Assembly: GCF_900066015.1 (NCBI RefSeq)
Contig: NZ_LN890655.1
Location: forward strand, 3,140,726-3,204,725
Origin: Candidatus Promineifilum breve
GTDB taxonomy: Bacteria > Chloroflexota > Anaerolineae > Promineifilales > Promineifilaceae
Direction of reading: 5' to 3'
Length of the DNA: 64,000 nt
Shown here: positions 1-64,000 of the stretch, piece by piece
Numbering within the stretch: the first letter of the stretch is position 1
Layout: every line of letters begins with the position of its first letter
Made by a program: the position numbers and the translations under genes
Notes under the pieces: generated by a model
Database searches by the model: none
What the model saw: the letters and a program-made list of their open reading frames with translations, nothing else
Told to the model about the DNA's origin: nothing

Positions 1-1
1 C

Positions 2-142
2 TGGACGGTGGGCAAGGTGCGCGCCTGCCCGGTGCTCGACGTGCGCTACGTGGCCCTGACCCACAACACGCTGCGCGGCGCGGCCAGTGGGGCGCTGCTG
101 AACGCGGAGTTGTTGGCGGTGCAGGGCTATATCGGGAATTAG
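2..142 (+). CDS. asd: Aspartate-semialdehyde dehydrogenase, C-terminal end (partial)
   Basis: Only the last 46 codons are in the window. The peptide runs from WTVGKVRACPVLDVRYVAL through HNTLRGAASGALLNAELL to GYIGN. This resembles the C-terminal NTxRGAAGxxxxNAELL block of aspartate-semialdehyde dehydrogenase, the enzyme that makes aspartate semialdehyde for lysine, threonine and methionine synthesis. The stop codon TAG (140-142) lies inside a 7-nt tandem repeat (135-162), so the repeat sets the end of this protein. Identification rests on a short tail, hence moderate confidence. Confidence 0.72.
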   Translation, partial: WTVGKVRACPVLDVRYVALTHNTLRGAASGALLNAELLAVQGYIGN

Positions 143-162
143 GAATTAACAATTAGGAATTA
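135..162. repeat. 7-nt tandem repeat GGAATTA, four units
   Basis: Units GGAATTA (135-141), GGAATTA (142-148), ACAATTA (149-155) and GGAATTA (156-162). The same unit recurs at 16975-17048 after another gene, also starting in the stop codon. It resembles the short tandemly repeated repetitive (STRR) sequences known from cyanobacteria. Confidence 0.85.
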
Positions 163-167
163 TGATG

Positions 168-206
168 TCTAGAAACCGAGTTTTTCTGAGAAACTCGGTT
201 TCTAGA
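168..206. repeat. REP-like palindrome A, copy 1
   Basis: A perfect 16-bp inverted repeat: TCTAGAAACCGAGTTT (168-183) pairs with AAACTCGGTTTCTAGA (191-206) around a 7-nt loop. The T tract on the loop side could let it act as a weak terminator. It ends just before the ribosome binding site of the small ORF at 221. Confidence 0.9.
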
Positions 207-220
207 GAGGGGATCACACC

Positions 221-340
221 ATGACCGATATGTCTACGATCAGCCCGCTGACTACGTTCGTTACGTTTGCCTTTGCCGGGATCGTTGTTGGTGGCGTGGT
301 GCTCTATCTGGCGTTGATTAGCCGCAAGGCGAAAAAATGA
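221..340 (+). CDS. Small single-span membrane peptide, 39 aa
   Basis: ATG at 221 is preceded by GAGAGGGG (204-211) at good spacing and the frame ends in TGA at 338-340. The 39-residue product has a polar N-terminus (MTDMSTISPL), one hydrophobic helix of about 22 residues (FVTFAFAGIVVGGVVLYLAL) and a positive tail (SRKAKK), giving an N-out/C-in single-pass topology. I do not recognise a family. It is flanked on both sides by copies of the same palindrome, so it may be a real small gene whose ends are set by these hairpins. Length is the main reason for doubt. Confidence 0.55.
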   Translation: MTDMSTISPLTTFVTFAFAGIVVGGVVLYLALISRKAKK

Positions 341-347
341 GATCCGG

Positions 348-385
348 ATAGAAACCGAGTTTTTTCTTGAAAACTCGGTTTCTAT
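348..385. repeat. REP-like palindrome A, copy 2
   Basis: A perfect 16-bp inverted repeat: ATAGAAACCGAGTTTT (348-363) pairs with AAAACTCGGTTTCTAT (370-385), loop TTCTTG. It starts 8 nt after the stop of the small membrane peptide and could terminate its transcript. Confidence 0.9.
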
Positions 386-404
386 TGGCGTCAGCGGAAG
401 ACTA

Positions 405-436
405 GAAACCGAGTTTTCCGGAAAAAACTCGGTTTC
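405..436. repeat. REP-like palindrome A, copy 3
   Basis: GAAACCGAGTTTT (405-417) pairs with AAAACTCGGTTTC (424-436). The centre TTTTCCGGAAAA is itself palindromic. It ends at the base before the stop codon of the minus-strand DUF3048 gene, so it may serve as that gene's 3' hairpin. Confidence 0.88.
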
Positions 437-1666
437 CTACGGCGTCACCGCCAACGAGTTCGGAATATAGCCGGGCACAAGCTGCACCCAGCTATTGCCG
501 ATTTGCAGCGGGAACGGGTTGCCGGCGGCGTCGGTGAAGGTCAGCATGTCGTTGCGCCCGTCGCGGTGCCAGGTCACGTCGAAGCGCTGGCCGTCGCGGA
601 AGACGGTGGCCGGGCCGGATCCCCATAGCTGAATCTCAATCGACAGGGCGGCGCAGACGCCGTTGTTGATCTGCTCGCAGATGTTGGCGTCGTTGACGTG
701 GTAGGGCGTGATGAAAATGACGTTGGCCGCCGTCACCTGCTCCTCGGTGTTGGCGTCGAGGTGCTCCTCGAAGTCCATCCAGCGGCGGAACTGGCCGATT
801 TCGGCATCCCAGCGCCATTCGACCTTCTCCGTCCGGTAGTCGATATTGATCACACTGGCCGGGGAGCCGCCCGCGGGCGCGACTTCGCTGAAGGCGTTGT
901 ACGTCCCAAAGCCGGGCGCGGTGTTCAGCCCCTTGGCTTCCACGGCCTGCCATAACTCGGCCAGCCGGATGTAGAGCGTGTGCTCAAACGGCTTGTCGGT
1001 GTCGCCGGTGCGATAGAAGCCCGGCTCGGCGGCGCGCAACAGGCGATCGCTGAAGTCGGAGGCGTTGAGGCGTTGGTTGACGCCCACACTGGCCCCGGAG
1101 AAGGCCAGCATGGCGTCGTACATGGCCGGCAACTCCAGGTCGATCAGCCGCGCGCTGCGTACCGGGCCGACGTTGGGCGGCACGGTGTCGTAGAAGATGG
1201 CCGTGAAGCGCGTCACCGCGCCTTCAGTCCAATGCTCGAAGATGATGTCGGCGTCGTTCAGCCCGGCTTGCGGCCGGGTGTAATCGGCCGGGGCGTTGGA
1301 CAGCTTGACGGCGATGGGGCGGCGCTGCAAATCGGCCGGGTCGGCTATCTCTTCGCCGGTCAGCGGATTGCGCCCGGCGAAAGCGGCGGCCTCGGCGGCC
1401 AGCACGATGGTTTCCGGCGTGGCCGTCACGGCCGGGGTGGGCGGCGCGGCGGTGACCTCGGGGGTCACGATGGGCGGCGGCGGCAGCGTGGCGGCCACGG
1501 TCGGCGTGGCCGGGACGGGCGAGATGGTGGCGGCGACTTCGGCCTGGGCCGTAGCCAGCGCCGACGTGGGCGGCGGGGGAATCTCCCCCGGCTCGGCCCC
1601 GCCGCCACAGGCGGCCAGCAACAAGGCGGCGATGAATAGCGATAGTGTCAGATATTTCTTAAGCAT
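437..1666 (-). CDS. DUF3048 (YerB-like) lipoprotein
   Basis: The 409-residue protein starts with a lipoprotein signal peptide (MLKKYLTLSLFIAALLLAAC, lipidated Cys20). A Pro/Ala/Thr-rich linker follows to about residue 90. The rest is a DUF3048 domain, with the typical NPLTGEE...RRPIAVKLSN opening and the block DIIFEHWTEGAVTRFTAIFY, then GPVRSAR. The family includes Bacillus YerB, an exported lipoprotein of unknown function; some members sit near cell-wall genes. It is probably anchored to the outer face of the cytoplasmic membrane. Its stop abuts the third REP-like palindrome. Confidence 0.85.
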   Translation of the reverse strand: MLKKYLTLSLFIAALLLAACGGGAEPGEIPPPPTSALATAQAEVAATISPVPATPTVAATLPPPPIVTPEVTAAPPTPAVTATPETIVLAAEAAAFAGRNPLTGEEIADPADLQRRPIAVKLSNAPADYTRPQAGLNDADIIFEHWTEGAVTRFTAIFYDTVPPNVGPVRSARLIDLELPAMYDAMLAFSGASVGVNQRLNASDFSDRLLRAAEPGFYRTGDTDKPFEHTLYIRLAELWQAVEAKGLNTAPGFGTYNAFSEVAPAGGSPASVINIDYRTEKVEWRWDAEIGQFRRWMDFEEHLDANTEEQVTAANVIFITPYHVNDANICEQINNGVCAALSIEIQLWGSGPATVFRDGQRFDVTWHRDGRNDMLTFTDAAGNPFPLQIGNSWVQLVPGYIPNSLAVTP

Positions 1667-1830
1667 GATGTTCTGTTCAAATGACCACGGACGGCCGACA
1701 ACAGACCACGGCCGGCGCTCACGGTTGAGCGGGCCGCCGGCGGTCGGAAATTTGCCCGTATTGTACGAAAAACCTGGTTAAAAGACGTTACGAATGGGCG
1801 ACTCGTTCCCTATGGCTGGGCGACGGGCTT

Positions 1831-1908
1831 GGGGAGAGCAGGGGAGCGGGGGGGCAGGGGAGCAGGGGAGACTGGCCCCTGTCCACTGCCCACTGTCCAC
1901 TCCCCACT
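1831..1908. repeat. G-rich and CCACTGN tandem repeats
   Basis: 1831-1872 is a run of GGGGAGCA-like 8-nt units. 1878-1908 is a 7-nt tandem (CCACTGC, CCACTGT, CCACTCC) ending at the stop codon of the next minus-strand gene. The G-rich unit recurs at 5001-5050, 61235-61285 and 63573-63614, each time inside a coding frame. The rest of the 1667-1830 gap shows no gene. Confidence 0.75.
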
Positions 1909-3322
1909 AATCCAACGGCTCCAGCAAAAAATACTCCTCCAGCGGCTCATGGAAGTTGCGCGGGCGGTATTCGCCCGAGGCGCGGTCGAGGGCGTAGTCG
2001 CCCTGGTAGTCGCCGCGGGTAATACGTTGCAGCATCTCCACCAGCCGATCCACGTCGTCGGTGTTGTTGTAACAGCCGAAACTGGCGCGCACCATGCCGG
2101 GCATACTGGACTTGTCGCCGCTGAGCAATTGGTCGCGCCAGCGGTGTGATTCGGCCTCATCCAGTTGCAGCAGGTGAACGACGTAGGGATGGGCGCAAAA
2201 ACAGCCGCTGCGCACACCGATGCCGCCCTCATAGCCGAGGATGGCCGCCGTCAGGAAATGGGACACGCCCTCGACGTTGAACGGGATGACGCCCACTTTT
2301 TCATGCGCCCGCGCCGGGTCGGTCTCGCCGAAAATCTGGATGCCGGGCACTTCGCGCAGCCGCTCCAGCGCATAGGCGATGAGGTGTTCCTCGTGGGCGG
2401 CGACAGCGTCCATGCCGACCTCCATCAGTGTCCGCGCGGCCACGGCCATAGCCACCGCGCCGACGACGTTGGGGCTGCCGGCCTCCTCGCGGTCGGGCAC
2501 GCCGGCCCAATGCACCTCGTCCAGCGTCACCACGTCCACCGTGCCGCCGCCGCGATACTCAGGCGCTTCGTGGAGAAAGACATCCTTCGCCCCGATGAGC
2601 GCCCCGGTGCCGAACGGCGCATACATCTTGTGGGCCGAGAGAGTGACGAAATCGAGGTGTTCCGGGTCGTCGTCGGCGAGCATATCGACGCGACGATGGG
2701 GAGCCAGTTGGGCGGTGTCGGCCAGGATGAGCGCGCCGGCGGCGTGGGCCTTGCGCGCCAGGCGGTGGATGGGCTGGATGAAGCCACTGACGTTGGACGC
2801 GCCGGTGACCGTCACCAGGGCCACGCGCCCGGCGTAGCGCTGGAGTTGGGCGTCGAAATCGTCTTCGTCCAGGCGGCCGTCGGGCAGGGCGCGGACGTGG
2901 ACGACGTGGGCGCGATGCCGCCAGGGCAGGTCGTTGGAGTGGTGCTCCATTTGGGTGGTCAGCACGACCGACTCCGGCGTCAACGGCAGGCGGTAGGCCA
3001 GCTTGTTGATGGCCTCGGTCGTGTTCTTGCCGAAGATGACGGTGTTGGTGCTGAGGTCGGCGCCCACGAAGCGGCCGATGATCTCATGCGCCTGATCGTA
3101 GGCCACGGTGCTGAGCCGCGACTTGAAACCCGTGCCGCGATGGACGCTGGAGTAGTAGGGGATAAATGCCTCCACCGCGCGCGCCACGTCGACCAGCGGC
3201 GGGGTGCTGGCGGCGTTGTCCAGGTTCACGTAGGGCATGCGGCGACCGTCGAGCAACGGCACTTCGTGGTCGAGGCCAACGATACGTGATCTCATGTCGA
3301 GCAGGGGTTCATTAGCGATCAT
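1907..3322 (-). CDS. Class V aminotransferase-fold enzyme, cysteine desulfurase-like
   Basis: The 471-residue PLP enzyme has the N-terminal NLDNAASTPP motif of the NifS/SufS superfamily. The Schiff-base lysine is in LSAHKMYAPFGTG (about K232) after the LADTAQ block. The C-terminal RSGCFCAHPY motif places a cysteine (about C376) where SufS-type desulfurases carry the sulfur-accepting cysteine. It may mobilise sulfur from cysteine or act on a related substrate. No suf or isc genes lie nearby, so the pathway is unknown. The ATG at 3322 is preceded by a GGAG about nine bases upstream. Confidence 0.75.
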   Translation of the reverse strand: MIANEPLLDMRSRIVGLDHEVPLLDGRRMPYVNLDNAASTPPLVDVARAVEAFIPYYSSVHRGTGFKSRLSTVAYDQAHEIIGRFVGADLSTNTVIFGKNTTEAINKLAYRLPLTPESVVLTTQMEHHSNDLPWRHRAHVVHVRALPDGRLDEDDFDAQLQRYAGRVALVTVTGASNVSGFIQPIHRLARKAHAAGALILADTAQLAPHRRVDMLADDDPEHLDFVTLSAHKMYAPFGTGALIGAKDVFLHEAPEYRGGGTVDVVTLDEVHWAGVPDREEAGSPNVVGAVAMAVAARTLMEVGMDAVAAHEEHLIAYALERLREVPGIQIFGETDPARAHEKVGVIPFNVEGVSHFLTAAILGYEGGIGVRSGCFCAHPYVVHLLQLDEAESHRWRDQLLSGDKSSMPGMVRASFGCYNNTDDVDRLVEMLQRITRGDYQGDYALDRASGEYRPRNFHEPLEEYFLLEPLD

Positions 3323-3348
3323 CGTCTTATGCTCCTAAGAAAAGAGAA

Positions 3349-3460
3349 TCCACAGATTTCACAGATTTCACAGATTTAAGAAATACTTTTTAATCTGCGC
3401 AATCTGCGTAATCTGCGGATTATACTTCTTCCTCTGTGAAATCTGTGTAATCTGTGGATG
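3349..3460. repeat. Long imperfect palindrome of 9-nt units (CACAGATTT)
   Basis: The left side carries CACAGATTT three times and the middle AATCTGCGN three times. The right side carries the complement of the left (TGTGAAATCTGTGTAATCTG, about 3435-3454). The whole spans the gap between the aminotransferase gene and the recR stop codon and folds on itself with mismatches. Confidence 0.85.
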
Positions 3461-3462
3461 TC

Positions 3463-4068
3463 CTACAAGTTTTGGCGGCCCTCGAAGGCCCGGCCGAGGG
3501 TGATCTCGTCCGTATATTCCAGATCGCCGCCGACGGGCAGGCCGCGGGCCAGCCGGGTGAGGCGAATGGTGCGGTCGGACAAGCGGCGTTGCAAGTAGAG
3601 CGCCGTCGATTCGCCTTCCAGCGTCGGGTTTGTCGCCAGAATAAGCTCGGTGAAGTTGCCCTTATCGATGCGCTCGACCAGTTCGTTGATGCGCAAATCT
3701 TCCGGGCCGATGCCCTCGACGGGTGAGATGGCCCCATGGAGCACGTGGTAGCGACCGCTATAGGCCCGCGAGCGCTCAATCGCCAGCACGTCGAGCGGCT
3801 CCTCGACCACGCACAGCAGGCGCGGGTCGCGGGCGTCGTCGTCGCACAGGGGGCAGGGGTCGTCCTCGGTGATGTTGAAGCACACCGAACAGAGGCGGGT
3901 GCGCTCCTTCAGTTCCCCCAGCGCCGCCGACAGTTCGCCGGCCTGATTGTCGGCTGAACGCAACAGATAGAACGTCAGGCGCGAGGCCGACTTGGGGCCG
4001 ATGCCCGGCAGGCGGGCGAACTCGTCGATGAGCCGCTGCACCGAGCGCGGCAGCACGGATTGGGCCAC
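3463..4068 (-). CDS. recR: Recombination mediator RecR
   Basis: At 201 residues it is the normal length for RecR. It has the helix-hairpin-helix region LPGIGPKSASRL (about 20-32), a four-cysteine zinc site (C60, C63, C72, C75) and a Toprim domain (LLCVVEEPLDVLAIERS onward) with the conserved ISPVEGIGP loop. RecR works with RecO/RecF to load RecA on gapped DNA. It lies 3 bp after ybaB and downstream of dnaX on the same strand, the classic dnaX-ybaB-recR operon. Confidence 0.97.
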   Translation of the reverse strand: MAQSVLPRSVQRLIDEFARLPGIGPKSASRLTFYLLRSADNQAGELSAALGELKERTRLCSVCFNITEDDPCPLCDDDARDPRLLCVVEEPLDVLAIERSRAYSGRYHVLHGAISPVEGIGPEDLRINELVERIDKGNFTELILATNPTLEGESTALYLQRRLSDRTIRLTRLARGLPVGGDLEYTDEITLGRAFEGRQNL

Positions 4069-4071
4069 GGG

Positions 4072-4443
4072 TTAGCCCAGCCCCAGGCCGCCCAGCAGCC
4101 CATCCATCCCGCCGATGCCGCCGGTGATGTTCTCCATGCGTTGCGCCGCCAGGGCCTGCGACTGCTCGATGGCCGCGTTGATGCCCGCCACGAGCATGTC
4201 TTGCAGAAAATCGGCCTCTTCGGGCTTCAGCAGTTCCGGGTCGATGGTGATGCCGCGCAGCCGCTGGTGGCCGGTGATGATGACGGTGATGGCCCCGCCG
4301 CCGGCGGTGACGGTGACCGTCTCCGCCTCCAGCGCGTTTTGGGCCGCGGCCATCTCCTGTTGCATCTTTTGCACCTGCCCCAGCATGTCGTTGGGCGAAC
4401 CGGTTTTCTTCTTGGGTTTACCGTGGAAAGATCGTTTGGTCAT
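4072..4443 (-). CDS. ybaB: Nucleoid-associated protein, YbaB/EbfC family
   Basis: The 123-residue protein has the family core MLGQVQKMQQEMAAAQNALE, followed by TVTAGGGAITVIITGHQRLRG and the ITIDPELL strand region. YbaB proteins are dimeric DNA-binding proteins of the nucleoid. The N-terminus is basic (MTKRSFHGKPKKKTG), and the C-terminal tail GGIGGMDGLLGGLGLG is glycine-rich and probably disordered. It sits between dnaX and recR. Confidence 0.95.
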   Translation of the reverse strand: MTKRSFHGKPKKKTGSPNDMLGQVQKMQQEMAAAQNALEAETVTVTAGGGAITVIITGHQRLRGITIDPELLKPEEADFLQDMLVAGINAAIEQSQALAAQRMENITGGIGGMDGLLGGLGLG

Positions 4444-4456
4444 ATCTCCTCGCTTA

Positions 4457-6121
4457 TTACTCGTCCCTCACAATGCCGCCCAACTCCTCGGCCAGCGCCT
4501 TGAACTCGTCGCGGGCGATGGGCACGGGATAGTCGGAGGTTGTCACCGTGCGCACCAGGCTGTCGGCCGCGCCGAGGGTGCGGAAGGTGTCGGTCACCAG
4601 TTCCAGCGCGCCGGGCGTCTTGTCGAATTTGTCCTTCAGCAGCGGATAGTCGAAGCCCAGCACAATCGTCCGGCCTTCGAGGGCCAGGGGTTTACACATC
4701 GTCAGCAGCGCCGGCAGGTTTTTGATGCGCCGGCCGACGCGCTTGGTCATCTCCGGCCACATGCCGGCCACGGCGGCCAGCGTCAGGGCGGCCGGTTCGG
4801 GCGCGGGTGATGGCGATGGTGGTGGTGGTGGTGGTGGGCTGCCGCCGACCCACTCATCCGCCGGCGCTGCCGGCTGACCGCGACCGGCCGGTATGTTGCC
4901 CTCGGTCGTCGCCCGTTGTTCTTTAGCCGCCGGTTGTTGTTCGGCCGTTGGCGGTAGAGCATCGTTAGTAGGCGGCCGGCTATCGACAACCAACGGCCGC
5001 TCTCTCTCCCCTGCTCCCCTGCCCCCCTGCGCCCCTGCGCCCCCACCCACCACCAACTCCACAAACGCCAACTCCAGCGGCAACTGCGGCTGCCAACTGC
5101 CGGCCGGTTGCAGCGCCGCCTCGTGGAAGCGGCGCACGGCGTCGATGAGCGCCCGGCGGGGAGCGCGCCGCGTCTGGGCCAGCATCTCCGCCCGGCGCTC
5201 CACCGGCCCCTCGACCTCCATCTGTCCGGCCATGCCCAGCAGCAACAGTTGCCGCAGGTAGGCCACCATCTGGCGGCAGAACTGGCGGGCGTCGGCCCCG
5301 GAGCCGAGCGCGTCGTGGATGACGCCCAGGCCGCGGGCGCTGTCGCCCTCGAGCCAGGCCTCGGTCAGGGCCACAATAGCCGCGTCGGGGGCCGTGCCCA
5401 GCACCAGTTGCGCCCGCTCCAGCGTGATGCGGTCGTCGGGCGAGACGATGAGTTGATCGAGCAGGCTTTCGGCGTCGCGCAGACTGCCGGCCGCCTGCCG
5501 GGCGATGAGTTCAACGGCCGCCGGTTCAATCGCCAGCCCCTCTTGCTGGGCCAGCCAGTTGAGCCGGGCGGTGATCTCCGGCGTGGTCAGCAGGCGAAAG
5601 TTGAACTGCTGGCAGCGGGATTTGATCGTCAGCGGAACCTTGTGCTCCTCGGTCGTCGCCAGCACGAAGATGGTGTGGGCCGGCGGTTCCTCCAGCGTCT
5701 TCAGCAAAGCGTTGAAGGCCGCCGTGGAGAGCATGTGGACTTCGTCAATGATGTAGACTTTGTTGCGCCCCTGGCTGGGGGAGAAATTGACCTTGTCGCG
5801 CAGATTGCGGATGTCATCGACGCCGGTGTTGGAGGCGGCATCGATCTCGATCATGTCCAGAAAGCGCCCCTCGTTGACGGCGGCGCATAGGGGACAGGCA
5901 TCGTCGGGGCGCTCGGCCGGATCGTCGGCGGCGCAGTTGACCGCCTTAGCCAGCAGGCGGGCCATCGTCGTCTTACCCGTGCCGCGCGGCCCGCAAAAGA
6001 GATAGGCGTGGCCCACGCGATCGCCCACGACCGCCGCTTGCAGCGTGTGGGTCACGTGTTCCTGGCCGATGACCTGGTCGAACCGGGCCGGCCGCCATTT
6101 GCGGTAGAGGGCTTGCGACAT
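4457..6121 (-). CDS. dnaX: DNA polymerase III subunit gamma/tau
   Basis: The clamp-loader ATPase has the MSQALYRKWRPARFDQVIGQ opening, which is why I start at 6121; an in-frame extension to 6220 would translate a 7-nt tandem repeat. Walker A is GPRGTGKT (44-51), the zinc cysteines include C76 and C79, Walker B is IIDEVHMLS, and sensor 1 is ATTEEHK. The 554-residue length fits. Between the collar domain and the C-terminal domain is a Pro/Gln/Glu-rich linker. Part of that linker is encoded by the C-rich 8-nt repeat at 5001-5050, on the plus strand (CCCCTGCT-type units). It is the first gene of the dnaX-ybaB-recR operon. Confidence 0.95.
   Translation of the reverse strand: MSQALYRKWRPARFDQVIGQEHVTHTLQAAVVGDRVGHAYLFCGPRGTGKTTMARLLAKAVNCAADDPAERPDDACPLCAAVNEGRFLDMIEIDAASNTGVDDIRNLRDKVNFSPSQGRNKVYIIDEVHMLSTAAFNALLKTLEEPPAHTIFVLATTEEHKVPLTIKSRCQQFNFRLLTTPEITARLNWLAQQEGLAIEPAAVELIARQAAGSLRDAESLLDQLIVSPDDRITLERAQLVLGTAPDAAIVALTEAWLEGDSARGLGVIHDALGSGADARQFCRQMVAYLRQLLLLGMAGQMEVEGPVERRAEMLAQTRRAPRRALIDAVRRFHEAALQPAGSWQPQLPLELAFVELVVGGGAGAQGGRGAGERERPLVVDSRPPTNDALPPTAEQQPAAKEQRATTEGNIPAGRGQPAAPADEWVGGSPPPPPPPSPSPAPEPAALTLAAVAGMWPEMTKRVGRRIKNLPALLTMCKPLALEGRTIVLGFDYPLLKDKFDKTPGALELVTDTFRTLGAADSLVRTVTTSDYPVPIARDEFKALAEELGGIVRDE
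5001..5050. repeat. 8-nt C-rich tandem repeat inside dnaX
   Basis: Units CCCCTGCT, CCCCTGCC, CCCCTGCG and CCCCTGCG in tandem. They are read on the minus strand as the Gly/Ala-rich stretch GGAGAQGGRGAGERE of the DnaX linker. They are the complement of the G-rich units at 1831, 61235 and 63573. Confidence 0.8.
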
Positions 6122-6127
6122 GAGATT

Positions 6128-6155
6128 AGTGACGAGTGACGAATGACGAATGACG
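6128..6155. repeat. 7-nt tandem repeat GTGACGA/ATGACGA
   Basis: Four units (GTGACGA twice, ATGACGA twice) lie just upstream of the dnaX start. The dnaX frame stays open through them, which creates a spurious N-terminal extension. Confidence 0.8.
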
Positions 6156-6248
6156 AATGAAGCGTTCGTAATTGATTGGAATTTTAGCATTGATAGGAAG
6201 GGGGAACAAGGCGGGGTCAATCGGGTCTCGGCCTGAGCACAATAGCCG

Positions 6249-6278
6249 TTGCGTCTCTAGGCATCTTTCGGCTATGAT
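6249..6278 (+). promoter_or_regulatory. Possible promoter for the propeller lipoprotein genes
   Basis: TTGCGT (6249-6254), an 18-nt spacer and TATGAT (6273-6278) lie about 80 nt before the ATG at 6361. It fits a housekeeping sigma promoter by eye only. Confidence 0.3.
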
Positions 6279-6360
6279 GGGCTTGTCGTACTTGTTTCGC
6301 CACCTTTTTTACAATGCCGCGGCCGGATGACCTCTAGCCGGCCGCCGGGGGAGTTTGCTG

Positions 6361-7806
6361 ATGAATACCTCGCGCGCGCTAATCTTGTGGGTGTGGCTCA
6401 TCCTCTTCTCGCTGACGGGCGCCGCCTGTGTGCCCACGGCTGCGCCGGAGCCGACGGCGGCGCTGCCGTCGGGCGACACCCCGGCGGCCATGCCGACGCC
6501 GGCCGCCGACGCAGCAGCGACGTTATCCCCCTCGGCGACCCCGGACGTCTATCCGCCGTTGCCCACGCCAACCCACACGTTGCCGCCCTATCCCTGGCCG
6601 ACCGTTACGCCCGGCCCGACAGACCCGCCCGAGCCGACCGAGGTGCCGACGGAAACGATTCCGCCCGTGCCGACAATGCCGCCGACGCCTGTGGTCACCC
6701 GCATTCCGCCGGCCGCGCCGCCGTTTGTCGCTTTCCCCGAAGGGACGACCGCCCAACCGTTCACCCTGTATTATCGGGATGGCGAGGTGATCCTCTCGCT
6801 GAGCAGCGCCCCCGGCGCGACGCCGCAACCCTTTCTCGACCCCTGGGCCGAATTCGGCCACTACCTGCCGCCCCGGCCGGAGGTCGTCTCCTATTGGGGG
6901 GCATTGTCACCGGACGGCCGCACGATGGCCCTCAATCTGACCGATGACCCCGTGTCGAAAGCGCCCGGGGGTGCAACCGACTGGTTTTCGCCCGCGCCTC
7001 ATCCGGTCACGATTTACCTCATGGACATGACCACCCGCGAACTGCGCCACCTCGTGGCCGATGGTTTCATCCCCGTCTGGTCGCCCGACAGCCGGCGGCT
7101 GGCCTATCGCTCGACGCAGACTTTTGGCCTATGGATTGTGGACGTGACGACCGGCGAAGCCAGGGAGGTCTACCCGGTCAGCGATGGACACTTCGTGAAT
7201 GAGTATGCCTGGGCTTTTGACAACCGCCATATGTCCCTAACGGATGAACTATTGTTTGAATCTCGCGAACTCATCGTGATTGATACGGATGGGGTGACCG
7301 CGCCACAATCGATCGTTCCGGAGAAGAGTTATGGAACCAGCTTGGCCCAATGGTCACCTATCAGCAATCAGATAACCCTCGCTTTGATCGGAGAAGGTAG
7401 AGATCCATTATCTGATCTGTGGATAATGAACCCGGATGGCACAGACCGGCGTCAGCTAACGCGCGACCTGCACGTGCTCGGCGGCCTGCCGCAATGGTCG
7501 CCCGACAGCCGGTGGATCGTTATCAGCGCTTTGGCCGCCTATGAAGCTGAGCCTTCATGGTATGACCTGTGGCTCGTCGATCCCGCCAACGCCGAACTGC
7601 GCCGATTAACCTACGATGAGGACACCGGCCAAGACGATGACCTGGGCAATGATATTCAACCCATGTGGTCGCCCGATGGCACACAGCTAATCTATTTCAA
7701 ATCATCAGCCCAGCTCTGGGTTATGTCGTTAATTGATGGCAGTAGCCGCCAATTATTGCAAAGTGAAAACGATCTTTACGACAGTGGGTTGGTTATTGGC
7801 CGTTGA
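6361..7806 (+). CDS. Beta-propeller (PD40/TolB-like) lipoprotein
   Basis: I start at the ATG at 6361, eight bases after GGGGGAG; this gives 481 residues. The lipobox LTGAAC gives lipidated Cys23. A Pro/Thr-rich linker (to about residue 120) holds the protein off the membrane. The rest has repeated propeller blades with the PD40 signature: WSPDSRRLAYRS, QWSPISNQITLAL, QWSPDSRWIVIS and MWSPDGTQLIYF. Such propellers bind proteins or glycans outside the cell; no enzyme motif is visible. The gene is followed 35 nt later by a paralogue, probably in the same transcript. Confidence 0.8.
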   Translation: MNTSRALILWVWLILFSLTGAACVPTAAPEPTAALPSGDTPAAMPTPAADAAATLSPSATPDVYPPLPTPTHTLPPYPWPTVTPGPTDPPEPTEVPTETIPPVPTMPPTPVVTRIPPAAPPFVAFPEGTTAQPFTLYYRDGEVILSLSSAPGATPQPFLDPWAEFGHYLPPRPEVVSYWGALSPDGRTMALNLTDDPVSKAPGGATDWFSPAPHPVTIYLMDMTTRELRHLVADGFIPVWSPDSRRLAYRSTQTFGLWIVDVTTGEAREVYPVSDGHFVNEYAWAFDNRHMSLTDELLFESRELIVIDTDGVTAPQSIVPEKSYGTSLAQWSPISNQITLALIGEGRDPLSDLWIMNPDGTDRRQLTRDLHVLGGLPQWSPDSRWIVISALAAYEAEPSWYDLWLVDPANAELRRLTYDEDTGQDDDLGNDIQPMWSPDGTQLIYFKSSAQLWVMSLIDGSSRQLLQSENDLYDSGLVIGR

Positions 7807-7841
7807 ATCCCCTTCGGAAACCAGGGTTCTGGAGTATTTTA

Positions 7842-9209
7842 ATGAAAAACCAATTCCGCTATGCCCTATCTATCGTGCTGCTTGTTCTAGCCTTGGCGGG
7901 TTGCGCCTCCCCTCCGGTGACGACCGAGCAAACGCCATCCTCTACCGTAATGCCTACGGCAGCGGCTACCCACAGGCCCACCGCGACCAATCGCCCGGCC
8001 CTCACAGAACGGGTCGCCACACCCGCACCTACCGACACGGTGGCCGCGCCGCCGGCAACCGCTGCCCCTAAGCCGCTCGCCGGCAACCTGATTCTCTACG
8101 CCTCGGCCGTCGATTTATCAGTTGCGTCAGCCCCAAACGGTCGAATGGGGCGCTACTTCGCTTTCCGCACCTTGCCCACGCTGCCCTTCCTCGACCCCGC
8201 GTTCTTTGATGCGTTTTACGGTATGACCGAGAATATGGATCCAATCGGTCTGTTTCTGTTGGACTTTCGGCCGCGTCTCTCGCCCGACGGCCGCTTCATC
8301 TTGCTGTCCGGCCTCACCAGCTACCCCGACGGCGGCAGAGAGGGCACCGGCACGTGGTTGATTGACCTGGACGGGGGCACGGCGCGGCGCTTGCTGCCCG
8401 ACGGTAAAATCGCCTCCTGGAATCCGGCAAGCGACGCCATCGCCTACGGGGAGGGGGACGCCCTCTATACGCTGAGCACCGCCGAGGGGGCCGAACCACA
8501 GCGCCTGTTTCAACACCCGGACTTGTGGCCACAGTACGCCTACTGGTCGCCGGATGGGCAATGGATCGCCGCGTTGACTTCCACGGAATCGGCCGCGTAT
8601 GATACCGGCTACGCGGCAACCTACTGGCTTGTGCCGGCCGCCGGCGGCCCGGCGCGCGAATTGACGACGCAGGCCGCCGGGGCCATGGAGTACGTCTCGA
8701 CCGATGTATCCTGGTCGCCCGACGGCCAATTCCTGCTGGCGCGGAACCGCGTGTTCGATCTGGCGGGCAACCTTCTGTCGCCGGACTATCCAGGGCGGGT
8801 GGATTGGTTGCCCGACGAATCGACCCTACTCAGCAACAGCAACGACGGCCTGCGTATCCTGACGATTGCCGGCGAGGAGATAGCGCGGATTAGCGAAGGG
8901 TACTTCAATGAAGCATGGGCCTTTTCCCGCGACGGCCGCCAACTGGCCTATGCGCTACCCCGCGACGAGGCGGGTATGGCCGTGGCCGTCTATGATCTGG
9001 ATCGTGGCGAGAACCGGGTCATCGGCGTTGTGCCCGGCGCGCTCAATATGGATCTGCTGCGTTGGAGCGCCGATGACACGCAGTTGATTGCCGGTGTTTT
9101 CCTGGAAACCGGGCACGAAATCTGGACGCTGGCCGCGGAGCCGGGGGGCGCAACCGAACGGTTGTTGGAAGATGCCGAGTTGATCGAGGTATTTCTCCAC
9201 CGACCCTGA
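7842..9209 (+). CDS. Beta-propeller (PD40/TolB-like) lipoprotein, paralogue
   Basis: I start at ATG 7842 (MKNQFRYALSIVLL), preceded by GGAG at 7831-7834; an upstream TTG in the same frame is unlikely. The signal peptide ends in ALAGC. A Thr/Ala/Pro linker follows. Propeller blades carry SPDGRFILLSG, WSPDGQWIAALTS, WSPDGQFLLARN and WSADDTQLIAG. The domain order matches the upstream gene, so the two probably arose by tandem duplication. The product should be an exported lipoprotein of about 455 residues with an unknown ligand. Confidence 0.8.
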   Translation: MKNQFRYALSIVLLVLALAGCASPPVTTEQTPSSTVMPTAAATHRPTATNRPALTERVATPAPTDTVAAPPATAAPKPLAGNLILYASAVDLSVASAPNGRMGRYFAFRTLPTLPFLDPAFFDAFYGMTENMDPIGLFLLDFRPRLSPDGRFILLSGLTSYPDGGREGTGTWLIDLDGGTARRLLPDGKIASWNPASDAIAYGEGDALYTLSTAEGAEPQRLFQHPDLWPQYAYWSPDGQWIAALTSTESAAYDTGYAATYWLVPAAGGPARELTTQAAGAMEYVSTDVSWSPDGQFLLARNRVFDLAGNLLSPDYPGRVDWLPDESTLLSNSNDGLRILTIAGEEIARISEGYFNEAWAFSRDGRQLAYALPRDEAGMAVAVYDLDRGENRVIGVVPGALNMDLLRWSADDTQLIAGVFLETGHEIWTLAAEPGGATERLLEDAELIEVFLHRP

Positions 9210-9243
9210 ACCGGAGCCACTGACCGGACGAGAATCGGAGATT

Positions 9244-9273
9244 TTGGCATTCCTGCGAGAAGGCATGTACGAT
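9244..9273 (+). promoter_or_regulatory. Possible promoter upstream of the LURP-one gene
   Basis: TTGGCA (9244-9249), an 18-nt spacer and TACGAT (9268-9273). It would give a leader of about 160 nt. The gap 9210-9441 shows no other feature. Confidence 0.3.
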
Positions 9274-9441
9274 ATATGGTTGCCTCTGCTGGAAGTTGAG
9301 TGTCTGAAACAAGCGCCGGGCAACCATCCACCGACAGTCAGCAGCCAGGGCGCTCCCAGGCTCGGCAACGGGGAGAAGTGATGTCAAACAGGAAAGAAGC
9401 TACTGAATTTACCATTGTCAGCAATTACGGAGACATAAACC

Positions 9442-9984
9442 ATGGGCAAACGACGTGAACAACGACGCGAAGAGCGTGAGACTTTCGGCCGGCGCGGCAC
9501 GGCTAACCGCTATCGGATGCGGCAGAAGCTGGTTTCGTTCGGCGATGACTTCTGGATCGAGGACGAGAGCGGCCAGCGCGCCTTCAAGGTTGACGGCAAA
9601 ATGCTGCGGGTGCGCGACACGCTCTTCTTTGAAGATACGCAGGGGCAGGTCATGTGCAAAATCCAGGAAAAGCTGGTACGCATCAAGGATACCAAGACGA
9701 TTGAAGGCCCGAACGGCGAGACGTTGGCCGTCGTCAAAAAGGCTCTGATCACCCCCCTGCGCGACCGTTGGACGGTCAAGATCGGCGACGGCCCTGATCT
9801 CGCCGTGCAGGGCAACGTCGTCAACCACCAGTACACCATCGGTGAGGAAGGGCGCAAGGTCGCCGAAGTGTCGAAAAAGTGGTTCCGGCTGGCCGATACG
9901 TATGGCGTCCAGATCGAACCGGGGCAAAATGACGTCGTGATTCTGGCTATCACCGTGGCCGTCGACATGATGGCGCATGGCTAG
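9442..9984 (+). CDS. LURP-one-related (Tubby-C-like) protein
   Basis: The 180-residue protein starts with a very basic segment (MGKRREQRREERETFGRR) and continues as a LURP-one/scramblase-like beta barrel. It shows the alternating pattern YRMRQKLVSFGDDFWIEDESG, then AFKVDGKMLRVRDTLFFED and GQVMCKIQEKLVRIKDTKTIE. The end, DVVILAITVAVDMMAHG, fits the central hydrophobic helix of this fold. The role of bacterial members is not known; phospholipid binding has been suggested. It lies 24 bp before a SulP carrier gene and may be co-transcribed with it. Confidence 0.8.
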   Translation: MGKRREQRREERETFGRRGTANRYRMRQKLVSFGDDFWIEDESGQRAFKVDGKMLRVRDTLFFEDTQGQVMCKIQEKLVRIKDTKTIEGPNGETLAVVKKALITPLRDRWTVKIGDGPDLAVQGNVVNHQYTIGEEGRKVAEVSKKWFRLADTYGVQIEPGQNDVVILAITVAVDMMAHG

Positions 9985-10008
9985 TCCACTTCGGCGCGAC
10001 GCGCGGCC

Positions 10009-11697
10009 ATGAAACGACAGTTTTTCAATCGCAACACCATTGGCGAAGACCTGACCGCCGGGCTTGTTCTGGGCATCCAGAGCATTCCTGACGGTCTGGC
10101 CAACGGCCTGCTGGCGCTGATCAATCCCATCCACGGGCTGTATGGCTACATGATGGGCACGTTCACCGGCGCGCTTTTCACAAGTTCTACATTCATGTCG
10201 GTGCAGGCCACCAGCGCCATGGCCCTGGTCGTCGCCAGTGTGCCCCAGGTCACCGCCGGGCGTGATCCCAACACGCCCCTGTTTGCCCTGGCGATCCTCA
10301 CCGGCCTGTTCATGCTGGCCGCCGGACTGCTGAAGCTGGGGTCGCTGGTGCGCTTCGTGCCCAATGCGGTGATGACCGGCTTTCTCAATGCGGTGGCGTT
10401 CTTGATCATTCTGGGGCAGCTGGACGACTTCACCGGTTTCAGCAGCACCGGCCCGAATCGCCTTGTGCGCACCCTGGACCTGCTGCGCAACCTGGATCAG
10501 GTGCACCTGCCGACGTTAATGGTGGGCATCCTCACCATTATCCTGATCCTGACGTTGGAAAAGACCAGTCTAAAGTCGCTGGGTATGGTGGTGGCCATCG
10601 TCGTGGCCTCGCTGGTTGTGCCGCTGCTGGGCGCGGACAGAATCGAGTTGGTCCGGGATATAGCCGCCATCCCGGACTCATTGCCCCGGCCGGTTTTGCC
10701 GGCCCTGGCTGTGTTTCCCGGTCTGATGATTCCCGCCTTATCGCTGACTTTTGTCGGCCTGATGCAAGGCGCGGGTATCACCCAATCCATCCCTGAGCCG
10801 GACGGTAGTTATGCGGATGCTTCCGGTGATTTTATCGGCCAGGGGATGGCAAATGTTTTCTCCGGTTTGTTCCAGGGCACGGCCGTCGGCGCTTCGCTCT
10901 CCGCCACGGCCCTGGTCGTCGGCGCCGGGGCGCGCAGCCGTCTGGCCAACCTTTCGGCCGGCGTGGTCATGGCCGTGACGATTGTTCTGTTTGGCCGCTT
11001 TGTGGGTGCCATTGCCATGCCGGTGCTGGCCGGTTTGTTGATCGTGGTCGGTTTCCGCACGCTCAAACCGCACCAAATCAGGATGGTGTGGAAAACGGGC
11101 ATGGTGCAGCAAGCGGTGATGACGCTCACCTTCCTGGCCGCCCTCCTCATTCCGCTGCAATACGCGGTGTTGCTGGGCGTGGCCCTGGCTATCCTGCTCT
11201 ATGTCTTCCAGCAATCCAATACCGTAACGGTCAAGGGCTGGGAAATAGGGCCGGGACAGTATCCGGTGGAGAGCGAGCCGCCACCGGTCGTGCCGCCGCG
11301 TCAAGTCACGATCCTCATGGCTTACGGCAGCCTGTTCTATGCCGCCGCGCCGGTGTTCAGCAAGCAGTTGCCGGAAGTCACGGCCGAGACGCGCCACGCC
11401 GCGGTCATCGTGATCTTGCGCGGCCAAAACGAGGTCGGCAGCACCTTCCTCAAGGTCTTGACCCAGTACGCCGACCAACTCCACCGCCAACAGAGCACCT
11501 TGATGCTGGCGGGCGTGGAACCACAAGTTCTGATGCAGATGGAGCGCACCGGGGTGTTGTCAATCATTGGCCGGCACAACATCTTCCCGGCGTCGGAAGG
11601 AATTGGGCAAGCGCTGCTACAGGCCGTTGAGGCGGCCGAGCAGTGGGTCGCCGGCCAACCGGAGGGCGGCGCGGCTTTTTCTCCGGGCACCATCTGA
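10009..11697 (+). CDS. SulP family anion transporter with STAS domain
   Basis: The 562-residue protein has the SulP transmembrane core (EDLTAGLVLGIQSIPDGLANG at the first helices, NPIHGLYGYMMGTFTGALF, the GDFIGQGMANVFSGLFQG segment) with about 11-12 helices. A C-terminal cytoplasmic STAS domain follows (about 430-545, QVTILMAYGSLFYAAAPVF...VIVILRGQNEVGSTF). SulP proteins carry sulfate, bicarbonate or other anions; the substrate cannot be told here. A paralogue is encoded at 44954-46699. Confidence 0.9.
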   Translation: MKRQFFNRNTIGEDLTAGLVLGIQSIPDGLANGLLALINPIHGLYGYMMGTFTGALFTSSTFMSVQATSAMALVVASVPQVTAGRDPNTPLFALAILTGLFMLAAGLLKLGSLVRFVPNAVMTGFLNAVAFLIILGQLDDFTGFSSTGPNRLVRTLDLLRNLDQVHLPTLMVGILTIILILTLEKTSLKSLGMVVAIVVASLVVPLLGADRIELVRDIAAIPDSLPRPVLPALAVFPGLMIPALSLTFVGLMQGAGITQSIPEPDGSYADASGDFIGQGMANVFSGLFQGTAVGASLSATALVVGAGARSRLANLSAGVVMAVTIVLFGRFVGAIAMPVLAGLLIVVGFRTLKPHQIRMVWKTGMVQQAVMTLTFLAALLIPLQYAVLLGVALAILLYVFQQSNTVTVKGWEIGPGQYPVESEPPPVVPPRQVTILMAYGSLFYAAAPVFSKQLPEVTAETRHAAVIVILRGQNEVGSTFLKVLTQYADQLHRQQSTLMLAGVEPQVLMQMERTGVLSIIGRHNIFPASEGIGQALLQAVEAAEQWVAGQPEGGAAFSPGTI

Positions 11698-11747
11698 TTC
11701 GGAATTGCATTCGCATCCCTAGCTCATCCGTGCTACAGTAGCCCGCC

Positions 11748-13013
11748 ATGACGTTGGAGCTTGACAAGTTATCGCCCGACCTGGAACAGATGGCCCGCGC
11801 CGCGGCCGAAATGCGCCGGGAGCAAAAAACGCGCGCCAAACAACTGCGCGAACTGGTGGCTGAGCGGGCCACCGATTGGGCCGGCATCCGCGCCGGGTTA
11901 CAGCGGGCGGAAGAGATCGCCGACCGCAAGTATTTCCGCGCCGCCGCCCCGCTGACCGAGAATGAGCCGCTCAACGCCGCCATCCCGCCCCCACCACCGC
12001 CCGACCGGGCCACGATCATCGCCACCGACGGCTCGCAGATCATGCCCGACCGTCACGCCGCCTTCCTCTACTACCTGATCAATGTTGGGGCCATCGTCTA
12101 TCACCACGGCAGCGATTTGGCCCCGGCCATCCATACCTCGCCGCGCCTGTTCTACCCGCAGATCGAGGACGACCAGACCGAGGATGAGCCGGGCTTCGAC
12201 ACGAGTCAGGTGACCATTGCCCGCGACCGGGGCGAGATCGAGATGCTGGCCAACCTGGCCGCGGCTTATCGCGGCGGCCCCGGCTGGGTGCTGGCCCTGC
12301 TCGATCAGCGGCTGCTCTACTGGCCGATGGTCGGCGAGCGGGGCAGCGCCGAGGGCGTCGTCGCCAACTGGACGCGGGCCATGCGCCACATCCACGAGAC
12401 GGGCGCGCTGCTGGCCGGCTACATCGACCGGCCGGGCAAGCGCTCGGTCATCACCATGCTCCAGACCTTGCTCGACGAACCGGATATGGATTGGCGGGCC
12501 TTGGGCAAGCGGCCGACGGGCAACGAATTGACCGACGCCGGCCTCTATGCCACGCTGCTCGGCCCCGGCTGCCGCAGCCCGGTCTTCGTCGATATTTCAT
12601 CCACCAACAAGCGCTTTGCCGAGGAAGACCCCAACATCGAGGTCTGCTTCTTTTATCTGAACGCCGGTAACAGCAACGTGGCCGTCGCCGACGAGCTGGA
12701 GCCGGGCGGCGAGGCGCGGGCCGTGGCCCGAGTGGATATACCGCGCTGGGTGGCCGAGAACCCGGCGGCGGTCAGCGCCGTCCATAGCCTCGTCTATGAC
12801 CAGTGCCGCATCCTGCGCAACTATCCCTACGCCCTGACGCGGGCCGACGAGCTGGCCGTGGTGAAGCGCGACGACGAGACCAATCTCAATTTTATGATCG
12901 ATCTCGCCATGCAACGGGTGGGCCTGAGCGGCAGCGAGACGGCCAAGCAGAGCGGCAAGGAGATCGCCCGCGGCGGCCGCACGCAGTACCGGATGGGCAG
13001 CGGGCATGGCTAA
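11748..13013 (+). CDS. nurA: NurA family 5'-3' nuclease
   Basis: The 421-residue protein carries the NurA core. The metal-binding motif IATDGSQIMPDRH (D94, S96) follows an N-terminal helical region. Later conserved blocks include LLDQRLLYWP, SVITMLQTLL and a C-terminal DQCRILRNYPYALTRADELAVV. NurA is a nuclease that works with the HerA hexameric translocase to resect DNA ends. Here herA follows as the third gene of the cluster, which supports the call. A 133-bp repeat-filled palindrome separates it from the next gene. Confidence 0.87.
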   Translation: MTLELDKLSPDLEQMARAAAEMRREQKTRAKQLRELVAERATDWAGIRAGLQRAEEIADRKYFRAAAPLTENEPLNAAIPPPPPPDRATIIATDGSQIMPDRHAAFLYYLINVGAIVYHHGSDLAPAIHTSPRLFYPQIEDDQTEDEPGFDTSQVTIARDRGEIEMLANLAAAYRGGPGWVLALLDQRLLYWPMVGERGSAEGVVANWTRAMRHIHETGALLAGYIDRPGKRSVITMLQTLLDEPDMDWRALGKRPTGNELTDAGLYATLLGPGCRSPVFVDISSTNKRFAEEDPNIEVCFFYLNAGNSNVAVADELEPGGEARAVARVDIPRWVAENPAAVSAVHSLVYDQCRILRNYPYALTRADELAVVKRDDETNLNFMIDLAMQRVGLSGSETAKQSGKEIARGGRTQYRMGSGHG

Positions 13014-13146
13014 AAGATTTCAACGCCAAGGAACGAAGAGTGGCGGGTGGCAAGTGGCAAGTGGCGAGTGGCATGTTCACCGAGACTTGCTACCCGCCAC
13101 CCGCTACCCGCCACTCCTTAGCGTCTTGGCGTTTATTTCTTTTCTT
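13012..13146. repeat. Long imperfect palindrome of 7-nt units (GTGGCAA/GTGGCGG)
   Basis: The left arm reads AACGCCAAGG then GTGGCGG, GTGGCAA, GTGGCAA, GTGGCGA units. The right arm is the complement (ACCCGCCACCCGCTACCCGC, then CTTAGCGTCTTGGCGTT). The two arms match in order over about 60 bp, making one large stem with internal tandem units. It occupies the whole nurA-to-next-gene gap and stops before the ribosome binding site at 13149. Confidence 0.88.
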
Positions 13147-13157
13147 ACGGAGTGAAC

Positions 13158-13820
13158 ATGGCCGACAGTGATGGGTGGTTAGAACGGGAAGAGCCGATCG
13201 GCCGCGTGTTGCGCGCCGGCACGGCCGGGTTTGTCATCGGCTGCCAGGTGCAGCAGCTTTCCGGGCCGTCCTTCGGCTGCCTGGTGAAGGCCCGGCCGGT
13301 GGACGAGCGCGAGGCGATCTTCGGCCTCATCTACAACATGAATGTCGATGACGACCCGCTGGTGCGGCGGCTGGTGCTGGCCGACAACCCGCGCCAGGAA
13401 GTCATCAACGACCAGCGCCAGAACCGGCTGCTGCCGATTGAGATGAGCGTGTTGTGTGTGGGCTACTGCCTCAACGGGCGTTTCTTCCACGGCCTGCCGC
13501 CGCGCCCGCCGCTCAACCTCGACCCGGTTTACCTGTGCCACGACCGGGCCGAACTGGCCCGCTTCACCGACCGGCTTGGCTATCTACGTCTCATTCTGCG
13601 CGCCGCCGACATGGGCGTGCCGGTCGATCAACTGCTTGTGGCCCACGTGCAGGACGTGTTCAAGCTGCGCGGCTACGACGTCGATTGGGCCACGGGGGTG
13701 ATCAACGAAGTGATCGAACTGTTGCGCAGCGATTACGACACGCTGGTGCCGGTGCTGGAAGCGCTGGGCGAGGCGCTGCCCGGCTTGGGCGGCGTGCCCG
13801 AGGCGACGGGGGGCTTCTGA
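13158..13820 (+). CDS. Unknown protein between NurA and HerA
   Basis: The 220-residue protein starts at ATG 13158 with GGAG at 13149-13152. I do not recognise a named family. The N-terminus (IGRVLRAGTAGFVIGCQV, SFGCLVKARPVDEREAIFGLIYNM) looks like a small beta barrel, similar in style to the HAS barrel at the start of HerA proteins. The C-terminal half is helical. The stop overlaps the herA start (TGA/ATG sharing A at 13820), so production is coupled to HerA. Position suggests an accessory subunit of a HerA-NurA complex. This is inference from context only. Confidence 0.6.
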   Translation: MADSDGWLEREEPIGRVLRAGTAGFVIGCQVQQLSGPSFGCLVKARPVDEREAIFGLIYNMNVDDDPLVRRLVLADNPRQEVINDQRQNRLLPIEMSVLCVGYCLNGRFFHGLPPRPPLNLDPVYLCHDRAELARFTDRLGYLRLILRAADMGVPVDQLLVAHVQDVFKLRGYDVDWATGVINEVIELLRSDYDTLVPVLEALGEALPGLGGVPEATGGF

Positions 13821-15553
13821 TGTTTAACGTGCCGCAAGATTCCAATGAACCATCCGGCCCGCTGGGCTACGTCGTCGGCGGCGGGCTGAAGAGTGGCCTG
13901 CGCGTGCGCCTCACCATCCCGGCCGACGGCGTGCAGGAGGGCGGCTTCGTCGTCTGCGAGACGCCCCGCTACCGCTACTACGGCCTCATCACCGACCTGC
14001 AACTAGGCGCCACCGACCCGCGCTTCGCCGACGAGAAATCCGACCGGCTGCCGGCGGGCATCCAGGGCGCGCTCTACGGCAAGACGCTCTACACCACGCT
14101 GGAGATGTATTCCACCCTGCTGCTCGACCGCGGGCCGGAACTCACCGCGCCGGAGCGGGCCGAGTGGGAAGCGCGGGTGGCGACCGGCGACGAGAACCCC
14201 GGCCCCAAGCCGGTGAAGACCGTGCCCGCCCATCACGCGCCGGTGCGGCCCGCTGACGCGGCCGACGTGGCCGCCATCTTCGGCGAGGAGGGCGGCGTCA
14301 ATTTCGTCGTCGGCCACACCATTGAGCAGGGCCACCCGGTGTGCCTCGACCTGGAGCGCTTCGTCAAGCGCAGCAGCGGCATCTTCGGGGCCACGGGCAC
14401 GGGCAAGAGTTTCCTGACGCGCATGGTGCTGGCCGGGCTGATGAAGACCAACGTGGCCGCGGCGCTGGTGTTCGACATGCACAACGAATACGGCTTCGAC
14501 GACACCGACTCCGACCGCGGCGAGCGCGTCTGGGGGCTGAAGAGCCTGTTCCGCTCCCAGGTGGAGGTGGCCGGGCTGGGCGCGGGGTCGATGGCCGGGG
14601 CCAACCGCTCCGATTTCGACGTCCTGCTGAGCGCCGAAGAGTTCACCATTGACGACATTTTGCTCATCGGCGAGAAGCTGAGCCTGACCGAGACCAGCGC
14701 GGTCACGCTCCACGCGCTGGAGCGCTCCTTCGGCAACAAGTGGTTCGCCAAATTCATGGCGATGGATCCGTCGGCCGAGGAGATCGACCCCGACACGGGC
14801 AAGAAGACGCCCGCGCCCAACTCAGTCGCCTTCTGGGCGCGTTTCAGCAACGTCAACGAGGAAGCCGCCAAGGGTCTCTACCGCCGCCTGAAACCGATCT
14901 ATGACAAGCCCTACATCGTTGACAAGCCGCCGATCGATGCCGTGGCCGAGATCGTCAACCGGCTGGAGGGCGGGCGCCACGTCATCCTCAGCTTCGGCCG
15001 CTTCGAGGCCGAGGAAGATTACCTGCTGGTGTCCAATATCCTGACGCGGCGCATCCGCGATAAGTGGGTGAAGGCGACGGAGAATTTCAAGGGTGGGCTG
15101 GGCGGTTCCGCGCCGCGGCCGTTGGTCATCGTCGTGGAGGAAGCCCACAAGCTGCTCAGCCCCGGCGTGTCGCGCCAGACGGCTTTCGGCACCATCGCCC
15201 GCGAACTGCGCAAGTACAACGTGACGCTGCTCATCGTCGATCAGCGGCCGTCGGGCATCGACGATGAGGTGATGTCGCAACTGGGCACGCGCGTCACCGG
15301 CTGGCTGGGCGACGATGATGACATCCGCGCCGTGCTCAGCGGTCTGGCCGGCCGCGACCAGTTGCGCGGCATGTTGGCTCGCTTGCAGGAGAAAGAGGAA
15401 GTGCTGCTGCTGGGTTGGGGGGTGAAGATGCCCATCCCCATCCGCTCGCGGCGCTATGATAAGCGGTTTTATGATGAGATTCGTGGGCGGAGCGCTACGG
15501 CTGCGCCGGAACGGCCTTACCGGCTGGAAGATGCTAATGCGGATTTGTTCTAG
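13820..15553 (+). CDS. herA: HerA-type ATPase / DNA translocase
   Basis: The start is ATG 13820, overlapping the preceding stop; the in-frame upstream extension is spurious. The 577-residue protein has an N-terminal HAS-barrel-like region (GYVVGGGLKSGLRVRL...RYYGLITDL) and Walker A GATGTGKS at about 190-197. It also has Walker B VIVVEEAHKLLS, and GTIARELRKYNVTLLIVDQRPSGID, the sensor/arginine-finger region typical of HerA/FtsK-like ATPases. HerA forms hexamers that pump DNA to the NurA nuclease. With nurA in the same cluster the pair is well supported; a role in repair or phage defence is possible. Confidence 0.92.
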   Translation: MFNVPQDSNEPSGPLGYVVGGGLKSGLRVRLTIPADGVQEGGFVVCETPRYRYYGLITDLQLGATDPRFADEKSDRLPAGIQGALYGKTLYTTLEMYSTLLLDRGPELTAPERAEWEARVATGDENPGPKPVKTVPAHHAPVRPADAADVAAIFGEEGGVNFVVGHTIEQGHPVCLDLERFVKRSSGIFGATGTGKSFLTRMVLAGLMKTNVAAALVFDMHNEYGFDDTDSDRGERVWGLKSLFRSQVEVAGLGAGSMAGANRSDFDVLLSAEEFTIDDILLIGEKLSLTETSAVTLHALERSFGNKWFAKFMAMDPSAEEIDPDTGKKTPAPNSVAFWARFSNVNEEAAKGLYRRLKPIYDKPYIVDKPPIDAVAEIVNRLEGGRHVILSFGRFEAEEDYLLVSNILTRRIRDKWVKATENFKGGLGGSAPRPLVIVVEEAHKLLSPGVSRQTAFGTIARELRKYNVTLLIVDQRPSGIDDEVMSQLGTRVTGWLGDDDDIRAVLSGLAGRDQLRGMLARLQEKEEVLLLGWGVKMPIPIRSRRYDKRFYDEIRGRSATAAPERPYRLEDANADLF

Positions 15554-15901
15554 TCGTGCTTGCCATTGCCCTTTAGTCGCCGCTGTGTTACGATCTTCAC
15601 TATTATCCTTCATTCATCGATCATCCTTGCAGGCTTGAATCATTTCGCGTTCGTCATCATGGTTACTCTCGTGGGATCACAATTCTCATCCGGGCTGATC
15701 GCTGCCGGTCGGCCACGCTTTATCATGCGGTAACCACAACGGATCGATCTCCCTGCAAGCGCGCCGGCCGTGCCCGGCGTTCATTTGATTGTGAATGGTG
15801 GATGCATTAACGGCATTCACCTTTTTTGTTTTGGGCCAGGCGACCGGCCCGCGTTGTTGATCATTATTCATTATCATTAGCAAGGGAGTTGTTGATTTAT
15901 T
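15554..15901. other. 348-bp gap: no gene seen; carries a hairpin-T6 terminator
   Basis: No plausible ORF is visible. From about 15690 the stretch is rich in small dyads (GCCGGTCGG, GCGCGCCGGCCGTGCCCGGCG). It ends with a clear intrinsic terminator at 15797-15827, about 245 nt after the herA stop and 75 nt before the next gene. It could be a long 3' UTR, an attenuator leader for the PIN/TRAM gene, or an unrecognised small RNA. Confidence 0.5.
15797..15827 (+). terminator. Rho-independent terminator
   Basis: The stem GGTGGATGC (15797-15805) pairs with GCATTCACC (15813-15821, one G-U pair) around a 7-nt loop, followed directly by TTTTTT (15822-15827). Confidence 0.75.
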
Positions 15902-16975
15902 ATGCGCACGCGCATCGAATTCATTTCACGCATCATCGGCGCGGTCGTTCTGGCTTCCGCGCTGGCCATCATCGGCGTCCAACTGGCGGCGATGCTCGAT
16001 CTCGACCCATTGCGCTATGGCATCGCTTTCGGCGTGGGTGGCGGCGTGTTGGGGGCCGTGCTGGGCTTCCTGTTCACGCCCTATCTGACCGTCCGGCCGA
16101 TTGGGGCCGTGCGCCAATCGCTGTCGGCCATGCCGCTGGAACGGCTGGTGGCGATGATGATCGGCATCTTCATCGGCCTCATCGCCGGGGCGCTCTTCGC
16201 CATCCCCCTGTCCCAATTGCCTTCGCCGTTCAAGGAAATCCTGCCGCTGGCGACGGCGCTGGGCTTCTGCTACCTGGGCGCGGTGCTGATGATGCATCGC
16301 TATCGGGACTTGCGCGAATTCGCCGGCGGGCTGCGCGTCGGCCGCAACGCCGAGAAGGCGCTGCCCGCACCCGAAGAGAAAGTCGACGAGAACGTCATCT
16401 TGCTCGATACCAGCGTCATCATCGACGGCCGCATCCTCGACATCGGCCGCACCGGCTTCATCCGCCATACGCTGCTGGTGCCCAATTTCGTGCTCAAGGA
16501 GCTGCAACACATCGCCGACAGCGCCGACAGCCTGCGCCGCAATCGCGGCCGCCGCGGGCTGGACATTCTGAGCATGTTGCAGAACGAGTCGCCCGTGCCG
16601 GTGCGCATCACCGACATGGACGCGCCGCAGACCCGCGACGTCGACAGCAAGCTCGTCGTCCTGGCCCGCCGCCTCACCTGTCCCATTATGACCAACGACT
16701 ACAACCTGAACAAGGTCGCCGAGTTGCAGGGCATCACCGTCCTCAACATCAACGATCTCGCCAACGCGGTCAAGGCGTCCCTGCTGCCCGGCGAGGAGTT
16801 GAAGGTGACCATCATCCAGGAAGGCAAGGAGTATGGGCAGGGTGTCGGCTATCTGGATGACGGCACGATGGTCGTCGTCGAGGACGGCCAGCGGGTGATG
16901 AACCGCACCGAAAACGTCGTCGTGACCAAAGTGTTGCAGACGACGGCCGGGCGGATGATATTTGCCAAACTATAG
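15902..16975 (+). CDS. Membrane-anchored PIN/TRAM domain protein (YacL-like)
   Basis: The 357-residue protein has four predicted N-terminal membrane helices (to about residue 135). A PIN nuclease domain follows (LLDTSVIIDGRILDI at about 163, LDILSML, VDSKLVVLARRL, IMTNDYNLNKVAE), with the conserved acidic residues of the active site. A C-terminal TRAM domain comes last (ELKVTIIQEGKEYGQGVGYL...VVVEDG). This is the YacL architecture, thought to be an RNase-like membrane protein. Its TAG stop leads straight into the GGAATTA repeat. The next gene is cysS, a neighbour often seen for this family in Gram-positive bacteria. Confidence 0.88.
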   Translation: MRTRIEFISRIIGAVVLASALAIIGVQLAAMLDLDPLRYGIAFGVGGGVLGAVLGFLFTPYLTVRPIGAVRQSLSAMPLERLVAMMIGIFIGLIAGALFAIPLSQLPSPFKEILPLATALGFCYLGAVLMMHRYRDLREFAGGLRVGRNAEKALPAPEEKVDENVILLDTSVIIDGRILDIGRTGFIRHTLLVPNFVLKELQHIADSADSLRRNRGRRGLDILSMLQNESPVPVRITDMDAPQTRDVDSKLVVLARRLTCPIMTNDYNLNKVAELQGITVLNINDLANAVKASLLPGEELKVTIIQEGKEYGQGVGYLDDGTMVVVEDGQRVMNRTENVVVTKVLQTTAGRMIFAKL

Positions 16976-17048
16976 GAATTAGGAATTACGAATTAGGAAT
17001 TAGGAACATGATGAAGCGCTCTTTAATTCCTAATTCCTAATTCTTAAT
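16975..17048. repeat. Long palindrome of 7-nt units (GGAATTA / TAATTCC)
   Basis: GGAATTA, GGAATTA, CGAATTA, GGAATTA (16975-17002), a 19-nt spacer, then the complement (TTTAATTCC, TAATTCC, TAATTCT, TAATT; 17022-17048). It fills almost the entire gap to the cysS ribosome binding site. The first unit shares its G with the stop codon of the PIN/TRAM gene. Confidence 0.88.
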
Positions 17049-17059
17049 TGGAGTGAACC

Positions 17060-18502
17060 ATGTCGCTAAAAATCTACAACGTTCTGTCGCGGCAAAAAGA
17101 AGAGTTCGTGCCCCTGACACCCGGCCGGGTGAATATGTACGTCTGCGGCCCCACGGTCTATGACTACTCCCACATCGGCCACGGCAAGACCTACGTCAGC
17201 TTCGACGTGGTTGTGCGCTATCTGCGCTTCCTGGGCTACGATGTTCTCTACGTGCAGAACATCACCGACGTCGGCCACATGCTCGACACCGGCGAGGATC
17301 GCATCCTGAAGAAGGCACGCCAGACCTCGGCCCTGCCGATGCAGGTGGCCGAGGCCTATGCTCGGGACTACTTCGAGGACATGGACGCCCTGGGCGTGCG
17401 CCGGCCGGACATCAGCCCGCGGGCCAGCGGCCACATCACCGAGCAGATCGCCATGATCGAACATCTCATCGCTGAAGAGCATGCCTACGTCAACGACGGC
17501 TCGGTCTATTTTAGCGTCGTCTCCTACCCGGAGTACGGCAAGCTCAGTGGTCGGATCGTGGAAGAGCAGGAAGAAGGCGCGCGCGTCACCGTGCGCGAGG
17601 ACAAGCGCCACCCGGCCGATTTCGCCCTGTGGAAGAAGGCCGAGCCGGAGCACATCCTGCGCTGGCCCAGCCCGTGGGGCGACGGCTTCCCCGGCTGGCA
17701 CATCGAATGCTCGGCCATGGCCGCCAAATACCTGGGCGACACCTTCGACATCCACGGCGGCGGCATCGATAACATCTTCCCCCACAATGAATGCGAGATC
17801 GCCCAGAGCGAGGCGGCCCACGGCGCGACCTATGCCCGCTACTGGATGCTGACCGGCTCGCTGACGCTGGAGCGGGTGAAGATGAGCAAGAGCCTGGGCA
17901 ATACGCTGACGGTGAAGGACGCGCTGGCCCGCTGGCGGCCGGAGGCGATTCGCACCTTCATCCTCTCCGGCCAATATAGCAACCCCGTCGATTTTTCCGA
18001 GGGGGCCATCGAGGCCGCCTATAAGGGCTGGCAGCGCATCTGGGGCGCGGTGACCCTGACCCGCGACCAACTGCGTCAGGCAGAGGCGGGCGAGATCAGC
18101 GCCGAGGCCGCTAAAATCCTGGCCGACGCCCGCGCCCAGTTTATCGAGCGCATGGACGACGACTTCAACACGCCCGGCGCGCTGGCCGTGTTGCAGGATT
18201 TGACCCGCGCCGTGAACGGGCTGATCAACGAGGGCGGCCCGCAGACACGGGGCACGCTGGCGGCCATTGACGCCACCTTCCGCGAACTGGGCGGCGAAGT
18301 GCTGGGCATCGTGCCCGAAGGCGCGGAGAGCGGGGCCAACGCCGAACGCGAGGATGGCCTGGTGCGCCTGCTGATCGATCTGCGCAAACAGGCGCGGGAC
18401 AACAAGGAATGGGCCACGGCCGACATCATTCGCAACCGGTTGAAAGAGTTGGGCGTGGTGCTGGAAGATAGAGTCGATGGGACGATCTGGAAACTCGGCT
18501 GA
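17060..18502 (+). CDS. cysS: Cysteinyl-tRNA synthetase
   Basis: The 480-residue class I synthetase has all key motifs: the zinc ligand C29 in [10 protein letters not shown], the HIGH signature (38-41), the zinc ligands in [10 protein letters not shown] and [13 protein letters not shown], and KMSKS at about 274-278. The C-terminal helical DALR-like domain is complete. GGAG sits at 17050-17053 before the ATG. The last 26 nt overlap the start of the TrmH-type methylase gene. Confidence 0.97.
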
Positions 18503-19259
18503 GGCCCTCGTGCGGCGGCATCCGGTGCTGGAGGCGTTGCGCGCCGGCCGGCGCGCGATGACCCGGCTGCACGTTGAGGCGCGCGGCGACCGGACGGCCG
18601 ACCGCGATCTGCAACCGATCCTGGACGCGGCGCGCATCGCCGGCGTGCCGGTGACGACCGCTGACCGGGCGGCGCTCGACCGGCTGGCCCGCCAATACGC
18701 CGCCGACCCCAAGCACCAGGGCGTGTTGCTGGAGACCGGCCCCTATCCCTATGCCGAACTGGACGAGATGCTGGGGCTGGCCGAGCGGCGGGGCGAGCGG
18801 CCCTTGCTGCTGCTGCTCGATCTGCTGCATGGGCCGCAGAACATCGGCGCGCTGTTGCGCACGGCCGAGGCCTGTGGCGTCCATGGCATCATCCTGCAAG
18901 ACCGCCGCGCGCCGGAGATCACGCCCTCGGTCGTGCAGTTCGCCGCCGGGGCCACCGAGCACCTGCTCATCGGCCAGGTGACCAATCTGGTGCAGGCCAT
19001 GCGCACGCTGAAAGCGGCCGGCGTGTGGCTGGCGGGCATGGACATGGACGAGGACGCGCGCCGGCTGGGGCAGATCGACCTGGACATCCCGCTGGGCATC
19101 GTCGTCGGCCACGAGGGCGAGGGGTTGCGCCGTCTGGTGCGCGATACGTGTGATATGATCATTCGCCTGCCGATGCGCGGCCAAGTAGAATCGCTCAACG
19201 TGGCCGTGGCCGGGTCGATTTTGCTCTATGCCGCCTGGCAGGCGCGCGGGTTCGATTGA
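18477..19259 (+). CDS. rlmB: TrmH/SpoU family rRNA 2'-O-methyltransferase (RlmB-like)
   Basis: The 260-residue protein has an N-terminal substrate-binding domain (LVRRHPVLEALRAGRRAMTRLHVE) and a C-terminal SPOUT domain. All three motifs are present: motif 1 NIGALLRTAEACGVHGIIL, motif 2 IVVGHEGEGLRR and motif 3 IRLPMRGQVESLNVAVAGS. It should methylate the ribose of a guanosine in 23S rRNA (G2251 for RlmB), using S-adenosylmethionine with a trefoil knot. It overlaps cysS by 26 nt, an arrangement found in many bacteria (cysS-rlmB). Confidence 0.88.
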   Translation: MGRSGNSAEALVRRHPVLEALRAGRRAMTRLHVEARGDRTADRDLQPILDAARIAGVPVTTADRAALDRLARQYAADPKHQGVLLETGPYPYAELDEMLGLAERRGERPLLLLLDLLHGPQNIGALLRTAEACGVHGIILQDRRAPEITPSVVQFAAGATEHLLIGQVTNLVQAMRTLKAAGVWLAGMDMDEDARRLGQIDLDIPLGIVVGHEGEGLRRLVRDTCDMIIRLPMRGQVESLNVAVAGSILLYAAWQARGFD

Positions 19260-19354
19260 TAGCCGGGCAACAACAACGCAGCTTACATCGCGGACACGGT
19301 TAAGGTTTCGCGTGGCAATCATCTGTTAATTGTGCGGCTGCGTATGTATTCGTG

Positions 19355-20737
19355 ATGGCTGAGCCTATCTCCGTTCACAAAATGTCCGGCGCGCGTATCC
19401 CCACCGACGTGGGCGAGTTCACCCTGTGCCTCTATCACAACAATCTGGACGGTAAGGAGCACCTGGCGCTGCTCGTCGGGGACGTGGGCGATGCGGCATC
19501 GCTGCGCGACGGCGCGCCGCTGCTGGTGCGCGTCCATTCCGAATGTTTCACCGGCGACGTGCTGGGGTCGTTGCGCTGCGATTGCGGGCCGCAACTGGCC
19601 GCGGCGCTGCGCCTGGTGGCCGCCGAGGGGCGCGGCGTGATTCTCTATCTGCGGCAGGAGGGGCGGGGCATCGGCCTGCTGGAGAAGCTGCGCGCCTACA
19701 ACTTGCAGGACGTGGGCTACGACACGGTCGATGCCAACCTGCTGCTGGGCCACCAGCCCGACTTGCGCGATTATCGCGTGGCGGCCGAGATATTGAAGGA
19801 CTTGGGCATCACCTCGCTGCGTCTGATGACCAACAACCCGGACAAGATCGCCGGGCTGGAGCGCCACGGCCTGCACGTGGCCGAGCGCGTGCCGCTCCAG
19901 ATGACCGCCCACGCCGAAAACGCCCACTATCTGGATACCAAAGCGCGCCGCATGCGCCACCTGTTGCAACTGGAAAATCCCGGCCTGAACGGTTCGACGG
20001 CGCATCACCACCCGGTGCTGGACACGACCGGCGACGACCGCTCGGCATTAATGCCCGAACTCTCGGCCGCGCCGCCGCCGCGCCCCGGCCGCCCCTACAT
20101 CACCCTGAGCTATGCCCAAAGCCTCGACGGCTCCATCGCCGCCCGGCGCGGCGAGCAGACGTTCATCAGTGGGCCGGAGGCCGGGCGATTGACCCACCAA
20201 CTGCGCGCCCGCCACGACGCCATCCTGGTCGGCATCGGCACGGTGCTGGCCGACGACCCACAACTGACCGTGCGGCTGGTGCGCGGGCCGGATCCCCAGC
20301 CGGTCATCGTCGATAGCCGCCTGCGCTTTCCGCCGTGGGCCAAGCTGCTGCGCGGCGAGCGGCGGCCGTGGATCGCCACGACCGATGCCGCCGACCCCGC
20401 CCGGCAGGCAGCGCTGGAGGCGGCCGGGGCGCGCGTCATCCGGCTGCCGGCCGTGCCCAACGGCATGGTCGATCTGACCGCGCTGCTGGCCTATCTGGCC
20501 CGTCGCCACATGCGCAGCGTGATGGTCGAGGGCGGGGCCACGGTCATCAGCAACTTCCTGGCCGCTCATCTGGCCGACCGGCTGGTGCTGACCATTGCCC
20601 CCATGATCCTGGGCGGGCTGAACGCCGTGGCCGATCTGGGGCGGCTGAATGGGCGGGTCATGCCGCGGCTGGTGCGGCCACAGTATCAGACGTTGGGGAA
20701 GGATGTGATTTTGTTTGGGGATCTTGTATGGGAGTAG
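19355..20737 (+). CDS. ribA: GTP cyclohydrolase II fused to riboflavin-pathway reductase domain
   Basis: The start may be GTG 19352 or ATG 19355; no clear ribosome binding site is visible. Residues 1-210 form GTP cyclohydrolase II: zinc ligands in [15 protein letters not shown], catalytic block [14 protein letters not shown] and [12 protein letters not shown]. After a short linker, residues 245-460 match the RibD C-terminal pyrimidine reductase ([57 protein letters not shown]). The RibD deaminase domain and the RibB domain are both absent. The product would catalyse the first and third riboflavin steps. No FMN riboswitch is seen upstream. Confidence 0.9.
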
Positions 20738-20750
20738 CGGACTGGGCTGA

Positions 20751-20975
20751 TCAGTAACTGAGTTGATAAATCGCCGGCCGATAGCGCGGTTCGGGGATGG
20801 GCAATCCTCTGTCCTCCGCAGCCTCAAGCCACAGCGATTTGGCAATCATTACTTCCTGAAGAGCTTCTTCGGGCGTGGCTCCAGAGGCCGAGCAGTACTT
20901 CAGATCGGGGACATCGGCGATGTATTTACTGTCTTCTTCACTCCAGAAGATGTTGATGTGGTAATCTTTCATCAT
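20751..20975 (-). CDS. HicB-like antitoxin, solitary
   Basis: The 74-residue protein has the HicB/UPF0150 fold signature: NIFWSEEDSKYIADVPDLKY then GATPEEALQEVMIAKSLWLE. HicB proteins neutralise HicA mRNA interferases, but no HicA-like ORF lies next to it. A GAGG is 4-7 nt before two adjacent ATGs (20975 and 20972), so the second may be used. It is divergent from the DinB-like gene and shares its promoter region. It could be an orphan or a HicB-like regulator. Confidence 0.75.
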   Translation of the reverse strand: MMKDYHINIFWSEEDSKYIADVPDLKYCSASGATPEEALQEVMIAKSLWLEAAEDRGLPIPEPRYRPAIYQLSY

Positions 20976-20998
20976 TGATCCTCGGCAAGCTTATTGCG

Positions 20999-21013
20999 AT
21001 TATATCGTATAAT
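20999..21013. promoter_or_regulatory. Divergent -10 elements in a palindrome
   Basis: ATTATA-TCG-TATAAT (20999-21013) presents a perfect -10 hexamer on each strand, one for the HicB-like gene (minus) and one for the DinB-like gene (plus). No good -35 is seen. The palindrome may also be an operator. Confidence 0.45.
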
Positions 21014-21051
21014 TGCCGCTGATGGAGAACGCGTCTTAGCCGGAGTGAGCG

Positions 21052-21675
21052 TTGGAGCAAAGTAACGACGATTCCGACGAGCTACGGCCGGAATACGCCC
21101 GCGACGATTTCGGCCCGATGGTGCGCGGCAAGTATACGGCTCAAACAAGAGAGATCAATAAAGTTATGCCTCATCCGCTTGTGGATCAATTACGGTTTAC
21201 CCGCAGCGAATTCCTGCGCTCCGTCAAAGGCGTCAACGAAGAGGACGCTCAAAAGCGCCTCCTGCCGATGAACTGCCTGGCCTGGAACGTCGGCCATCTG
21301 GCCTGGCAGGAGCAGCGCTACTTCCTCTACTACGGCCAGGCGCAAGGTCTGTTGTTGCCGGACATCGAGCGCGACTTCGCCTATGGGGCGCCGGGCAGCA
21401 CGCCGTCGTTGAAGGGGATGGTCGCCGCCTGGAAGACGATCACCGCCGCGGCCGACCCGTGGCTGGATACGTTGACCTCCGAGATGCTCACCCGCAACGT
21501 GATCAGCAACGGCAAGCCTATCGCTCCCATCTATGGCAATATGTTGCAGCGGGTCATCTATCACTACTGGTATCATACCGGGGAGAATATGGCGATCCGC
21601 CAACTGTTGGGCCATGAACGGCTGCCGGTCTACGTGGGCAATATCGACGACAAAGCGCCCTACAGGCAGGAGTGA
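21052..21675 (+). CDS. DinB-like metal-binding four-helix protein with antitoxin-like N-terminal segment
   Basis: From about residue 39 the protein (MPHPLVDQLRFTRSEFLRSV) follows the DinB/DUF664 four-helix plan. It has a histidine in WNVGHLAWQEQRYF and a second pair in YHYWYHTGENMAIRQLLGH; such histidines bind a divalent metal. The TTG at 21052 has GGAG (21042-21045) at normal spacing and adds SDELRPEYARDDF...VRGKYTAQ. This extra piece resembles the DELRPEYDF...GVRGKY opening of small antitoxin-like proteins. ATG 21166 is an alternative start for the DinB part alone. The next gene starts 3 nt after the stop. Confidence 0.7.
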   Translation: MEQSNDDSDELRPEYARDDFGPMVRGKYTAQTREINKVMPHPLVDQLRFTRSEFLRSVKGVNEEDAQKRLLPMNCLAWNVGHLAWQEQRYFLYYGQAQGLLLPDIERDFAYGAPGSTPSLKGMVAAWKTITAAADPWLDTLTSEMLTRNVISNGKPIAPIYGNMLQRVIYHYWYHTGENMAIRQLLGHERLPVYVGNIDDKAPYRQE

Positions 21676-21678
21676 ATC

Positions 21679-21900
21679 ATGGACGCGTTTGGGATAAACA
21701 CCGGCTATCTATTAGTTCAATGCGCGCTGCCGGCCCTCTGGCTGCTGTTTTCGTTTATCGCCTTGCTCCTCTTGCGTAGCCGGTCGCTGCCGGAGACGGC
21801 GCAGGCGATCTGGGCCGTGTTCATTGTGGTTATACCCTTTCTCGGCGCGCTGGCTTTCCTGATTGTGCAGCCGGACAATCGGCTGGATAACAGCGAATAG
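21679..21900 (+). CDS. PLDc_N domain small membrane protein
   Basis: The 73-residue protein has two hydrophobic helices separated by RSRSLPETAQAIWAVF and ends with GALAFLIVQPDN. This matches the PLDc_N (phospholipase D nuclease N-terminal) membrane module, here standing alone as a short integral protein. The function is unknown. It is probably co-transcribed with the DinB-like gene. A strong palindrome follows 10 nt after the stop and may end the transcript. Confidence 0.75.
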   Translation: MDAFGINTGYLLVQCALPALWLLFSFIALLLLRSRSLPETAQAIWAVFIVVIPFLGALAFLIVQPDNRLDNSE

Positions 21901-21909
21901 TGATCCATC

Positions 21910-21955
21910 GGCGACACGTGCGACGCACTTTCCGAAGTGCGTCGCACGTGTCGCC
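21910..21955. repeat. REP-like palindrome B, copy 1 (extended)
   Basis: A perfect 21-bp inverted repeat (21910-21930 with 21935-21955) around loop TCCG. The inner part TGCGACGCACTT/AAGTGCGTCGCA is shared with copies at 23813 and 28454. It lies between convergent genes. Confidence 0.92.
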
Positions 21956-21969
21956 TCTATTCATTAACC

Positions 21970-23391
21970 CTATCCCTCAGCCATTCCCTCCATCGGGAAC
22001 ATCTCCGGGAACTGGCCGGCGATGGCGCTCGACAGCGCGTCGCCCAGGGCCTGCATGTGAAGGTAGGCCATACGCAGTTGGCTATAGGCCGCCGGCGCGT
22101 CCTCGGCCGCTTGGGCATCGACCACCATCGCCAGGCCCATCACGTGCTCCTGCAAGCCTGCTTCCAGCGCGTCGGCCGGCAGTCCGGTGGCCCCGGCCAG
22201 GAAGGCGGCAAAGTCGGTGATGTAGCCGGCCAGGGCCTCGGCCGCCGCGGCCTTGCCGTCCTCATCGCCACCGGCCGTGGCTACGGTGTAATCGACCACG
22301 AAGCCGATGTGGGCGCGCCACTGGTCCAGGAACTCAGCGCCGGCGTCTTCGCCGTAGACCGAGGTAATCGCCCCGGCCAGGGCGACCGAATTCTCATCCA
22401 GCGCCGCCGCCGCGGCCTCGAAGGCGGGCGTGTTGCCGTTCAGCGCCTCATCGGTGGCCGCTCCGGCCAGGAAGAGGTGCTCGGCCAACAGATTATTCAG
22501 GGCCACGCGCAGCCCCGACGCCGACGACAGGCCGTCACCGGCGAACATGTCGGCGTGTTGGGCGGCAATGCCACCGCTCAGAGCCTCGGCGGTCATCGCC
22601 ATGTGGGCGTAGGCCGCGCGCAAGTTGGTGTAGTGGGCCGTCTCGTCGCCGGCGGCCTGGGCATCGATGACGGCGATCAGCCCGGTCACGTGCTCCTGCA
22701 AGTTGGCTTCCAGCGCGTCGGCCGGCAGTTCGGTCGCCCCGGCCAGGAACTCGGCGAAGGACGTGGTGTAGCTGGTCAGGTCGTCCATGGCCGCCTGCTG
22801 CCCGGCGCTATCGCTGCCGGCCGTGGCCACGGTGTAATCGACGAAGAAGCCGATATGCTCGCGCCACTGCTCCAGGAACGACGCCCCGGCCTCTTCGCCA
22901 TAGACGGCGGTGATGGCCGAAGTCAGATCGACGGAGTTCTCGTCCAGGGCGGCGGCGGCGGCCTCAAAGTCGGGCGTGCGACCGTCGAGCGCGGCGTTGG
23001 TGGCGCCGGCGGCCAGCAACACGTGCTCGCCCAGCAACCGGTTCAGGGCCACGCGCAGCCCGGCGGCCGAACCGTCAAGCATGAGCGGATCCATCGCGGC
23101 CATCTCGCCTTCGTCCATGGCCGCTGCGGTGACTTCGGCCGTCGGCTCTTCCATGACCATTTCGGTGGCTTCGGCCGTCGGTTCTTCCATCATTTCCGTG
23201 GCTGCGGCTGTCGGCTCTTCCATCGCCATCTCCGTCGCCATTTCCGTCGGTTCCATCTGTTCCATCACGGCTGTGGGTTGGGCCGCTTCTTCGGCCGCGG
23301 GTTCCTGTTCTTGCGTTCCGCCGCCACAGGCAGCCAGCGCCAGAACCAACAGCATCATCACCACCACTATGCTTCTTCTCAACTCTTTCAT
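21970..23391 (-). CDS. Lipoprotein with duplicated histidine-bearing four-helix domain
   Basis: The 473-residue protein has a lipoprotein signal (LVLALAAC) and a Met/Glu/Pro/Thr-rich repeat linker (EPTAEATEMVMEEPTAE, to about residue 90). Two copies of a domain of about 170 residues follow. Each copy carries the same ordered blocks: LRVALNRLLGEHVLLAAGAT / LRVALNNLLAEHLFLAGAAT, then FEAAAAALDENS, VYGE.AG, QWR.HIGFFVDYTVATAG, LQEHV and a final Ala-rich helix with a His-Met. The histidines repeat in register, which suggests a metal- or haem-binding helical bundle; that is inference. I do not know a named family. Confidence 0.65.
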   Translation of the reverse strand: MKELRRSIVVVMMLLVLALAACGGGTQEQEPAAEEAAQPTAVMEQMEPTEMATEMAMEEPTAAATEMMEEPTAEATEMVMEEPTAEVTAAAMDEGEMAAMDPLMLDGSAAGLRVALNRLLGEHVLLAAGATNAALDGRTPDFEAAAAALDENSVDLTSAITAVYGEEAGASFLEQWREHIGFFVDYTVATAGSDSAGQQAAMDDLTSYTTSFAEFLAGATELPADALEANLQEHVTGLIAVIDAQAAGDETAHYTNLRAAYAHMAMTAEALSGGIAAQHADMFAGDGLSSASGLRVALNNLLAEHLFLAGAATDEALNGNTPAFEAAAAALDENSVALAGAITSVYGEDAGAEFLDQWRAHIGFVVDYTVATAGGDEDGKAAAAEALAGYITDFAAFLAGATGLPADALEAGLQEHVMGLAMVVDAQAAEDAPAAYSQLRMAYLHMQALGDALSSAIAGQFPEMFPMEGMAEG

Positions 23392-23945
23392 CGCATTACT
23401 CCTCTAGGGTTTTAGAACGATGGCCGGCGGTCGGCTGTTACGGTGAAAGATCACGGACCGCCAATGGCTATCGCTCGACGATTGGGGCAACACCGGGCGC
23501 GCGGCAACTAGCCTGCGGTTAGCCCGCGGGCGCGGCGCAAACAAAGTTGGTGCGCGGGTCGCGTCGGGTTGCCCCTATGGTTGGGCCGCGCTTGTGGGCG
23601 GCCTATGGGTGACTACGCGGCGGAGGGGTGGGGGCATGGCTGCGGCGGCGCTTACTCATGTGGCGCTTATGTGATGGTGGCATAGGATTGCGTCCCGCCT
23701 CGTGGGCAAGGACAGGAGGAGACGAAACGACAGTCGCACGGTGATCACTGGGCCGGCGATCAGCGGGTGGATTTTGTAGACCATTTGTGCTAGAATAAGA
23801 TGTTGCGGGCTTAGGTGCAACGCACTTCGGAAAGTGCGTCGCACCTGATGCCGAGCGCTCCAACCAAACGCTAATGGTGCGCGGCCGTCCAGCATGTTAG
23901 AATAGCCAGTTGGCTCATTCGGTCGGTCGCGCGGAGGTCTTCGCC
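23392..23945. other. Gap of about 550 bp: REP-like palindrome and possible -10 elements, no gene seen
   Basis: No convincing ORF on either strand. It holds palindrome B copy 2 (23813-23846) and two TAGAAT hexamers (23791-23796 and 23898-23903) that could be -10 elements for uvrA; their -35 boxes are poor. The first half is G/C-rich with GGCGGT- and GCGCGG-like words but no clear tandem repeat. Confidence 0.5.
23813..23846. repeat. REP-like palindrome B, copy 2
   Basis: AGGTGCAACGCACTT pairs with AAGTGCGTCGCACCT around CGGA. It is inverted relative to copies 1 and 3, judging by the loop sequence, with one mismatch in the stem. Confidence 0.88.
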
Positions 23946-26876
23946 ATGTCTTCCCTTCGCGCTGCGAGAAGAAACGGACCTATGTCACTCGACAAAATCA
24001 TCGTGCGCGGCGCGCGCGAGCACAATCTCAAGAATATCGACGTGGAGATCCCGCGCGATAAGCTGGTGGTCATCACCGGCCTGTCGGGGTCGGGCAAGTC
24101 GTCGCTGGCCTTCGACACCATCTTTGCCGAGGGGCAACGCCGCTACGTCGAATCGCTATCGGCCTATGCCCGGCAGTTCCTCGGCCAGTTGGAGAAGCCC
24201 GACGTCGATAACATCGAGGGCCTCAGCCCGGCGGTGTCGATTGACCAGCGGGGCGTCAGCCACAACCCGCGCTCGACCGTGGGCACGGTGACCGAAGTCT
24301 ACGACTATATGCGCCTGCTCTACGCCCGCGTCGGCACGCCCCATTGCCCGCAATGCGGCCGGCCGGTCATGCCCCAGTCGGCGGAGCAGATCGTCGCCAA
24401 CGTCATGGCCATGTCTACCGGCACGCGCATCCAGGTATTGGCCCCGCTGGTGCAGGATCGCAAGGGGCAGCACCAGGGCATCTTCGACGACGTGCGCAAG
24501 GCCGGCTTCGTGCGCATGCGTGTCAACGGCGAAGTGCGTCAGGTGGACGACAAGATCGAACTGGATCGCTACAAAAACCACACCATCGAGGCCGTCGTCG
24601 ACCGGCTGGTCATCCGCCACGCCGCCGACGACGCCAGCGAAGAGGCCGCCTCCGACCGCAGCCGCCTGACCGATTCCATCGAGACGGCCCTCGGATTGGG
24701 CAGTGGCATCGTTATCATCAACGACGTGACCGACCCGGAGAATCCTGCCGATCACCTCTATTCCGAACATCTCTACTGCCCCTACGACGGCACGAGCATC
24801 CCGCCCATCGAGCCGCGCACCTTCAGCTTCAACACCCCCTACGGCGCGTGCCCGGAGTGCCAGGGGCTGGGCGTCCAGAAAGAGATCGACCCCGACTTGA
24901 TTGTGCCCAACAAGGAGTTGACCCTGCGCGATGGGGCGATTACCGGCTGGCCGACCGAGGACAAGGCCGGCTACTATTGGCAACTGCTCAAGGCCACGGC
25001 CGAGCATTTCGCCATCCCCCTTGACGTGTCGGTGCGCACACTGTCGCCGCAACAGATGCGGGTGCTGCTCTATGGCGGCGGCGACGATGCCGTCACCGTG
25101 CGCTATCGCAACCGCGAGGGCAGCACCCGCCATTACGGCACGAAATACGAGGGCGTCATCCCCAATCTGTGGCGGCGCTACAACGAGTCCACCTCCGACT
25201 ACGTGCGCGAGAAGCTGGAGGAGTTCATGGTCGACCGGCCCTGCCGCGTTTGCGGCGGCACGCGCTTGCAGCCGGTGGCCCGCGCCGTCGACATCGGCGG
25301 CACGACCATCGTCGAGGCTGTGCGCCGGCCGGTGGTCAAGACGCTCGACTGGGCTGAGTGCCTGGAAGACCCGGCGCGCACACCACTGACGCCGCGCCAG
25401 CAGCTCATCGCCAAGTCGATCCTGAAGGAGATTCGGGAACGGCTGAGCTTTATGATCAACGTCGGCCTCGACTACCTGACGCTCGACCGGACGGCGGGCA
25501 CGCTGAGCGGCGGCGAGGCCCAGCGCATCCGTCTGGCGACGCAGATCGGCAGCCGGCTCATGGGTGTGCTCTACGTGCTCGATGAGCCGAGCATTGGCCT
25601 GCACCAGCGCGACAACGCCCGGCTGATCACGACCCTGCAAGGGATGCGCGACCTGGGCAACACGGTGCTGGTGGTGGAGCACGACGAGGAGACCATGCGC
25701 GCCGCCGACTGGCTGATCGACCTGGGGCCGGGCGCGGGCAAGCATGGCGGCGAACTGGTGGCCGAGGGCACGCCGGAGCAGGTGGCCAAGAACAAGAAGA
25801 GCCTGACTGGGGCCTATCTGAGCGGCCGCAAGCACATCGCCGTGCCCAAGAAGCGCCGGCCGGGCAACGGCGAATGGCTGGAAGTGATCGGCGCGTCCGA
25901 AAATAATCTGAAAGACCTCGATATCCGCATCCCGTTGGGCAAGTTCGTCTGCATTACCGGCGTCAGCGGCAGCGGCAAGAGTTCGTTCCTGGTCGAGATT
26001 CTCAGTAAGCGGCTGAACCAGCACTTCTACAACTCCAAGGTGCTGCCGGGCAAGCATCAGGAGATACGCGGGCTGGAGCATCTGGACAAGGTCATTGAGA
26101 TCGACCAGAGTCCCATCGGCCGCACGCCGCGCAGCAACCCGGCGACCTATACCAATCTGTTCAACCAGATTCGCGACCTGTTCAGTTCGCTGCCCGACAG
26201 CAAGCTGCGCGGCTATCAGCCGGGCCGGTTCAGCTTCAACGTCAAGGGCGGCCGGTGCGAGGCGTGTCAGGGGCAGGGGCAGAACCGGATCGAGATGCAG
26301 TTCCTGCCCGACATCTACGTGCCTTGCGACATCTGCAAGGGGGCGCGCTACAACCGCGAGACGCTACAGGTGCGCTACAAGGAACTCAACATCGCCGAAG
26401 TGCTCGACCAGACGGTGGACGACGCGCTGGAGTTCTTCGCCAACTTCCCGCCCATCCGGCGTAAGTTGCAGACGATGGCCGATGTGGGCCTGGGCTATAT
26501 CCATCTGGGGCAGCCCGCGCCGACGATGAGCGGCGGCGAGGCGCAGCGCGTCAAGCTGAGCCGTGAATTGTCGAAGATCGCCACCGGCCGCACGCTCTAC
26601 ATTCTCGATGAGCCGTCGGTCGGCCTGCATGCCCACGACGTGAGCAAGCTCATCCACGCCCTGAACAAGCTGGTGGACAAGGGCAACACGGTGGTCATCA
26701 TCGAGCACAACCTCGACATCATCAAGGTGGCCGACCACATCATCGACATGGGGCCGGAAGGCGGCGACCGGGGCGGGGAGATCATCGCCCAGGGCGCGCC
26801 GGAAGAGATCGTGGACGTTGCGGCGTCGTATACGGGGCAGTTCTTGCGGCCGTTGCTGAATGGGCACGCGTCGTAA
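23946..26876 (+). CDS. uvrA: Excinuclease ABC subunit A
   Basis: I chose ATG 23946 because GGAGG (23933-23937) precedes it by eight bases; ATG 23982 ([15 protein letters not shown]) is the family's usual first residue and is also possible. The 976-residue protein has both ABC ATPase halves. The first has Walker A GLSGSGKS (45-52), zinc modules with CPECQGLG and CRVCGGTR, and signature [12 protein letters not shown]. The second has GVSGSGKSS, the zinc module CEACQGQGQ...CDICKG, and [12 protein letters not shown]. UvrA finds DNA damage with UvrB in nucleotide excision repair. Confidence 0.97.
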
Positions 26877-26882
26877 AACTAC

Positions 26883-26922
26883 TTGCCAAGATTGGTCATG
26901 TTGTCATACAATATGACCAATC
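26883..26922 (+). promoter_or_regulatory. Promoter with overlapping palindromic operator
   Basis: TTGCCA (26883-26888), an 18-nt spacer and TACAAT (26907-26912) form a good promoter for the PLP enzyme gene. A perfect 10-bp inverted repeat, GATTGGTCAT (26890-26899) and ATGACCAATC (26913-26922), straddles the spacer and -10. A repressor bound there would block the promoter. Confidence 0.6.
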
Positions 26923-26973
26923 AGGCGCACCCCGCCGAACCTTTCACGCAAACCCTCCCAAGGAGCTAATACC

Positions 26974-28449
26974 ATGATCGACCTGTCCATCCACGAAGCG
27001 GGTCTGGAACGCGCCGTGCGGCGCGCCCGCGAGCGCAACATCATCATCCCTACCTTTGAGCAGCAGCGCAACCCGGCCCTCATCCCCGACGCCGTCAAGA
27101 GCCGTCTGGGCGACATCGGCCTGTGGGACCTGAACCCGGCCAACCTGTTTCGCATCACCTGGCACAACCAGCCGGCGGCCACGGGCGGCGGCTATGGCCC
27201 GGTGAACACCATCGAATTCCCCAAAGAGATCACCGGCGTCGATGCCCGCATCGTCGTGCTGGTCGGCAAGTGGTTCCCCACTGGCGCGCACAAGGTCGGC
27301 GCGGCCTTCGGCTGCCTCGTGCCGCGGCTGGTCACCGGCCAGTTCGACCCCAGCACGCAGAAGGCCGTCTGGCCCAGCACCGGCAACTACTGCCGTGGCG
27401 GGGCCTACGACTCCAACCTGCTGGGCTGCGAATCAGTCGCCATCCTGCCCGAAGGCATGAGCCGCGAACGGTTCGAGTGGCTCGAAGGCGTGGCCGGCGA
27501 GATCATCAAGACCCCCGGCTCGGAAAGCAACGTCAAGGAAATTTTCGACAAGTGCTGGGAGCTGCGGGCGACGGGCGAAGACCTGGTCATCTTCAACCAG
27601 TTCGAGGAGTTCGGCAACTACCTGTGGCACTACAGCGTCACCGGCCCGGCGATGCACGAGGTGCTCAAGGGCATCATGGGCGAGGGCGACGTCTATCGCG
27701 GTCTGGCCTCCTCCACCGGCTCGGCCGGGACGATCGCCTGTGGCGATTACATGAAGGAGCAGTTCCCCGGCAGCCTGATTTGTGCCAGCGAGGCGCTGCA
27801 ATGCCCGACGCTGCTGAACAACGGCTTCGGCTCGCACCGCATCGAGGGCATCGGCGACAAGCACGTGCCCTGGGTGCACAACGTCAAGAACACCGACCTG
27901 GTGGTGGCGATTGATGACGCCGCGCCGGTGGCGATCATGCGCCTGTTCAACGAGGACGCGGGGCGGGAGTATCTGAAGCAGCAAGGCGTGTCGGCCGACC
28001 TGATCGACCTGCTGCCCGACCTGGGCATCTCCGGCATCTCCAACCTGCTATCGACGATCAAGATGGCGAAATACTACGAGATGACCGGCAACGACGTACT
28101 GCTGACCATCGCCACCGACTCGATGGAGATGTACGGCAGCCGCGTGGAAGAGTACCGCGAGCTGGAAGGCGAGTTCACCCCGCTCGACGCGGCCGGCGTC
28201 TACCACCGCTACCTGCTGGGCGAGAACACGGCCAACATGCTGGAGCTGACCTACCCGGAGCGCAAGCGCGTCCATAACCTGAAGTATTACACCTGGGTGG
28301 AGCAGCAGGGCCGGAGCTATGAGGAACTGATGGCCCAGTGGTATGACCCGACGTATTGGACGAGTATTCATGGGCTGGATAAGCAGATCGACCGCTTGAT
28401 TGAGCGGTTTAATGAGAAGGTAATGTTAGGGGAGAAGGCGACGGCGTAG
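26974..28449 (+). CDS. Fold-type II PLP-dependent enzyme (threonine synthase / cysteine synthase-like)
   Basis: The 491-residue protein has the beta-family PLP lysine in TGAHKVGAAFG (about K107). It also has a phosphate-gripping region (SSTGSAGTIACGDYMKE) and a substrate loop around STGNYCRGG. It is longer than cysteine synthases (about 310) and carries its own C-terminal extension rich in Tyr/Trp. I cannot assign a substrate. It is a single-gene unit with its own promoter-operator upstream and a hairpin terminator downstream. GGAG (26960-26963) precedes the ATG. Confidence 0.78.
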   Translation: MIDLSIHEAGLERAVRRARERNIIIPTFEQQRNPALIPDAVKSRLGDIGLWDLNPANLFRITWHNQPAATGGGYGPVNTIEFPKEITGVDARIVVLVGKWFPTGAHKVGAAFGCLVPRLVTGQFDPSTQKAVWPSTGNYCRGGAYDSNLLGCESVAILPEGMSRERFEWLEGVAGEIIKTPGSESNVKEIFDKCWELRATGEDLVIFNQFEEFGNYLWHYSVTGPAMHEVLKGIMGEGDVYRGLASSTGSAGTIACGDYMKEQFPGSLICASEALQCPTLLNNGFGSHRIEGIGDKHVPWVHNVKNTDLVVAIDDAAPVAIMRLFNEDAGREYLKQQGVSADLIDLLPDLGISGISNLLSTIKMAKYYEMTGNDVLLTIATDSMEMYGSRVEEYRELEGEFTPLDAAGVYHRYLLGENTANMLELTYPERKRVHNLKYYTWVEQQGRSYEELMAQWYDPTYWTSIHGLDKQIDRLIERFNEKVMLGEKATA

Positions 28450-28453
28450 CCCT

Positions 28454-28485
28454 GGTGCGACGCACTTTCTGAAGTGCGTTGCACC
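28454..28485. repeat. REP-like palindrome B, copy 3
   Basis: GGTGCGACGCACTT (28454-28467) pairs with AAGTGCGTTGCACC (28472-28485) around TCTG, with one G-T mismatch. It starts five bases after the stop of the PLP enzyme gene. Confidence 0.88.
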
Positions 28486-28523
28486 TGTTGGCGGAAAGAA
28501 TTAACGCGAAGGCGCGAAGATGC

Positions 28524-28564
28524 AAAGGACGCGAAGGAAATTACTACTTCGCGTCCTTTTTGTT
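28524..28564 (+). terminator. Hairpin terminator built from GCGAAG repeats
   Basis: AAAGGACGCGAAG (28524-28536) pairs with CTTCGCGTCCTTT (28547-28559), with T residues continuing to 28562. The left arm belongs to a tandem of GCGAAG-type words (28503-28536), so the terminator seems to derive from a repeat element. Confidence 0.7.
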
Positions 28565-28603
28565 TCCCATTCCTTATCCAATCGTCTACGGAAGGCCATT
28601 TAT

Positions 28604-28957
28604 CTACAGCAGACCTTCCGCTTGCAGGATCTGCTGTACCTCAGCCAAAAACTGCTCCAACGTCACCGCCTTTCGCCCTTCAAGTGACTTATCGTGACTC
28701 TCAGGATCGTCATATGGATGACGGTGCCAACTCTTGCCATCACAATCGCGGCCATAGAGGCGCGAGCGGTTCAGTACCAGAGTGTAACTATACAGTTCTT
28801 TTTGAACGTTAGCGTAAATCTGGACAAAGCACTCAGGGTTGATGTGCAGGCGGAGCTTGATCGCGTGGTCAGTCTTGTCGACGGTTTCGACAAGTTGAAC
28901 AAAAGCCCACTCGGCCGCCGAGTGACGAGCTTCCCCCTCAAAGTCGTCGGTGTTCAC
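28604..28957 (-). CDS. Putative toxin of the TumE (DUF6516)-like group
   Basis: The 117-residue protein has VETVDKTDHAIKLRLHINPECFVQIYANVQKELYSYTLV split by short loops, then RDCDGKSWHRHPYDDP and LEQFLAEVQQIL. The order (charged beta strands, a YSY strand, a GxxWHRHP loop, a C-terminal helix) resembles TumE-type toxins. The start overlaps the stop of the upstream gene by 4 nt (ATGA), the usual antitoxin-toxin coupling. Family assignment is from memory of the pattern, not a search. Confidence 0.55.
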   Translation of the reverse strand: MNTDDFEGEARHSAAEWAFVQLVETVDKTDHAIKLRLHINPECFVQIYANVQKELYSYTLVLNRSRLYGRDCDGKSWHRHPYDDPESHDKSLEGRKAVTLEQFLAEVQQILQAEGLL

Positions 28958-29265
28958 GAATTGCCTAGAAGTTCAGCTAACTGCCGCTCAGCGCTACGAA
29001 TCCCATCCACCGCCAAATCCCAATCCTGATGATCGCTCTCCACCTCGAAGGAGTAGTTCATCCGGGCGACAACTTCGCCGGCCTCGAACTCTTCCAGCGA
29101 TGTGCCGTACTTGGCGCGGAACTGGCGGTCGGTCAACTGGTAGCGGGCGAGGCGGCGGCGCAACTCTGATTCGGCGAGGCGGGTGACTTTGGCCTCTAGG
29201 GTGTCGCCTGGTTCTAGTTCGTCGATAATGCTCAGTACGCGGTCAGATAGCGTCAGGGATTCCAT
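28954..29265 (-). CDS. Putative antitoxin paired with the TumE-like toxin
   Basis: The 103-residue acidic protein has a helical N-terminus (LSDRVLSIIDELEPGDTLEA), a KVTRLAESELRRRLARYQLT helix pair, the block FRAKYGTSLEEFEAGEVV and SFEVESDHQDWDLAVDGI. It precedes and overlaps the toxin-like gene. The ATG is seven bases after a TAGAAT -10 element, so the mRNA may have no leader; no Shine-Dalgarno sequence is seen. Confidence 0.6.
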   Translation of the reverse strand: MESLTLSDRVLSIIDELEPGDTLEAKVTRLAESELRRRLARYQLTDRQFRAKYGTSLEEFEAGEVVARMNYSFEVESDHQDWDLAVDGIRSAERQLAELLGNS

Positions 29266-29272
29266 AGCGGTT

Positions 29273-29280
29273 ATTCTAGC
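29273..29280 (-). promoter_or_regulatory. Extended -10 element, leaderless-type
   Basis: On the minus strand the sequence is TGCTAGAAT (TGN plus TAGAAT), ending seven bases before the antitoxin ATG at 29265. The expected transcription start falls on the start codon. Confidence 0.5.
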
Positions 29281-29355
29281 ATAACTTTCGAGCGTTGTAC
29301 TGCGTCGATATGGGTTCGTGTGAAGTTATACCGAAACAAGTAATCTGGTTATGTA

Positions 29356-29386
29356 TTGACAACGCATATACGATATTTATAATATC
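29356..29386 (+). promoter_or_regulatory. Consensus promoter with palindromic operator for the BrnT-like pair
   Basis: TTGACA (29356-29361), a 16-bp spacer and TATAAT (29378-29383): both hexamers are perfect. The palindrome GATATT-TAT-AATATC (29372-29386) covers the -10, a likely site for autorepression by the antitoxin. The start codon at 29389 coincides with the expected transcription start. Confidence 0.75.
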
Positions 29387-29388
29387 TC

Positions 29389-29691
29389 ATGCCGGACGTT
29401 AACCACATACTCAATGAAATCCTATTCGAGTGGGACAGCCGCAAAGCGACAACAAATCTTCGGAAGCATGGGGTGAGGCTGGAGTTAGCTTGTGAAGTGT
29501 TTTTCGATCCCTTTCTTTACGTTGTCGACGAGCACGAGTACGTGGCGGACGAGCTACGCGAGAAAGTAATCGGGCTGACACGCGATTGGCAGTTGATATT
29601 CGTCGTTTACGTGATGCGCGAAGACAGGATCCGGCTGGTCTCGGCTAGAGAAGCGACGGCGGCGGAAAGAATGCTCTATGAAAATCAATGA
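29389..29691 (+). CDS. BrnT family toxin
   Basis: The 100-residue protein matches BrnT: FEWDSRKATTNLRKHGVRLELA at the N-terminus, then a VFFDP strand, VIGLTRDWQLIFVVYVMREDRIRL in two strands, and the final SAREATAAERMLYEN. BrnT is an RNase toxin of the RelE fold. The antitoxin gene overlaps its 3' end by 14 nt. The order toxin-then-antitoxin is normal for brnTA. Confidence 0.85.
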   Translation: MPDVNHILNEILFEWDSRKATTNLRKHGVRLELACEVFFDPFLYVVDEHEYVADELREKVIGLTRDWQLIFVVYVMREDRIRLVSAREATAAERMLYENQ

Positions 29692-29974
29692 GTTGCAGAA
29701 ACGACTACGCAAGGATCGGCCGATGGTCACCATCAGCCTGCGTATACCGGAGGACGTGATTGAGGATTTGAAGCGTGTCGCCCCCGCGCTCGGCTTTTCG
29801 GGCTACCAGCCATTGATGCGCGCCTACATCGGCCAGGGCTTGCGGGCGGACTTGGAACGACTGGAGACGAATCTTGAGGTAGCCGATCTGGTGGAGAGTT
29901 TGCGGCGGCGTGGGGTGGAGGAGGATGTGATTATCTCAGCTTTGGCGGAGGCGAGGAGTAGCTACTCGGTTTAG
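29678..29974 (+). CDS. BrnA/CopG-like antitoxin
   Basis: The 98-residue protein has a ribbon-helix-helix core (MVTISLRIPEDVIEDLKRVA then GYQPLMRAYIGQGL) typical of BrnA/CopG antitoxins. A C-terminal helical part (EVADLVESLRRRGVEEDVI) probably contacts the toxin. It overlaps the BrnT gene and should bind the palindrome at 29372-29386. Confidence 0.75.
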   Translation: MKINELQKRLRKDRPMVTISLRIPEDVIEDLKRVAPALGFSGYQPLMRAYIGQGLRADLERLETNLEVADLVESLRRRGVEEDVIISALAEARSSYSV

Positions 29975-29996
29975 AGAAGCGGGTTCAAGACTCATC

Positions 29997-30173
29997 TTAC
30001 AAAATTACTTCTGTCCCGAACGTCCCAATGTGAAAAACAATAGCTGATTTGACATCAGCCAACGCTTCTTCGTAAGTGTCGCCTTCGCCGACGACAATGC
30101 CTTTCAGACCGATAGGATAGGCGACATAGCCGTCTTCATGTCGTTCGACGATGATTTTGAGTTTTCTTTCCAT
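29997..30173 (-). CDS. HicB-like short protein
   Basis: I start at ATG 30173 (MERKLKIIVERHEDGYVAYP), with GGAAG eight bases upstream, giving 58 residues. The pattern VERHEDGYVAYPIGLKGIVVG then GDTYEEALADVKSAIVFH is the HicB/UPF0150 fold. No HicA-like partner is adjacent; it lies downstream of the DUF2283 pair on the same strand. Confidence 0.65.
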   Translation of the reverse strand: MERKLKIIVERHEDGYVAYPIGLKGIVVGEGDTYEEALADVKSAIVFHIGTFGTEVIL

Positions 30174-30216
30174 AGGGTTTTCTTCCGTGTTTCCTTCGCG
30201 CCCAACCAGGTCGTTG

Positions 30217-30459
30217 CTAATCACCGGTTTCGACCGCAACCCTTTCGGAGATCAATAAGCTCGTCAGTGGCATTGCCTTCAACTCCAGCCGCGACAGGTC
30301 AATCTGTTTCCCTGCATCTTCGACCTCAACGCCAACTATATGGCTGTTTTCATCCAAATCGAGCACGATTCCGGGGGCAATTTCCTCTGATTCGACGCTT
30401 ATCCTATCGGTCAGCTTGATATAAAGCATGTCTGTATCGGGGAAGTATTCAAAGATCAT
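30217..30459 (-). CDS. DUF2283 protein, antitoxin-like
   Basis: The 80-residue protein is a clear DUF2283 member: YFPDTDMLYIKLTDR, EIAPGIVLDLDENSHIVGVE and VEDAGKQIDLSRLE. DUF2283 proteins usually sit beside a small DUF4258-type or similar gene and are thought to be antitoxins. Its ATG directly follows the stop codon (TAAATG) of the upstream gene. Confidence 0.82.
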   Translation of the reverse strand: MIFEYFPDTDMLYIKLTDRISVESEEIAPGIVLDLDENSHIVGVEVEDAGKQIDLSRLELKAMPLTSLLISERVAVETGD

Positions 30460-30705
30460 TTATTTCTCTCCAGTTGAGGGACGGAATCGTCTGTCGAAAA
30501 AGGCGTTGTGTACGGTTTCGCCATCCGGTTCTGTAACCACGCGAAGATACTTGTTGGCTTCTGCGATGAAAATCCAATGGCGGATTCGCCCATTCTCCTG
30601 AACCTCGATACGCAGTGGCTCAATGAGCGCCAACGCCAACCATTCCTCTTTCAGATAAGGCCGGCGCGCCATCACACTTTCCAGAAAGTAATCGGTCGCT
30701 TTCAC
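30460..30705 (-). CDS. Small DUF4258-like protein, putative toxin partner of DUF2283
   Basis: The 81-residue protein (FLESVMARRPYLKEEWLAL, RIEVQENGRIRHWIFIAEAN, KYLRVVTEPDGETVHNAFFD) has an RxRHW...LRV..EPDG pattern like that of small RNase-fold toxins found next to DUF2283. The two genes are joined without a gap. Family naming is tentative. Confidence 0.6.
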   Translation of the reverse strand: MKATDYFLESVMARRPYLKEEWLALALIEPLRIEVQENGRIRHWIFIAEANKYLRVVTEPDGETVHNAFFDRRFRPSTGEK

Positions 30706-30724
30706 CGCTAGAGATTCTACTATA

Positions 30725-31219
30725 CTATTCCATCCCCATCATCTCCTCCCACCACACCGTCTCGCCACTCTCATTATAACCAGCCATTGGCTCCCGCACG
30801 ACGCCCCCGCCAACCTGCTCGTCCGTCCGCTCCAGCACCGCAATCACCGTCCCCGCCGCGTGGTGCTCCTTCTGCCGCTCCACATAGGCGACGACATAGG
30901 GCAACCGCTTGCCGTCGAAGGTCATCGCGCCGTACTCCTCGGCCCAATGCAGCGGCTCCTCGGGCGAGCGCTTGTTGAACTTGGTTGCGGCGGCGGCCTT
31001 CACCTGACTCACGAACGAGGCCACGGGCACGCGCGGCGAGATGCCGGCGACCAGATGGACGTGATCGGCCGTGCCATTGAGGGCAAAGACCGCGCCGCCC
31101 AGCTCGACCGCCTTCCAACGGATCGCATCGAGCACGACCGGCTCGGCGGCCGCGGTCACTGTCGCCTCGCGCCGCCGGGTGGCCCAGACAAGATGGTAGT
31201 ACAGTTGGCAATAAGGCAT
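30725..31219 (-). CDS. REP-associated / IS200-type Y1 transposase
   Basis: I start at MPYCQLYYHLVWATRRRE (ATG 31219, GGAG six bases upstream), giving 164 residues. It has the IS200 TnpA opening (YHLVWATRRR), the HUH metal motif in ADHVHLVAGI, and a likely catalytic tyrosine in YVVAYVERQKEHHA. The C-terminal extension (VREPMAGYNESGETVWWEE) and the lack of a tnpB gene or IS ends suggest a single-copy RAYT-type transposase, the class that spreads REP palindromes. Two palindrome families are in this window. It borders the toxin-antitoxin island. Confidence 0.75.
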   Translation of the reverse strand: MPYCQLYYHLVWATRRREATVTAAAEPVVLDAIRWKAVELGGAVFALNGTADHVHLVAGISPRVPVASFVSQVKAAAATKFNKRSPEEPLHWAEEYGAMTFDGKRLPYVVAYVERQKEHHAAGTVIAVLERTDEQVGGGVVREPMAGYNESGETVWWEEMMGME

Positions 31220-31339
31220 GATGTGCTCCATATGGTGGCGGCGCGTTGGCGATTGGAAACGCGCCTTCGGAATGGCGCGATTATACGCTTTGCCGGTCAT
31301 GGAGCGCACGTCTATCATTGGTCGCGACGGAGAATGACG

Positions 31340-32041
31340 ATGACCAAATGCTTGCGGCAACGACCAACCGACCGCGGCCCGAATTGGCTGCGCCAGAGCA
31401 TCGGCGCGACTATTTTGGCCTTGGGCTGTCTATTGGCCTTGTCCGGTTGCAGCGCGGCCGATCCTCTGCCAACCGTCGTCCCGACCGTTCAGCCGGCCGT
31501 CCTGACGCCCATCGTTGCCCCCACACTTCCACCCACGCCGCCACCCACGCCGCGCCCCTCGGCCACGCCTGCCCCCAGCCCAACCCCCTGCCAGTTCCCC
31601 CTCCAACCGGCGCTGGCCGACGCCTGGAGTGCCGATGAGCTAGGCTGCCCCATCACTTCCGGCGCGGCGGCCATCAATACCGCCTACGCGCCCTTTGAGG
31701 GCGGGCAGATGCTGTGGCGCGGCGACACCGACAACATCTACGTGCTGTTCAACGACGGCCGCTGGGCGAGCTACCGCAATACCTGGCGCGAGGACGATCC
31801 CGAGTACACCTGCGGCGAGAGGAACAGCCCACCCACGCCCGTGCGCGGCTTCGGCCGGGTCTGGTGCGAGCAGCCCGGCGTGCGCGAGACGCTGGGGGCG
31901 GTCACGGCGGCCGAAATTGGCGACGACGGATCGGCCGTGCAGGATTTCGTCAATGGCGCCATCCTGGCCGCGCCGTTCGGTGGCCTGTTCGTTTTTGAGG
32001 GCGAAGATGGGACGTGGCGGTTGGTAGAAGTTTTACCGTAG
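31340..32041 (+). CDS. Lipoprotein with Pro-rich linker and unknown C-terminal domain
   Basis: ATG 31340 lies seven bases after GGAG (31329-31332); an earlier ATG at 31334 is too close. The 233-residue protein has a lipobox (LLALSGC), a long Pro/Thr linker (VAPTLPPTPPPTPRPSATPA) and a domain with four cysteines (CQFP, GCPIT, TCGER, WCEQ). Blocks such as APFEGGQMLWRGDTDNIYVL and FGRVWCEQPGVRETLG resemble LGFP-type repeats seen in other Chloroflexota lipoproteins. Exported; function unknown. Confidence 0.65.
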   Translation: MTKCLRQRPTDRGPNWLRQSIGATILALGCLLALSGCSAADPLPTVVPTVQPAVLTPIVAPTLPPTPPPTPRPSATPAPSPTPCQFPLQPALADAWSADELGCPITSGAAAINTAYAPFEGGQMLWRGDTDNIYVLFNDGRWASYRNTWREDDPEYTCGERNSPPTPVRGFGRVWCEQPGVRETLGAVTAAEIGDDGSAVQDFVNGAILAAPFGGLFVFEGEDGTWRLVEVLP

Positions 32042-32106
32042 CGTGTGCCTGGGTTCGCCGGCAACAACTTCTTGCCAGTATCAACCGCATAAGGGATGAT
32101 TGACGC

Positions 32107-33486
32107 ATGATCCACCCCGGCCAACAGATCGAAAATTACCGCATCGACGGCGTCATCGGCGAGGGCGGCATGGGTACTATCTACCGCGCCACCGATGCCA
32201 ACCTGATGCGGCCGGTGGCGGTCAAGGTGATGCACGGCGAACTGGCCGACGACCCCGCCTTCCAGGGGCGCTTTCTGACCGAGGCCCGCGCCGCCGCCCG
32301 CCTCGATCATCCGTCCATCGTGCGCGTCTACCACTTCGGCCGCCAGAGTGGGCTGCTCTACATCGTCATGGAGCTAGTCGATGGGCTGAGTCTGGGGGCC
32401 TATCTACGTCAACTGGCCAAGGTCAATCAGGTGGTGCGGCTGGAAGAGACGCTGGCCCTCATCGCCCAGGCCGCCGACGCCCTCGGCTATGCCCACCGCC
32501 AGGGGGTCATCCACCGCGACGTGAAGCCCGACAACATCCTCGTCAAGCGGCTGGAGCGGCCGGATCGCCCCGGCGACCCACCGCTGCGGGCGATGGTCAC
32601 CGACTTCGGCCTGGCCAAGCTGCTGGAGACGGAGGCCGATACGCAAGCCGGGCTGCTGATGGGCACGCTGCCCTATATGTCGCCGGAGCAGGTGCTCGAC
32701 CGGCCGACCGACGGCCGCTCCGACATCTACTCACTGGGCGTCGTGCTCTACCAGTTGGCGACGGGCCAATTGCCGCTTGATATTCGCTCACCGGAGCGGG
32801 CATTGGCCGCCCACCAGTACGAGGAAATCGCCGCGCCGCGCACGGTTCATGCCGGTGTGCCCGTGGCCGTCGAGGCGGTTATCCTGCGCGCGCTGGCCCG
32901 CCGGGTGGAAAACCGCTACCAGACAGCCGAGGAATTGGCCGCCGATCTGCGGCGCGCCGGCGGCGGGCTGGGGGATGAGGAGACGCAGGCCTTCGCCGAG
33001 GAGACGGATTCGGCCATCGTCAGCATGGTGACCGAGCTGCCCACGCCCGCCCGGCGGCTGGAGTGGGACATGCGGCCGCGCCTGTTGCGCGGCGAGGGCG
33101 TCTGTCGGGTGCTCCTACAAAACCACACCTCCACGCCGCAATCGGCCGGCCTGACGGTGGAGACGCCGCGCGGCGGCCTCTACGTCGATGCCGCCCGCAA
33201 GCAGATCAACCTCGCGCCACGGCAGCGCGGTATGGTCGATTTCTATCTCCAGCCCATCAAGCAGCCCTTCACCGGCCGGGTCAGAACGTTGCCGTTCGTG
33301 GTGCGGGTGACGCCGACGCCGGCGATGGGGGAGGCCGGGCCGGGCATGGAAGGGCAGGTTATCGCCACGCCGCAGATCCCCCTTTGGCTGAGCCTGTTGC
33401 TGGTGGTCTTGGCAGTGGCCCTGTGCGGGCTATCTGTCTGGGCGCTGAGCGCTCTGCCGTTCATCAGCCGCCTGTTGGCCGGCTGA
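32107..33486 (+). CDS. Ser/Thr protein kinase, tail-anchored
   Basis: Residues 10-270 form a Hanks-type kinase: glycine loop GEGGMGTIY, VAVK lysine, catalytic IHRDVKPDN (about 134-142), DFG, GTLPYMSPEQ and DIYSLGVVLYQL. A region of about 130 residues rich in beta strands follows (WDMRPRLLRGEGVCRVLL, LAPRQRGMVDFYLQP), then one membrane helix near the C-terminus (LWLSLLLVVLAVALCGLSVW) and only a few residues after it. So the kinase and the beta domain are both inside the cell, and there is no outside sensor domain as in PknB. It converges on kdpE with a 16-bp gap. Confidence 0.88.
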   Translation: MIHPGQQIENYRIDGVIGEGGMGTIYRATDANLMRPVAVKVMHGELADDPAFQGRFLTEARAAARLDHPSIVRVYHFGRQSGLLYIVMELVDGLSLGAYLRQLAKVNQVVRLEETLALIAQAADALGYAHRQGVIHRDVKPDNILVKRLERPDRPGDPPLRAMVTDFGLAKLLETEADTQAGLLMGTLPYMSPEQVLDRPTDGRSDIYSLGVVLYQLATGQLPLDIRSPERALAAHQYEEIAAPRTVHAGVPVAVEAVILRALARRVENRYQTAEELAADLRRAGGGLGDEETQAFAEETDSAIVSMVTELPTPARRLEWDMRPRLLRGEGVCRVLLQNHTSTPQSAGLTVETPRGGLYVDAARKQINLAPRQRGMVDFYLQPIKQPFTGRVRTLPFVVRVTPTPAMGEAGPGMEGQVIATPQIPLWLSLLLVVLAVALCGLSVWALSALPFISRLLAG

Positions 33487-33502
33487 CCAACCACAGGCGC
33501 AG

Positions 33503-34201
33503 CTAATCTCCCTCCGGCGCGACCGCCAGCCGGTAGCCCACGCCCGGCTCGGTCAGGATCAGGCGCGGCCGGGAAGGGTCGTCCTCCAATTTCTGGCGCA
33601 ACTGGGCGAAGTAGACGCGCAGATAGTGAGTCTCCTCCACGTAATCCGGCCCCCACACCTCGCGCAAAATCTGCTTGTGGGTCAGCACGCGGCCGGCGTG
33701 CTGGATGAGCAGCCGCAGCAGGGCGTACTCGGTCGGCGTCAGCTTCAGCGGTTCGCCGTCCCGCGTCACCTGGCGGCGGGACAGATCGACTTCGATTGAC
33801 CCCATTTGATGCGTGCTGGATTGTGGGCCGGGCCGGGCATGGCGCTGGGCCACACGCAGCCGGGCCATTAGTTCCTCCAGACTGAACGGCTTGGTCAGAT
33901 AGTCGTCGGCCCCCGCGTCCAGCGCCGCCACCTTGTCGCGGTCGGCGTCGCGCACCGACAGGATGATGGTCGGCGTCGTCGTCCATTCGCGCAGCCGCCG
34001 CAACACTTCCAGGCCGCTGATGTCGGGCAGCCCCAGGTCGAGGATGATCAGATCGGGCCGGAGTTGCGCCGCGCGCCCCAGGCCGTCCAGCCCGTTGGCG
34101 ACTTCATGCACCTCGTAGCCGCCCGCTTCCAGGCTGATACGCAGAAAGCGGCGGATCTGCAACTCGTCGTCGATGACCAATACGCGCGGCCCGGCGCTCA
34201 C
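33503..34201 (-). CDS. kdpE: KDP operon response regulator KdpE
   Basis: The 232-residue OmpR-type regulator has an N-terminal receiver (VLVIDDELQIRRFLR, phospho-Asp in LIILDLGLPDISG, the YLTKPF lysine) and a winged-helix DNA-binding domain (KLTPTEYALLRLLIQHAGRVLTHKQIL). It starts with GTG, overlapping the kdpD stop (GTGA), so translation is coupled. It should activate the kdpF promoter at 41765-41840. Confidence 0.95.
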   Translation of the reverse strand: MSAGPRVLVIDDELQIRRFLRISLEAGGYEVHEVANGLDGLGRAAQLRPDLIILDLGLPDISGLEVLRRLREWTTTPTIILSVRDADRDKVAALDAGADDYLTKPFSLEELMARLRVAQRHARPGPQSSTHQMGSIEVDLSRRQVTRDGEPLKLTPTEYALLRLLIQHAGRVLTHKQILREVWGPDYVEETHYLRVYFAQLRQKLEDDPSRPRLILTEPGVGYRLAVAPEGD

Positions 34202-36891
34202 GTGATCGCCTCCATCACCGGCGGCGGCTTATCGACCATCGGCAGCCGGATGGCAAAGCGCACGCCGCCGCCCGGACAATTCTCGGCCGTCAGCGTGCCA
34301 CCGTGGGCCTCCACCAGGCCGCGGGCGATGGACAGCCCCAGGCCCGTGCCGTTGGCCCGCGTGCCGGACAGGCGGTAAAACTTGTCGAAGATGCGCTCCA
34401 GTTCGGCCGCGGGGATCGGCGGGCCATCGTTGGCGACCGCGATCGCGCACATCGCATCGCTCCGGCCGGCGCTGATACGGATCGTGGTTCCCGCCGGCGT
34501 ATGGGCGCAGGCGTTGTCGAGCAGATTAACCAGCACCTGCTCGATCAGCACGAAGTCAACCTTAACCAGCGGCAGGTCGGCCGGCACGTCAATCGACAAG
34601 GGCCGGGCGACGAGGCAGTTCTCCAGCCGTTGGGCGGCCACGCCGATGATCTCGCGCACGTCGCACCACTCCTGCTTGATCTGTAGCCGCCCGCTCTCCA
34701 GGCGCGACATATCCAGCAGGTTCTCGACCAGACGATCCAGCCGGCCGGAGGCGTCGCGTATATCCCGGATCAACTGGCGGCGATTCTCTTCGGGGATGGC
34801 CGCGCCGGGGCGCAACAGGCTGTCGGCCGCGCCGCTGACGGTCGCCAGCGGTGTGCGCAGTTCGTGGGAGATCGAATTGAGCAGGGCGGCCGACAACCGC
34901 TCCGATTCGCGCAGCAAATCCGCCTGTTTGGCCGCGTCGTCCAGTATCTCGCGCTCCAGGGCCAGGGCGATCTGGCCCACGAACGTTGCCAGCAATGATT
35001 CCTGGTCGAACGGCAGCCGTTCCCTGGCGCGCCGGCGGATGCCGAGGACGCCCACCGTGCCGCTGGGGACGCGCAGCGGATAGTAGCGAGCCGTGGCCGT
35101 CGGCAGCGTATCGGTATTGCGGCCGGCCACGCGGCCATGTTCGTGCACCCACCCGGCCACGCCCATCTCTTTTTCGTCCAGCGCCAGCGAGCTACGGGGA
35201 TGGGATTCCAGCCCCGCGCCATCAGGCCGCGGCAGCAGCACCGCCACTTCCGCGTCGAAGACGCGGCCGACCTGCTCGACGGCGGTTTTCAGCACGGCAT
35301 CCATGTCCACGGCTACCGAGGTCTCATGGGTCAGGGTGAACAGGGCCAGATTGCGCTCGGCGTTGGCCCGCGCCTGTTGCTCGCGGGCGCGCAGGCGGGC
35401 GGTCAGGTTGCCGGCGAAGAGAGCGATGGCGAAATAGAGCAACAGCAGGGCGATGTCCTGCGGCAGGAAGATGTCGAACGTGAAGCGCGGTTCGATGAAC
35501 AGATAATTCCAACTGAGCGCGCTGAGGGCGGCGGCCAGCAGGGCCGGGCCACGGCCGATGTAGACGGCGATGAGCAACACGGCCAACAGATCGGTCAGGC
35601 CGACCAGTTGGTAGCCGGCGATGGGCACGATCAGGAAGTCGATCAGCGTCATCAGCCCGATGACCCCCACGGCCAGCAAATAGCTGTGCCAACCGCTGCG
35701 GCGTTCGCTGGCCGGCAAGGCGGGGCGGGCGCTCGGTGAATGACTCCCATCGGCCTCGTCGCCCGTCACCACGTAGACGTCGATCGCGCCGCTGCTGCGG
35801 ATGAGCCGGTCGACGTTGGAGCCGCCGCGCCACAATTCCTGCCACCGCGTGCGTAGCGGCTTGCCGATGACAATTTGGGTGACGTTGCGCTGGTGGGCCA
35901 GATGCACCAACGCCGCCGGCACGTCGTCGCCGGCGATGGTGATCAGTTCGCCGCCCAGCGAGCGCGCCAGATCGAAATGGCGGTTGACCCGCTGTTGTGC
36001 CGCATCGTCCAGCGGGCGCGACGTCGTCACGTGGACGGCCAGCCAGGGCGCTTCCAGGTTGTAGGCCATGCGCCGCGTCCAGCGGATAAGCCGCTCGGAG
36101 AAGGGCGCGGGGCCGACGGCGACCATCAGGCGCTCGGCCGACTTCCACGGCCCGGCAATGCGCTTGACGTCCATGTAATCCTGAAGCTGATGATCGACGC
36201 GCTCGGCCGTCAGCCGCAGGGCCATCTCGCGCAGGGCGGTCAGGTTGCCGGGGCGGAAGAAGTTGCGCGCCGCCATGTCGCTGCGTTCCGGCGTATAGAC
36301 CTTGCCCTCGGCCAGCCGCCGGCGCAACTCCTCCGGCGTCAGGTCGATCAGCTCAATCTCGTCGGCCAGCTCCAGCAGCGTATCGGGCACGGTCTCGTGG
36401 ACGGTGATGCCGGTGATCTGCCGCACGGCGTCGGCGCGGCTCTCGAAATGCTGGACGTTGACCGTGGTGTACACGTCGATGCCCGCCTCCAGCACCTCCT
36501 CCACGTCCTGATACCGCTTCAGGTGGCGCACGCCGGGCGCGTTGCTGTGGGCCAGTTCGTCGACCAACACCAGCGCCGGGCGGCGGGTCAGAATGGCGTC
36601 AACGTCCATTTCCTGGAGCGTCGCGCCGCGATAGTCGATCCGCAGGCGGGGCATGAGTTCCAGCCCATCGAGCAACGCCCCGGTCTCGGCCCGGCCGTGG
36701 GTTTCCACGATGCCGACGACCACGTCGACGCCATCGGCGGCCACGCGCCGGGCATCTTCCAGCATGGCGTAGGTCTTGCCGACGCCGGCGGCCATGCCGA
36801 AGAAGATCTTCAATTTGCCGCGCCGCCGGCGCTCATCCTCCTTTTGGATGCTCGCCAGCAGCGCGTCGGGATCGGGCCGTTCGTGCTCCAT
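34198..36891 (-). CDS. kdpD: Osmosensitive K+ channel sensor kinase KdpD
   Basis: Full-length, about 897 residues from ATG 36891 (a GTG at 36900, directly after the kdpC stop, is an alternative). Order: KdpD N-domain with the Walker-like GMAAGVGKTYAMLE and VDELAHSN, a universal-stress domain, a DUF4118 block of four membrane helices, a GAF domain, HisKA (SISHELRTPLATVSG) and the HATPase (NLLDNACAHTPAG, GTGLGLSIARGLV). It senses low K+ or turgor and phosphorylates KdpE. It follows kdpC closely on the same strand. Confidence 0.96.
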   Translation of the reverse strand: MEHERPDPDALLASIQKEDERRRRGKLKIFFGMAAGVGKTYAMLEDARRVAADGVDVVVGIVETHGRAETGALLDGLELMPRLRIDYRGATLQEMDVDAILTRRPALVLVDELAHSNAPGVRHLKRYQDVEEVLEAGIDVYTTVNVQHFESRADAVRQITGITVHETVPDTLLELADEIELIDLTPEELRRRLAEGKVYTPERSDMAARNFFRPGNLTALREMALRLTAERVDHQLQDYMDVKRIAGPWKSAERLMVAVGPAPFSERLIRWTRRMAYNLEAPWLAVHVTTSRPLDDAAQQRVNRHFDLARSLGGELITIAGDDVPAALVHLAHQRNVTQIVIGKPLRTRWQELWRGGSNVDRLIRSSGAIDVYVVTGDEADGSHSPSARPALPASERRSGWHSYLLAVGVIGLMTLIDFLIVPIAGYQLVGLTDLLAVLLIAVYIGRGPALLAAALSALSWNYLFIEPRFTFDIFLPQDIALLLLYFAIALFAGNLTARLRAREQQARANAERNLALFTLTHETSVAVDMDAVLKTAVEQVGRVFDAEVAVLLPRPDGAGLESHPRSSLALDEKEMGVAGWVHEHGRVAGRNTDTLPTATARYYPLRVPSGTVGVLGIRRRARERLPFDQESLLATFVGQIALALEREILDDAAKQADLLRESERLSAALLNSISHELRTPLATVSGAADSLLRPGAAIPEENRRQLIRDIRDASGRLDRLVENLLDMSRLESGRLQIKQEWCDVREIIGVAAQRLENCLVARPLSIDVPADLPLVKVDFVLIEQVLVNLLDNACAHTPAGTTIRISAGRSDAMCAIAVANDGPPIPAAELERIFDKFYRLSGTRANGTGLGLSIARGLVEAHGGTLTAENCPGGGVRFAIRLPMVDKPPPVMEAIT

Positions 36892-36900
36892 GATGTCCAC

Positions 36901-37470
36901 TCATTGTAATTGATCGAGCGCCAAATTGAGAAGTAGAACATTGACGCGCGGCTCGCCCAGCAGGCCCAGTTGCGGCCCCGCCACGTGCTCCTCCACCAGC
37001 GCCGCGACCTGCGCCTCGTCCAGGCCGCGCGCGGCGGCCACGCGGGCCACTTGCAGCCGCGCGGCAGCGGGGCTGATGTGCGGATCGAGGCCGCTGCCGG
37101 AGGCGAAGAGCATTTCGACCGGCACGGGCGCGGCGGCGTCCAGGGCGTGGGCGGCCCGGAAGCCGGCGGCGCGCTGCGTCACTAGTTCGGCCAGGGCGGC
37201 GCTGGTCGGGGCCATATTGCTGCCGCTGGAGGGCAGCGTGCCGTAGCCTGTGGCTGACGGCCGCGGTTGGAAGTAGCGCGGGTCATCGTTGGCCTGGCCC
37301 AGTAGCGCCGAACCGACCGGCCGAGCCGCGTCGCCCAGCAGGCTGCCGTTGGCCTGCGCCGGAAAGAGCAGTTGGGCAAGGCCGGTGACGACCAGTGGGT
37401 AGATGATGCCGGTGAGCAGGGTCAGGACAACCAGCATCATCAGAGCGGGTCTAGCCTGTTTCATAGCCAT
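36901..37470 (-). CDS. kdpC: Potassium-transporting ATPase subunit KdpC
   Basis: I start at MAMKQARPALMML (ATG 37470), with GGAGG ten bases upstream; the longer open frame to 37692 is antisense noise over the preceding gene. The 189-residue protein has one N-terminal membrane helix and the family blocks GSLLGDAARPVGSALLGQ, FQPRPSATGY, GSNMAPTS, and VPVEMLFASGSGLDPHISPA. KdpC links the channel subunit KdpA to the pump KdpB. Confidence 0.95.
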   Translation of the reverse strand: MAMKQARPALMMLVVLTLLTGIIYPLVVTGLAQLLFPAQANGSLLGDAARPVGSALLGQANDDPRYFQPRPSATGYGTLPSSGSNMAPTSAALAELVTQRAAGFRAAHALDAAAPVPVEMLFASGSGLDPHISPAAARLQVARVAAARGLDEAQVAALVEEHVAGPQLGLLGEPRVNVLLLNLALDQLQ

Positions 37471-37472
37471 GA

Positions 37473-37802
37473 TTACATTGCCTCCGATTGGCGGAACGGC
37501 TGGGCCAAAGTCCAGGCGCCTGCCTCTTCTTTCTTTGCTACAAATTGATCGATTTCCGGCGCGTCCACGTCGATGATCGGCCGGCCGACGACATCGCGCG
37601 GCCGGGGCGCGCGTTCCAATGCTGCCCGATTGGCGGCGATCCACAGGGACAGCGCGCCATAGAACAGCAAGACCCACAGGACGAGCAGCCACGTATGGCC
37701 GGCCGGCGACAGGGGCAGCCGAACTTCAAGCAGCAGGGCCGCGCCCAGAACCAGACTGATGACGGTCAACGTGTGCCAACGAGGTTTCATTTGACGGTTC
37801 AT
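37473..37802 (-). CDS. Extra small membrane protein inside the kdp operon
   Basis: The 109-residue protein sits between kdpB and kdpC: its start is 13 nt after the kdpB stop and its stop is 2 nt before the kdpC ATG. It has two membrane helices (LTVISLVLGAALLLEVRL, TWLLVLWVLLFYGALSLWI) and a charged cytoplasmic tail with PRDVVGRPIIDVDAPEIDQF. I do not know this family in the classical kdpFABC operon. Tight packing implies co-translation and a possible accessory role in the Kdp complex; that is inference. Confidence 0.75.
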   Translation of the reverse strand: MNRQMKPRWHTLTVISLVLGAALLLEVRLPLSPAGHTWLLVLWVLLFYGALSLWIAANRAALERAPRPRDVVGRPIIDVDAPEIDQFVAKKEEAGAWTLAQPFRQSEAM

Positions 37803-37815
37803 GCTCGCACTATCC

Positions 37816-39924
37816 TTATGCCAATCCCAGGGCGTTGATGATCACGTCGATAAGCTTGATGCCGGCGAAGGGGATGATCAACCCCCCCAGGCCATAGATG
37901 AGCAGGTTGCGCCGCAGCGCCGCCGCCGCGCCCACCGGCCGGTAAGGGATACCGCGCAGGGCCAGCGGGATCAGGGCGACGATGATCAGCGCGTTGAAGA
38001 TGATGGCGCTCAGGATAGCGCTCTGCGGCGACCCCAGGCGCATGACGTTCAGCGCGCCGAGCGGCCCCTCGCTCGCCCCGGCGGCATAGAGCATACCGAA
38101 CATGGCCGGGATGATGGCGAAGTATTTGGCGACGTCGTTGGCGATGCTAAACGTCGTCAGCGCGCCGCGGGTCATCAGCAACTGCTTGCCGATCTCGACT
38201 ACCTCGATGAGCTTGGTCGGGTCGCTGTCCAGATCGACCATGTTGCCCGCCTCGCGCGCCGCCTGCGTGCCGGTATTCATCGCCACGCCGACGTTGGCCT
38301 GGGCCAGGGCCGGGGCGTCGTTGGTGCCGTCGCCGGTCATGGCGACCAGATGGCCGGCGGCCTGCTCGGCGCGAATGCGGCGCAGCTTGTCCTCCGGCGT
38401 GGCCTGGGCCATGAAATCATCGACGCCGGCCTCGGCGGCGATGGCCGCGGCCGTCAGTGGGTTATCGCCGGTGATCATCACCGTGCGGATGCCCATCTTG
38501 CGCAGTTGGGCGAAACGCTCGGCCATGCCGCCCTTGACGATGTCCTTCAATTCGATCACGCCCAGCACCTGCGCGTCTTCGGCCACGACCAGCGGCGTGG
38601 CCCCGTTTTTGGCGATCTCGTTGACCCGCGTGGCAACGTCGGCCGGGTAGTGGCCGCCGAGGGCCTCGATGTGGCGCTGCACGGCGTCGGCCGCCCCTTT
38701 GCGAATGGTGATGGCCGGATGGCCGTTCAGCGCCGCAAAGTCGACGCCGCTCATGCGCGTCTGGGCCGTGAAGGGCACGAACTCGGCATGGGTGGCCGCC
38801 AATTCGCGACCGCGCAGGCCATACTTCTCCTTGGCCAGCACCACGATGGAGCGCCCCTCCGGCGTCTCGTCGGCCAGCGAGGAGAGTTGGGCGGCGTCGC
38901 CCAGCCGGGCCTCGGCGATGCCCGTAGCCGGATAAAAGGCCGTCGCCATGCGGTTGCCCAGGGTGATCGTGCCCGTCTTGTCCAGCAGCAGCACGTCCAC
39001 GTCGCCGGCGGCCTCCACCGCCCGGCCGCTGGTCGCCAGCACGTTGCGCTGGATGAGCCGATCCATGCCACTGATGCCGATGGCGCTCAGCAGGCCGCCG
39101 ATGGTCGTGGGGATCAGGCACACCAGCAGGGCGATCAGCACCGGCACGGGCGTCGTCACCTGGCTCAGGCCGGACTCGGCCTCGGCATAGGCCGCGAACG
39201 GCCGCAGCGAGATGACGGCCAGCAGGAAGATGATCGTCAGGCCCGACAGCAGGATCGTCAGGGCGATCTCGTTGGGCGTCTTCTGCCGCTTGGCCCCTTC
39301 CACCAGGGCGATCATCCGATCCAGGAAGGTATGGCCCTGCTCCGAGGTGATGCGAATGACGATGCGGTCGCTGAGGACGCGCGTGCCGCCGGTGACGGCG
39401 CTGCGGTCGCCGCCGCTCTCGCGGATGACCGGGGCCGACTCGCCGGTGATGGCCGACTCATCGACGCTGGCGATGCCCTCGATGACTTCGCCGTCGCCGG
39501 GGATCAGGTCGCCCGCCTCGCAGACGACGCGATCGCCCACCCGCAACTCGGAGGCCGGGACGGACTCTTCTTTTTGGCGACCGTTGCCGCCGACCAGCCG
39601 CCGGGCCACCAGTTCGCGGCGCGCCTTGCGCAGGCTGTCGGCCTGGGCCTTGCCGCGCCCCTCGGCAATCGCCTCGGCAAAGTTGGCGAACAGCACCGTG
39701 AACCACAGCCACAGGGCGATTTGCAGATTGAACCCCTGCCCGGCCGCGCCGCGCACCAAGTCGGCGATCAGGATGGCGGTGGTCAGCACCGCGCCGACGG
39801 CGACGACGAAGATGACCGGGTTCTTGGCCTGCTGGCGCGGATCCAGCTTGCGAAAGGAATCGACAACCGCGCGCCGTACCAGCGGCGGATCGAACAACGG
39901 GCGTGCTTTAACTTGATGATCCAT
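37816..39924 (-). CDS. kdpB: Potassium-transporting P-type ATPase subunit KdpB
   Basis: I start at [14 protein letters not shown] (ATG 39924), because GGAG lies seven bases before it; an ATG six bases earlier is too close. The 702-residue pump has the actuator TGES loop ([15 protein letters not shown]), the phosphorylation motif [11 protein letters not shown] (about D315), KGAADAV in the nucleotide domain, and the hinge [20 protein letters not shown]. The C-terminal helices are complete. Confidence 0.97.
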
Positions 39925-39956
39925 TTTCATTCTCCGATAGGCCGGAACGGTTGGCG

Positions 39957-41648
39957 CTATAACCCCACGCCGGCCGACATGAGCAACTGTTCGATAATCG
40001 GCCCCAGCGACAGGGCCGGGAAGAAGGTCAGCGCGCCGACGATGAGCACCACGGCCACCAACATGCCGGCAAAGAGCGGCTGGTCGGTGGGGAACGTGCC
40101 CGGCGACGGGGGCGCTACGCTCTTGCCGACCATACTGCCGGCAATGGCCATGACCGGAATGATGACGCCGAACCGCCCGACCCACAGCGCCAGGCCGAGG
40201 GTGATGTTATAGAAGGCCGTGTTGGCGTTCAGCCCGGCGAAGGCGCTGCCGTTGTTGGCCGTGGCCGAGGTGTAGGCATAGAGAATCTCGCTGAAACCGT
40301 GCGGTCCGGCGCTCAGGCGGCTGGACAGCCCGGCCTCCACGACCGAAGCCAGCGCGGTGAAGAGCAAAATCGAAGCGGCCGGCAGCAGCACGGCCACCGT
40401 CGCCATCTGTATCTCGCGCGCCTCGATCTTCTTGCCCAGATATTCCGGCGTGCGGCCGACCATCAGCCCGGCGATGAAGACGGTCAGGATGACGAAGACC
40501 AGCATCCCATAGAGGCCCGCGCCCACGCCGCCGAAGATGACCTCGCCCAGCAGCATGTTGAGCATCGCCACACCACCGGCCAGCGGGCTGAGGCTGCTGT
40601 GCATGGCGTTGACCGCGCCGTTGGAGGCCGAGGTCGTGGCCGACGCCCACAGGATGCTGTTGGCGACGCCGAAGCGCGTTTCCTTGCCTTCCATCGCCCC
40701 GGCCACGCCGAGCACCGGATTGGTGGCGTACTCTGACCAGAGCATCACGCCCAACAGGGCCACCATCAGGAACAGCATGGCGGCGAAGATGACCCAACCT
40801 TGTTGTTGCGAGCCGATCAGGCGGTCGTAGGTGTTGGTCAGCGCCGCGGCCACGGCCAGCAGGGCGAACATCTCCAGGAAATTCGTCAGCGGCGTCGGGT
40901 TCTCGTAGGGGTGGGCGCTGTTGGTGTTGAAGAAGCCGCCGCCGTTGGAGCCGATTTGCTTGATGGCGATCTGCGACGCGGCCGGGCCTTGGGGCAACAC
41001 CTGCGTTTCGCCGTTCAGGGTGGTGGCCGTCACGTTGGCATCGAAATTTTGCACTACGCCCTGGCTGACCAGGACGATGGCGAAGATGAGCGACAGGGGC
41101 AGCAACACGTAGAGCGTGGCCCGCACCAGGTCGGCCCAGAAGTTGCCCAGCGTGGCCGCCGACTTGCGGGCCAGGCCGCGCGTCAGGGCCAGCACGACGG
41201 CGATGCCCGTGGCCGCGCTGAGGAAGTTCTGCGCGCCCAGGCCGAGCATCTGCGTCAGTTGGCTCATCGTCGTCTCGCCGGCGTAGGCTTGCCAGTTGGT
41301 ATTGGTCATAAAGCTGGTGGCCGTGTTGAAGGCCAGCCACGGCTCGACGCCGGCCAGGTTCTCCGGGTTCAGCGGCAACATGCCTTGCAGCAATTGCAGC
41401 AGGAACAGCGCCAGAAAGCCCAGCACGTTGAACAGGATCAGGGCCACCGTGTACTGCTTCCACGGTTGCTCTTCTTCCGGCCGCACCCCGCTGAGGCGAT
41501 AGAGTAGGCCCTCGACCGGCCGCAAGACCGGCGAGAGCAGCGTCCGCTCACCCTCGAAGACGCGCTTCATGTAGCCGCCCAGCAGCGGCGTCACGGCGAT
41601 GAGCAGCCCGATATAGAGCAAGACCTGGACAATCTCAAGCGTGGACAT
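39957..41648 (-). CDS. kdpA: Potassium-transporting ATPase channel subunit KdpA
   Basis: The 563-residue protein has the KdpA pattern: [39 protein letters not shown] (split by the selectivity filters), [19 protein letters not shown], and [18 protein letters not shown] near the end. It binds and passes K+ to KdpB. It starts 1 nt after the kdpF stop. Confidence 0.97.
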
Positions 41649-41649
41649 A

Positions 41650-41739
41650 TCAAAACTTCTCCGGATAGAGCAGCGAGTAAACCAGATAGACGAGCAGGGC
41701 CAGCGCGATCAGGCCCGCGAGCAACATACCGACATCCAT
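41650..41739 (-). CDS. kdpF: KdpF small subunit, 29 aa
   Basis: A 30-codon frame starts at ATG 41739 with a strong GGAGG six bases upstream and ends TGA, 1 nt before the kdpA ATG. The peptide is one helix ([20 protein letters not shown]) with a short tail YPEKF. Position, length and sequence fit KdpF, the lipid-like stabiliser of the Kdp complex. The first gene of the operon. Confidence 0.9.
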
Positions 41740-41771
41740 AACGATCCTCCGTGTCAGGGATTACACCAGAC

Positions 41772-41777
41772 AGTATC
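41772..41777 (-). promoter_or_regulatory. Probable -10 element of the kdpF promoter
   Basis: GATACT on the minus strand, with no good -35, as expected for an activated promoter. The transcription start would be near 41765, giving a leader of about 25 nt that holds the kdpF ribosome binding site. Confidence 0.5.
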
Positions 41778-41818
41778 GCTCAGGGACGGCCGCGCCGCGC
41801 TCAAGATTTGGGGGAAAG

Positions 41819-41838
41819 GCGTAAAGAAAGTATCAAGA
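41819..41838 (-). promoter_or_regulatory. kdpE box: KdpE-box-like sequence
   Basis: On the minus strand the site reads GATACTTTCTTTACGCC. It resembles the T-rich KdpE site upstream of Escherichia coli kdpF (ATACTTTTTTTACACC by memory). It lies about 54-73 bp before the predicted start of transcription, a similar distance to that in E. coli. It overlaps the last codons of the TAXI gene. Confidence 0.6.
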
Positions 41839-43251
41839 ATCAGAGGGGCTAAGGAAGGGCGGCGTTCGCGATTCCGATGGCGGGGCGATGGGATCCGTAG
41901 GGTCGGCGGCGTCGCTACTCAGGCTTTCCCGCCGCTTCAGGAGCTTGCCACGCACGAGGGCAATGTGCATGCGCAGATCATAGTACCCGGCCAGATAGCC
42001 ACGCGAAATGCTAAACTCCTCAACGAGAAGGCGTTCCATTTCGTCGATGGCCTGTTCGGTAACCGTTAGCTGCTCCAGATTCATGTGAGCGGTTTGTTTT
42101 TCGATGTCGCGCAATAACTGGTACCAGGTATAAAGCCGTCGCCGCATAAACGCGGAATACACCGCCGGGCTGCGCATTAGAACGGGGACGAGGATCAGCA
42201 GGATGGGAATAACAAAGAGGTAAATGCGGTCGATGAGCGCGGCCAGGCGAAAGGGCAAGATGTTATCGAGCTGGCTCTCGCCGTTGCGTATCTGCTCCAG
42301 ATAGGCCAGATACTCGCGACTGGTCGGCAGATCGGCGTTGCCCACGCGGGGAAACTCAAAGGGCTTTTCGAATAGCCCGCCCGGCTCGTGGGTCTCCACC
42401 AGGGCGATGGTCATCAACCGGATCAGGTCGGGGTGCAGATCGGCGCGGATGACGATGTTGGCGACGGCGCTCAACAACTGCTTGTCTTCCGCGGGCAGGT
42501 TCTCTTCGAGGTCGATCACCCCTTCCGGCAGGGTAACGGTCGTCAGGAAGGGATAGTGCCGGGCATAGGCATCCGCGCGGCGGACGCTCATCACGGCCAA
42601 CGCCGGATCGCGCAGCAGCGGCAGGAGATGGGCCTCCGTCGCCGCGCCGGCGAAAAAGGCCACGTCGAGCGAGCCGTCGCGCAGCCCGTGCACGGCCTCG
42701 GCCCGGCTCAGGTCAATAAAGGTCGTGTTCTCTTCCGAAATGTCGTTCCGGCCCAGCAACAGCCGGGCCAATCGCTCGGTGCTGATGCTGTCCGGCCCCA
42801 GGGCAATGCGCATGCCTTGTAACTGCCGCAGGTCATCCATCGGCCCGTCGGCGGCCAACGCCCGCCGGTAGATGATCCACAACGGTTCGTAGTAGACCGA
42901 AGCCAGGGTTTGCAGCGCGTCCGTCTCCAATCCCGCCGCCGCCCCGCTGGGGATAAAGGCCACCTGGGCCTCGTTCGCCAGCAGTAGATCGAGCCGTTCG
43001 GCCACGTCCTCCGTCGTCACGATTACCAGATCAAACCCGTTCTGTTGGGCGATGCGTTGATAGTTCTCGGCCGCGAGGTAAGAAGCGCTACCTGCCGGCC
43101 CGGCGACAATGGTAAACGTCGATGGGGGTTGGTCGCGTTGCAAGAGAGTCACGGCCACGGCCAGCACGACGGCAACAGCCAGGAGAATGAGCGCGCCCCG
43201 TAACAACCGCCTTCGCCAGGAAGGTTGCCAGGGCGCGAAGGGGCTGTTCAC
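41833..43251 (-). CDS. TAXI-type TRAP solute-binding protein with extra membrane helices
   Basis: The 472-residue protein has an N-terminal anchor helix (LILLAVAVVLAVAVTLL), then a TAXI-like periplasmic-binding domain: FTIVAGPAGSASYLAAENYQ, AQVAFIPSGAAAG, YEPLWIIYRR, GMRIALGPDSISTERLA and DVAFFAGA. A second membrane helix (LFVIPILLILVPVLM) and a charged helical tail end it. No TRAP permease genes are nearby, so it may sense or present a ligand to the other membrane proteins of this operon. The ATG overlaps the yqhA-like stop (ATGA). Confidence 0.75.
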   Translation of the reverse strand: MNSPFAPWQPSWRRRLLRGALILLAVAVVLAVAVTLLQRDQPPSTFTIVAGPAGSASYLAAENYQRIAQQNGFDLVIVTTEDVAERLDLLLANEAQVAFIPSGAAAGLETDALQTLASVYYEPLWIIYRRALAADGPMDDLRQLQGMRIALGPDSISTERLARLLLGRNDISEENTTFIDLSRAEAVHGLRDGSLDVAFFAGAATEAHLLPLLRDPALAVMSVRRADAYARHYPFLTTVTLPEGVIDLEENLPAEDKQLLSAVANIVIRADLHPDLIRLMTIALVETHEPGGLFEKPFEFPRVGNADLPTSREYLAYLEQIRNGESQLDNILPFRLAALIDRIYLFVIPILLILVPVLMRSPAVYSAFMRRRLYTWYQLLRDIEKQTAHMNLEQLTVTEQAIDEMERLLVEEFSISRGYLAGYYDLRMHIALVRGKLLKRRESLSSDAADPTDPIAPPSESRTPPFLSPSDS

Positions 43252-43790
43252 GAGGGAGGTGCCTCTTTGCCCTCCGGCTGCCTCTCGGTCTCCAGCGCCG
43301 TCTTCTTGCTCAAATTGGTCGACCAGGTGCGCAGACCGATGTAGAGCGACAGCGCGGCGATGGGCAGGGCGATGCCCACCCCATAGCGCAGGAGATCGTC
43401 GGTGGCCTGGGTGAACACGACCCCCATGAAGTTGACGGCCATAACAACCACCGTCACGCCGATCAGGTTCGTCTCCAGCTCCTCGGTGCTGTCAATGCGC
43501 AGCCAACTGGGAAACTCGATCGGGTGAATGAAGAGCTGATAGAGGCCCACGGCGGTGATGTACAGGACGGTGCCGATCAGAAAGCGGTGGACGTACTCCA
43601 CGATTTCGACCTCCACCGGCAGAGAGGCCGCGTGCGCATCGGCGCCGCTGGTCAGGCTGGCGACGAGTACTTCGTACAGCGCGACCAGCAGCCCCAGGCC
43701 GCCGAACACGAAGAAGAACGCGGCCGCCAGCGCCAGGCCCACAATGGGTATCAGAATCAGAAAACGGGTTCCAGAAAGAAAACGGGCCAT
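43248..43790 (-). CDS. YqhA (UPF0114) family membrane protein
   Basis: The 180-residue protein has the UPF0114 pattern: FLILIPIVGLALAAAFFFVF, HRFLIGTVLYITAVGLYQLF, then VTVVVMAVNFMGVVF and a final helix. It has four membrane helices. The function of YqhA is unknown. The gene sits 18 nt after the upstream membrane gene and overlaps the next by 4 nt. Confidence 0.82.
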   Translation of the reverse strand: MARFLSGTRFLILIPIVGLALAAAFFFVFGGLGLLVALYEVLVASLTSGADAHAASLPVEVEIVEYVHRFLIGTVLYITAVGLYQLFIHPIEFPSWLRIDSTEELETNLIGVTVVVMAVNFMGVVFTQATDDLLRYGVGIALPIAALSLYIGLRTWSTNLSKKTALETERQPEGKEAPPS

Positions 43791-43808
43791 AACACTGCCC
43801 TTGTCCGC

Positions 43809-44951
43809 TTAGCCCCGCGCCGGAAGCGGTTGGCGAGGAAACCGAGCCAGATGAACGGGCTGGAACCGGTCGAATAAGGTCACGATGAGACTTAGCAGCA
43901 CGACAAAGAAGGTGGCGTTGAACCAGTTTGTCGCCGCGTCGCTTAGCATGCTGCCCAGCCAAACCAGACCATAGTTCATGGTCAATACGATCAGAAAATG
44001 GACGATGCCGGAGGTAACCGTCCGGCCCCGACGAGCCAGGAAGTGACTGGCCGTCGTGTTGGCCGTGATAAACAAGGCCACATCGAAGATTATCCCCAGG
44101 GGGGTCGCTGTCGCGCCGGGCAGAATCTTGGCGAAAACCACCGTAACCAAACCGACAAGCGCGATTTTCTCCACCAAATCGCGATCAAAGATACGCGCTT
44201 CCCATGTCCGGCGGGCCAGCGCCAGTTGTGCGTCGGTTGGCCGCTCGGTGTTATCGTCGGCTCGTAGCGCGATCCCGTGGTCACGCGGCGGCAGGTGGGC
44301 GCGCAGATATCGATAGAGAAAGAAGCACCCGGCGCCGACAACCAGCAAAAAACCGGCGATCAGAACTACATTGTCGGCGATGAGCGCCCCCCAGGCCGAC
44401 TCCGGTGTGCCTCCCAACAGCCGCTTGACGACGTCGGTGGCATCGAGTTGGGCGATGTGGATCCAATACTCCTGCGGTAACTTGATGAAAATCCAAATGG
44501 CCGCCGCGGCAATCAGGATGGCTCGCCTGGTCAGCCTGGCGGGATTCCACAAAAGCCGGACGGCCTCGTACCAAATGAAGAAATATTCAAACACGTTGGG
44601 GAAGATGAGCAGCAGCGGCCGAAATTGGGTCAGTTCAAAGAGAACAACGCCCACCAACCGGTAGTAATACAGGAACCGGCTCGTCCGGAAGGCGTAGGAA
44701 TTAACCCAGTTACGAAAGGTAGAGATGTAGGCCACAGTCAGGTAATAGATATCCAGCGCCTTGTCATACCCTTGATACCCGTCCAGCGACATGGTGGTGA
44801 AGCTCTGGAAAATCGTCTGGTCAACTCCGTCGAGTAGCAGGCAAACGATGATCGCCGGCAGCGGGAAGATCGGGATCAACAGCGGCAACAAGAAGCGCAG
44901 ACCGACGACGATAATAAAAACTACCCAATCAGCAGGCGAGTTGAGTTCCAT
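43809..44951 (-). CDS. Polytopic membrane protein of unknown function
   Basis: The 380-residue protein has roughly eight hydrophobic helices with Tyr/Trp/Phe-rich loops (VVGLRFLLPLLIPIFPLPAI, FPNVFEYFFIWYEAVRLLWN, VGLVTVVFAKILPG, TVTSGIVHFLIVLTMNYGL). A central soluble stretch with Asp/Glu/Arg follows helix six. I do not recognise the family. It begins 2 nt after the SulP stop, so it is part of the same operon. Confidence 0.7.
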   Translation of the reverse strand: MELNSPADWVVFIIVVGLRFLLPLLIPIFPLPAIIVCLLLDGVDQTIFQSFTTMSLDGYQGYDKALDIYYLTVAYISTFRNWVNSYAFRTSRFLYYYRLVGVVLFELTQFRPLLLIFPNVFEYFFIWYEAVRLLWNPARLTRRAILIAAAAIWIFIKLPQEYWIHIAQLDATDVVKRLLGGTPESAWGALIADNVVLIAGFLLVVGAGCFFLYRYLRAHLPPRDHGIALRADDNTERPTDAQLALARRTWEARIFDRDLVEKIALVGLVTVVFAKILPGATATPLGIIFDVALFITANTTASHFLARRGRTVTSGIVHFLIVLTMNYGLVWLGSMLSDAATNWFNATFFVVLLSLIVTLFDRFQPVHLARFPRQPLPARG

Positions 44952-44953
44952 CG

Positions 44954-46699
44954 TTATCCCTTTGCCTCTTCCCCATCTCCGGCCAATTGGTGCGCGTCCC
45001 GGCCCGGCGTGATGTTTCCCCCGGCGCGATGCTCCTCGGCCCAGGCACGCCCATCCTGAATCGCCACAAGGAGCGCGTCGCCGAAGCGCGGGCCGGCGAG
45101 ATAGATGTTGTGTTGGCCGATGTGGTCGCCGATGCCCGTCTTCTGCAACTGGGCCATCACCCGCGGGCTGACACCGGCCAGCATCAGGCAGCCGTCGTTG
45201 GCCTGCAACCGGGCCAGATAGCGGTCAACGACGCCCAGAAAGGTACTACCCACCTCGTCATAGGGGCGCAGGCGCAGGATGACCACCGCGCCGCGGGCCT
45301 TGCCCACCTCCGGCAGCAGCTTCTCCAGTTCGCTGGCCCCGGCGAAGAACAGACTGCCGACGGGTTGCAGAACGACGATCTCGCCGTCGCTCAGCGTCGC
45401 CGGCGGCGCGGCTTCGGCCAGCCCGCCGTCATCCTGGGGCACGAGGCGCATCAGCCGCACCCGCTCCGATGACTGGTAGAGGTTGATCAGCACGTGGAGC
45501 GCCACGCCCAGGAAGACCGCATACTGGATGGGCATCAGCAGCGTGCCGGCGAAGGTGATGAGCATGACGGCCAGCGACGTGGGGCCAGTCTTCCAGGCGA
45601 ACTGGATGCGGCGTGGGTTGTACATGGAAAACCCGACGACGATCAACATCCCCGCCAGGGCCGTGTTGGGCAGCCGGCCGATGAGCGGGGCCAGGAACAG
45701 CAGGGCCACGGCCACGAACAGACCGGTGAAAATGTTGGCCCAGCGCGACTGCCCGCCGACACTGGTGATCATCGCCGTGCCCGACAGCGAGCCGCCCACC
45801 GGCAGCCCGGCAAACAGCCCCGTGGCGAAGTTGCCGATCCCCTGGCCGATGAAGTCGCGCGACACGTCGGGGTAGCGGCCGTCGGGGTTGGGGTAGATCT
45901 GGCTGACGCCCGACGCCTGCACCACGGCCGTGATGGCGATGGCCAGGGCGGGGAAGAGCATCTCCGGGATGAGACCCGGGTCGGGCAGATGCCACGTGGG
46001 CAGCGAGCGGGGAATGGCCGCCTCCTGCCCCACCAGGTGGACGCTCTCCAGACCCAGCAGCGGCACGGCTACCGCGGCCAGCAGCAGGGCTACAGGAAAG
46101 GCGTAGCGCCCCAGACGGCCACGATTGAGCAGCAGGATGGCGGCGATGGTGGTCAACCCGATCAGCAACGTGGGCAGATCGATCTGGCCGGGATGGGCCA
46201 GGGTGTCGAACAGACGGATGACCCGGTTGCTGTAGGGGCTGGCGTAGCCGGTCAGGTCGTCCACCTGCCCCAGGATGGTCAGCGTGGCGATGCCGGTCAG
46301 GAAGCCGGTCATGACTGCGTTGGAGATGAAGCGCGTCAGCGACCCCAGCCGCAGCAGGCCGAAGGCGATCTGAAAGAGACCCACCAGGATGACCAGCATC
46401 ACCAGCGCCGCCACCTGCTGGCCGGAGGGAATGCCGGCCAGCGCCTCGCGGGTCATCAGCGCCGTGGCCGAGGTGGCATCAACGGCCATGATCACCGAGC
46501 CGGTGAACACGGCGGCCACGGGCGTGCCGATGACCAGCGAATAGAGGCCGTGGACCGGGTTCACGCCGGCCAGCACGCTGCCCCCCAGCCCGTTGGGGAT
46601 GGCGACGATAGCCATGATCAGCGCCGCGACCACGTCATTGCGCAAGGTTTGACGCTTGACCCGCAATTGCCGGGGGACAGGCAGGGTTTTTAAGTCCAT
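44954..46699 (-). CDS. SulP family anion transporter with STAS domain, second copy
   Basis: The 581-residue SulP protein has the core LRNDVVAALIMAIVAIPNGLGG, NPVHGLYSLVIGTPVAA, RDFIGQGIGNFATGLFAGLPVGGSLSGTAM and about 11-12 helices. A STAS domain follows (SDGEIVVLQPVGSLFFAGA...VVILRLRPYDEVGSTFLGV). It shares its layout with the copy at 10009 but sits in a long operon of membrane and DUF1254 genes. The substrate is unknown. Confidence 0.9.
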   Translation of the reverse strand: MDLKTLPVPRQLRVKRQTLRNDVVAALIMAIVAIPNGLGGSVLAGVNPVHGLYSLVIGTPVAAVFTGSVIMAVDATSATALMTREALAGIPSGQQVAALVMLVILVGLFQIAFGLLRLGSLTRFISNAVMTGFLTGIATLTILGQVDDLTGYASPYSNRVIRLFDTLAHPGQIDLPTLLIGLTTIAAILLLNRGRLGRYAFPVALLLAAVAVPLLGLESVHLVGQEAAIPRSLPTWHLPDPGLIPEMLFPALAIAITAVVQASGVSQIYPNPDGRYPDVSRDFIGQGIGNFATGLFAGLPVGGSLSGTAMITSVGGQSRWANIFTGLFVAVALLFLAPLIGRLPNTALAGMLIVVGFSMYNPRRIQFAWKTGPTSLAVMLITFAGTLLMPIQYAVFLGVALHVLINLYQSSERVRLMRLVPQDDGGLAEAAPPATLSDGEIVVLQPVGSLFFAGASELEKLLPEVGKARGAVVILRLRPYDEVGSTFLGVVDRYLARLQANDGCLMLAGVSPRVMAQLQKTGIGDHIGQHNIYLAGPRFGDALLVAIQDGRAWAEEHRAGGNITPGRDAHQLAGDGEEAKG

Positions 46700-46726
46700 A
46701 CCGATTACCTTTTCGGGTGTTCGCCG

Positions 46727-48139
46727 CTACGCCGCCATCAGCCCCGGCGGAAACCATGTGCCGTCCTGAATGACCGGCTGGGGTAGATAGGTGCGCAGGG
46801 CGACGGCGAAGGGGCCGCGTGGCGCGGGCAGCCAGTTGCCCTCCGGCACGCCCGCCGGCCGCTCGGCTCCGATGGTCAACGTCAGGCTGCCGTCGGCGGC
46901 GAACACCAGGTCGGGCGAGTCCGGCCGCAAGGCGTAGCGGTCGAGCAGGTTGTCGTGCAACAGGAAGCGGTCGTCATAGAGCGTCAGCGACCAGAAGCCA
47001 TATTGCCCCAACGGCGGCAACTGCCCCGGACCGAAGCGCAGCGTATAGCCGCGCGCCCCGTCCAGACGGTCGCCGGCCGCGTCGCGCAGGGCGAAGAAGT
47101 ACATGGCTTCTTCCTTGGGGAACGCGCCCATCGCGGTGAGCTGGCAGGTGGCCCGGCTCAGGCTGTGCGGCCCAGCGCGGCCGATCAACGGGTCGGGCAC
47201 CGTCCAACCGTCGCGGAACGGGCCGCTGGTGATGCCGGCGTTCATCAGCGCCTGGGCCTCGGCCGCGCCCTGGGCGATGGCCTGGCGCAGAGCAGGGTCG
47301 TCGGGCAGCCGTGAGCCGGGGCCGAGACCCACACTGTCGAACAGGGCCATCAGCCCGGCGTCCGCGGCCGGCGGGGGATTGACGCCGGTGTAGAAGTTGG
47401 TGTAGGCGAAGAATTGTAGCGGGTCGCGCGTCTGGCTCATCCCCTGGGCCTCGTAGGCGCTCAGGTCGGCCGTGGGGTAGTCGATCGATTCGTCGTCGGG
47501 CGACCCGCCGGCGGGCGACCATTGATCCAACGGGATAAGGCGAATGGCGTCTTGCAGCGCGTACAGCGCGGCGTATTCGCTCTCGTCGTGAATGAAGATG
47601 CGCTGGAACAGGTTCATGATCGGCGTCGGCGAGGCCAGCACGGCGCGGATGCCGTCGGGCACGGGGCCGTCGTAGCCCGGCGGCACGATCAGGTAGTCGC
47701 CGCCGTCGTTGCCGAAGGTGCGCGGGCTGACGATGGCGAAGTTGTTGAAGTAGGCGTCAATCAGGGCCACCGAGTAGTAGCGGCCGGGGATGGGCGGCAC
47801 GCGCAGCACCATCGGCCCCTGCTGATCGAGCAGCAGGTAGGCCGCGCCATAGAGGGTATCGACGTTGGGCGAGACGGTGGTCTTGTTGGTGGCGTCGGCC
47901 AGCTTGCGCAGCAGGAACCAGTTGCCCAGCGGGTTTTGGCCGGGGGCCATGTAGCGCAGCCCCTGGACGATGTCGTTCAGATGGCGCAGGTGCAGGAAGG
48001 CCGGAAAGGCGAAGAGATAGGCCTGCATGGCGATGGAGCGCGCATTGGCCGCCGTCGCCGCGGCGATCTCCTCGGCCGTCAGGTCGGCGCGATAATCCTC
48101 GACACAGGGAAGGGCGGTATTTTTGATTAGGTCGGTCAT
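46727..48139 (-). CDS. DUF1254/DUF1214 protein (second copy)
   Basis: The 470-residue protein has an N-terminal DUF1254 domain (YLFAFPAFLHLRHLN, VSPNVDTLYGAAYLLLDQQG, PGRYYSVALIDAYFNNFA, GGDYLIVPPGYDG) and a C-terminal DUF1214 domain (GYTLRFGPGQLPPLGQYGFW, SLTLYDDRFLL). No signal peptide is seen, unlike many members. The biochemical role of this family is not established. A paralogue lies two genes upstream, and a SulP gene follows after 27 bp. Confidence 0.88.
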   Translation of the reverse strand: MTDLIKNTALPCVEDYRADLTAEEIAAATAANARSIAMQAYLFAFPAFLHLRHLNDIVQGLRYMAPGQNPLGNWFLLRKLADATNKTTVSPNVDTLYGAAYLLLDQQGPMVLRVPPIPGRYYSVALIDAYFNNFAIVSPRTFGNDGGDYLIVPPGYDGPVPDGIRAVLASPTPIMNLFQRIFIHDESEYAALYALQDAIRLIPLDQWSPAGGSPDDESIDYPTADLSAYEAQGMSQTRDPLQFFAYTNFYTGVNPPPAADAGLMALFDSVGLGPGSRLPDDPALRQAIAQGAAEAQALMNAGITSGPFRDGWTVPDPLIGRAGPHSLSRATCQLTAMGAFPKEEAMYFFALRDAAGDRLDGARGYTLRFGPGQLPPLGQYGFWSLTLYDDRFLLHDNLLDRYALRPDSPDLVFAADGSLTLTIGAERPAGVPEGNWLPAPRGPFAVALRTYLPQPVIQDGTWFPPGLMAA

Positions 48140-48158
48140 CTTTTTTCATCCTTGCGAG

Positions 48159-48191
48159 TCATGCGCGATCCGGCGTTCGGATCGCGCATGA
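48159..48191. repeat. Stable hairpin between MFS and DUF1254 genes
   Basis: TCATGCGCGATCCG (48159-48172) pairs perfectly with CGGATCGCGCATGA (48178-48191) around GCGTT. No T tract follows on the coding strand, so processing or stability of the mRNA is more likely than termination. Confidence 0.8.
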
Positions 48192-48202
48192 TTTGCCATG
48201 TG

Positions 48203-49642
48203 CTAATCGCCGGAGGCCGGTCGCGGGGCCGGTTTGGCCGTCGCCGCGGCTTGCGGATTGCGTAGCATCAACGCCGTGACCAGCGTGACGCCCGTCGCCG
48301 CCAGGCCAATCCAGGCCAGCTTGCCCAGGGCGGCGGCCTGCGCCGCCGCTTCGCTCGCGCCGGGGTTGGCGGTCATGTAGCTACCCATGAAGCTGCCCAG
48401 ACCGGCCGTCAGCAGGGCCACGAAGAGGGCTGTGCCGAACTGCCCGGCCAGGGGCAGGATGCCGGCCAACATGCCGCGCTGCTCCAGCGGCGTCGCGCTG
48501 AGGGCCGCCATCTGCACCGGGTTGGTGAAGGAGAAGCCGGCCCCGCCAATGATGGCCGCCAGCGTGACCAGCCACAGGTTTTGGGCCGGGAAGCCGAAGG
48601 CCAGCAGCACCAGCCCCACACCCAGCAGGCCAATGCCCAGGGCCACCGGGGTGCGCGGGCCGCCTTTGTCCAGCATCTTGCCGGCGATGGGCGCGCAGAC
48701 CACCTGGGCCAGCACCGGCACGATCATCAGCATCCCGGCCACCGTCGGCGAAAGCCCCAATACTTGCTGCACGTAGCGGGCGAAAAAGGCCCCCATCAGC
48801 ACGTTGGGCAGGAAGCGCATCAGCGAGATGAAGACGCCGATGGACACGTTTCGGATCTGAAACAGCCGGAACTGAATCAACGGGTGGGCCTTGCGCAGGG
48901 AGAGGATGACCAGCGCCGCGCCGACCACCAGCCCGGCCCCAACCAGCAACAGTACCGTCGGTGAGGTCAGCCCCTGCGACCCGGCCTGCATGATCCCGAT
49001 GATCAGCAGCGACACGGCCAGCAGCAGCAGGGCGCTGCCCACGTAGTCGAACGGCGTCTGTTGGACCATCCGCTGCTCATACTTCACCTTGCGCTGTAGG
49101 AACAGGGCCGCCGCGGCGGCCAGAATGGTGAAGCCATAGGTGATGGGCCAGGAGAGCGACTGGATGACCAGGCCGACGATGGTGGGCGCGAAGGCGGTGA
49201 TGGTCATGCTGACCATCATCATCTTGCCCTGCGCCCCACCGCGCTCGGCCATCGGAAACACGTCGAGCAGCAGGGCGGTCGAGGCGGGCAGGAAAAGGGC
49301 CGCGCCCAACCCTTCCAGGCCGCGCCCCACCAGCACCAGCGCGAAGGTATTCATCAGCCCAGCCACCAGGGTGATGGCCGCGCCGGCGATGACGATGAGC
49401 AGCCCGATGCGGAACACGCGCAGGCGGCCCAACCGGTCGCCCAGCGCGCCGCCGACGGTCACAATGCCGGCCAGGATCATCAGCGTCAGGTTGAGGATCC
49501 ACTGGCTGGCGGTCACGGAGATGCCCAGCGCGGCCTGCATACTGGGCAGGCCGACCTGGGTGGCGGCCATATCGATGGCCCAGGTGGAGAGGCCGGCGGC
49601 GGCCGTCAGGACGGCAAAGCGTTTTACGGTTGCTTCGTTCAT
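48203..49642 (-). CDS. MFS transporter, DHA2 (drug:H+ antiporter) type
   Basis: The 479-residue protein has about 14 hydrophobic helices and DHA2 marks: SWAIDMAATQVGLPSMQ in the first helix region, ALGDRLGRLRVFRIG for motif A, and GLGAALFLPAS. These carriers export drugs or small metabolites with protons. It lies between two DUF1254 genes with short gaps (39 and 63 bp), so it may export a product of those proteins. Confidence 0.88.
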   Translation of the reverse strand: MNEATVKRFAVLTAAAGLSTWAIDMAATQVGLPSMQAALGISVTASQWILNLTLMILAGIVTVGGALGDRLGRLRVFRIGLLIVIAGAAITLVAGLMNTFALVLVGRGLEGLGAALFLPASTALLLDVFPMAERGGAQGKMMMVSMTITAFAPTIVGLVIQSLSWPITYGFTILAAAAALFLQRKVKYEQRMVQQTPFDYVGSALLLLAVSLLIIGIMQAGSQGLTSPTVLLLVGAGLVVGAALVILSLRKAHPLIQFRLFQIRNVSIGVFISLMRFLPNVLMGAFFARYVQQVLGLSPTVAGMLMIVPVLAQVVCAPIAGKMLDKGGPRTPVALGIGLLGVGLVLLAFGFPAQNLWLVTLAAIIGGAGFSFTNPVQMAALSATPLEQRGMLAGILPLAGQFGTALFVALLTAGLGSFMGSYMTANPGASEAAAQAAALGKLAWIGLAATGVTLVTALMLRNPQAAATAKPAPRPASGD

Positions 49643-49661
49643 GATGATTCCTCATTAATTC

Positions 49662-49676
49662 AGACCCGGTGGGTCT
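49662..49676. repeat. Short hairpin between DUF1254 and MFS genes
   Basis: AGACCC (49662-49667) pairs with GGGTCT (49671-49676), loop GGT. Second of three hairpins in the gaps of this operon. Confidence 0.6.
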
Positions 49677-49681
49677 CTAGT

Positions 49682-50974
49682 CTACGCCACGCACACCACC
49701 GGCGGCGCCTGCCACGTGCCATCCATGATGGCCGGGCCGGGCTGATAGGTGCGAAAGGCCAGGTTGAACGCATCGGCCGACACCGGTAGCCAGTTCGCCT
49801 CGCGCTCTGCGCCGGGCGATTCATGCTGGAGGTAGAGGGTAAAGCCGCCATCGGCGTCACGCCGCAGGGAAGGCAGCATGACGGAATTGATCACGTAGCG
49901 GTCGATGGGGTTGCGGAGCAGGAACTTGTCGGCATTGTAGGCGGTGATAGACCAGAACGCGCCCACCGGCGGCAGGCCGTCGGCGGCGAATTTGATGGTA
50001 TAGCGTCGGTTGCCGTCGAACGGCCGGCCATCGGCGTCGGTCTGGTAGCCTACACCCAAGTACTCCTCGGCGGCGTTACCATAGATGCCCAGCAGCGTGC
50101 CCACGGCCCGGCTGAGGTAGTCGTTGCCGAGTTGTTCGCGGCTGCCGAAGATTTCGGCCGAGCTGCGCACGGTCTGGGCGCGGCCGTACATGGCCTGAAG
50201 GCCCTGGCGCATCCCCTCCACCAGCGCCTCCCGTGCCGCTTCGTCGGGCGCGGCGAATGGCGCTCCGGGAACGAGGCCGATTTCGCTAAAGCTACGGCGT
50301 AGGGCGATCTCATCGTTCAGCACCGGCATGTAGGCCAGCATCGCGTTCAGAATGGTGAAAAATTCCAGCGACTCGCTATCGCGGCGCACGTCTATTGGCC
50401 GTACCTCGGCGAAAGGGAGCGCGGGCGGGGGCGGCGCGCCCTCGTAGGCCGACAGCCCGCACACCTGATACTGGTTCTGCAACTCGTGGACGCGATCGAT
50501 GTCCTCCGGGCTGAGCAGTTGGGTGCGATAGAGGGCCAGCACGAATTGCGTGGGCGAATGGAACACGGCTTTCACGCCGGTCGGTGGCTCACCGCGCCAG
50601 TCGGGGCCGGCCACCAGGAAGTCGCCGCCGCCGTGGCCGTTGGTGCGCGGCGAGATGTAACCGACGATGTAGGTGTATAAGTCAATCAGTTGCACGGAGA
50701 CGTAGCGGTCCGCTTCGAAGCTCGGCACGGTCAACACTTGAGGTTCGGCCCGCAAGTCGAGCCAGACAAACGAATACGGCGTATCAACATTCATTGAGAC
50801 GACCGCTCGATCGTCCGGCGTGGCGACGTTGCGGTTGTGGCCTACCTGATTGAAGGGGGCCTTATACTCGCCCGATGCCTTGTCGAGGGTGTAGTTGTAG
50901 AGGACGTTGTAGCCATCGACAATTGGGTAGCCGTAGATGAAAGCTTCTTGAGCGATGAAAGAAAGCGGGTTCAT
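49682..50974 (-). CDS. DUF1254/DUF1214 protein (first copy)
   Basis: I start at MNPLSFIAQEAFIYGYPIVD (ATG 50974); the longer frame would read through the upstream hairpin. The 430-residue protein has DUF1254 blocks (YGYPIVDGYNVLYNY, SMNVDTPYSFVWLDLRAEPQ, ADRYVSVQLIDLYTYIVGYI, GGGDFLVAGPDWRG) and DUF1214 blocks (YTIKFAADGLPPVGAFWSIT, PIDRYVINS). It is a diverged paralogue of the gene at 46727. It has no signal peptide. Confidence 0.87.
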   Translation of the reverse strand: MNPLSFIAQEAFIYGYPIVDGYNVLYNYTLDKASGEYKAPFNQVGHNRNVATPDDRAVVSMNVDTPYSFVWLDLRAEPQVLTVPSFEADRYVSVQLIDLYTYIVGYISPRTNGHGGGDFLVAGPDWRGEPPTGVKAVFHSPTQFVLALYRTQLLSPEDIDRVHELQNQYQVCGLSAYEGAPPPPALPFAEVRPIDVRRDSESLEFFTILNAMLAYMPVLNDEIALRRSFSEIGLVPGAPFAAPDEAAREALVEGMRQGLQAMYGRAQTVRSSAEIFGSREQLGNDYLSRAVGTLLGIYGNAAEEYLGVGYQTDADGRPFDGNRRYTIKFAADGLPPVGAFWSITAYNADKFLLRNPIDRYVINSVMLPSLRRDADGGFTLYLQHESPGAEREANWLPVSADAFNLAFRTYQPGPAIMDGTWQAPPVVCVA

Positions 50975-51002
50975 TTCTTCGGTGTCCTTGTTGCAGTGAT
51001 CG

Positions 51003-51036
51003 GGGTGGCCGCGCCGGTAAGCCAGCGCGGCCACCC
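51003..51036. repeat. Strong GC-rich hairpin between DUF1269 and DUF1254 genes
   Basis: GGGTGGCCGCGC (51003-51014) pairs perfectly with GCGCGGCCACCC (51025-51036) around a 10-nt loop. It lies in the 113-bp gap, in the transcribed region if this is one operon. Confidence 0.8.
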
Positions 51037-51087
51037 AACCCGTTTGCGCCCCCCCCCACGTGGAGCGATGCACAACAGCAGCCGAAC

Positions 51088-51615
51088 CTAGACCATCTCC
51101 ATCTCGACCACCAACGTGTCGGCCTCATCCAGCGCTTCCTGATCGACCCACTCGGTGCCGATGTAGCCGCCGCCGTTGTTGTCCATGATGTCCATCAGGC
51201 CGATGGCTTCGGCCTCGTTTTCGGCCAGGGCCAACAAGACGACCTCGTTGCCCATGATGGCGTCGCTGATGGCCTTCAGATCGCTGTTGCTGAGGCCCAG
51301 CCCTTTCTTGTTGAACATGCCGACCGCCGCGCCACCGGCCGCGCCGGCAACCACGCCCCCGACCAGAGTAACGGCCGGCAAGACCGCCGCCAAGACACCC
51401 AGCACGACGCCCACCTCGGCCCCCTTGCCGATGTTGCGGCTGCCGAACTTCTTGGTTTTGATGGTGCCCTTGCTGTTCTTGTAGACCGCGCCAATGGCCC
51501 CCAGCTTGATATCCTTGGAGGCTTTGTCCCAACCCTTCATGGCGAAGGCCGCCGTTTGGGCCGCCTCCATGTTCTCGTACAGACCCCAGACCAGTTTCTT
51601 GTTGTTATCAGACAT
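51088..51615 (-). CDS. DUF1269-like protein with glycine-rich membrane hairpin
   Basis: The 175-residue protein has an N-terminal alpha/beta part (KLVWGLYENMEAAQTAAFAM, DIKLGAIGAVYKNSKG), a Gly/Ala/Val-rich stretch (VVLGVLAAVLPAVTLVGGVV, AGAAGGAAVGMF) that could insert in a membrane as a glycine zipper, and a second alpha/beta half ending in an acidic tail (EALDEADTLVVEMEMV). This is the DUF1269 plan, linked to stress responses in some bacteria. First gene of the long operon. AGGAAA precedes the ATG. Confidence 0.72.
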   Translation of the reverse strand: MSDNNKKLVWGLYENMEAAQTAAFAMKGWDKASKDIKLGAIGAVYKNSKGTIKTKKFGSRNIGKGAEVGVVLGVLAAVLPAVTLVGGVVAGAAGGAAVGMFNKKGLGLSNSDLKAISDAIMGNEVVLLALAENEAEAIGLMDIMDNNGGGYIGTEWVDQEALDEADTLVVEMEMV

Positions 51616-51671
51616 GTTGTTTCCTCGTAATTGTGATTTGACGACAACTCCGATAACAGGATATGCGATTG

Positions 51672-51745
51672 TGGGGGGTGAAGATAGTGAGGAGATCGAG
51701 GATATTTCTGAGGAGATCGAGGGGCGGCGGCTCAGGGGATGAGAG
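51672..51745 (-). promoter_or_regulatory. Direct repeats with 21-bp period, MalT-box-like
   Basis: TGAGGAGATCGAGG occurs at 51688-51701 and again at 51709-51722, exactly 21 bp (two DNA turns) apart. GGGGATGAGA (51735-51744) and GGGGGGTGAAG (51673-51683) resemble the same word, and the known MalT box is GGGGAKGAGG. They lie upstream of the DUF1269 gene and next to a MalT-type regulator gene, so they are good candidates for its binding sites. Confidence 0.55.
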
Positions 51746-54401
51746 CCAACTCGCGGGCGCGGTCAACGATGCGCCGCCGGCCGCGCACGCCGAGCTTCTC
51801 GGCCAGGTTCTCGATGTGGCTGCGCACGGTCAGCGGGGAGACAACCAATGTCTCGGCGATGATGCGGTCGGTCTGGTATTGCCCCAGGAGAGTGAGCACT
51901 TCCCGCTCGCGGGGGGTCAGGTAGGGGGCCTTGTTCGCCTTCGTCCCGGCGCTCGGCCGTGGGGTTTGCAGGGCATCGAGAAGGCGCGCCACGTAGGGGG
52001 TCGTTTTCTGCCGATTGATCGCTTGCAGTGTGGGAACCAATTGCGGGCCGGCGTCAAGGATGGGCCGGATGACTCCCCGTGGCTCGGCCAGGGCCAGCGC
52101 CTCTTCAAGGAGCTGCTGAGCCTTGTGGCTTTCGCCCCGCTTGTCCACTACCACGGCCTTGAGCGCCAGCAACTCGATCTGGCGAGTGGGCTGGCGCAGG
52201 CGCACCAAACGACCCAGCAGCCGGTCAAGTTCGGCTTCGATCTGATCCAGCTCGACTGGTGGCGGGTTATCGGCCAGGCGAATGCGGATGTTGGTTATGG
52301 ACGGAACGACAAACCAGCCGAATACCAGTCCGTCATCGGAGGGCGTGTCGCTGCTCCATTGCCGGGCCAATTGGATGTCGCCGTTCATCAGCGCCAGCCG
52401 GGCCTCCAGCGAGCGATATTCGAGGTTGAGCATGGGGTTGACCTTCTGGCTGTGGAAGTCGCGCATGATAGCCAGCACGCCCCCTACTTCCTCCCCCTGC
52501 CCCAGCGCCCGATAGGCCAGGGCCAGACCGGCGAGGCACTGCTCACAGGCCAGGATATTGCTGCCATAGCGCAAAACCACGCCCTGCGAAAAGTACTCAA
52601 TCGCCTGCGCCAGATCATTGGTGAAGTAGGCCGCCGCGCCCAGTTGCAGACAGGCCCAGGCCTCCACATTCTCCGCGCCGGTTTGGCGGGCCATTTGCAG
52701 AAGCATCTGAGCGATCTGCCGGCCGTGGGTCAGGTGACCTTCGGCAATATAGAGCGTCGTCTGGGCGAAGAGAAGGGCCAACGTCACCTGGGGCTGGGGC
52801 GCGCCGGCCGATTGGGCTACCAGCGCGGCATTGAGGGTGCGTTCGGCCTGCTCGAACTCGCCGAGCCACTGCCGGGCCACGCTCAACACGTGGAGGATGG
52901 TGGCGGCCGGCACGGCGTAGCCGGCGGGCAAGAGCGACAGGGCGCTTTCGGCTGCCGCGCGCGTTTTTTCCGGCTCCAACTCGAAGAGCCAATGGTAGGC
53001 CCAGTTCCAATGCAATAGCGCCTCGGCCGGCGCTTTGTCCTCCGGCGGCAGCGTTGCCGGCCAATCGGCCACGAGCGCCTCCGCCCGACGAATGACCGGC
53101 AAGATCGCATCCCATTGGAGCTGATAAGTGAGCACGTACGTCTTGCCCACGAGTAAGAGCGGATGACGCTCGATGTCCTGGGCGGGCAGTCGCGCCAGCC
53201 GTCGCTCCAGGATAGGCCGGCCTTCGGCATTCAACAGGTCGGCTATACTGTCGGCCACGATCCGCGCGGCCAGAGACGAATCGCCGCCGGCCAGCGCGTG
53301 ATCCAGCGCCTCTTCCACCAGACCGTGGCCCATAAACCAGCCGGCAGCCCGCAGATGCAGCCCGGCGATCTCGTCCGGTGGCAGGGTTTCCCGGAGGGCC
53401 TTCTGCAGCGCCTCCCGGAACAATACGTGGTAGGTGAACCATTCGCCACTGTTGTCGAGAGCGTTCAGGAACAACCCGGCCGCGGTGACCTCGACCAGTG
53501 TCGTAGGCACCATCTCCGAAGCCCCCGCCACCACCCGCGCCAGCGAGGGGGTGAAGCGGCTCAGGATCGACGTCTTGATCAGAAAGTCCTGCACCTTCGG
53601 TTCTTGCCGGCGCAGAACCTGGTCAAAGAGGTAATCGATGACAAAGGCATCGCTCCTTTTGGTCAGGAAGCTGACCATCTCCGGCAGATCGGGCGCTTGA
53701 TGCAACGACAAAGCCGCCAGATGCAGGCCGGCCACCCAGCCCTCGGCCCGTTCCAGCACAGTGGCCGCCACCTGTTCGTCCAGAAAGCCGGCGTCCTCGG
53801 CCAGGAAGGCTTTGGCTTCCTGGGGCGAGAAGCGCAGGTCTTCGACTTGTAGTTCGTTGAGCATACCCTTGGCGCGCAACCGGCTGAGGGTCAAGGGGGG
53901 AGCGGCGCGCGATAGTAGAACCAGATGCATCTGGGTCGGGGGCCGGTGGAGCAGCTTATCCAGCAGCACGTGGATGTCCGGCAGGGTGATAACCTGGAAG
54001 TCGTCGAGCACCAGGGCAAAGCGTTGCGGGAGGTCGTCGATCTCGTTGACCAGCATCGTAGCCAGCACGTCAACCGGCGCGGGTTGGCCTCCCTTGGCAA
54101 GGCCCAGTGTCGTCGGGCAAGCGTCGGCCTGCAGCGTCCGTATGGCGGCGATCAGGTAGGTAAGGAAAGTGCCCAGTTCGTTATCGGCCTCATCGAGGCC
54201 CAGCCAGGCCACCGGCAGCGGGGCCTGGTGGGCCCACTCGGCGATGAGGGTCGTCTTGCCATAGCCGGCCGGGGCGCTGACCAGGGTCACGTCGCCGGCC
54301 AGGCCGCGATTGAGGCGGTCGAACAGGGCCACACGCCGAATGACGGGCCGGGTGAGGCGCGGCCGGTTGAGCTTCGTGCGGAGGAGTGGCGTGATTGTCA
54401 A
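51732..54401 (-). CDS. MalT-type ATP-dependent LuxR family transcriptional regulator
   Basis: The 889-residue protein has a STAND-type NTPase domain (LVSAPAGYGKTTLIAEW, Walker A about 43-50; FALVLDDFQVI, Walker B), followed by a long helical repeat (TPR-like) region from about 370 to 800. A LuxR helix-turn-helix is at the C-terminus (LTPREREVLTLLGQ, SPLTVRSHIENLAEKLGV). Such proteins activate genes when ATP and an inducer are bound, as MalT does for maltose genes. Its gene lies 116 bp upstream of the eight-gene operon on the same strand. Confidence 0.9.
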   Translation of the reverse strand: MTITPLLRTKLNRPRLTRPVIRRVALFDRLNRGLAGDVTLVSAPAGYGKTTLIAEWAHQAPLPVAWLGLDEADNELGTFLTYLIAAIRTLQADACPTTLGLAKGGQPAPVDVLATMLVNEIDDLPQRFALVLDDFQVITLPDIHVLLDKLLHRPPTQMHLVLLSRAAPPLTLSRLRAKGMLNELQVEDLRFSPQEAKAFLAEDAGFLDEQVAATVLERAEGWVAGLHLAALSLHQAPDLPEMVSFLTKRSDAFVIDYLFDQVLRRQEPKVQDFLIKTSILSRFTPSLARVVAGASEMVPTTLVEVTAAGLFLNALDNSGEWFTYHVLFREALQKALRETLPPDEIAGLHLRAAGWFMGHGLVEEALDHALAGGDSSLAARIVADSIADLLNAEGRPILERRLARLPAQDIERHPLLLVGKTYVLTYQLQWDAILPVIRRAEALVADWPATLPPEDKAPAEALLHWNWAYHWLFELEPEKTRAAAESALSLLPAGYAVPAATILHVLSVARQWLGEFEQAERTLNAALVAQSAGAPQPQVTLALLFAQTTLYIAEGHLTHGRQIAQMLLQMARQTGAENVEAWACLQLGAAAYFTNDLAQAIEYFSQGVVLRYGSNILACEQCLAGLALAYRALGQGEEVGGVLAIMRDFHSQKVNPMLNLEYRSLEARLALMNGDIQLARQWSSDTPSDDGLVFGWFVVPSITNIRIRLADNPPPVELDQIEAELDRLLGRLVRLRQPTRQIELLALKAVVVDKRGESHKAQQLLEEALALAEPRGVIRPILDAGPQLVPTLQAINRQKTTPYVARLLDALQTPRPSAGTKANKAPYLTPREREVLTLLGQYQTDRIIAETLVVSPLTVRSHIENLAEKLGVRGRRRIVDRARELALIP

Positions 54402-54443
54402 TTACACCCGCGTAGCAAGATGACGTTAGGGATGAAAGGGTGG

Positions 54444-54506
54444 TTGGCTGTGGTGAAAGCGGCCAATCTTGCCTATGGGTCCAAGCAATTCTCCCACCAC
54501 AGCCAA
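54444..54506. repeat. Spaced inverted repeat upstream of the MalT-type gene
   Basis: TTGGCTGTGGTG (54444-54455) and CACCACAGCCAA (54495-54506) are perfect complements 39 bp apart. The pair lies between the acyl-CoA synthetase stop and the regulator start. It may be a loose terminator hairpin or an operator pair. Confidence 0.6.
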
Positions 54507-54513
54507 AAATCAA

Positions 54514-56058
54514 TTACTTCAATTCACGCTTCAGAATCTTGCCCGTGGCCGTCATGGGCAGCGACTCGCGGATTTCGATCAGGCGCGGGTATTTATACGA
54601 CGCCATGCAGCCGCGGCACCAGTCGATCAGTTCGGCCTCGTCCACCGTTTGCCCCGGCTTGAGGATGACGTAGGCTTTCACCTCTTCGCCGTGGCTCTCG
54701 TGGGGCACGCCGACGACGGCCGCCAGGCTGACCGCCGGATGGGTGATCATCACTTCCTCGATCTCGCGTGGGTAGACGTTGAAGCCGCCGCGGATGATCA
54801 TGTCCTTCACCCGGTCGGTGATGTAGATGTAGCCTTCCTCGTCCATGCGGGCCAGGTCGCCGGTGTGGAACCAGCCGCCGCGCATGGCTTCGGCCGTGGC
54901 CTCGGGCTTCTTGTAGTAGCCCTTCATCACGATGTGGCCTTTCAACAAGATTTCGCCCATCTCCCCCTGGGGCACGTCCTGATCCAGCGGATCGACCAGC
55001 CGCACCTGCACGCCCCACACCGGCAGACCGATGGAGCCGGGCTTGGCCGGGCGATCCAGCCGGTTGAACGTCGCCACCGGGCTGGTCTCCGACAGGCCAT
55101 AGCCTTCCAGAATCTGGACGCCGAACTTTTCGCCGAAGGCGCGCATGACCTCGACCGGCATGGCCGAACCGCCGGACACAGCCAGCCGCAAGTTGGCGGC
55201 GATGCCGGCGATGTCGAACTTTTCCGGGTTGGGATGGTTGAGCATGGCCCAATACATCGTCGGCACCCCGGCGAAGATGGTCACCTTGTCGCGCTGCATG
55301 ATGCTCAGCGCGGCGTCGGCGTCGAAGCGCGGCAGCAGGGTCAGTGCCGACTTGTTATAGAAGCCGGTGTTCATTTGCACCGACTGGCCGAAAGAGTGGA
55401 AGAGGGGCAGGGTGACCAGATGCACGTCGTCGGGCTGGGCCTCATACATCGAATCCGAGAGCCGGGCGTTCAGCAGCATGTTGCTGTGCGATAGTTCCGC
55501 GCCTTTGGGCTGGCCGGTCGTGCCGCTGGTGTAGAGGATGACGGCCGTGTCGTCGGCATGGGTCATCACCGTGTCGAACGTCGGCGGCTGCCGGTACATT
55601 AGTTGCCCCAGCGTCCGCGTGCCCTCAATGGGCGACGCGCCGGCCGGGTCGATGGTGATCATGAAGAAATGCTCACACGACGGCGTTTGCTCGAACCCCT
55701 CGTGGCCGAACTGGCCCATCGGCAGGTCGGGCGTACCCTGGAAGCAGAAGTAGGCCTTGGCGTCGGAGTCGGCCAGATGATAGGCGATCTCGCGTCCCTT
55801 CAGCAGGACGTTGAGCGGCACGACGACCGCCCCCGCCTTCAGGATGCCATAATAGATGATCGGGAAGTAGGGTAGGTTGGGACAGGTCAGGGCCACTTTG
55901 TCGCCCGGCTGGATGCCCAGACCCACCAACCCGTTGGCGACCTGGTTGGCCGCGGCGTTGACGGCGGCATAGGGCAGCTTCATGTCGTTGAATATGATCG
56001 CGGTGCGCGTCGGTACCTCGCGCGCGCCTTCTTCCAAGAGGACTGCTAAATTGAGCAT
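54514..56058 (-). CDS. Long-chain fatty acid--CoA ligase-like AMP-forming enzyme
   Basis: The 514-residue ANL-superfamily enzyme has the AMP-binding P-loop ILYTSGTTGQPKGAELSH, the motifs LRLAVSGGSAMPVEVM, GYGLSETSPV, HTGDLARMDEEGYIYITDR and the C-terminal PMTATGKILKRELK with the adenylation lysine. It should activate a carboxylic acid, probably a medium or long fatty acid, to its CoA ester. It lies 12 nt downstream of a GNAT acetyltransferase gene. Confidence 0.88.
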   Translation of the reverse strand: MLNLAVLLEEGAREVPTRTAIIFNDMKLPYAAVNAAANQVANGLVGLGIQPGDKVALTCPNLPYFPIIYYGILKAGAVVVPLNVLLKGREIAYHLADSDAKAYFCFQGTPDLPMGQFGHEGFEQTPSCEHFFMITIDPAGASPIEGTRTLGQLMYRQPPTFDTVMTHADDTAVILYTSGTTGQPKGAELSHSNMLLNARLSDSMYEAQPDDVHLVTLPLFHSFGQSVQMNTGFYNKSALTLLPRFDADAALSIMQRDKVTIFAGVPTMYWAMLNHPNPEKFDIAGIAANLRLAVSGGSAMPVEVMRAFGEKFGVQILEGYGLSETSPVATFNRLDRPAKPGSIGLPVWGVQVRLVDPLDQDVPQGEMGEILLKGHIVMKGYYKKPEATAEAMRGGWFHTGDLARMDEEGYIYITDRVKDMIIRGGFNVYPREIEEVMITHPAVSLAAVVGVPHESHGEEVKAYVILKPGQTVDEAELIDWCRGCMASYKYPRLIEIRESLPMTATGKILKRELK

Positions 56059-56070
56059 TGTTGTTTCTCC

Positions 56071-56637
56071 TTAATGTGGTTCATGCAGGCCCCGGCTCTC
56101 CCACTCCGGGCGCAACAGGCCAAAGATGTGCATGTCGTAGCGCCGGCCGTCTCGTTCGATGTGCTCGCGGTAGGCTCCCTCGCGCACAAAGCCCAGCCCC
56201 TCATACAGAGCAATGGCCGGTTCATTATAGCCGAAAACGGTCAGACAGACGCGATGCAGGTTCAGTTCGTGGAAGGCGAAGCGCAGCGCCGTCCGCATGG
56301 CGTCGCGCCCGTAGCCTTGTCCCCGATGGCCCGCCTCGCCGATACCGATGCTGACGAACGTCGTCCGGTTAGACCATTCAACGCCGTCGAACTCCAGCAG
56401 ACCGATGATCGCGTCGTCATCGAGCAAGCGGATGGCAAACAGAAAGTTGTCGGGGCTGGTCTGGCTCAGGTCGAAGCGGCGGCTGATCTGATCCTCGTTG
56501 CGCGGCGCGGCCGGTTGGCTGTTGTAGAGGCGCAGGAAATCGGGGTCGCTCCACCATTGGGTGACCGCGGACATGTCGCCGGGCGTAACGGCCGTCAGGC
56601 GTACCTTGTCGCCGCGCAATAGATTCGGTGCTATCAT
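56071..56637 (-). CDS. GNAT family N-acetyltransferase (RimJ/RimL-like)
   Basis: I start at MIAPNLLRGDKVRLTAV (ATG 56637), with AAGGA nine bases upstream; a much longer frame exists only as antisense to the next gene. The 188-residue protein has the RimJ/RimL form: a GxGxGxxA-like acetyl-CoA loop (GHRGQGYGRDAMRTAL), LNLHRVCLTVFGYNEPAIALYE and GFVREGAYREH. The target is unknown. It is 12 nt before the acyl-CoA ligase gene on the same strand. Confidence 0.87.
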   Translation of the reverse strand: MIAPNLLRGDKVRLTAVTPGDMSAVTQWWSDPDFLRLYNSQPAAPRNEDQISRRFDLSQTSPDNFLFAIRLLDDDAIIGLLEFDGVEWSNRTTFVSIGIGEAGHRGQGYGRDAMRTALRFAFHELNLHRVCLTVFGYNEPAIALYEGLGFVREGAYREHIERDGRRYDMHIFGLLRPEWESRGLHEPH

Positions 56638-56685
56638 AAATAGTTCCTTGACCGGATTCTCTCTCCGGCGAGGCGTTGAGGAACC

Positions 56686-57834
56686 ATGAGTATAAACACC
56701 ATCCCCATCGCTGACAATCACCGTCTCAGCCTGCCCACCATCGACATGCCGCCGCGCATCCTGCTGGGGGCCGGGCCATCCAACAGCCATCCGCGCGTGT
56801 TCGCGGCCATGATCGCCCCCACCGTGGGCCATCTTGACCCGACCTTCATCCGGGTCATGGACGAAGTGAGCGAACTGCTGCGCTACGCCTGGCAAACCGA
56901 CAATGAGTTCACCATCGCCACCAGCGGCACGGGCAGCTCGGCCATGGAGGCAGCCTTCGCCAACGTCGTCGAGCCGGGCGACCGGGTGCTGGTGGGCGTC
57001 AACGGCTATTTCGGCCGGCGCATGGTCGATATGGCCGGGCGCTACGGGGCCGATGTGCGCTGCCTCGAAGTGACCTGGGGCGAGGCCTTCACCCTCGAGG
57101 CCATTCGCCAGGGAATGGAAACCCACCGGCCGCAAGTGCTGGCCCTCGTCCATGCCGAGACCTCGACCGGCGTCCGGCAGCCGCTCGACGGCCTGAGCGA
57201 GCTGTGCCGCGAGCATGACTGTCTGCTGCTGGTCGATACCGTCACCAGCCTGGGCGGCGTGCCCCTCCACGTCGATGCCTGGGGGCTGGACATCGCCTAC
57301 AGCGGCTCGCAGAAATGTCTCAGCGCGCCGTCGGGCGTGGCCCCCATCACCTTTGGGCCGCGGGCGCTGACCAAGATTCACAACCGGCGGACGCCCATCG
57401 CCAACTGGTACATGAACGCCGAGCTATTGGGCAAATATTGGGCCGGGTCGCCGCGCGCTTACCACCACACCGCGCCGATGCACCTGTTCTATGCCCTGCG
57501 CGAGGGGCTGCGGCTGGTGGCCGAGGAAGGGCTGGCCGAGCGTTGGGCGCGCCATCAGGCCACGGCCGAGGCGTTCTGGGCCGGGCTGGAAGAGCTAGGC
57601 CTGACACCCCACGTGCCGCGCGAAATCCGGCTACCCAGCCTGACGACGGTGCGCGTGCCCGAGGGGGTGGACGCGGCGGCCGTGTCGCGCCGCCTGTTGA
57701 CGGAGTACAACATCGAGATCGCCGGCGGCCTGGGCGACCTGGCCGGCAAGGTCTGGCGCGTGGGGCTGATGGGCTACAACGCCCGGCGCGAGACGGTGGC
57801 GGTGTTGTTGCGGGCGCTGGCTGAGGTGCTCTAG
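56686..57834 (+). CDS. Class V aminotransferase (alanine-glyoxylate / serine-pyruvate type)
   Basis: The 382-residue PLP enzyme has the family opening LLGAGPSNSHPRVFAAM, TSGTGSSAMEAAFANV, LVDTVTSLGGVPLHVD and the lysine motif GSQKCLSAPSG (about K210). These are features of alanine-glyoxylate and serine-glyoxylate aminotransferases. It may detoxify glyoxylate or work in serine metabolism. It is divergent from the GNAT gene (48 bp between starts), and its stop is followed by a large composite palindrome. Confidence 0.87.
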   Translation: MSINTIPIADNHRLSLPTIDMPPRILLGAGPSNSHPRVFAAMIAPTVGHLDPTFIRVMDEVSELLRYAWQTDNEFTIATSGTGSSAMEAAFANVVEPGDRVLVGVNGYFGRRMVDMAGRYGADVRCLEVTWGEAFTLEAIRQGMETHRPQVLALVHAETSTGVRQPLDGLSELCREHDCLLLVDTVTSLGGVPLHVDAWGLDIAYSGSQKCLSAPSGVAPITFGPRALTKIHNRRTPIANWYMNAELLGKYWAGSPRAYHHTAPMHLFYALREGLRLVAEEGLAERWARHQATAEAFWAGLEELGLTPHVPREIRLPSLTTVRVPEGVDAAAVSRRLLTEYNIEIAGGLGDLAGKVWRVGLMGYNARRETVAVLLRALAEVL

Positions 57835-57838
57835 CCGG

Positions 57839-58112
57839 TTGTAGGGCGGGATGGTATCCCGCCCGCTCGTAGCGTCGAATGGCGGGGCATTAACAAATAA
57901 ATGGACATTTTCACCCGATGGATGAATCCATCGGCTGCTACACAAAACCGCGTTAAAACGCGTTGCCGGCGCTTCTGCAACCGGCTTCAGCCGGGTTTTG
58001 TGTAGCAGCCGCGGGTTTGAACCCGCGCGGCGAAAACGTCCAGTATTATGTTAATGTCCCAGTGTTCCGCGATTTTATGAGCGAAGAGGCGGGATGCCAT
58101 CCCGCCCTACAA
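57839..58112. repeat. Composite 274-bp imperfect palindrome
   Basis: Outer arms are TTGTAGGGCGGGAT (57839-57852) and ATCCCGCCCTACAA (58099-58112). Further in, GGCTGCTACACAAAACC (57933-57949) pairs with GGTTTTGTGTAGCAGCC (57994-58010). Small hairpins (ATGGATGAATCCAT; CGCGGGTTTGAACCCGCG) sit at matching places in each half but differ in sequence. The centre holds CCGGCTTCAGCCGG. It fills the gap to the MmcQ gene. Confidence 0.85.
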
Positions 58113-58118
58113 GTAAGC

Positions 58119-58490
58119 ATGAATCTGGAAGAACTACGACTTTACCTGTTGGCCAAAAAAGGCGCGACCGAGGAAACCCCCTTCGGCCCTGGCGCGCTGG
58201 TCTACAAGGTCATGGGCAAGATGTTCGCCTTGGTGGCCGAGGACGCCGAGCCGCTGTCCATCACGCTCAAATGCGAGCCGGGGCAGGCCCTCTTCTGGCG
58301 CGACCTCTATGCGGCCGTGCGTCCCGGCTATCACATGAACAAGACCCACTGGAATACCGTCACCCTGGACGGCTCGATTCCCCAGAGCGAACTGTCGGGC
58401 ATGATCGATGATTCCTATGAGCTGGTGGTCGAGGGGCTGACCCGCGCCCGGCGCGAAGAACTGGCGCGCGGGCCGGCCGACCCGGATTAG
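58119..58490 (+). CDS. MmcQ/YjbR family protein
   Basis: I start at MNLEELRLYLLAKKGATEET (ATG 58119), just after the palindrome; the longer frame only reads the repeat. The 123-residue protein has the YjbR blocks FGPGALVYKVMGKMFALV, KCEPGQALFWRDLYAAVRPGY, NKTHWNTVTLDG and IDDSYELVVEGL. This fold binds DNA in vitro in some cases; the cellular role is unclear. It converges on the phosphoesterase gene with a 4-nt overlap. Confidence 0.87.
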   Translation: MNLEELRLYLLAKKGATEETPFGPGALVYKVMGKMFALVAEDAEPLSITLKCEPGQALFWRDLYAAVRPGYHMNKTHWNTVTLDGSIPQSELSGMIDDSYELVVEGLTRARREELARGPADPD

Positions 58491-59230
58491 AACACGTCGC
58501 CCGGCCGCCAATCGGCCAGCCAGCTTTCGCCGCCGGGCAAGCCCGCCGCGCGCACCGCCGCGGCGAGATCAGCCAGCGGATAGGGCACGCGCAACAGGGC
58601 AATCGAGAGCGCGTCATCGTCCCGCTCCAGCAGCGCGTACTCGGCCCAGGCCGGATTGATGGCCGCGGCCCCGGTCGGCTTGATCAGCGGCAGGCCAATG
58701 CTGCCGGGATTCACCAGCGTGCTCGACCCGTAGCGGCGGATCATCGGCTCGTGGGTATGGCCGCCGGCGTTGATCAGCGCCCGTTCCTCGGCGAACCAGC
58801 GGTCGAGGTCATCGAGCGGCGTACCCGGTTCGATGCGGTCGTTGAAGCTGCGCGGCGAACCGTGGTAGCAGAGCAGGGTGAAGCCGTGGCCGAAGTCGAG
58901 CGACAGGGTGGGCTGATAGCCCAACACCAGTTCGGTATCGGCCGCGGTCAGTTGGGCAGCTGCCCACTGATCGCGGGCGGCTTCCTGCTCTTTCTCTTCA
59001 CTATCGGCGTCTATGGGCACGGGGTTGAGCAGCCATTGGTCGGTGTTGCCCATCACCACCGGAATGGCGAGGTCGTGCAGGCGCTGAATAACCTCGCGTG
59101 GTTGCGGCCCGCCGGCGGCTACGTCCCCCAGGCAGATGATCCGCTCGGCCCCGCGCCGCTGAATGTCGGCCAGCGCCGCCTCCAGCGCCACCAGATTGCC
59201 ATGAATGTCGGAAATCAACGCGATTCGCAT
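58487..59230 (-). CDS. Calcineurin-like metallophosphoesterase (YfcE/DR1281-like)
   Basis: The 247-residue protein has all metal-binding motifs: DIHGN (8-12), GDVAAGG, GNTDQW, YHGSPRSFND, and GGHTHEP. Such enzymes hydrolyse phosphodiesters or phosphomonoesters with two metal ions. No partner is evident in the neighbourhood. The 3' end overlaps the MmcQ stop by 4 nt on the other strand. Confidence 0.88.
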   Translation of the reverse strand: MRIALISDIHGNLVALEAALADIQRRGAERIICLGDVAAGGPQPREVIQRLHDLAIPVVMGNTDQWLLNPVPIDADSEEKEQEAARDQWAAAQLTAADTELVLGYQPTLSLDFGHGFTLLCYHGSPRSFNDRIEPGTPLDDLDRWFAEERALINAGGHTHEPMIRRYGSSTLVNPGSIGLPLIKPTGAAAINPAWAEYALLERDDDALSIALLRVPYPLADLAAAVRAAGLPGGESWLADWRPGDVF

Positions 59231-59249
59231 AGTTTTACTCCGGAAGAAA

Positions 59250-59393
59250 ATGAATTAGCCACGGATTGACACGGATTTCACGGATGAACACGGATATTGC
59301 CGATAGGTGGCTATTTAGTCCACTTTTTCATTTGAAACCCTGTCCATCCGTGTTCATCCGTCCCATCCGTGTTTATCCGTGGCTAAATTATTG
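59250..59393. repeat. Long imperfect palindrome of 9-10 nt units (CACGGAT)
   Basis: The left arm reads ATTAGCCACGGATTGACACG and then CACGGATG, CACGGAT; the right arm is the complement (CATCCGTGTTCATCCG, ATCCGTGGCTAAAT). Same layout as the palindromes at 3349, 13012 and 16975 but with a different unit. Confidence 0.87.
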
Positions 59394-59464
59394 ATCCGCA
59401 ACAGTAAACGCCGGCCACGGGTTATAATCCATCTGTTAAATCCGATCAAAAAGGAAAAAAGAGC

Positions 59465-60367
59465 ATGACAAGAATCCAGTTAACCGAGGGCGGCCCAACC
59501 TTTTCGCGCACGGTGGCCGGGGTGATGCGCCTGCGCGAGTGGGGCATGGACACGGACGGCCTGCGCGACTTCATCCATCAATGCCTCGATCTGGGCATCA
59601 CCACCTTTGACCATGCCGACATCTACGGCAGCTACACCTGCGAGGCGCTGTTCGGCGCGGCGCTGGCCGCCGAGCCGGCCCTGCGCGGGCGCATCGAACT
59701 GGTGACCAAGGGCGGCATCCAGCTGCTGTCGCCTAACCGGCCGGAGAACTACGTCCATCACTACAACACCGGACGGGACTACATCGTGGCCGCGGCCGAG
59801 AACTCGTTGCACAATTTGCATACCGACACCCTTGACCTCTTCCTGATCCACCGGCCCGATCCGCTCCTGGACGCCGACGAGGTGGCCGAGGCGTTGACGG
59901 CATTGCGGGCGGCGGGCAAGGCGCGCCACGTGGGCGTCAGCAACTTCATGCCCTGGCAATTCGACCTGCTGCAAGCCCGCCTCGATTTTCCGCTGGTGAC
60001 CAATCAGATCGAACTGTCGGTGCTGCACCTGGCCCCGCTGCACGATGGCACGCTCGATCAGGCTCAGCGGTTGGGTGCCGCGCCGATGGTCTGGTCGCCG
60101 GTGGCCGGCGGGCGGCTGTTCAGCGGTGGAGATGAGCGGGCGGGGCGGGTGCGCGGGGCGCTGGAAGTCATTAGCGGCCAGATCGGCGCGTCGCCCGCGC
60201 AGGTAGCGCTGGCCTGGGTGCTGCGCCATCCGTCGCGGCCGCTGCCGGTCATGGGCACGGGCCAGATTGAGCGGCTGCGCGAGGCGGTGGCGGCTGAGAG
60301 TATCACGTTGGATCGGCAACAGTGGTTTGCTATATGGGAAGCTTCGGCTGGGCGAGAGGTTCCTTAA
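59465..60367 (+). CDS. Aldo/keto reductase (YdhF-like)
   Basis: The 300-residue protein is an AKR with catalytic Asp/Tyr in TFDHADIYGSYTCE, Lys in ELVTKGGIQ and His in LFLIHRPDPLL, followed by ARHVGVSNFMPWQFDLL and VWSPVAGGRLF. It reduces carbonyl compounds with NADPH; the physiological substrate is unknown. AAAGGAAAAAAGAGC precedes the ATG. Confidence 0.92.
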   Translation: MTRIQLTEGGPTFSRTVAGVMRLREWGMDTDGLRDFIHQCLDLGITTFDHADIYGSYTCEALFGAALAAEPALRGRIELVTKGGIQLLSPNRPENYVHHYNTGRDYIVAAAENSLHNLHTDTLDLFLIHRPDPLLDADEVAEALTALRAAGKARHVGVSNFMPWQFDLLQARLDFPLVTNQIELSVLHLAPLHDGTLDQAQRLGAAPMVWSPVAGGRLFSGGDERAGRVRGALEVISGQIGASPAQVALAWVLRHPSRPLPVMGTGQIERLREAVAAESITLDRQQWFAIWEASAGREVP

Positions 60368-60376
60368 CCTAATCGC

Positions 60377-60405
60377 CTTGTCAGCCACGAAGGTTGGTGT
60401 TATCA
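60377..60405 (+). promoter_or_regulatory. Promoter upstream of the orphan antitoxin
   Basis: TTGTCA (60377-60382), a 17-bp spacer and TATCAA (60400-60405). The leader of about 35 nt contains the GAGG ribosome binding site at 60436. Confidence 0.45.
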
Positions 60406-60446
60406 AATGGGTTGTTCTGCCAATATATGTGACACGAGGTAATAAG

Positions 60447-60695
60447 ATGGCCGGATACACGCGCTGCGTTCAAACTGTGCTTACGGATAAACAGTACCAA
60501 CATCTGTCCCGTATCGCGTTGGACAAGGGTAAAACAATCAGCGACCTCGTTCGGCAAGCTGTTGAGCTTGTGTATTTTGCCCCAAAGCCGGAAAAGGATC
60601 GCCTCAAAGCTCTACAAGAGTTGGTATCACAGAACGCGCCTGTGGCTGAGTGGGAGCAAATGGAGGCTGAAATTATTGGCGGGGCGATCCAGTAA
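60447..60695 (+). CDS. Ribbon-helix-helix (CopG-like) antitoxin, orphan
   Basis: I start at ATG 60447 (MAGYTRCVQTVLTDKQYQHL), with GAGG seven bases upstream; the longer frame only overlaps the AKR gene. The 82-residue protein has an RHH-like core (QTVLTDKQYQHLSRIALDKG, TISDLVRQAVELVY) and a toxin-binding-like tail (PVAEWEQMEAEIIGG). In such operons a VapC toxin usually follows; here a terminator follows 26 nt after the stop instead. It may be a remnant or a solitary regulator. Confidence 0.72.
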   Translation: MAGYTRCVQTVLTDKQYQHLSRIALDKGKTISDLVRQAVELVYFAPKPEKDRLKALQELVSQNAPVAEWEQMEAEIIGGAIQ

Positions 60696-60721
60696 ACTGG
60701 GTAGACCGAGCCGATAAAAAT

Positions 60722-60756
60722 AAAGGCGCTGAACGAACAGTTCAGCGCCTTTTTTC
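60722..60756 (+). terminator. Rho-independent terminator
   Basis: AAAGGCGCTGAAC (60722-60734) pairs with GTTCAGCGCCTTT (60740-60752) around GAACA, with a run of T to 60755. It ends the orphan antitoxin transcript and can also serve the minus strand. Confidence 0.9.
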
Positions 60757-60779
60757 ATTTCTATACTAACTCTCGTCGT

Positions 60780-60950
60780 TTACGACGCCTTGATCTCGAT
60801 CCGCCGTGGCTTGACCTCTTCAGCCTTGGGCACGGTCAACTTCAGGATGCCGTTCTCATACTCAGCCACGATCTCACCGGCATTGACCGGCACCGGGAAG
60901 CGCAGGCTGCGGCTGAAGCGGCCGAAGCGGCGTTCGCGGATGTGGTAGCT
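60780..60950 (-). pseudogene. Hsp20 small heat-shock protein, C-terminal remnant
   Basis: On the minus strand the frame reads SYHIRERRFGRFSRSLRFPV, then PVNAGEIVAEYENGILKLTV and PKAEEVKPRRIEIKAS. This is the C-terminal half of the alpha-crystallin domain of Hsp20, with the usual stop at 60780-60782. There is no start codon. Upstream in the same frame it is joined, across one TAG codon, to the end of the giant membrane protein, so the N-terminal half has been lost by a deletion or recombination at about 60950. Confidence 0.85.
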
Positions 60951-63900
60951 CTATTCCTCAATGGTGACAAATTCCCCGCCATCGGCCCGCAGCCGCGCGC
61001 CGGTGGCGGGATCATAGAGGCCGACACGCAGGGTCAGCGGGCCGGGCGGCAACTCGGCCGGCAGGTTGAGCGTGTGGGTGTCTAGCACGTATTCGCCGGG
61101 CAGCCAGCCGGTGGTCGGCCGCGCCCATGCGCCGGGCACGCCGTCGGCCTGGGCCACGATGTTGCCCGCCTCGTCAACAAGGTGGATGAAGACGTGATAG
61201 CCGGTGGCGGTTTCGGCTTCGGCGCGCCAGATGAGGGGGAAGGCGCAGGGGAGAGCGGGAGCAGGGGAGCAGGGGGGCAGGGGAGAATCTCCGGCGAGAC
61301 CGGCTAATGTGGCGACGGGCGCGCCGTCGGGTGTGGTGAAGGTGGCGTTGAGCGTTTGCGCCAGGGGCGGCGGGGTGAACTGGCGTTGCGGGGCGGTCAC
61401 GGCGATCTCGCCCAGCGGGAAGTCTTCCAGATAGAAATGGTAGCGGCCACTGGGCAACCCAGCGGGCAAACGGACGAGGTGCTGCCCGCGTAGCCGGCCA
61501 TGTTCCGGCCACGCTTCAGCCGGAAAATCCTCGCGAATAGCCGGCAACCGCCACTCATGCAGCCTCTCCCCGGTCTCATTCACCAGTCGTAAGGCGAATC
61601 GTTGGCATGATGAGCGATCGGTGCATTCCCAGAAGAACGTCATCAGCACCGAATCGCCCGGCGCGGCCTCGGCTCGATCCTGGTTGTAGCCCAGCAGCTT
61701 CAAGCCCAGCGCCGGAAAGTCGTGCTCGACGGCATATTGCGGCGCGAAGGTTGGCGGTGTGGTCGGGTTGACGATCTCGATCTGCCCGATGACCGCCGTC
61801 GGCCCGATTGGTTGGCCGGTGGTCGCGTCCGCCAACGTCGCGGGGACCAGTGTCGCCTTATCGAAGAGGGTGACGACCAGATCGTAGATGCCCGGCGGCG
61901 CGCCGGTCAGCGTCTGTACTTCGCGGCTGTCCCAACCCCATTGGCCGGGCGACCACTGGCGCGTCGGCGGCGCGTCCTCGAACGGGCGCGGCCGTTCCGT
62001 CCCCTTTTGGCTCCAGGCCAACCCGTCCGGCCCGACGAGCGATAGCTCGGACTGATAATCCACTGTTGGCGGGGCGACGGCCGTCCAGGCCATATCCACG
62101 TCCAACGTCTCCCCGGCGGGTACACGGTCGCGGCTCAGAGCAAAGCCATCCAGCCGCAGTTCGCCGCCCCGCAGTGCCGTCGCCTGTTGCACCGGCGGCG
62201 GCGCGGTTTGGCGCAAGGGCGTCTCGACGCGATCGACCAGCAGCTTGCCGGCCAGCAGGGCGACGCCGACCAGGGCGAGTAGTAGCCATGCGGAGCGGGG
62301 GAGGGGTGGCGGGTAGCGAGTGGCGGGTGGCGGGTGATGATCGTCCTGAGCCGTTGAGAGGCGGCGATTGGCGTTCGGCCGACGCGCCCGCGCCGCCACC
62401 GCAATTGCGCCGACGGCCGATAACAGACTGATACCGACCAGCGCCGCCCGCAATGGCGTGATCCCCCAATCGACGGCGAGGGTGTGGGTTCCGGCGGGCA
62501 CGGCGAAGGTGATCAGCCCCGTCGGGTCTTCGGGCGTGATGGGCACGCGCGCGCCGTCGACGCGGGCCGACCAGCCGGCAAAATCGAAGCTGAGATAGCG
62601 GGCGGTGAACGGCTCCGGCGAATCGACGGTCAGAGTCACGCCGAAACGTTCATAGGCCACGTCGCGGGCTTCGGCCGCGGCGGGCAGGGCGCTCAGGTCG
62701 AAGCGCTGCGGCGTGCGCCCGGCGGCGAAGTCGGCCTCCAGCGGTGAGCCGGTCGGCCGCTCCCGCACCGTGCGCGGGAAGTAGCTGCCCTCCGGGTCAA
62801 CGCCGACCAGCCCGGTGACGCGCTCATACTCATGCACGGTCATGATCGTCGGGAACGGCTCTTCGACGCACAGGCGGGGGTAGAGGTTGGGCATGGCCTC
62901 GAGGATGAGCAGGCCGATGGCGGCGGCGGGAAAGACGACTGACCACAGACCACCGACCACCGACCGCCGACGGACGACCGCAGACCACTGACCACCGACC
63001 GCTGGCTGCACCACCTGAGCGCTATCCGTCACCCGCCACCCGCCACCCGCCACTTCTTCCGCGGTCTGTGGTCTGCGGTCTGCGGTCGATTTACGCTCCA
63101 GCCAATAGAACGGGATCCCCGCCAAGAACGCCACCGGCAGCGCCGCCCGGCCGACGAAACGCCACGGGAATTGCACGAAGTCGATCAGCGGCAACGCTTC
63201 CCAGAGCCAACGGGAGATGGGCAGGGCCATGAACAGGTAGAGCGCCGCGCCCAGGGCCATCAGCCAGATGTGCAGGCGCTGCTCGCGGGCGCGGCCGTCG
63301 CTGCCCCTGATCCACACCAGCCCGCTCAGCCCCGCGGCGGCCAGCAATAGCGGCACCCAGCCCAGCCGAAATAATAAGGGCGGATTGAGCAGCGCCGGGT
63401 TCTCGGCGGCCACCGGCGTCAGGATTTCGCCCAGCGTGGCAAAGTTATAGCGCCAGTCGTTGTTGCGCGTCGTCGTCGACATCTCCAGCGTCACCTGATC
63501 CATTTCCAGCAGCGCGCCGCCGGTGTAGAAGAAGGCCAGGCCGAGGCCGAGGAGGACGAGCGCGAGCGCGCGGAGCAGGGGAGCAGGGGAGCGGGGGAGC
63601 AGGGGGGCAGGGGAAAATGCCTCTGCCCCTTGATGGGCGAACAGGGCCAGGGCTATTAGATATATCAGCAGCGTGGGGGCGAAGATGAAGGTCGAGATGT
63701 TGTGGCTGATCGAGAGCAGGGCCAGACCCAGGACGCCGGCCAGGAAGGCGCGGACGGAGCCGAACAGCACCCAGCGCCGCCCCACCCACAGCAGAAACGG
63801 GAACAGCGGCAGGGCCAGCGATTCCGGGGCGTTGCCGCGCACCAGGGCGTCGATGAGGACGTAGGGCGCGGCCATGTAGGCCACGGCCGACACCAGCGCC

Positions 63901-64000
63901 GGCCGCTCGCCGAACAGGTCGCGCACCCACAGGAACATGAAGATGCCGCACAGCAGGATGGTCACGGCATAGAACAGATTCGACGCCGCCGGCAGCGGCA
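60951..64000 (-). CDS. Very large membrane protein (YfhO / 6-pyruvoyl-tetrahydropterin synthase-related type), 5' end outside window
   Basis: The frame is open to the right edge, so the start is missing; over 1,010 residues are visible. The N-terminal part has many membrane helices (VAYMAAPYVLIDALVRGNAP, LGLALLSISHNISTFIFAPT, FVQFPWRFVGRAALPVAFLA), resembling membrane glycosyltransferase-like YfhO proteins. The C-terminal 500 residues are soluble beta domains outside the membrane. Four places are coded by short tandem repeats (61235-61285, 62290-62345, 62937-63095, 63573-63614), which give odd loops such as QPAVGGQWSAVVRRRSVVGG. Its C-terminus abuts the Hsp20 remnant. Confidence 0.75.
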   Translation of the reverse strand, partial: PLPAASNLFYAVTILLCGIFMFLWVRDLFGERPALVSAVAYMAAPYVLIDALVRGNAPESLALPLFPFLLWVGRRWVLFGSVRAFLAGVLGLALLSISHNISTFIFAPTLLIYLIALALFAHQGAEAFSPAPLLPRSPAPLLRALALVLLGLGLAFFYTGGALLEMDQVTLEMSTTTRNNDWRYNFATLGEILTPVAAENPALLNPPLLFRLGWVPLLLAAAGLSGLVWIRGSDGRAREQRLHIWLMALGAALYLFMALPISRWLWEALPLIDFVQFPWRFVGRAALPVAFLAGIPFYWLERKSTADRRPQTAEEVAGGGWRVTDSAQVVQPAVGGQWSAVVRRRSVVGGLWSVVFPAAAIGLLILEAMPNLYPRLCVEEPFPTIMTVHEYERVTGLVGVDPEGSYFPRTVRERPTGSPLEADFAAGRTPQRFDLSALPAAAEARDVAYERFGVTLTVDSPEPFTARYLSFDFAGWSARVDGARVPITPEDPTGLITFAVPAGTHTLAVDWGITPLRAALVGISLLSAVGAIAVAARARRPNANRRLSTAQDDHHPPPATRYPPPLPRSAWLLLALVGVALLAGKLLVDRVETPLRQTAPPPVQQATALRGGELRLDGFALSRDRVPAGETLDVDMAWTAVAPPTVDYQSELSLVGPDGLAWSQKGTERPRPFEDAPPTRQWSPGQWGWDSREVQTLTGAPPGIYDLVVTLFDKATLVPATLADATTGQPIGPTAVIGQIEIVNPTTPPTFAPQYAVEHDFPALGLKLLGYNQDRAEAAPGDSVLMTFFWECTDRSSCQRFALRLVNETGERLHEWRLPAIREDFPAEAWPEHGRLRGQHLVRLPAGLPSGRYHFYLEDFPLGEIAVTAPQRQFTPPPLAQTLNATFTTPDGAPVATLAGLAGDSPLPPCSPAPALPCAFPLIWRAEAETATGYHVFIHLVDEAGNIVAQADGVPGAWARPTTGWLPGEYVLDTHTLNLPAELPPGPLTLRVGLYDPATGARLRADGGEFVTIEE
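61235..61285. repeat. G-rich 8-nt tandem repeat inside the giant membrane gene
   Basis: GGGGAGCA-type units, read on the minus strand as the Pro/Ser/Cys-rich stretch SPLPPCSPAPALPC. Same unit as at 1831, 5001 and 63573. Confidence 0.8.
62290..62345. repeat. 7-nt GGCGGGT repeat inside the giant membrane gene
   Basis: GGCGGGT/AGCGAGT-type units (62307-62336) are read as HHPPPATRYPPPLPRS, just before a membrane helix. The same unit makes the palindrome at 13012-13146. Confidence 0.75.
62937..63095. repeat. Inverted 7-nt repeats inside the giant membrane gene
   Basis: The left side has GACCACC/GACCGCC units (62941-63004), the middle has CACCCGC units, and the right side has the complement of the left (GGTCTGTGGTCTGCGGTC, 63064-63081). 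It is the same palindrome layout as the intergenic elements but lies wholly inside an open frame, adding about 50 codons in a loop between two helices. Confidence 0.8.
63573..63614. repeat. G-rich 8-nt tandem repeat inside the giant membrane gene
   Basis: GGAGCAGGG-type units, read on the minus strand as SPAPLLPRSPAPLLRA in a loop between membrane helices. Confidence 0.8.

Follow-up and report, generated by a model that had tools for sequence, protein, structure and literature searches.

When the gaps between several genes of one chromosome are each filled by a short tandem repeat, a brief centre and the complement of the same repeat, are these palindromes separate local accidents, or members of one class with a common way of arising? 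The question was raised by an earlier note on the window studied here, i.e., the whole 64,000-nucleotide stretch C1:3140726-3204725 of the Candidatus Promineifilum breve genome (5.03 Mb in three contigs), which listed four such palindromes and supposed that they could fold as RNA stems. All four are present at the positions given, and each is predicted to fold well beyond dinucleotide shuffles (z = -10.7 at 3349, -8.4 at 13012, -5.8 at 16975 and -10.9 at 59250). Each entry is thus real, but the list was incomplete: it lacked a composite at 1836-1908, an array at 6130-6160 and nested arrays within an open reading frame at 62933-63088. The element at 13012 is itself nested, its AGTGGCR arms being enclosed by an outer AACGCCAAGG / CTTGGCGTT pair (Table 1). 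A search of the window against Rfam gave no match.

Table 1. Repeat arrays and related features in the window, by position; family letters are defined in the text.
Feature	Position	Strand	Basis or remark
C forward array GAGCAGGG, left half of non-complementary composite	1836..1870	+	sequence
B1 reverse array ACTGCCC, right half of 1836-1908 composite	1871..1908	-	sequence
D forward array, CACAGATTT x3, left arm	3348..3374	+	sequence
D reverse array (inner), CGCAGATT variant	3392..3417	-	sequence
D reverse array, TCTGTGAAA, right arm	3433..3459	-	96% complementary to 3348-3374
A2 array TGACGAA, unpaired	6130..6160	+	sequence
Outer arm AACGCCAAGG, G-like family	13022..13031	+	sequence reading; paired in RNA fold
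B2 forward array AGTGGCR, left arm	13039..13073	+	sequence
B2 reverse array, right arm	13085..13116	-	sequence
Outer arm CTTGGCGTT, partner of 13022-13031	13125..13133	-	sequence; RNA fold
A forward array TAGGAAT	16973..17006	+	first three bases are the upstream gene's stop codon (gene end 16975)
Centre with lineage motif (GAAGcGCTCTT), present in other centres too	17007..17023	.	sequence
A reverse array TAATTCC, right arm	17024..17049	-	cysS start at 17060
Y1 (IS200-like) transposase gene	30725..31360	-	Y1_Tnp match
E forward array CACGGAT+2-3 nt (CACGGATTGA), left arm	59249..59295	+	sequence
E reverse array, right arm	59346..59392	-	85% complementary

Such structures are hard to explain by chance, as had been claimed, and they do recur as one architecture. 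We analysed the window together with 60 further stretches (1.264 Mb of the genome in total), counting as a pair any tandem array of period 6-12 with an array of its complementary unit no more than 100 nt downstream. In 464 kb there were 36 inverted array pairs, whereas dinucleotide shuffles gave none, first in a set of 3 and later in a set of 20; arrays of period 6-12 numbered 414, against 111-127 in the shuffles. The raw count of 36 includes pairs with a common array, and after de-duplication 29 pairs remained in 400 kb of evenly spaced stretches. This density of 7.2 pairs per 100 kb, which extrapolates to some 360 pairs genome-wide, was taken from the evenly spaced stretches only, because the second set of stretches was partly picked at known elements. 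The full 1.264 Mb holds 139 reverse-complement array pairs, and the same matching rule applied to other relations yielded 55 complement, 31 same and 12 reverse pairs. Most pairs (113 of 139) fall within predicted gaps, of which they occupy a median of 65%, with gap borders approximate since genes were called by a simple hexamer script. Periods in gap arrays are chiefly 7 (51 of 110) and 9 (31), with 10 arrays each of period 8 and period 10; coding arrays have period peaks at 9 and 12.

The units fall into about a dozen dispersed families: A (AATTAGG/AATTACG), A2 (AATGACG), A3 (AAGGATG), B1 (AGTGGTC and relatives), B2 (AGTGGCG), C (GCAGGGGA), D (CACAGATTW), E (CACGGAT plus 2-3 nt), F (CACAGAGGA), G (CGCAAAGG), J (TAGGTTC) and K (GGTCDGT, counted as one merged family in the polarity counts below). 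Although gaps make up only about 12% of the 1.26 Mb, 365 of 508 family arrays lie in them. The initial description of the units as unrelated therefore does not hold: each is a family with many genomic copies, and the CACAGAT- and CACGGAT- units have a common core. GGAATTAGGAATTA, for example, is matched 61 times in the genome, its mirror image not once. Each genome has several unit families with many copies each. The forward array consists of a 7-nt core plus 0-3 variable nt and is usually purine-rich: among 113 elements of this genome the forward arm has the higher purine content in 99, and the same is true of 25 of the 32 non-bait hairpins found elsewhere. Since the longer units resemble a 7-nt core with a variable spacer of 0-3 nt, the reported range of 7-10 nt may represent one core length plus spacer. 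Arrays of C, B2 and K also occur within a 1000-aa open reading frame (60951-63998, minus strand) at 61245-61285, 62304-62336, 62933-63088 (nested) and 63572-63614, so that coding sequence may be invaded where the frame allows.

Palindromes of other kinds were also seen in this genome. One dispersed, non-tandem form, TAGAAACCGAGTTTTT..AAAAACTCGGTTTCTA, has several copies (window 170-193, 351-384 and 403-436; L024 5838-5985; L023 5771-6151). Another dispersed form, GTGCGACGCACTT..AAGTGCGTCGCAC, lies at window 21910-21955 and 28450-28485 and at L019 12835-13064, with 21-nt arms that are 100% complementary at 21910, and a palindrome around CAACCGGCTTCAGCCGG with GGTTTGAACC flanks occurs in more than one copy (window 57920-58023; L023 248-866).

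The earlier preference over spread of one sequence is not supported: the units are dispersed families, shared within this genome and, for the 9-nt family that was scanned, among at least nine bacterial phyla. The D hairpin (CACAGATTW...AATCTGTG), scanned as CACAGATTWCACAGAT, 6-36 nt and ATCTGTGWAATCTGTG, was found in at least 117 stretches, and the matches listed come from Bacteroidota, Pseudomonadota, Chloroflexota, Acidobacteriota, Planctomycetota, Verrucomicrobiota, Cyanobacteriota, Spirochaetota, Aminicenantes and Ignavibacteria, including the isolates Asticcacaulis biprosthecium, Bacteroides fragilis and Laspinema. The same pattern written backwards had zero matches in every genome searched. 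Near many D elements of other phyla lie hairpins of other families with the same architecture. A metagenome-assembled genome titled 'Bordetella parapertussis' also carries D hairpins in its spacers (L096, L125), a label that may be wrong. Viruses in IMG/VR had the D pattern in 3 and the A pattern in 2 stretches only, and D-like matches were found in just 2 of 72,556 plasmids; given these near-absences, we rejected carriage of D and A hairpins by viruses and of D hairpins by plasmids.

What unites the elements is a strict order. They form a class of polar hairpins in which a forward array is followed by a short centre and a reverse array, directly behind stop codons. Leaving K aside, same-family neighbours within a gap read '+-' 96 times and '-+' never, with three '++' and three '--' (p = 2.5e-29), and neighbours of different families read '+-' 16, '++' 12, '--' 9 and '-+' 0 times (p = 3e-5). 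From these counts it follows that a gap reads as any (+) arrays followed by any (-) arrays, K being the exception, with two '+-' pairs and one '-+' in gaps and either polarity in the wider pair list. Hairpins nest in one another's centres (e.g., D+ B1+ D-; A2+ B2+ B2- A-; G+ B2+ G-; G+ B2+ B2-), whence the gap order (+)...(+)(-)...(-). The same polarity is kept by composites whose arms are non-complementary (A+ B1-, A2+ B1-, C+ B1-), and the L016 composite (A+ with B1-), with arms that cannot pair and a weak RNA fold, still obeys the grammar. Beyond this genome, the D element gave 276 forward matches, overlapping ones counted, against 2 in the reversed arrangement among 33 genomes of many phyla that were mostly chosen for holding D hairpins; the readable one of the two reversed arrangements consists of two adjacent hairpins.

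The turnover of repeats expected among relatives was likewise found. We compared the genome under study (G000) with seven genus mates whose flanking genes are roughly 72-88% identical. In these mates the orthologous gaps carry hairpins of other families or else plain spacers, and therefore the content turns over and the architecture recurs. Before cysS, for instance, G000 has an AATTAGG hairpin, G002 one of TAGGGGT and G006 one of GAGATAC, and the spacer is plain in G001, G003 and G004. At 13014, where G000 has AGTGGCR, G002 carries a CGCAAAGG hairpin and G006 one that is CGCAGATT-like, and 7-57 nt of other sequence take the place in G007, G003, G001 and G004. D occupies the gap at 3323 in G000 and G005; G007 and G002 have CGCAAAGG hairpins there, and the content is plain or decayed in the others. 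The E hairpin at 59231 is absent in G005 and G006. As an internal control, the gap at 15554-15901 has stretches whose conservation throughout the genus is clear. This leader, upstream of the gene at 15902, contains a hairpin, GAATGGTGGATGC..GCATTCACC, with a T-run behind it, has no Rfam match and may represent an attenuator or else an RNA not yet described. Families are also exchanged at one gap followed through about 25 Flavobacterium species, some with D hairpins inside outer AATTGTG arrays and others with GTAAAAT, TTTCARG or CACGAATT hairpins. Separately, the Flavobacterium spacers L281, L283, L285, L290 and L292 have a palindrome GTCAGGCTGAGCGGAGTCGAAGCC..GCTCTTCGACTTCGCTCAGAGTGACA interleaved with the tandem hairpins.

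Dispersed families of polar hairpins, nesting in centres, turnover at a single gap and anchoring behind stop codons are all shown by the sequences. As to how they come about, we infer, tentatively and with a little less than even confidence, that polar hairpin elements spread within genomes by replication-associated copying. Existing hairpins would serve as donors, and during replication the single-stranded hairpin DNA of one locus would be copied or joined into another hairpin's centre, or into the spacer behind a stop codon, by way of template switches wherever a short sequence is shared (for this genus, the centre motif AAGAGCGCTCTT). The unit number would then change through slippage, and hairpins would persist only in neutral spacer, since purifying selection would keep coding sequence, promoters and ribosome binding sites free of them. 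A dedicated mobility enzyme does not seem to be needed, and a mild benefit of the stem at gene 3' ends is possible.

The centres themselves are informative here. AAGAGC occurs in 19 of 110 centres of the genome, against 0.7 expected, whatever the arm family; AAGAG and AAGAA are each present in 31 of 110 (3.7 and 4.4 expected, respectively), and the fullest form in the genome is GAAGAGCGCTCTTC. That the centre motif is also found at joints of nested modules, and that L016 and L019 have the same right half, GAAGAGCGATT..CGACTTRCTGACC (B1-), behind different left halves, suggests that halves have recombined at a shared centre. Outside Chloroflexota the motif had no clear enrichment (21 of 104 vs 14.7 expected), and as it is strong in the genome studied and weak there, we rejected it as a universal seed. 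Moreover, copying within genomes does not explain the sharing of exact words across phyla without virus or plasmid carriage, which needs chromosomal DNA transfer or an unknown constraint. A broader reading, in which an unrecognised chromosomal process in at least nine phyla would write polar arrays of shared 7-10 nt words on either side of spacer centres, nest new ones there and so rewrite spacers wholesale between related species, we regard as conceivable but doubtful.

Among the alternatives, transposition in trans of non-autonomous hairpins by a hairpin-recognising transposase, as REP sequences are moved by Y1 (RAYT), fits elements that are dispersed, palindromic, polar and intergenic, with an outer end, CCACAGATT, conserved in many phyla, and G000 has three Y1_Tnp matches, one of them in the window. 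The number of Y1_Tnp matches does not track the number of elements, however, and G003 has hairpins with neither a Y1_Tnp (PF01797) nor a reverse transcriptase match, a comparison to be read with the caveat that old copies could persist; the Y1 requirement was rejected on this ground. Unit number and families also vary within one gap, and many unrelated families have one common architecture, and we consider such transposition unlikely.

Slightly further down in plausibility, selection might have favoured a stem at the 3' ends of genes, for mRNA protection or for bidirectional termination, with arrays arising frequently and stem-formers behind stop codons being retained. The predicted RNA stems are strong, and the 'exact fit' behind stop codons described at the outset stands up: over 87 co-directional gaps, the median distance from the stop codon to the hairpin is 5 nt (10 nt or less in 65%, with overlap of the stop in 23%), and that from the hairpin to the next start codon is 29 nt. 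Hairpins with 7-nt units are depleted in divergent gaps (3/62, p=0.007), and in the D series of orthologous Flavobacterium hairpins the outer unit is 99% paired. On the other hand, the inner 5-nt block of that series, which changes as a block, is just 64% paired, unpairable composites such as L016 persist, orthologous gaps of relatives do without any hairpin, and the recurrence of exact units is left unexplained. Convergent gaps are without excess (15/113 vs 80/651, p=0.76), for which reason a role as intrinsic bidirectional terminators was rejected. Taken as the main cause, selection for stems thus strikes us as distinctly unlikely.

The earlier note had given template switching in a replication fork as an example of a mechanism; in such local creation an array would grow by slippage and a switch at the fork would copy its complement back, so that each palindrome is made in place. 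Some findings agree with this. In D (0.954 vs 0.911), A (0.956 vs 0.932), B1 and E an arm is slightly closer to its own partner than to arms elsewhere, a margin that local copying or stem selection could account for; in other phyla, some elements (L106, L053) have arms mirrored through variant units, and across 110 D elements of many phyla partner identity is 0.530, against 0.394 for random pairs. Others do not. There is no such excess in B2 (0.877 vs 0.876), C (0.904 vs 0.918) or K, the advantage of the 110 D elements is gone within genomes (0.506 vs 0.515, p=0.70), and variant units in the second arm are not mirrored beyond shuffled arms (n=95, mean z 0.23; 2% at p<0.05). Since arms are nearly as like those of other loci and unit order is unmirrored overall, local fold-back copying is not the main source. 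Nor does it predict that the non-complementary composites A+ B1-, A2+ B1- and C+ B1- keep their polarity, and polarity is fixed, whereas local inversion should yield both orientations. As a general origin, local creation appears improbable to us.

End extension, in which both 3' ends of a spacer break would be lengthened by a templated, telomerase-like repeat-adding enzyme and then joined, with forward arrays to the left of the join and reverse arrays to its right, is very improbable, for although it predicts the grammar best of all models, along with mixed-family arms and centre nesting, and although a bacterial enzyme, DRT10, is described as making tandem-repeat DNA (PMC12632851), the 99.96% complete genome has no RVT_1 reverse transcriptase (PF00078 had no match in G000, G003 or G007, on which basis DRT10- or telomerase-like addition was rejected) and no Ku (PF02735, none in the genus), and another repeat-adding enzyme would have to be postulated. 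Replication-associated copying of existing hairpins accordingly remains the reading we prefer, at the strength given above.

Intergenic spacers are usually viewed as slowly decaying or regulatory; here they are replaced among related species by interchangeable hairpins with a shared vocabulary and a strict order rule. If a single process underlies the heptamers of Xanthomonas, cyanobacteria, Bacteroidota and Chloroflexota, then genome change, 3'-end RNA stems and regulatory novelty would all have a widespread source that has gone unstudied.

How do these elements relate to known systems? Heptamer repeats in intergenic DNA have already been reported (PMC4692102, PMC4679880, PMC4060949), and a literature look-up of our unit words as literal text gave no match. 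The GGGAATC heptamers of Xanthomonas (Rehm et al. 2015, PMC4692102) form intergenic arrays near stop codons, are depleted between divergent genes, differ in length and sequence between species and include 70-75 places with two convergent arrays, i.e., potential stem-loops. The elements described here are alike in being intergenic heptamer arrays near stops, rare in divergent gaps, with convergent pairs in the same orientation (96 '+-', 0 '-+'). Unlike them, the Xanthomonas system has one G-rich unit per genome, mostly in single arrays studied for quadruplexes, and is without multiple families, nesting, a polarity grammar or family exchange at one gap; most of our units have no G-tracts of three, and no GGGAATC or GGGGAYT dimers occur in the 1.26 Mb analysed. 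The TAACTGA repeats of Beggiatoaceae, cyanobacteria and Bacteroidetes (MacGregor 2015, PMC4679880) lie upstream of start codons, with one inverted case among 170 sets, and pose the same puzzle of words shared across phyla without a vehicle. Like our units they are intergenic heptamers, one word recurring in distant phyla with no evident vehicle, but they are direct repeats placed upstream of start codons, and TAACTGA is absent from the sampled part of this genome.

The STRR of cyanobacteria are heptamer repeats too. Long simple sequence repeats of 5-11 nt are described as predominantly of period 7 and phylogenetically scattered, with slippage as the proposed origin (Mrazek et al. 2007, as cited in PMC4679880). 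Both resemble the present arrays in these three respects, and here, too, arrays (of period 6-12) exceed chance, period 7 is the commonest in gaps and the arrays are mainly non-coding; they are described as single arrays, however, and are not known to have been described with inverted pairing or order. REP/BIME elements are short dispersed intergenic palindromes with non-tandem arms of 20-40 bp and a conserved tetranucleotide tag, moved by RAYT transposases. Set beside REP/BIME elements and their transposases (PMC3733652), the present hairpins are likewise short, dispersed, intergenic palindromes, but in place of a fixed tagged palindrome with non-tandem arms we find tandem arms that draw on about a dozen families of units and vary in unit number, and the link to the enzyme failed here. 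We found no description of interchangeable families, nesting, a cross-family order rule or family exchange at orthologous gaps in the open-licence literature, which is weak evidence of absence. What is new relative to these systems is the ordering grammar of forward before reverse arrays within a gap, and this rule offers a quantitative test for any mechanism proposed.
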